Part shown: in pieces, positions 1-18,710 of the stretch | Position numbering within the stretch: position 1 is the stretch's first letter | Layout: each line of letters begins with the position of its first letter | Origin: an uncultured Chloroflexota bacterium | Lineage (GTDB): Bacteria > Chloroflexota > Dehalococcoidia > UBA3495 | NCBI GenBank assembly: GCA_913052545.1 | Contig: CAJXEF010000019.1 | Span: forward strand, 1 to 18,710 | Direction of reading: 5' to 3' | Length of the DNA: 18,710 nucleotides | Made by a program: the position numbers and the translations under genes | Notes under the pieces: model-generated | The model's database searches: none | The model's input: only the letters and a program-made list of their open reading frames with translations | What the model was told of the DNA's origin: nothing

Positions 1-1
1 T

Positions 2-319
2 CATTTGCATCGTAAATTAGCACCAATTACAGTTGCAGTGCTTCCCCTCAGTAGGAACGAGAAGTTGAACCCAACGTCTAGGAGAGTCTACGATCTCATT
101 AGGAGGAATTTCAATGCTCAATTCGATGACGCACAGAGTATTGGCAGAAGGTATAGGCGTCAGGATGAGATAGGCACTCCCTATTGTGTAACCGTAGATT
201 TTGATACTCTTGACGATGATCAGGTGACCGTAAGAGACAGGGACACTATGAATCAGGTTAGGTTGCCTGTCTCCGAATTGACTGAAGTTTTACATGACAA
301 GTTGGAACACGGATGGTGA
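2..319 (+). CDS. glyQS: Glycine--tRNA ligase, C-terminal fragment (5' end outside window)
   Basis: This is the last ~105 residues of a class II glycyl-tRNA synthetase of the single-chain (alpha2) type. The enzyme charges tRNA-Gly with glycine in the cytoplasm. The frame is open to the left edge, so the gene is truncated by the window and not broken. What is visible is the anticodon-binding domain: LAPITVAVLPL at its start, the strongly conserved SIGRRYRRQDEIGTP, then CVTVDFDTL and VTVRDRDTMNQVRLP near the end. This string of motifs is diagnostic for bacterial GlyQS and distinguishes it from HisRS, ProRS and ThrRS, which share the fold. The stop is at 317-319. The next gene starts 28 bp downstream on the same strand, so cotranscription is possible. 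Confidence 0.93.
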   Translation, partial: HLHRKLAPITVAVLPLSRNEKLNPTSRRVYDLIRRNFNAQFDDAQSIGRRYRRQDEIGTPYCVTVDFDTLDDDQVTVRDRDTMNQVRLPVSELTEVLHDKLEHGW

Positions 320-328
320 GAAAATCCT

Positions 329-336
329 CTCATGAG
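329..336. repeat. 8-bp palindrome CTCATGAG overlapping the SD of the next gene
   Basis: CTCATGAG is a perfect palindrome lying between the glyQS stop and the candidate antitoxin gene. Its right half overlaps the Shine-Dalgarno GAGGTG at 334-339. Antitoxin/toxin complexes often bind a palindrome in their own promoter or leader, so an operator role is possible, but 8 bp is short enough to be chance. Confidence 0.3.
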
Positions 337-347
337 GTGGTGAAATT

Positions 348-773
348 ATGACTAGTGGGTCTGGTGGTCAAGCCAGTCAAAGGTATATCAGAACAATAAG
401 ACGTACCTTGGATCGCCTAGAATCGCTCGTTAGAGAAATGGAGACTCAAGCACCGAAGATTAGGATTGCCGACTCCAGGGGCGAATTACTAGAACAAGTT
501 CATTTGGCTGGAGCGATGGAGCAACGAAGGCTTTTTGAACTATTAGATTTACGAGGGATTGGACACACCTGGATTGGAGCACAAGTTAGCGCTGAATATC
601 TGGAACTCTGGCATTCCGCTGATGGGAGAACCTTTTACAGAGTTACTGATCGTGCAATCAGGGATTTACAATTAGGACAACTAGGTGCTTCAGCTAGTTA
701 TTCATCTCTTTCCGACGCTACATTTGGTGATGATTGGCAAAGTGAAGAGGACGCAGCTTATGACAGACTTTAA
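348..773 (+). CDS. Unrecognised 141-aa protein, candidate antitoxin of the downstream MazF-like toxin
   Basis: I do not recognise a standard family. The start ATG has a Shine-Dalgarno GAGGTG 8 bp upstream. Residues ~10-35 (RYIRTIRRTLDRLESLVREM) look like an amphipathic, possibly coiled helix. The middle (~45-115) is mixed, with no evident AbrB/MazE, ribbon-helix-helix or Xre DNA-binding motif. The tail ends DDWQSEEDAAYDRL, an acidic segment with Trp and Tyr of the kind that antitoxins use to fill the MazF RNA groove. The gene overlaps the mazF-like start by 14 bp (760-773), so the pair is probably translationally coupled. Order (antitoxin first), size and overlap fit a type II toxin-antitoxin module; the fold is not established. 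The antitoxin role is inference. Confidence 0.6.
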   Translation: MTSGSGGQASQRYIRTIRRTLDRLESLVREMETQAPKIRIADSRGELLEQVHLAGAMEQRRLFELLDLRGIGHTWIGAQVSAEYLELWHSADGRTFYRVTDRAIRDLQLGQLGASASYSSLSDATFGDDWQSEEDAAYDRL

Positions 774-1101
774 AGAAGGGGATGTAGTTTTGGTATCCTA
801 TCCATTCGGTGAAGGAGCGGGAGTTAGGAAACGACCCGCGTTGGTGATAAGCTTAAAAGATTTTAATCAGCAAACCGAGGAACTTATAGTCGCTCAAATT
901 ACGAGCAGAGTATCCTCGCCCGGTCGAGAAGGGGATTATAAAATTAAAGATTGGAGAGAAGCCTCCTTAATTAAACCCGCTATAGTAAGGCTCAGGATTG
1001 CTACGTTACCTATTGCGATGGTGATCAGAAGGTTGGGTTCTTTAACCCAAGAAGATTTCCGAGGAGCATCTAATGCAATACTTAACCATATTAAAGGTTG
1101 A
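760..1101 (+). CDS. MazF/PemK-family endoribonuclease toxin
   Basis: This 113-residue protein belongs to the PemK/MazF superfamily, whose toxins cleave single-stranded mRNA at short sites and arrest translation. The family pattern is complete: a hydrophobic first strand (GDVVLVSYPF, 7-16), RKRPALVIS (23-31), IVAQITSR (43-50), an ASLIKPAIVRL segment and the late IRRLGSLT. Arg25 and Thr48 fall at the same numbers as the catalytic Arg25 and Thr48 known for Bacillus subtilis MazF, supporting an active enzyme. The ATG at 760 is chosen because GAAGAGG lies just upstream (744-750) and because residue 1 then falls just before the conserved core; an upstream in-frame ATG at 685 would add 25 unrelated residues inside the preceding gene. 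It overlaps its candidate antitoxin by 14 bp. Confidence 0.85.
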   Translation: MTDFKEGDVVLVSYPFGEGAGVRKRPALVISLKDFNQQTEELIVAQITSRVSSPGREGDYKIKDWREASLIKPAIVRLRIATLPIAMVIRRLGSLTQEDFRGASNAILNHIKG

Positions 1102-1166
1102 TTCATTTCTCAGCGCCAACTTGGATATGAGTTAGTATGCAAGGTTTCTCCGTTTAGCGGCTAGAT

Positions 1167-1988
1167 ATGTCGGGTAATTTAGTAGCTTCCATGGTTAGAT
1201 CCGGGTTGTACACCCGTGTAATCGGCAAACGCATTAGGTTTTTTCAACAATTAACCTCGACGATGGACCAGGCTCACCTATATGCCGATTTATGCATAGA
1301 TGAAGGCACTGTTGTGATTGCCGAATCCCAGAGATCAAGTAGAGGTAGATTAGGACGAACATGGATTTCCAAGCCTGGGAACTTATATTTGTCCGTAGTT
1401 TTGTATCCGGATGAAGCAGGATTGCCCTTGATAGGAATAATAGCGGCTTTGGCTGTAAAGAAGTCGATATTTAAGAACACCGGAGTCCGTCCTGATATTA
1501 AGTGGCCCAATGATATATTGATCAATGGCAGAAAAGTGGCCGGCATATTGGTAGAAAGTACAATCATAGCCGACCAGATCAAATATGCCATAGTTGGCAT
1601 TGGTATTAATATTTCTCTGAAACAGGAAGATTTGGGTGAACTTGTTGCTAGTGCCACTAGCCTCGATGTGGCACTAGGATATGAAGTGTCCAGAGAAAAT
1701 ATACTGAGGACACTTCTGCAAGAGCTAGATTCCTTTTATTTTGGTATCAAGAGAGGAATGTCCCCTATAGAAGAGTGGAGAGAATCGCTGAGCACGCTAT
1801 CAAAAAGGGTTTCGGTTGATTATATGGGGTTGCGGGTTGAAGGAATCGCGGAAGACATAGATGATCTGGGGAACCTTATCGTCAAAACTGATAGTGGTGA
1901 ATTGGTCACCCTAACATCGGGGGATGTGACTTTAGCAAAGGATAACACCGAACTGCAATTACCCAATATTAATGATCCAACCAATTAA
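1167..1988 (+). CDS. birA: Biotin--[acetyl-CoA-carboxylase] ligase (class I, no DNA-binding domain)
   Basis: Biotin-protein ligase makes biotinyl-AMP and transfers biotin to the lysine of biotin carboxyl carrier domains of acyl-CoA carboxylases. The core is recognised from STMDQA (31-36), the adenylate-binding loop SRGRLGR (58-64; family GRGRxGR, first Gly replaced by Ser), KWPND (112-116), GRKVAGILVES with Lys123, and GIGINI (144-149). A small C-terminal SH3-like domain follows (~212-257). At 273 residues it lacks the N-terminal winged helix of E. coli BirA, so it is a monofunctional ligase with no repressor function. No convincing Shine-Dalgarno precedes ATG 1167; ATG 1191 is an alternative. 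It sits 18 bp upstream of the SDR genes on the same strand. Confidence 0.9.
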   Translation: MSGNLVASMVRSGLYTRVIGKRIRFFQQLTSTMDQAHLYADLCIDEGTVVIAESQRSSRGRLGRTWISKPGNLYLSVVLYPDEAGLPLIGIIAALAVKKSIFKNTGVRPDIKWPNDILINGRKVAGILVESTIIADQIKYAIVGIGINISLKQEDLGELVASATSLDVALGYEVSRENILRTLLQELDSFYFGIKRGMSPIEEWRESLSTLSKRVSVDYMGLRVEGIAEDIDDLGNLIVKTDSGELVTLTSGDVTLAKDNTELQLPNINDPTN

Positions 1989-2006
1989 TATGAGCAGGTT
2001 ATAAGA

Positions 2007-2816
2007 ATGTTAAATCGTTTGGACTTAGAGGATACGGTAGTGGTAATCACCGGTGGTGGGACTGGCTTAGGACTAGCCATGGTTCGAGCTTTGGCTAGGG
2101 CTGGTGCGTCCATATGTATAGCCGGTCGGAGAATTGGTCCAATTGAGGAGGCGGCTAATGAGGTTACCCAGTTAGGGAGGAATGCTCTTGCAGTCCAAGC
2201 TGACGTAAGCGACTCTAGCCAAGTAGATCGTCTCATTTCTACTGCAGTTAACCAATTCGGACACATAGACGTCTTGGTAAATAATGCTGCATTAGTTTCG
2301 TCGAATGTCAGGAAACCCATATGGGACATTTCGGATGATGAATGGCAGCAAGCGATGGATGTTAATCTCAGTGGAGCATTTTATTGTGCTAGGTCTGCTG
2401 CTAAAGTTATGTCCGAACAGGGCCGCGGAAAAATTATCAACGTCGCATCGGGGTTCGGGTTGCGTGGTGGTAGGGATATATATATGTATTGTTGTACCAA
2501 GGGTGGAGTAATTCAGCTAACACGAGTCCTCTCTTTTAGCCTTGCCAGATACGGTATCACTGCAAACAGCATAGTTCCAGGTTTTATACCCACTGAGGCA
2601 ACTAATTCTGATATTCGAGAGACACTTCCTCCATCGGGCGATTTTCTGCCAACGGGGAAACTCGGAATACCTGAGGATTTGGGTCCAGTGGCGGTGTTTC
2701 TAGCTTCTCCTGCTTCCGATTATATGACCGGGGAAATGATTATAGTGGATGGCGGTGGCCTAGCGTCTGGAATTTCGCCAGCAGGGCACGCCCCTCTTAT
2801 ACCCTTGGAAATTTGA
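2007..2816 (+). CDS. Short-chain dehydrogenase/reductase (classical SDR, catalytically intact)
   Basis: This is a 269-residue classical SDR of the FabG-like group, a cytoplasmic NAD(P)-dependent oxidoreductase. All classical landmarks are present: the glycine-rich cofactor loop TGGGTGLG (15-22), NNAA (92-95), active-site Asn120, Ser148, and Tyr161-x3-Lys165 in YCCTK. The C-terminal DYMTGEMIIVDGG (238-250) is also typical. The substrate cannot be read from sequence; a 3-hydroxyacyl-CoA/3-oxoacyl thioester, sugar or alcohol are all possible. After the usual SDR end (IIVDGGG) there is a short ~18-residue tail. It lies in tandem with a second, degenerate SDR whose likely start is 32 bp beyond this stop, which suggests that the two form a hetero-oligomer. 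Confidence 0.88.
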   Translation: MLNRLDLEDTVVVITGGGTGLGLAMVRALARAGASICIAGRRIGPIEEAANEVTQLGRNALAVQADVSDSSQVDRLISTAVNQFGHIDVLVNNAALVSSNVRKPIWDISDDEWQQAMDVNLSGAFYCARSAAKVMSEQGRGKIINVASGFGLRGGRDIYMYCCTKGGVIQLTRVLSFSLARYGITANSIVPGFIPTEATNSDIRETLPPSGDFLPTGKLGIPEDLGPVAVFLASPASDYMTGEMIIVDGGGLASGISPAGHAPLIPLEI

Positions 2817-2848
2817 GATATGTCGAATACCTTGCTAAGGAGATACCA

Positions 2849-3604
2849 ATGCCAGTTCTTCCAGAATACGATTTAAATGACAAGGTAGCTATTTTGGCTA
2901 CAAGTGGTGGAGAAGAGGCTCCACAATTAGCTGCTGTGTTAATGGAAGCAGGTGCTAAGGTATTTACTATTGCCCGAAATGCATCTCAACTGGAGAGCGT
3001 CATTCGATATTCTGGCGGGCAGGTGGACGACGGTATTGCTGTGAACATATCAACTAAGGACGGTGTGAACGGTGCTATAAACGCGTTCAATAATCGTTAC
3101 GATGTTGTAGATATATTGGTGAATGATGTTCGAAGTATGTTTGCAAAACCTTTTACCGAAACGACAGAAGAGGAATGGGACGAAATTCAATTTAGGAATT
3201 TAAAATCCACTTTTCTTCTCTCCCAGCTAATAGGTGATCTAATGATTAGCAATGGTTACGGGAGAATAGTCAACATAATTTCGGTCTTGGCTGAAAGAGG
3301 GATGATCAATGGAGCTACGTTCAGTGCGAGTCAGGCCGGGGTATTGGCTTTGACTCGATCTTTGGCAGTTGAATGGGGTCGTCATAATATCAGGGTTAAT
3401 GCTTTGGGAGTAGGGTGGTTCACGGGCGAGGAAATCCCCCTAGAAGTACAAAGAGAAGAGCTCCTGGTTAGATACACTCCGTTGCGGCGTAAAGGAGTTC
3501 CAGCTGACATAGGCCCGCTTTTAGTTTATTTGGCTTCAGAATCTTGCGATTATAATACGGGACAGCCTATATATATCGATGGAGGCCTTAATGCCCACCC
3601 TTAA
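2849..3604 (+). CDS. SDR-family pseudoenzyme, likely partner subunit of the upstream SDR
   Basis: The 251-residue protein has the overall SDR fold signature from start to end (final YNTGQPIYIDGG), but its catalytic apparatus is degenerate. The position of YxxxK reads FSASQ: Phe158 (TTC at 3320-3322) replaces Tyr and Gln162 (CAG at 3332-3334) replaces Lys, each one base from the canonical codon. The cofactor loop TGxxxGxG is lost (ATSGGEEAP, 17-25), and NNAG reads VNDV (91-94). Ser145 and Asn117 remain. ATG 2849 is chosen because AAGGAG at 2837-2842 sits 6 bp upstream; a TTG at 2813, overlapping the previous stop, would give 263 residues. The reading frame is clean and the core well kept, so this looks like a selected non-catalytic subunit and not a decaying gene. 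Confidence 0.85.
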   Translation: MPVLPEYDLNDKVAILATSGGEEAPQLAAVLMEAGAKVFTIARNASQLESVIRYSGGQVDDGIAVNISTKDGVNGAINAFNNRYDVVDILVNDVRSMFAKPFTETTEEEWDEIQFRNLKSTFLLSQLIGDLMISNGYGRIVNIISVLAERGMINGATFSASQAGVLALTRSLAVEWGRHNIRVNALGVGWFTGEEIPLEVQREELLVRYTPLRRKGVPADIGPLLVYLASESCDYNTGQPIYIDGGLNAHP

Positions 3605-3674
3605 CTGTCGCCTTATAGGTTCTTCATCGGTTGATATTACGGCACATTATAGAGGAATTCGATAGTTACCTTCG

Positions 3675-3703
3675 TTGAACCGAAAAATATGCTACTGTAG
3701 AAT
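3675..3703 (+). promoter_or_regulatory. Putative sigma-70-type promoter for the histidine cluster
   Basis: TTGAAC (3675-3680) and TAGAAT (3698-3703) are separated by exactly 17 bp, a good match to the consensus. They lie in the 154-bp gap upstream of the hisZ-like gene. Transcription would begin near 3710, leaving a leader of about 50 nt, too short for a T-box or a classical his attenuator. No other features are seen in this gap. Confidence 0.5.
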
Positions 3704-3758
3704 AGTAAATCACTAAAAGGTTATTAAGTATTTTCTGACTGAGCTACTTGCCTCAATT

Positions 3759-5234
3759 ATGGTTATAAAGCAATCATTAGATCAAAAGCTGTCCGACTTA
3801 TTTTGGTCCTTCGGGTATAGGATTATCACTTTGCCCGTTCTTGGTCCCACTGAATTGTTCCTGCGCAAATCCGGTGGGGAGATGGCAGCTCAAATATACG
3901 ATTTCGCTGATGCATCAGGGAATCAAATATGTCTGCGCCCGGAATTTACAGCGCCCATTATGCGTTATTATTTAGATCATGCCCAGAAAGAAACCTTACC
4001 TGTCAGATGGCAATATGGTGGTCCCGTATTCCGATATAACCTAGAAGATGCAGTTTCGGGTGAGGATCGAGGCCAATTTACGCAGATTGGAGCCGAGCTG
4101 ATTGGTTCAGGCACAGTTTTAGCTGACGCTGAATTACTCACCATTGCGGCGAGAGTGCTTCATGAACTCGATATATGTGATTATAAAATACGAGTGGGAG
4201 ACCTTGGGATTGTAAATAGTGTTCTGGATGTGGCGAATTTATCTGAAAGGGCGCGGGCTTTTTTAGTTTCTCAAATTCCCTTTTTAAGCGATGAGAATAG
4301 CGACCCAGCTAAATTGGAAGAACGGGCCAATCAGTTAAATTTAATAGAGACTGTTTCAGGTGCTAGTGGGTTGAGTCTTGCGATATCTGATCTGGATGAT
4401 GAGCAGGCTCGTCAGGTTCTTAGCGGATTCTTAGGGTGGACCTCTGGGGAATCTAGTGAAGCTTTAGAACCCTATAATCTAGACGATTCACGATTGCCTG
4501 AAAACAGGGATATTCCTGCTGAGCACTGGGGGAATCTAGGGAGAAGAAATCCATCTGATATAGTTGACAGATTGCTCAGAAAGGTCAGAGGTAACGACCA
4601 AATAATCAATCTCAAGCACGGTATAGAATTGATCTCCGAGTTGATTTCCCTGCGAGGGTTGGCTCCAGATACCATTAAAAAAACTGAAGCTTTTATGGTG
4701 AGGGTTGGTGCAGATCTAAAGCCATTCCACCGACTAACCGAGTTAATGGAATTGCTAACATCTGATAATAGCAAAATCATAGTTAACGGGGATCTTGAAC
4801 TTGATTTTGGGTTGGCTAGAGGTCTGGCTTACTACAACGGTATCATTTTTGAGGTTAATCATCCTAGTGTTCCATATCCTCTTGGAGGTGGTGGGAGATA
4901 TGATGATTTGGCGAGAGCACTCGGGAGTGAAGAGAACTTGCCGGCGTTGGGGTTTGCGTATAATTTAGAATCCTTGATGCGACTATCAAAATTCGACGCT
5001 GGTGTGAAAGATAATGACCCTGACCGCCGGGTTTTAGTAGCAGCAACCGATAGGAAATACTTTGGCGCTGTAATAGAAAAAGTTGACGAGCTCTATCAAA
5101 CAGGCGTCGCTGCCGAAGCCTATTTAGAGGTAAAGTCGTTAAACGAGGTTATTACCTACGCCAAGGAGCGCCAGAATAGAGAGGTAATATTGATAAGCTC
5201 GGGAAACGAGTCACGTGTTTATCAAATAAATTAG
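3759..5234 (+). CDS. hisZ: HisZ-like ATP phosphoribosyltransferase regulatory subunit (HisRS paralogue), enlarged
   Basis: This 491-residue class II synthetase-like protein resembles histidyl-tRNA synthetase and HisZ. HisZ forms a complex with HisG and senses histidine in the first step of histidine synthesis. Visible landmarks are motif 2 LRPEFTAPIMRY (59-70), FRYN (91-94), GQFTQIGAELIG (105-116), the histidine-binding-like ARGLAYY (353-359; HisRS has RGLDYY, so Asp is lost) and GGGGRYDDLA (376-385). HisZ is preferred over HisRS because of RPEFTAPI, the loss of the HisRS PQAGRxRxFHQ loop, and its place directly before hisG. Unusually it carries ~130 extra or divergent residues (160-300) and a C-terminal segment (423-491) reminiscent of an anticodon-binding domain. 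No clear Shine-Dalgarno precedes ATG 3759, and the frame is open upstream to 3717, so a non-ATG start a few codons earlier cannot be excluded. Confidence 0.75.
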   Translation: MVIKQSLDQKLSDLFWSFGYRIITLPVLGPTELFLRKSGGEMAAQIYDFADASGNQICLRPEFTAPIMRYYLDHAQKETLPVRWQYGGPVFRYNLEDAVSGEDRGQFTQIGAELIGSGTVLADAELLTIAARVLHELDICDYKIRVGDLGIVNSVLDVANLSERARAFLVSQIPFLSDENSDPAKLEERANQLNLIETVSGASGLSLAISDLDDEQARQVLSGFLGWTSGESSEALEPYNLDDSRLPENRDIPAEHWGNLGRRNPSDIVDRLLRKVRGNDQIINLKHGIELISELISLRGLAPDTIKKTEAFMVRVGADLKPFHRLTELMELLTSDNSKIIVNGDLELDFGLARGLAYYNGIIFEVNHPSVPYPLGGGGRYDDLARALGSEENLPALGFAYNLESLMRLSKFDAGVKDNDPDRRVLVAATDRKYFGAVIEKVDELYQTGVAAEAYLEVKSLNEVITYAKERQNREVILISSGNESRVYQIN

Positions 5235-5251
5235 GTATAAACAGTACGATT

Positions 5252-5279
5252 TTGAGTCCAATATGTCTAAATCTATAAT
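5252..5279 (+). promoter_or_regulatory. Putative internal promoter upstream of hisG
   Basis: TTGAGT (5252-5257) and a perfect TATAAT (5274-5279) are 16 bp apart in the 95-bp gap between the hisZ-like gene and hisG. Such a promoter would let hisG and the downstream genes be expressed separately from the hisZ-like gene. The predicted transcription start is near 5286, giving a leader of ~45 nt. Confidence 0.45.
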
Positions 5280-5329
5280 GTTTTTTCAAGGATAATATAA
5301 CAAATATTAACTTCAATTGTGGAAAGAGT

Positions 5330-6331
5330 GTGGCAAACAGTAATAGCGCTAAATTGAGACTAGTATTACCTAGTGATGGTGAACTTAGTGAGCCGACACT
5401 AGGTTTTATGCGAGATTGTGGAATTCCTGTGAGGCGTCCTAGTGCCCGAAGATACACTGGGTCTATTCCAGCTTTGCCTGGTGTAGAGGTTTTGTTCCAA
5501 CGGACGGCTGACATCACACAAAAAGTTGAAGAAGGTAGTGCGGAACTAGGAATCACAGGATTAGACCGGTTGTTAGAATATCGTAACAACGAGTTGCTAG
5601 TAGTGGCGCTACTTGAAGACCTGGGGTTTGGGCGATGTGAGTTTGTTCTCGCGGTACCGGACGCATGGTTAGATGTTACTTCTGTTGATGATCTCGCGGA
5701 TGTTGCTTTGGATTTTCACCAACACGGAAAGCAGTTACGTATCGCAACTAAATACCCTCGGTTATTACGTAGCCATCTATTTGAACGTGGGATAAATTAC
5801 TTTACCTTGGTTCCGGCTAGTGGGACGTTGGAAGCTGCTCCCGCGGCTGGGTATGCAGATTTAATTGCTGACCTTACTGCAACTGGTACGACCTTACGGG
5901 AGAATGGGCTTAAAACCCTGGAAGGGGGAACTATATTAGTTTCCCAATCTTGCTTGATTGGCAATCTTAATTCTTTATCAAATAACGAGTCCAATACACA
6001 TTTGGCCAGGCATTTAGTTGAGCTGATGGAATCTCATCTTCAGGCTGGACCCTATTTTAGATTAACAGCTAATATAAAAGGATTTTCACCAGAAAGCGTT
6101 AGCGCGACTATATTGGCTCGGCCGAAATTATCTGGATTGAAGGGCCCAACCGTTTCTAGGGTATATAATATCGCCGAAGAGGATTGGTATAGCATTAGCT
6201 TGTTGATCAAAAAGGAAGCTTTGATGGATGCTGTAGATCACTTAAGAGATTGTGGTGGAGTAGAAATTGCAGCTTCTCAGGTTAGTTATTTGTTCAAGGA
6301 GAAATCTAAAGCATTTGACAATCTTTTTTAA
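5330..6331 (+). CDS. hisG: ATP phosphoribosyltransferase, long form
   Basis: HisG joins ATP and PRPP to form phosphoribosyl-ATP, the committed and feedback-controlled step of histidine synthesis. The catalytic part shows LRLVLPSDG at the N terminus, LGITGLDRL (73-81) and the PRPP-binding region with GTLEAAPAAGYADLIADL (165-182) and TATGTTL (183-189). Beyond it, residues ~242-325 form the ACT-like histidine-binding domain (PYFRLTANI, a GPTVS strand, then a helix and VEIAASQV). This makes it HisG-L (333 residues; short HisG is ~210). The start is GTG with GGAAAG 4 bp upstream. Long-form enzymes are normally self-sufficient hexamers, so having a HisZ-like gene directly upstream is unexpected. 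Confidence 0.92.
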   Translation: MANSNSAKLRLVLPSDGELSEPTLGFMRDCGIPVRRPSARRYTGSIPALPGVEVLFQRTADITQKVEEGSAELGITGLDRLLEYRNNELLVVALLEDLGFGRCEFVLAVPDAWLDVTSVDDLADVALDFHQHGKQLRIATKYPRLLRSHLFERGINYFTLVPASGTLEAAPAAGYADLIADLTATGTTLRENGLKTLEGGTILVSQSCLIGNLNSLSNNESNTHLARHLVELMESHLQAGPYFRLTANIKGFSPESVSATILARPKLSGLKGPTVSRVYNIAEEDWYSISLLIKKEALMDAVDHLRDCGGVEIAASQVSYLFKEKSKAFDNLF

Positions 6332-6405
6332 AGATAACGATCACAAAATTATCATCCCAACTCGCGATAGTCATAATCAGGTCTGTTGACTCAAGGACTA
6401 CGAAT

Positions 6406-7164
6406 TTGCCAAATCTACCGATGCATATATATCTAGCGGACCAAGTTTCTCAGCAGCTTGACCTGGGATATGTTCATGATCACATGGGTAGTTGTTTATT
6501 AGGTGCTACAGCGCCTGACATCAGAGCCATGGCGAAATGGGACCGCCAACGAACACATTTTGCCCCTCTCAGTGTCGACAGTGTTGGGACAGGTACGAAA
6601 GAAATGTTTTCTAGGTATCCTAGATTGGCCGATTCGAAATCTCTGACTCCCGAGACAAGAGCATTCATCTTAGGATATGTTTGCCATTTGGCTGCAGATG
6701 AACTTTGGATCACTACTATGTTTAGACCACATTTTGACGAAGGGAGCCCAGGTATAGACAACAAATTGGAGGGTCATATTTGGGATAGAGCTCTTCAATT
6801 AGATATGGATCGATCAGTTATAGAAGAAGATTTCTTTGAATTAGAACCAGAAATGTTACTGAATGGCTCGGAAAATGCCGTTCTGGTCGAATTTTTGGAA
6901 GACGAATTATTATCCGAATGGCGTAACTGGGTATTGAGGTTTCTTGGATGGGATTTCTCTTGGGAAAGGTTGAAAAGGGCATTGAACCGAATGCATAGAG
7001 ATGATGAGGGTGTGCAATTGGTAGTAGATTCATTTCTTAGCAATATGCCAGAAAGTCTAGAGAAGATATATCAGTTTGTTCCGCGATCGATGATTGAATC
7101 ATATAAAGAACGTGTCGTAGTTGAGACCTTAAGTCAGATTAGGGAGTATCTAAGTGAGACTTAA
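6406..7164 (+). CDS. Zinc-dependent phospholipase C-like protein in the his operon
   Basis: The 252-residue protein resembles the zinc-dependent phospholipase C superfamily, alpha-helical metalloenzymes that cleave phosphoester bonds. Likely metal ligands are His7 (PMHIYLA), Asp38 (APDIRA), His51 (RTHF), His94 and Asp98 (CHLAADE) and His114/Asp117 (GHIWD), in the order expected for the fold. There is no signal peptide or membrane segment, unlike secreted PLC toxins, so it should act in the cytoplasm. TTG 6406 is chosen: AAGGA lies 8 bp upstream, and MPNLPMH is a normal family beginning; ATG 6421 is the alternative. It overlaps hisD by 11 bp and follows hisG by 74 bp, so it is cotranscribed with histidine genes. 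The function is unknown; a phosphohydrolase role in the pathway is inference. Confidence 0.7.
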   Translation: MPNLPMHIYLADQVSQQLDLGYVHDHMGSCLLGATAPDIRAMAKWDRQRTHFAPLSVDSVGTGTKEMFSRYPRLADSKSLTPETRAFILGYVCHLAADELWITTMFRPHFDEGSPGIDNKLEGHIWDRALQLDMDRSVIEEDFFELEPEMLLNGSENAVLVEFLEDELLSEWRNWVLRFLGWDFSWERLKRALNRMHRDDEGVQLVVDSFLSNMPESLEKIYQFVPRSMIESYKERVVVETLSQIREYLSET

Positions 7165-8494
7165 TCGATTCACCGGTATGCAAGAAGCCGAGAAATTGTT
7201 GGATCGGTCTGATCCTTTGGATATGGGGACGTTACCGCCTTCAGTTTTGAGACGCACTGAGGCAGCCTTTGGTAAAGATATCACACCGGAGGAATCGGTA
7301 TCGGTTATGCTTCAGGAGATCCAACGAGACGGTGACGATGCAGTGAGACGTTATATAGCACTTTTAGACGGATCTGCTCCACAGCAATTCGAGGTCAGTC
7401 AAGTAGATATAAACTCGGCTCGTAAATCGATTTCAAAGGAGCTTGAAGAGGCACTTTTACTGGCAGCAGAAAGGGTAACTCAATTTCATCAATCTACTAT
7501 GCCTAAAAGTTGGGTGGACCTTGAACAGGGACTAGGTGAGTTAGTCCGACCGTTAGAGAGGGTTGGGTTGTATGCTCCAGGAGGTACTGCATCTTATCCA
7601 TCTACCGTTTTAATGACTGCGATCCCAGCTAAAGTTGCAGGGGTAAAAGAGGTAATTCTGTGTACTCCTAAGATAGGGGATTCTCCTATGAATCCATCAG
7701 TATTGGCAGCAGCTCAAATAGCAGAGGTAGATGTTGTTTACCAAATTGGCGGTGTTCCGGCTATCGCTGCTATGGCTTATGGTACGAGGACGATTCCTAA
7801 GGTAGATAAAATATGTGGGCCAGGAAATTTCTTCGTTTCGTACGCAAAAAAAATGGTTAGGGGGCAAGTTGATATAGATGGCATATTTGGTCCTACTGAA
7901 ACCGTAGTATTAGCTGATCAAAGTGCGAATGCTGCATTTTGTGCTGCGGATCTCATTGCACAGGCTGAGCACGATCCTTTAGCTACTGCTATCCTAATTA
8001 CCAACTCAGACCAGCTGATTATTAATGTTGAGCAAGCACTAGATGAACAATTGAAAGAACTTTCGCGGCGTGAACTTGCCCAAGAAGCCCTCCAGAATAG
8101 GGGCAAGGTAGTGTTGTTGGACAACCTTGATGATGCCTTGGATTTAGCTAACAAAATAGCTCCAGAGCATCTCTGCTTAATGGTGGAAGATCCCTGGACT
8201 TGGGCAGGCAAGGTTAAGAATGCGGGTGGCCTATTCCTAGGTGAGTTCTCTCCAGAAGTTATGGGTGATTATGTCGCCGGTCCCAGCCATGTAATGCCGA
8301 CTGGAGGTACGGCTAGGTTTAACTCAGCTTTAGGAGTACACCAGTTTTTAAGGACCATGCCAGTAGTTGGTCTAAACAAGAATGACTTTGGAATGTTGGG
8401 TGAAGCGGCTGTTCAAATGGCACACGCTGAAGGGCTCACAGGGCATTCGGGAGCTATAAGAATACGCTTGGATCAACTAGGTGCCGAGAACTGA
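7154..8494 (+). CDS. hisD: Histidinol dehydrogenase
   Basis: HisD oxidises L-histidinol to L-histidine in two NAD-dependent steps, the end of the pathway. At 446 residues it is close to the usual length. Recognised blocks are [43 protein letters not shown] and [20 protein letters not shown]. The zinc ligands and catalytic residues known from the E. coli enzyme are all present: Gln270 and His273 (QAEHD), Glu338-His339 (PEHL), Asp372 (GDYVAG) and His431 (EGLTGHSG). The start is GTG inside the end of the preceding gene, with AGGGAG 7 bp upstream, so the two genes are probably translationally coupled. hisC follows after a ~65-bp gap. Confidence 0.97.
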
Positions 8495-8565
8495 TATCTC
8501 ATCAATAACGAGATTGGCTTTGTGCGCCCATATCTAGCCATGAAGTATTCTAAGGAACGATGATT

Positions 8566-9657
8566 ATGCGAGACGTAAGAGAGTTGCTTCTCCCTCACAT
8601 ACGCAAGTTGACTACTTACCAGGGAGTAGATCCCATGGAAGTATTGGCGGAGCAAGCAGGGATAGCACCGGAAAACGTTATCAGATTGAATGGTAATGAG
8701 AACCCATATGGGCCGTCACCTAAAGTTATAGAGGCACTAGGTAATTTTCAGCAATATAATCATTACCCAGACCAGAATCAGAGGCAGATTAGAGAAAAAC
8801 TGGCAGGTTACTTGAATGTACACCCTGATAGGATAGTAGTAGGAAACGGAAGTGATGAACTTATAGATCTTATCTTGCGCATCTTTCTGGCCCCCGGTGA
8901 CAATATAATAATCCCGGTACCAACATTCGGGATGTATTCTTTTTCTACTGAAGTCTGTGGCGGTGAGACTATAACTGTGTCCCGAGATGAAAACTTTGAG
9001 ATTGACGTAGCAGCTATAAAATCATCGATTACATCTAAAACAAAGATAGCTTTTTTGGCTTCACCAAATAACCCTACAGGTAATATAGCTACAGAATCGC
9101 AGATCAGGAGTATTCTTGATACTGAAATAATAGTTGTAGTGGATGAGGCTTATTACGAATTTTGTGGGCAGACAGCCCTTTCTCTTTTGGAAGAGTATCC
9201 CAATTTGATAGTTTTGCGGACTTTTAGTAAATGGGCTGGATTAGCAGGTCTCAGGGTCGGGTTGGGTGTGATGTCTCCTGACATTGCACGCTCCATCATG
9301 AGTATGAAGCCTCCTTATAATGTAAATTTAGCTTCAGAAATAGCATTAACGGCATCTCTTGACGATCTCCCTACATTGACAGGGCGGATAGAGGCGATAG
9401 TTGCAGAACGAGAACGAATGATGGGACTGTTGCAGAATGTACACGGGGTCTGGCCATGGGCGTCTCAAGCTAATTTCATTCTGTGTAGGCTTCCTGATGG
9501 GCGAGGTCAAGAGATATTTGAAGGTATGTGTCGTAGAGGGATTTTCCCTCGTTATTTTAATAATGCGATACTACAAGATTACATGAGGATCAGTGTTGGT
9601 TTTCCTGAGGAAACTGATCGAGTAATCGAAGTCCTTTCGGATTTGGTAGGGAGATAA
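8566..9657 (+). CDS. hisC: Histidinol-phosphate aminotransferase
   Basis: HisC is a PLP-dependent class I/II aminotransferase that converts imidazole-acetol phosphate to histidinol phosphate, using glutamate. The sequence shows the substrate-binding NENPYGPSPKV, GNGSDELIDLIL, ASPNNPTGN, VDEAYYEF and the PLP lysine Lys222 in TFSKWAGLAGLRVG. A C-terminal GRGQEIFEGMCRRGIFPR block carries the conserved arginine region. Two ATG codons compete, 8560 and 8566. AAGGA at 8552-8556 lies only 3 bp from the first but 9 bp from the second, so 8566 (363 residues) is chosen. hisB follows 5 bp downstream. Confidence 0.95.
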   Translation: MRDVRELLLPHIRKLTTYQGVDPMEVLAEQAGIAPENVIRLNGNENPYGPSPKVIEALGNFQQYNHYPDQNQRQIREKLAGYLNVHPDRIVVGNGSDELIDLILRIFLAPGDNIIIPVPTFGMYSFSTEVCGGETITVSRDENFEIDVAAIKSSITSKTKIAFLASPNNPTGNIATESQIRSILDTEIIVVVDEAYYEFCGQTALSLLEEYPNLIVLRTFSKWAGLAGLRVGLGVMSPDIARSIMSMKPPYNVNLASEIALTASLDDLPTLTGRIEAIVAERERMMGLLQNVHGVWPWASQANFILCRLPDGRGQEIFEGMCRRGIFPRYFNNAILQDYMRISVGFPEETDRVIEVLSDLVGR

Positions 9658-9662
9658 AATAA

Positions 9663-10301
9663 ATGGAAGAAAAAACTGACCTGACTATCGCGAATAATTC
9701 GTTAACACCACGAGTCGCGTCTTTGGAAAGAAAAACGGGGGAAACTAATATAAGTGTAATGGTTAATCTGGACGGCGACGGATTTTTCGAAGTAGATACT
9801 GGTAATGGGTTTCTAGACCATATGGTGAGCCAGATAGCCCGCCATGGGTTGTTTGACATCACGTTGCATGCTGTAGGTGATAAGCATGTGGGATGGCATC
9901 ATCTTGTTGAAGATGTTGCCATAATGCTAGGCCGGGCTTTTAATCAGGCGATTGGAGAGGTTAAGGGTATCAGGCGAATGGGTCATTCAATTGCACCACT
10001 TGATGAGACTCTTGCTAGAGTAGTGGTTGATTGCAGTGGGAGACCCTACGCTGTCGTAAATACAGGATTGAATGGCCTCATGGTGGAAACATTATCCGGT
10101 GATCTGGTTGGTCATTTTCTAGAGTCGTTCGCCTTAGAGGGTCGTATTAATATGCATGCCGAGATCTTGGCTGGGGTAAGCCCTCATCACAAGGCCGAGG
10201 CTCTTTGTAAAGCGTTAGGTCGAGCGATGAGGGATGCAGTGGAGCTAGATGTCAGGGCTATGGGTCAAATACCTAGTACTAAAGGGACTCTTGATACTTA
10301 A
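9663..10301 (+). CDS. hisB: Imidazoleglycerol-phosphate dehydratase (monofunctional)
   Basis: This manganese enzyme dehydrates imidazoleglycerol phosphate to imidazole-acetol phosphate. Both halves of the family's metal-binding repeat are visible: LDHM (51-54), HHLVED (79-84), then the second SPHHKAEAL (173-181); the signature STKGTL lies near the C terminus. The text around the first HHxxED (GWHHLVEDVAI) is divergent from the usual DHHTVEDxGI, but the metal ligands are intact. There are 212 residues and no N-terminal HAD-type phosphatase domain, so histidinol-phosphate phosphatase must be supplied by another protein. GGGAG ~9 bp upstream supports the ATG. It is the last gene of the cluster and ends 4 bp from the convergent crotonase gene. 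Confidence 0.94.
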   Translation: MEEKTDLTIANNSLTPRVASLERKTGETNISVMVNLDGDGFFEVDTGNGFLDHMVSQIARHGLFDITLHAVGDKHVGWHHLVEDVAIMLGRAFNQAIGEVKGIRRMGHSIAPLDETLARVVVDCSGRPYAVVNTGLNGLMVETLSGDLVGHFLESFALEGRINMHAEILAGVSPHHKAEALCKALGRAMRDAVELDVRAMGQIPSTKGTLDT

Positions 10302-10305
10302 CTTC

Positions 10306-11076
10306 CTATCGTCCCTTCCGTTCTAAGAATTCAGGGAAGGCTTCTTCTACCCCATAACCACGTACTTGATTGGTGGTAAAATCTTTTTCATTTGCCCACA
10401 TTTGTTCCAAGGTACATCCCTTGTGTTGAAGCAGCAGATCTTTGATACCCATCACAGATTCTCTTCTATGACCTGCTATAGTCTTGGCTATTTCCATAGT
10501 TTTCGAACGGAGTTGGTCACAGGGAACTAGGTGATTAAGTAAACCTATGCGGTAGGATTCCTCTGCTTCGATCACTCTACCTGTAAATAATAATTCCTTG
10601 GCCATGGGCCATCCAACTTGATTTGTAAGGGTCCATGTTGAGTTAATCCTCCCATATGCGGCTGCTAAAAATCTAAAGCTAGAATGCTCACATCCCAGGC
10701 GGAAGTCCAGAGATGACGCTAGTACCGATCCGCCTCCATAGGCCAAGCCATTCATCATGCCTATAATCGGCTTCGGGGAAGCCGATATCTCGTACTGGTG
10801 ATGAACCCTAGCAGCGTCTTCTTGATCTCTTTCTTCTTGAGTCAGATTTTGAGCTCGCTCTCGTTGTTCATGGATATCACCCCCTGCTGAAAACGCTCTT
10901 TGTCCAGAGCCTGTTAGTACTATGCATCCCACCTCATCGTCGTTGTTCAGTTCTAATACTGCTTCGTGTAATTCAGTACCTAATTTCCTATTCATAGCAT
11001 TGAGAACCTCGGGGCGATTCAATGTGATTATGGCGACCCCGTCTTCTTTATCAACAAGTATGTGATCGTACGGCAT
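10306..11076 (-). CDS. Enoyl-CoA hydratase/isomerase family protein (crotonase)
   Basis: This 256-residue crotonase-fold protein acts on acyl-CoA thioesters. The oxyanion-hole segments are present: AFSAGGDI (61-68) and NGLAYGGGSVLA (109-120). Of the two catalytic glutamates of classical hydratase, the one equivalent to rat Glu164 is kept as Glu161 (MAKELLFTG), but the Glu144 position (family QPEI) falls in FLAAAYG and is lost. A simple 2-enoyl-CoA hydratase is therefore doubtful; isomerase, hydrolase or another crotonase reaction is possible. The start has an excellent Shine-Dalgarno, AGGAGG, 6 bp upstream. It converges on hisB with a 4-bp gap and no visible terminator, and is divergent from the FAD reductase gene. 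Confidence 0.85.
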   Translation of the reverse strand: MPYDHILVDKEDGVAIITLNRPEVLNAMNRKLGTELHEAVLELNNDDEVGCIVLTGSGQRAFSAGGDIHEQRERAQNLTQEERDQEDAARVHHQYEISASPKPIIGMMNGLAYGGGSVLASSLDFRLGCEHSSFRFLAAAYGRINSTWTLTNQVGWPMAKELLFTGRVIEAEESYRIGLLNHLVPCDQLRSKTMEIAKTIAGHRRESVMGIKDLLLQHKGCTLEQMWANEKDFTTNQVRGYGVEEAFPEFLERKGR

Positions 11077-11100
11077 TTTAGCCTCCTAGCCCTTCAGATT

Positions 11101-11130
11101 ATTAGTATACACTGGTTCTAAATTAGTATA
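11101..11130. repeat. Direct repeat ATTAGTATA, 21-bp period, upstream of the crotonase gene
   Basis: ATTAGTATA occurs at 11101-11109 and again at 11122-11130, a start-to-start distance of 21 bp, close to two helical turns. The second copy continues into TATAAT (11127-11132). A related AGTATAAT lies at 11277-11284. This geometry suits a dimeric regulator binding one face of the DNA, about 25-55 bp upstream of the crotonase start. Confidence 0.35.
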
Positions 11131-11267
11131 ATGTCAGATCGCCGTATTGTAGGGTTTGGTCAAAACGTAGTCAAATAGCTTGGTGGTGTTAATGGAGCTA
11201 AGGTAGCATGCCCTAAGACCCAATTAATTCCACACAGTAAACTCAATCAAACGTACTGTAATTAGAT

Positions 11268-11296
11268 ATTATACATAGTATAATCTGGTATCTCGA
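11268..11296. promoter_or_regulatory. Symmetrical dyad with TATAAT on both strands (possible bidirectional promoter)
   Basis: ATTATAC-ATA-GTATAAT (11268-11284) is a perfect 7-bp inverted repeat with a 3-bp spacer. It places a perfect -10 box on the plus strand (11279-11284) and one on the minus strand (11273 to 11268). On the minus strand TCGAGA (11296 to 11291) lies exactly 17 bp upstream of that -10. On the plus strand the -35 is weak (CTGTAA, 11256-11261, 17 bp). It lies in the 277-bp divergent region between the crotonase and flavoprotein genes. Nothing else beyond the direct repeat is recognised in that region. Confidence 0.45.
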
Positions 11297-11353
11297 GCTC
11301 TTGGATGATTACCATGGGTACGAGGTTACCTTACCATTAGAGGTGAAGCCAAG

Positions 11354-12571
11354 TTGGACGATGTAGTGGTGGTGGGTGCTGGACCAGCTGGGAACAACGC
11401 CGCTCTGATATTAGCGAAAAATGGATTTCAAGTCAGGGTATTCGATAGCCGCACGGAGATAGGTAACAAGCTCTGTACGGGAATTATAGGAAATGAATGT
11501 GCCAGCAGATTCCCTATCTCCGAATCTCTGGTTTACAGTGAACCAAAATCAGCTAAACTGATCACCCCAGACAACGACAGTTTAGAATTCCATGTCGCTT
11601 TTCCACAAGCAAAAATCGTAGACAGGGTATCATATGTAAATTCCTTCGCGGAGAAGGCTATCGCTGAAGGAGCTCAGTATCATTTGGGAGAGAGCGTTTT
11701 AGACCTTGAGCCGTATGAATCTTCTGTCCGTGTTAAGACCGAACAAAGCCAGTACGATACTAGGACAGTGGTCATAGCCGCTGGATTCAGCACAAATCTT
11801 ACCCAAAAAGTAGGCTTAGGTAGGGTTTCTGATTATGTGACCGCTGTACAAGCAGAGGTTAAAACTAACATAGCCGAGCAAACAGAAGTCTATCTGGGAC
11901 AAGATATTGCCCCGGGTTTCTTTGGATGGGTAGTACCTCAGAGATCAGGTAGGTCGTTGGTTGGAATATTGGCTAGATCCAGGCCTCAGCAATATATGGA
12001 TCGTTTCTTAGAAAAATTGGACCGACAAGGTAGTATAGCGGATATCACAAAACCTCCTGCTAAATGGGGGATACCTCTACGGCCTTTGAAGGACACTGTA
12101 GCTGACAGGATACTGATCGTTGGTGATTCAGCTGGTCAAGTGAAGCCAACTACTGGAGGAGGCATTTATTACTCGTTAGCTAGCAGCGAGATAGCGGCTG
12201 ACGTTTTGAAGAAAGCTTTGATAAAAGGAGATTTATCAAACATATATTTACAGGAATATCAGCGTAGATGGAAAGAATTGTTATCCCAGGAATTAGAAAC
12301 AGGTTATGCGGCGCGTAGAATGTATGAATACCTGGGCGATGGACAGGTCAGTTCGTTGGCTCGCCAGGCTTATAAAAGCAGCTTTATCCGGGAAGTCTTA
12401 AACTCTCCCAAAGGTTCCTTCGATTGGCATGGTCAGACTATACAAACCTTTTTAAACAACCCTATATCTAGAGGGATATTAGGATTAGTCAATCCGCTGC
12501 TCGCTACCTTTGCTCGTACACCTGGTCTCGAAGATGATTTGGTACGGCCTACTACGGGGTATGTGAACTAG
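11354..12571 (+). CDS. FAD-dependent oxidoreductase, geranylgeranyl reductase family
   Basis: The 405-residue flavoprotein has an N-terminal Rossmann motif GAGPAG (8-13), the cysteine-containing KLCTGIIG segment (~38-45) typical of the geranylgeranyl reductase group, PGFFGWVVPQ in the middle and the second FAD-binding motif VGDSAGQVKPTTGGG (~256-270). Members of this family reduce double bonds of isoprenoid chains, for example in quinones, carotenoids, chlorophyll or archaeal lipids. Which isoprenoid is used here cannot be told. A TTG start at 11354 is supported by GAGGTGAA ~6 bp upstream and by the Rossmann motif beginning at residue ~4. It is monocistronic; meaB converges on it after 63 bp. 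Confidence 0.83.
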   Translation: MDDVVVVGAGPAGNNAALILAKNGFQVRVFDSRTEIGNKLCTGIIGNECASRFPISESLVYSEPKSAKLITPDNDSLEFHVAFPQAKIVDRVSYVNSFAEKAIAEGAQYHLGESVLDLEPYESSVRVKTEQSQYDTRTVVIAAGFSTNLTQKVGLGRVSDYVTAVQAEVKTNIAEQTEVYLGQDIAPGFFGWVVPQRSGRSLVGILARSRPQQYMDRFLEKLDRQGSIADITKPPAKWGIPLRPLKDTVADRILIVGDSAGQVKPTTGGGIYYSLASSEIAADVLKKALIKGDLSNIYLQEYQRRWKELLSQELETGYAARRMYEYLGDGQVSSLARQAYKSSFIREVLNSPKGSFDWHGQTIQTFLNNPISRGILGLVNPLLATFARTPGLEDDLVRPTTGYVN

Positions 12572-12591
12572 CCAATCAGTTTCTGAAGGAT

Positions 12592-12601
12592 GACCTAGGT
12601 C
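12592..12601. repeat. Palindrome GACCTAGGTC downstream of meaB
   Basis: This is a perfect 10-bp palindrome in the 63-bp convergent gap between the flavoprotein and meaB genes. The nine-base core GACCTAGGT recurs at 13723-13731 on the other side of meaB. It has no loop and no T-run, so it is not a recognisable terminator. Confidence 0.3.
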
Positions 12602-12634
12602 GGCAGTAATGATGTGGTGGGTCTAGAATTAAGA

Positions 12635-13615
12635 TTATAAATTTTGTAGTCCCCGTAGGTCTGGGTGAGACTTGCTTTCGGTCGTGTTGATCAGCTCAAT
12701 TGCTGCTGAATATGGGTCCTGAGCTCCAGCCTCAATGTTTTTGAGCACTTCAACAATCTGGAGATCATTATCGACCGCTGCTCTTAAACGTCGTCCTAGC
12801 TCTTCTTCAACTGTTTCTAAATATTCACGTTTACGACGAGCAGACCGACGTATAGTTAATTCTGAATTTTGGATCAGAAATCGCCGATGATTTTCAATGC
12901 TTTCCCATGTTTCATCTAATCCCTTACCGGCATTAGCTTGTGTCATTATTACCGGAGGGATCCATGCGGGCATTGATGAGGACAATTGTATTGTGTTAGT
13001 TATTGACGCGGCGAGTTGTCCCGCGCCTGATCTATCTGATTTATTTACTAAATATAAATCGGCGATTTCCATCAATCCAGCTTTTAGAGTCTGTACAGCA
13101 TCTCCTGATTCAGGGACTAACGCTACTACTATGGAATCGGCTGCTCCCATGATACTCACTTCAGTCTGACCAACTCCCACGGTTTCGACTATGATGATAT
13201 CTTTTCCTGATGCGTCAAATAATCGAACTAAGGTTTTTACTACCCTTGATAAGCCTCCCGAGTGCCCCCGCGTTGCCACACTGCGGATGAATACTTCTGA
13301 ATCTGTATGATGGCTCTGCATTCGGATACGGTCACCTAATATAGCTCCACCACTAAATGGGCTGGTTGGATCTACTGCTATGATCCCTACTTTTTTATTT
13401 AGACCTCTTAAGAGCTTGGTTAATTCCGTGACGATTGTGCTCTTCCCTGCACCCGGTGGTCCCGTTATCCCAATTGTATAGGCATTCCCAGTGTATTTAT
13501 CGATTTGACTCATTAATTCTGATACACCAGGCTGGGTGCGTTCTATCATAGTGATTGCTATAGATAGGGCTCTTTGTTCCCCTTTTAACAATCGTTCTAA
13601 TAAATTTGAAGTCAT
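12635..13615 (-). CDS. meaB: Methylmalonyl-CoA mutase-associated GTPase (MeaB/ArgK type G3E P-loop)
   Basis: MeaB is a chaperone-like GTPase that protects and gates cobalamin loading of methylmalonyl-CoA mutase or a related B12 mutase. At 326 residues it has the expected length. The order of motifs is Walker A TGPPGAGKS (51-59), AVDPTSPFSGGAILGDRIRM (80-99), the switch region VETVGVGQTE (143-152), and the guanine-specificity motif NKSD (181-184). The C-terminal dimerisation part contains REYLETVEEELGRRLR. No mutase gene is nearby in the window, but the crotonase ~1.5 kb away would fit an acyl-CoA context. No strong Shine-Dalgarno precedes ATG 13615, though the first residues match the family. 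GACCTAGGT occurs on both sides of the gene. Confidence 0.92.
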   Translation of the reverse strand: MTSNLLERLLKGEQRALSIAITMIERTQPGVSELMSQIDKYTGNAYTIGITGPPGAGKSTIVTELTKLLRGLNKKVGIIAVDPTSPFSGGAILGDRIRMQSHHTDSEVFIRSVATRGHSGGLSRVVKTLVRLFDASGKDIIIVETVGVGQTEVSIMGAADSIVVALVPESGDAVQTLKAGLMEIADLYLVNKSDRSGAGQLAASITNTIQLSSSMPAWIPPVIMTQANAGKGLDETWESIENHRRFLIQNSELTIRRSARRKREYLETVEEELGRRLRAAVDNDLQIVEVLKNIEAGAQDPYSAAIELINTTESKSHPDLRGLQNL

Positions 13616-13722
13616 TTGACACCGACTATAATTTTATGGGGTATAGAAACTATATTGTTAGCAGTTGAGTAAACTAAATCGGAATTATTAGATACTCATT
13701 TATGGGTAACGGTATGCAGGTA

Positions 13723-13731
13723 GACCTAGGT
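13723..13731. repeat. Second GACCTAGGT copy, upstream of meaB
   Basis: This repeats nine bases of the 12592-12601 palindrome, including the 8-bp palindrome ACCTAGGT. It lies in the 169-bp gap between meaB and the cysS fusion gene. A role as an operator or a remnant of a flanking duplication is conceivable; chance is also plausible. Confidence 0.25.
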
Positions 13732-13784
13732 ATATGTGTGTAGTCTTGGTGTAGCAATTTCAAAGATTCGGGTGGGCTTAACTG

Positions 13785-15983
13785 TCAGTGATGGAAACCA
13801 GTGATAAACCCTTTCGCGTCCGATGTGATCAACAAATCAGGTCTGTTTCCCCACCGTTTGAGGAACCTCCCGAAATTTTTTCTGCTCAGTTCGTCACGCT
13901 GATTATCGTCAAGCTCTGTCCATTGGCGGTGTTCGTGACGGGTTAAAGGCAGACTGTTATCAGCGATTATACGGTACCCTTTGTCCTTGAATTGAAAGCT
14001 GAAATCTATGTCCAGATTTCGGTAGAATCTAAAAGCCTCACGCATTAAACCAACGTTTTTCAGAGAGTCTCTTCTAAAAGTCATACAATAGGCTTGCATG
14101 GCATCCGAGTCACCGTGCTCGACTTCCTCATGGAAGTGCTGCATGTCGTCGGTACTCAATCCATAAGGGCCAAATATTCCTACAGAATCATCTGACAGGT
14201 TTTCCCCTACGATGCCAAGAAAATCTCCGATTAACTCTACTGAAGCATCGAATAGCAGGATGTTTCTTCCTTGGCATTGCTTTAAAGCGATGTTTTTACC
14301 TGCGGCGTCACCTATTACATGATCACAATGAATCACTTTTACGTTTTCGTGGTTATCTTGAAATTGTTCTAACCATTCAGCTGTACCATCTGTAGACCCG
14401 TTATCAACTATAATGATTTCTGATGAGTATGCATCTGAATATTTCAAAGCACTATTAGCCCAGCGTTCTACGTCTGATACGTAGTTATAAGCATTCAATA
14501 TAAGGCTGTAATCGAATTTCTCTGGTCGGCCAAGGAGAGATTCTACTTCTCTAGATGAAGAGACCGTAGGCCAACGATCTTGGAGCCTTTCAAATGGAGT
14601 CTTGGGTCTGATCCGAGTCTCCACATTATTGTCTTCGACTAGGTAGCCTTCTGTGGTGAGTTTGTTCCTTAACGAGTCCGATTTCTCAAACTGGTCATCT
14701 TCTCGTAGACCGGACCGATTATTTATTGTTTGTATTATAGAATCAGGCACGTCGTATGTGGGTGGAATACTGTCTAACCCAAACCCTAATACGTGATCAA
14801 AGTCCATTATTAAGTCTAGCTTTGCAGGCCCGGGTAATTCTGATCTCACCATTTCCCACGTTAACGCAAGTGCTGTAGGTATATCTAGATCATTGTGCAC
14901 GGATGACCAGAATTTGTGGCGCCATTCTTCCGTTTCAGAAGGGAGAGAGTTTAAAATTGGATCGTTTTTCCAATTCCATACCCGGTCCCGCAAATTGGTG
15001 AGTGCCTTCTCACTAGCCTTCAAAGAATTGAAAGTGAAATTGAGGCGGTGTCTGTAACGAACGGTACTGCAGAGATATCTGAAAGATAGCGGGTCAAATC
15101 CTCGGGCGATCAAATCATCTATTAAAAACACATTCCCAGACGATTTGGCCATCTTGGCCCCATCTGCAAGCAAATGTTGCCCATGGATCCAGTAGTTTAC
15201 GTGCTGCTGTCCGAAAGCTCCCTCACTTTGTGCTATCTCGTCCTCGTGATGAGGGAAAATATTGTCCACACCGCCTGTATGAATGTCGAATTTGTCGCCC
15301 AGATATTTTGAAGCCATCGCTGAGCACTCTATGTGCCATCCGGGAAAACCTTCTCCCCATGGACTATCCCATTTCACTTCTCTTCCTGGCTCGGCTGCCT
15401 TCCACAGCGTGAAATCTCTTGGGTCCCTTTTTAGAGGATCTGTTTCGACCCTAACTCCTTCTAAGAGGTCTCCTCCGAAGTTTCTAGAAAGTTTTCCGTA
15501 ATCATCGAAGCCGCCCACGGCAAAATAGATGTTGTCCCCTGCTACATAGGCGTTTCCATTTTGTAGTAGTTTTTCAACTATAGAAATCATTTCAGGGATA
15601 TGCTGGGAAGCCCAAGGATATACTTTGGCTGGCAAAATATTGATCCTAGATTCGTCCTCGTGGAAACTATCGGCATAAAACTGAGCAATTTCCTGTACGG
15701 TTTTGCCCTCCGCTAATGCGGCTAATATAACCTTATCTCCACCGGTTTCGAGCAGTTCTTGGCGCATGTGCCCCACGTCGGTAATGTTTTTGACGTGGTA
15801 GACTTCACTGCCATCATATTCGAGGACTCGTTTTATCCAATCTGCCATGAGATATGTCCGCAGATTTCCTATGTGAGCATACCTATATACTGTGGGACCA
15901 CAGGTATACATTCGATAGGATCCATGGTTGATTGGGCGAATTTCTTCTATCTGTTTGGTGAGAGTGTTAAAGAGGCTTAGCAA
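13785..15983 (-). CDS. cysS: Cysteine--tRNA ligase fused to a C-terminal family 2 glycosyltransferase domain
   Basis: The 732-residue protein begins as a complete cysteinyl-tRNA synthetase: HIGN (37-40), the zinc ligands Cys28, Cys220, His245 and Glu249 in TCGPTVY, HIECSAM and PHHEDEIAQ, and a KMSKS loop reading KMAKS (277-281). The DALR-like helical bundle and usual C-terminal segment follow, to ~residue 461. After a ~30-residue linker comes a GT-A family 2 glycosyltransferase (~490-732) with an N-terminal strand, IIIVDNGSTDGTAEWL (524-539), FDASVE (578-583) at the DxD position and FYRNLDIDFSF. The linker holds no ATG, GTG or TTG codon in frame, so this is one polypeptide. TTG 15983 is chosen because AGAGGT lies 7 bp upstream and Cys28 then matches E. 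coli numbering; GTG 16034 has no Shine-Dalgarno. Confidence 0.9.
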   Translation of the reverse strand: MLSLFNTLTKQIEEIRPINHGSYRMYTCGPTVYRYAHIGNLRTYLMADWIKRVLEYDGSEVYHVKNITDVGHMRQELLETGGDKVILAALAEGKTVQEIAQFYADSFHEDESRINILPAKVYPWASQHIPEMISIVEKLLQNGNAYVAGDNIYFAVGGFDDYGKLSRNFGGDLLEGVRVETDPLKRDPRDFTLWKAAEPGREVKWDSPWGEGFPGWHIECSAMASKYLGDKFDIHTGGVDNIFPHHEDEIAQSEGAFGQQHVNYWIHGQHLLADGAKMAKSSGNVFLIDDLIARGFDPLSFRYLCSTVRYRHRLNFTFNSLKASEKALTNLRDRVWNWKNDPILNSLPSETEEWRHKFWSSVHNDLDIPTALALTWEMVRSELPGPAKLDLIMDFDHVLGFGLDSIPPTYDVPDSIIQTINNRSGLREDDQFEKSDSLRNKLTTEGYLVEDNNVETRIRPKTPFERLQDRWPTVSSSREVESLLGRPEKFDYSLILNAYNYVSDVERWANSALKYSDAYSSEIIIVDNGSTDGTAEWLEQFQDNHENVKVIHCDHVIGDAAGKNIALKQCQGRNILLFDASVELIGDFLGIVGENLSDDSVGIFGPYGLSTDDMQHFHEEVEHGDSDAMQAYCMTFRRDSLKNVGLMREAFRFYRNLDIDFSFQFKDKGYRIIADNSLPLTRHEHRQWTELDDNQRDELSRKNFGRFLKRWGNRPDLLITSDAKGFITGFHH

Positions 15984-16106
15984 ATTGAGTACCTCTTGGG
16001 TGTTCGTGGAGATGATATAACTGAAGTTTACCACGGCTCATCTAGCTTTGCATTAGAGTGGGTCTCTATTTATTGGCTAGTATGGTTAAAGATATGCTAT
16101 AAATTA

Positions 16107-16484
16107 TTATTGGCCCACTAAGGTTATCGTTATAGCCTGACCCGGTTGTATTTCTTTGAATCGGGTGGTATCTCCTAGTACTTTCCCAATCACGGTCACT
16201 GCGCTGGCCGCTCTAATTTCTGTCCCCCGACTAGCTGGGGTTACACCGAAGAAAATGCAAAATGCATGCCCTGGTGGCCAATACCCAAGATCCCCTTCTT
16301 CAACTATTTCCTGAGGATTTTCCAGGATTTCTTCTAAAGGAATAGTGAAATATATCTCCTCACCCCAAGTATTAGTAGTAGTTGTAATAGGGAGAATCCC
16401 TTCTAATTTATTAGCTATGGTGGTGTCGTTTAGAGCAGCCTCCATGACTAGATCACCAGAACTGATCGTAATTTCATATGCCAT
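16107..16484 (-). CDS. Cyclophilin-like fold protein (TM1367/DUF369-like)
   Basis: This 125-residue beta-rich protein matches the small cyclophilin-like family found in many bacteria and archaea: AALNDTTIANKL (16-27), the central NTWGEEIYFTIP (38-49), GDLGYWPPGHAFCIFFG (64-80) and a late ASAVTVIGKVLGD. The family shares the cyclophilin barrel, but prolyl isomerase activity is not established, and its physiological role is unknown. It has no signal peptide. A weak AAGAG sequence precedes ATG 16484. It sits 61 bp downstream of the DAO-type oxidase and 123 bp upstream of the cysS fusion on the same strand, so it could be cotranscribed with either. Confidence 0.8.
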   Translation of the reverse strand: MAYEITISSGDLVMEAALNDTTIANKLEGILPITTTTNTWGEEIYFTIPLEEILENPQEIVEEGDLGYWPPGHAFCIFFGVTPASRGTEIRAASAVTVIGKVLGDTTRFKEIQPGQAITITLVGQ

Positions 16485-16545
16485 AATTGCTCTTTTATTT
16501 AATCATGTTTTGGATAGAGCACTAAGTATTGTCGAGACGATTCTG

Positions 16546-17673
16546 TTATTTAGCGGCAAATACTCGATCGGGTAGGCAGCTGTCAATCGACAAAGATGTT
16601 TTACCTTCAGTAATCAAGTCAGATATAGATTTACCAATGGCGGGGCTTAACAATATGCCCTTTTTCCCAGCCCCTGTCGCCAAGAATACGTTAGACCATG
16701 AGGGAGCAGGACCGATGATAGGCAACCAATCGGGAGTAACTGGCCTTAGACAAGCCGTGTGTAAAACTAATGTTGCATCTGCCAATCTAGGGATCAACGT
16801 AGTAGCCCCCTTCATGATTGATAACTTAGCCGATTCAGTTAGGTCTTTACTGAACCCTTTCCATTCTTCGGTGCTGCCGCACCAAATTTGACCGTCGGGT
16901 TTACTGTAAATAGATCCTCCTCCTCCCGAGAAGTCATATTGTAAAGCCGTACCAGGCAATTCAAGTCTGAGTATTTCTCCCTTTAATGGAGACACAGGTA
17001 TTTGGGTGCCGAGCCAATTCTCAGCATCTTGTGACCATGGACCGGTAGCTATGACCAATGTCTCACAAGGGATTGTGGCGCTATCAAGTTTTACTGCAGT
17101 TACGCGGTCATTTTGAAGTTGTATGCCGGTAACGTTTCCACTTATGAATGAGACTCCCATGTTTTCGGCAGCCTTAGCCAAGGCTAAAGTATATTGATAG
17201 CTATTTACAGATGCGTTTCCGTTGACCAAGAGGCCACTTGATGATTCGGGCGCTATACGTGGCTCCAATTCTTGAAGTTCTTGTGCGGTAAGCCAATCTG
17301 CTGAAAAATCCTTATTTGCCAGTTCGTTGAATCTTTGATGGGTTTCTCTAAGATCAGAGCTCTCGGAATGATCGAAACAAACTTTAATCAGCTCTATACG
17401 ACGCCATTCGTAATCAATTCCAGTTGCTTCTTTTAGGGGTTCCCACAGGTCACTGTGTAACAAGTAAGATTCCATGGCTAGATGGCCAAGGGGACCAGGT
17501 ATATTGGTCCCTTCAAGAGGATTGAGACCTCCGGCGGCGTAACCCGAGGCTTGGGTACCTACACCTTCTCGTTCTATCACTGTGCATCGGATTCCTGCGA
17601 GTGAAAGGTTATATGCTGTAGCGCAACCGGCAGCTCCCCCTCCGATAATAACAACTTCAGGGTTATTAGCCAT
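16546..17673 (-). CDS. FAD-dependent amine/amino-acid oxidoreductase (DAO family)
   Basis: The 375-residue flavoprotein has the Rossmann dinucleotide motif VVIIGGGAAGCATAYNL (7-23) and ends its first beta-alpha-beta unit with Glu (VIERE). The second half contains ETLVIATGPWS and a C-terminal RPVTPDWLPIIGPAP plus ATGAGKKGILLSPAIGK, typical of the DAO family (glycine/sarcosine oxidase, D-amino-acid dehydrogenase, ThiO). No thiamine genes are adjacent, so ThiO is possible but not supported by context. ATG 17673 is chosen because AAGGAGT lies just upstream at the right spacing; an upstream ATG at 17697 would place that Shine-Dalgarno inside the gene. It is divergent from the FmdB-like gene. Confidence 0.83.
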   Translation of the reverse strand: MANNPEVVIIGGGAAGCATAYNLSLAGIRCTVIEREGVGTQASGYAAGGLNPLEGTNIPGPLGHLAMESYLLHSDLWEPLKEATGIDYEWRRIELIKVCFDHSESSDLRETHQRFNELANKDFSADWLTAQELQELEPRIAPESSSGLLVNGNASVNSYQYTLALAKAAENMGVSFISGNVTGIQLQNDRVTAVKLDSATIPCETLVIATGPWSQDAENWLGTQIPVSPLKGEILRLELPGTALQYDFSGGGGSIYSKPDGQIWCGSTEEWKGFSKDLTESAKLSIMKGATTLIPRLADATLVLHTACLRPVTPDWLPIIGPAPSWSNVFLATGAGKKGILLSPAIGKSISDLITEGKTSLSIDSCLPDRVFAAK

Positions 17674-17716
17674 TTCGGACTCCTTAAAACACGTCAAATT
17701 GCAACATAGGCGATGG

Positions 17717-17738
17717 ATCCACTACTTCTGGAGTGGAT
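17717..17738. promoter_or_regulatory. Perfect 7-bp inverted repeat in a divergent promoter region (possible operator)
   Basis: ATCCACT (17717-17723), an 8-bp spacer and AGTGGAT (17732-17738) form a perfect dyad between the divergent oxidase and zinc-ribbon genes. No T-run follows and both genes point away, so a terminator is unlikely. It could be a regulator binding site controlling one or both. Confidence 0.4.
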
Positions 17739-17788
17739 AAGATACCTGGACACCTGTAAGATATCGGATAGTATATCAGGAGGAGCTT

Positions 17789-18031
17789 ATGCCTATTTAC
17801 GAATATTATTGTGTAAGTTGTAATCAGGAGTTTGAATCACTGAGGCCGGCTTCACAATCACAGGAACCTGCCCCGTGTAAACAATGCGGAGAGTCATCTG
17901 AACGTCAGCTCTCGACATTTTCATTCAAATCCAATACTTTTACGGCTCCGAAGCTGAAGCCAGCGACTAAAGCTATGCGTTCATATGATGTGAATAATCA
18001 GGGTGATTCCTCGCCCCAGCCTGCCGAATAA
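17789..18031 (+). CDS. FmdB-family zinc ribbon protein
   Basis: This 80-residue protein begins MPIYEYYCVSC and has two CxxC pairs, Cys8/Cys11 and Cys30/Cys33, which form the zinc ribbon characteristic of the FmdB regulatory-protein family. The remaining half is polar and probably disordered. The family is widespread and its biochemical role is not settled; regulation of a formamidase/amidase operon is the historic suggestion. A very strong Shine-Dalgarno (AGGAGGAG) lies just upstream of ATG 17789. The gene ends 4 bp from the convergent DUF971 gene. Confidence 0.9.
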   Translation: MPIYEYYCVSCNQEFESLRPASQSQEPAPCKQCGESSERQLSTFSFKSNTFTAPKLKPATKAMRSYDVNNQGDSSPQPAE

Positions 18032-18035
18032 CGTA

Positions 18036-18374
18036 TTATCCATCTGGTTGGATAGGTCGCTCTTTACAGGCAATACAGGTGCAAATAGAACGCAAGTGTT
18101 CATAAGTATAAATTCCGGTGTAGTGAGTGTCGCTCCATAGGAACTGCAAAGCATAATTTCCAACTTGTATTTGGTCCACTGCAGTCACATCTTGAGGTAC
18201 TTGATCAGGGTCCAGTCGCGGTTTGCCTGTCATTTCCTCGACACAATTAGCACAGTGGCATCGAAGTCTGAGAAACCTGTGGGGGTAAATACTACGGTGC
18301 CCATCATCCCACAATATAATGATTTGATTACCATCAATTTGAACTTCTACCGGCCTGATTACGTCAGATGCCAT
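18036..18374 (-). CDS. DUF971 protein (gamma-butyrobetaine hydroxylase N-terminal-like) with two CxCxxC motifs
   Basis: The 112-residue protein is a stand-alone DUF971/GBBH_N-like domain. Evidence: RPVEVQIDGNQIIILWDDG at the N terminus (7-25), FLRLRCHCANCVEEMTG (34-50), LDPDQVPQDV (54-63) and VGNYALQFLWSDTHYTGIY (71-89). In related proteins this domain binds a metal or accompanies Mrp/HCF101-type iron-sulphur carriers. Here there are two CxCxxC clusters, Cys39/41/44 and Cys98/100/103, enough for a zinc or iron-sulphur site. An AAGGTGA-type Shine-Dalgarno lies upstream of ATG 18374. It is convergent with the FmdB gene and downstream of the thiamine-diphosphate enzyme on the same strand. Confidence 0.85.
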   Translation of the reverse strand: MASDVIRPVEVQIDGNQIIILWDDGHRSIYPHRFLRLRCHCANCVEEMTGKPRLDPDQVPQDVTAVDQIQVGNYALQFLWSDTHYTGIYTYEHLRSICTCIACKERPIQPDG

Positions 18375-18468
18375 CTACTATTATCACCTTAATTCATATC
18401 GGTGCGCACTGACAGGATTAGTAATTTCAGGGTTCAGTAAGCACACAGAGATCCAGTTAATGTTGTTA

Positions 18469-18710
18469 TTATAATCCAGTCGGCGCTGCGGGGGGGAAAT
18501 ATTCCTGAACAGGTATTTCTATAACTGAGGGCATGCCTGAACGAATAGCTTCGGTCACTGCATCACCAATCTGATCAGCCTGCTCAACGTAAAAACCTTT
18601 TGCCCCGAAAACTTCAGCAAGCTTGTCAAATCGTGGGTTAGTGAGATTCACCCCAACATAATGTTCTTCATGAAGGTTCTTTTGTTGCGATTTTTCGGCT
18701 CCCATACAAT
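18469..18710 (-). CDS. Thiamine-diphosphate-dependent enzyme, C-terminal fragment (acetolactate synthase-like)
   Basis: The frame is open to the right edge of the window, so only the last ~80 residues are seen. They match the end of the pyrophosphate-binding domain of TPP enzymes: MGAEKSQQ, then NPRFDKLAEVFGAKGFYVEQ, a helix (AVTEAIRSG) and the closing strand PSVIEIPV. The acetolactate synthase/oxalyl-CoA decarboxylase/sulphoacetaldehyde group all end this way, so the reaction cannot be assigned. A 94-bp gap with no recognised features separates it from the DUF971 gene. Confidence 0.75.
   Translation of the reverse strand, partial: CMGAEKSQQKNLHEEHYVGVNLTNPRFDKLAEVFGAKGFYVEQADQIGDAVTEAIRSGMPSVIEIPVQEYFPPAAPTGL

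Follow-up and report, generated by a model that had tools for sequence, protein, structure and literature searches.

The gene analysed here encodes a cysteinyl-tRNA synthetase (CysRS) and a glycosyltransferase (GT) in one frame, and the question it raises is what these two enzymes do in a single polypeptide. It lies in a window of 18,710 nucleotides, the whole stretch of DNA that was analysed, from an uncultured member of the Chloroflexota, a little studied phylum that includes the SAR202 bacteria. Both domain families are already known and their pairing is a synthetase-derived fusion, an architecture that, as had been supposed, is not standard for a synthetase. Among the matches listed in a search of the open-access literature, the scope of which leaves most subscription journals and bioRxiv outside, no CysRS-glycosyltransferase fusion is described. 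The original prediction had considered a cysteinyl-sugar, a sugar-modified tRNA and a simple coupling of the two enzymes as possible explanations.

The fused gene and its domains

The frame occupies positions 13785..15983 and is read on the minus strand, as are all features of the gene given below; the predicted coordinates were correct, the strand having gone unmentioned. The TTG at 15983 is the likely start codon, giving a protein of 732 amino acids followed by a stop. It is favoured because 732 residues is the length found most often in the listed relatives and AGAGG lies directly upstream; the frame has no upstream stop as far as a GTG at 16034.

A full CysRS with its anticodon-binding domain (ABD) is followed in this frame by a GT-A family 2 glycosyltransferase, both halves having intact motifs, and HIGN, Cys28, Cys220, His245, Glu249, KMAKS and DNGSTDGT were each found at the positions predicted for them. 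The CysRS catalytic core, located by profile match and motifs (Pfam tRNA-synt_1e, residues 16-324; 15012..15938), contains HIGN (residues 37-40; 15864-15875), KMAKS (residues 277-281; 15141-15155) and these four zinc ligands. The ABD (residues 403-461; 14601..14777) carries the equivalents of the G34 contacts, R423, R427, F432 and D436, and also D451. A linker (residues 462-490; 14514..14600) leads to the GT domain (residues 491-732; 13788..14513), with the motifs DNGSTDGT (residues 527-534; 14382-14405), D-x-S at the place of D-x-D (14241-14249), LDID (14004-14015) and HEH (13929-13937). The linker had been described as devoid of in-frame ATG, GTG and TTG codons, which holds for residues 455-495, while GTG412, GTG454 and TTG496 sit just outside. 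Internal initiation at GTG412 could in principle yield a short form, of the kind described below, from the window gene.

The window protein scores above the cut-off for tRNA-synt_1e (323.8 bits) and for TIGR00435 cysS (417.3 bits, cut-off 340), and with its zinc ligands, HIGH/KMSKS-type motifs and an ABD having G34 contacts it belongs to the CysRS family. E. coli CysS (1U0B) has the catalytic core, zinc ligands, ABD and G34 contacts in common with it, and the fold matches over residues 1-461. Unlike canonical CysRS, the window protein has HIGN and KMAKS in place of HIGH and KMSKS and an extra GT of about 240 residues, and the fused gene is a second copy in related genomes. The catalytic and zinc-binding residues were examined in 66 F1, 14 F1b and 8 F2 rows of the long form (CysRS core, ABD and GT), HIGN and KMAKS being variants of HIGH and KMSKS; R423, R427 and D436, the anticodon contacts of the E. 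coli enzyme, are individually retained in 87 of the 88 long-form rows. Judged by these residues, the CysRS half looks fully competent. Five further long forms (L243 and L255-L258) keep the CysRS catalytic motifs and the GT and have a worn ABD. The domain is absent from L243, R423 is present in one of the five and R427, D436 and D451 in four each, and the ABD profile (HMM) matched one of them at E<1e-3 (none in an earlier run).

The other half matches Pfam Glycos_transf_2 above its cut-off (59.2 bits) and has a GT-A fold, which places it among the GT2 enzymes. Its canonical D-x-D metal motif is absent: the first position is D in 44 of 45 long-form rows and the third is S in 41 of 45. The catalytic site as a whole is near-invariant across the 45 long forms. 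Alignment A4 leaves out L042, and L049 has X letters. The active site is conserved and slightly unusual, D-x-S replacing the D-x-D of GT-A folds, and D658 of LDID is the probable base. GalNAc-transferases have D-x-H at the same place. GalNAc-T2, PcManGT, WrtF and SpsA, the fold neighbours of the window GT, are 16-20% identical to it and give no donor or acceptor.

Distribution and ancestry of the fusion

Residues 455-749, used as a database query, matched 927 proteins at E<=1e-3. Both PF01406 and PF00535 are present in 116 of the 120 relatives listed from these; the remaining four, of 420-455 amino acids and encoded on contigs 1.5-2.8 kb long, resemble fragments. It had been reasoned that a stop or frameshift separating the two genes, or a uniformly degenerate GT site, would speak against a genuine fusion, and neither was found in the fused family except in L230 (G575:C39), a copy whose CysRS part is split over two overlapping frames and which is apparently a broken long form. 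An artefact of assembly or annotation that merged two genes was rejected, its probability being practically negligible, since the same architecture occurs on many separate contigs, some of them megabase-long. In a set of 55 rows picked from the listed relatives, including one near-identical to the window, the mean pairwise identity is 76% for the GT, 74% for the CysRS part, 81% for the catalytic core of the latter and 57% over residues 341-505.

The 44 loci taken from genome contigs are all titled Chloroflexi/Chloroflexota, Dehalococcoidia or SAR202. Among 245 genomes of one class, a GT profile matched at E<=2.1e-59 in 32, of which 29 matches lie in frames of at least 715 amino acids and the other three in frames of 217-476; at E<=1e-3 there are 193 in the 245 genomes, mostly weaker and ordinary-looking GT2 enzymes. 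Divergent fusions of 770-923 amino acids are found in other Chloroflexota genomes, and the names on their relatives among the 120 listed include Ktedonobacterales, Ktedonobacteraceae, Ktedonosporobacter and Kouleothrix. A His-rich C-terminal tail (e.g. HSHEHQHWPDHAHTHPH), a metal-binding type of sequence, is present in seven of eight long forms from other Chloroflexota (L135-L140 and L142).

In a CysRS tree, the CysRS domains of 33 fusions group together in a single clade (100/99). Next to it come L155, an unfused CysRS from Chloroflexota, and after that CysRSs of Burkholderia and Vibrio plasmids, and 27 of the 30 stand-alone Chloroflexota CysRS rows lie on the opposite side together with two MshC-like proteins. 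The tree holds 71 of 73 rows (Nonomuraea CysRS and MshC were dropped), has no true MshC row and is rooted at the midpoint. Among the matching records, none of 631 from plasmids and none of 20 from phages spans 80% of the fused protein.

A second CysRS in the same genomes

A stand-alone cysS, for which a search had been proposed, is present in all 12 genomes of relatives reached through the fused gene, in G002 as two pieces in one frame. Hence, the fused CysRS is a paralogue and not the housekeeping enzyme. A hand tally of 69 genomes of one order, in which fused genes were called by frame length and the split gene of G251 was counted as stand-alone, gave 33 with both genes, one with the fused gene only (G284), 32 with the stand-alone gene only and three with neither. 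A housekeeping synthetase thus accompanies the fusion in 12/12 and 33/34 genomes of relatives, as for synthetases fused in the manner of LysX. In one order, 34 second copies with low scores were found to have frames of 727-955 amino acids, none of them short. A dedicated second tRNA-Cys was also considered and rejected, since ARAGORN reported by one pattern a single tRNA-Cys in each of seven genomes; 13 of the 30 loci of another tRNA pattern were scanned and gave tRNA-Ala(TGC), a tRNA-Gly or nothing.

A short form without the synthetase core

At E<=1e-22, the GT profile matched 82 of 301 Chloroflexota genomes, with 94 places listed, 40 of them in frames of at least 700 amino acids and 54 in shorter frames. 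An ABD HMM built from stand-alone CysRSs was applied to 53 of the 54 short-frame places (without G458:C224) and to five of the 40 long-frame places; some of the remaining long-frame places were read separately. It matched directly before the GT in 50 of the 53 short-frame places at E<1e-3. With L230 removed, on account of a partial CysRS core in its frame and the overlapping one, the ABD is present in 49 of 52 short forms, the exceptions being L249 (weak, E 0.0058), L254 and L260 (no match). The only other ABD match among 1588 ORFs, besides the 58 GT frames, is the CysRS gene of L220. Pfam CysS_C, looked for in 10 short forms, was above the cut-off in five, below it in three and absent in two. 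The CysRS core is present in five of the five long-frame places fetched. To our knowledge, the ABD-GT short form has no known counterpart.

In these short forms R423, R427, A435, D436 and G446 are each found in 49 of 49 and D451 in 48 of 48, and position 432 is Y in 18, W in 17 and F in 14. The tRNA contacts are the best-conserved part of the short-form ABD, and four random ABD positions were equally conserved in 44 of 100,000 draws. The tRNA-reading residues, with R423, R427 and D436 invariant, thus persist where the synthetase core is gone. The ABD might be kept for folding, in which case the contacts would not need to be invariant. The GT site of the short forms is looser than that of the long forms (50 rows including L230): D101 is kept in 47, D180 in 46, N50 in 43, D49 in 29, S103 in 25 and H207 in 21, and H77 is mostly replaced. 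Hence, some short forms may be inactive or may act on other substrates.

A quick GT tree placed the short forms in two supported clades, of 16 rows (support 100) and 34 rows (96), the latter including one row without a clear ABD. Long forms separate the two clades, and the deep forks are weak, so that the tree gives no direction from long to short form. In L220, an unfused CysRS having HIGN/KMAKS-like motifs, as in the fused type, lies tail to tail with an ABD-GT gene at a distance of about 20 bp.

Gene neighbourhoods

At 39 of 45 loci (44 and the window), the fused gene has a MeaB-like GTPase gene downstream in the same orientation, the two being 43 bp to 3.2 kb apart; the fused gene was not picked out in L022 in this count. 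In the window it occupies 12638-13615 on the minus strand. It was not seen adjoining the second long-form clade, and the adjacency is hence read as shared ancestry and not as function. The surroundings of the long form showed no conserved glycan operon, and the long and short forms have no gene neighbour in common that points to RNA modification. A mannose-1-phosphate guanylyltransferase-like gene is present in seven of 20 short-form neighbourhoods (L206-L209, L212, L216 and L221), at distances from the GT of between 355 bp and 6.9 kb, and this gives a hint that GDP-mannose may be the donor; three of the seven genes were profiled and gave 294-314 bits, below the cut-off of 373.

Comparison with known systems

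The sugar on queuosine, which is added by queuosine glycosyltransferases, is a precedent for a sugar on tRNA; tRNA-Cys (GCA) is not known to contain queuosine. A synthetase-like protein that modifies an anticodon is GluQRS (YadB), as described in one report (PMC9437257). The present GT differs from both in being a GT-A enzyme joined to a CysRS ABD.

In published accounts (PMC9437257, PMC7694997, PMC2922099), MshC and CysRS* are named as CysRS paralogues, and LysRS-MprF (LysX), MetRS-aminotransferase and MtRS-cupin as synthetase fusions; a CysRS-glycosyltransferase does not appear in the passages and abstracts consulted. In these fusions a synthetase is joined to another enzyme or domain, as in the window protein, and in LysX and MtRS-cupin the fused synthetase is a second copy, as in its relatives. 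The partners in these published fusions serve either a reaction that draws on the charged tRNA or the provision of the amino acid. The window protein differs from the LysX type in having a GT as partner and in the existence of an ABD-GT short form lacking the synthetase core; no MprF-like aminoacyl-tRNA transferase domain was found in it, the Pfam matches being to class I synthetase and GT families only. What recurs here is a unit of tRNA-anticodon reader and GT, with or without the synthetase core.

Possible functions of the fused protein

The preferred reading, at somewhat less than even confidence, is that the GT is docked on tRNA-Cys and glycosylates tRNA-Cys or Cys-tRNA, and that the long form can also charge. 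The ABD would grip tRNA-Cys at G34, and the CysRS half could attach cysteine to it. With a nucleotide sugar as donor, the GT half would glycosylate tRNA-Cys near the anticodon loop or elsewhere; the cysteinyl end of tRNA-Cys would be an alternative acceptor. Ordinary translation would be served by the stand-alone CysRS. The window protein would then belong, as the long form, to a family of tRNA-Cys-docked GTs in Chloroflexota, a classification that we hold tentatively and to the same degree. A more tentative version is that of a Chloroflexota family of dedicated tRNA-Cys GTs, in which the ABD would read G34 and the GT-A domain would add a sugar to tRNA-Cys or to the cysteine of Cys-tRNA-Cys, the long form both charging and glycosylating. 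If true, such dedicated enzymes would produce either a glycosylated aminoacyl-tRNA or a hypermodified RNA of a new kind; a sugar on tRNA-Cys would be a new type of tRNA modification and would be linked to a single amino acid. The ABD-GT short form lends indirect support to the idea of a sugar-modified tRNA, as suggested in the original prediction.

The same short form also fits a sensor or regulator, in which the GT would act on a lipid, glycan or protein and be switched by tRNA-Cys or its charging state through the ABD, or in which binding of a nucleotide sugar would tune the supply of Cys-tRNA. The tRNA contacts are conserved best there while the GT site varies, and the guanylyltransferase-like genes nearby are in line with an ordinary glycan pathway. 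We nevertheless place this reading on the unlikely side, in view of the missing glycan operon around the long form and its near-invariant GT catalytic site. If tRNA did control the GT, glycan synthesis would be coupled directly to the status of cysteine-tRNA. Against the docked-GT reading stand the single tRNA-Cys reported for each of seven genomes, the looser GT site of the short forms and the lack of a shared gene neighbour that points to RNA modification. The worn ABD of L243 and L255-L258 weakens that reading, together with its more tentative version, and raises another, that of a simple coupling, in which the protein is a spare CysRS for stress or drug tolerance and the GT does unrelated work. 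The competent look of the CysRS half is in keeping with this, and duplicated synthetases are common according to one paper (PMC4787780). A spare synthetase is still improbable when 49 short forms consist of ABD and GT without a CysRS core, and it is at odds with the absence of short frames among those 34 second copies.

The remaining alternative is a cysteinyl-sugar thiol of low molecular weight, for which cysteine would be adenylated and passed to an amino sugar of the GT's making, in the manner of MshC, a CysRS paralogue according to two reports (PMC9736012, PMC2922099). The core of the window protein is of the same cysteine-activating type as that of MshC, and an MshC-like gene lies about 6-8 kb from the GT in two of 20 short-form loci; unrelated genes separate the two in L204, which shows no operon. 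The MshC structures (3C8Z, 8HFM), however, match the window model only to residue 403, beyond which the window protein has its ABD, a domain kept in most long forms examined. Its MshC score of 218.7 is below the cut-off of 485.1, and the fused clade lies apart from the two MshC-like Chloroflexota proteins in the CysRS tree, so that the protein is not classed as an MshC cysteine ligase and the mycothiol analogy drawn in the original prediction is not supported. G358 has a separate MshC-like gene in addition to the fusion, and the short form lacks a core that could activate cysteine. Within one order, 58 of the 64 genomes examined have MshA-like GT4 genes, both with the fusion (31/33) and without it (27/31), all below the cut-off of 462.5 (best 412 bits), and BshC was found in 0 of the 64. 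MshC-like thiol synthesis is weakened by the score, the tree, the MshA distribution, the absence of BshC and the kept ABD, and is regarded as highly improbable.

Other CysRS paralogues

Chloroflexota also encode CysRS paralogues of about 400 amino acids that lack the ABD and resemble MshC (L147, L148, L204:4303-5559 and L205:13730-15004). The first three of these loci score 374-391 bits against the MshC profile, below its cut-off of 485.1, and there may be a mycothiol-like cysteine ligase outside Actinobacteria. A CysRS of a related second type is located on the Vibrio coralliilyticus plasmid pOCN014 (L203) beside a non-ribosomal peptide synthetase cluster, where it is possibly a self-protection copy.
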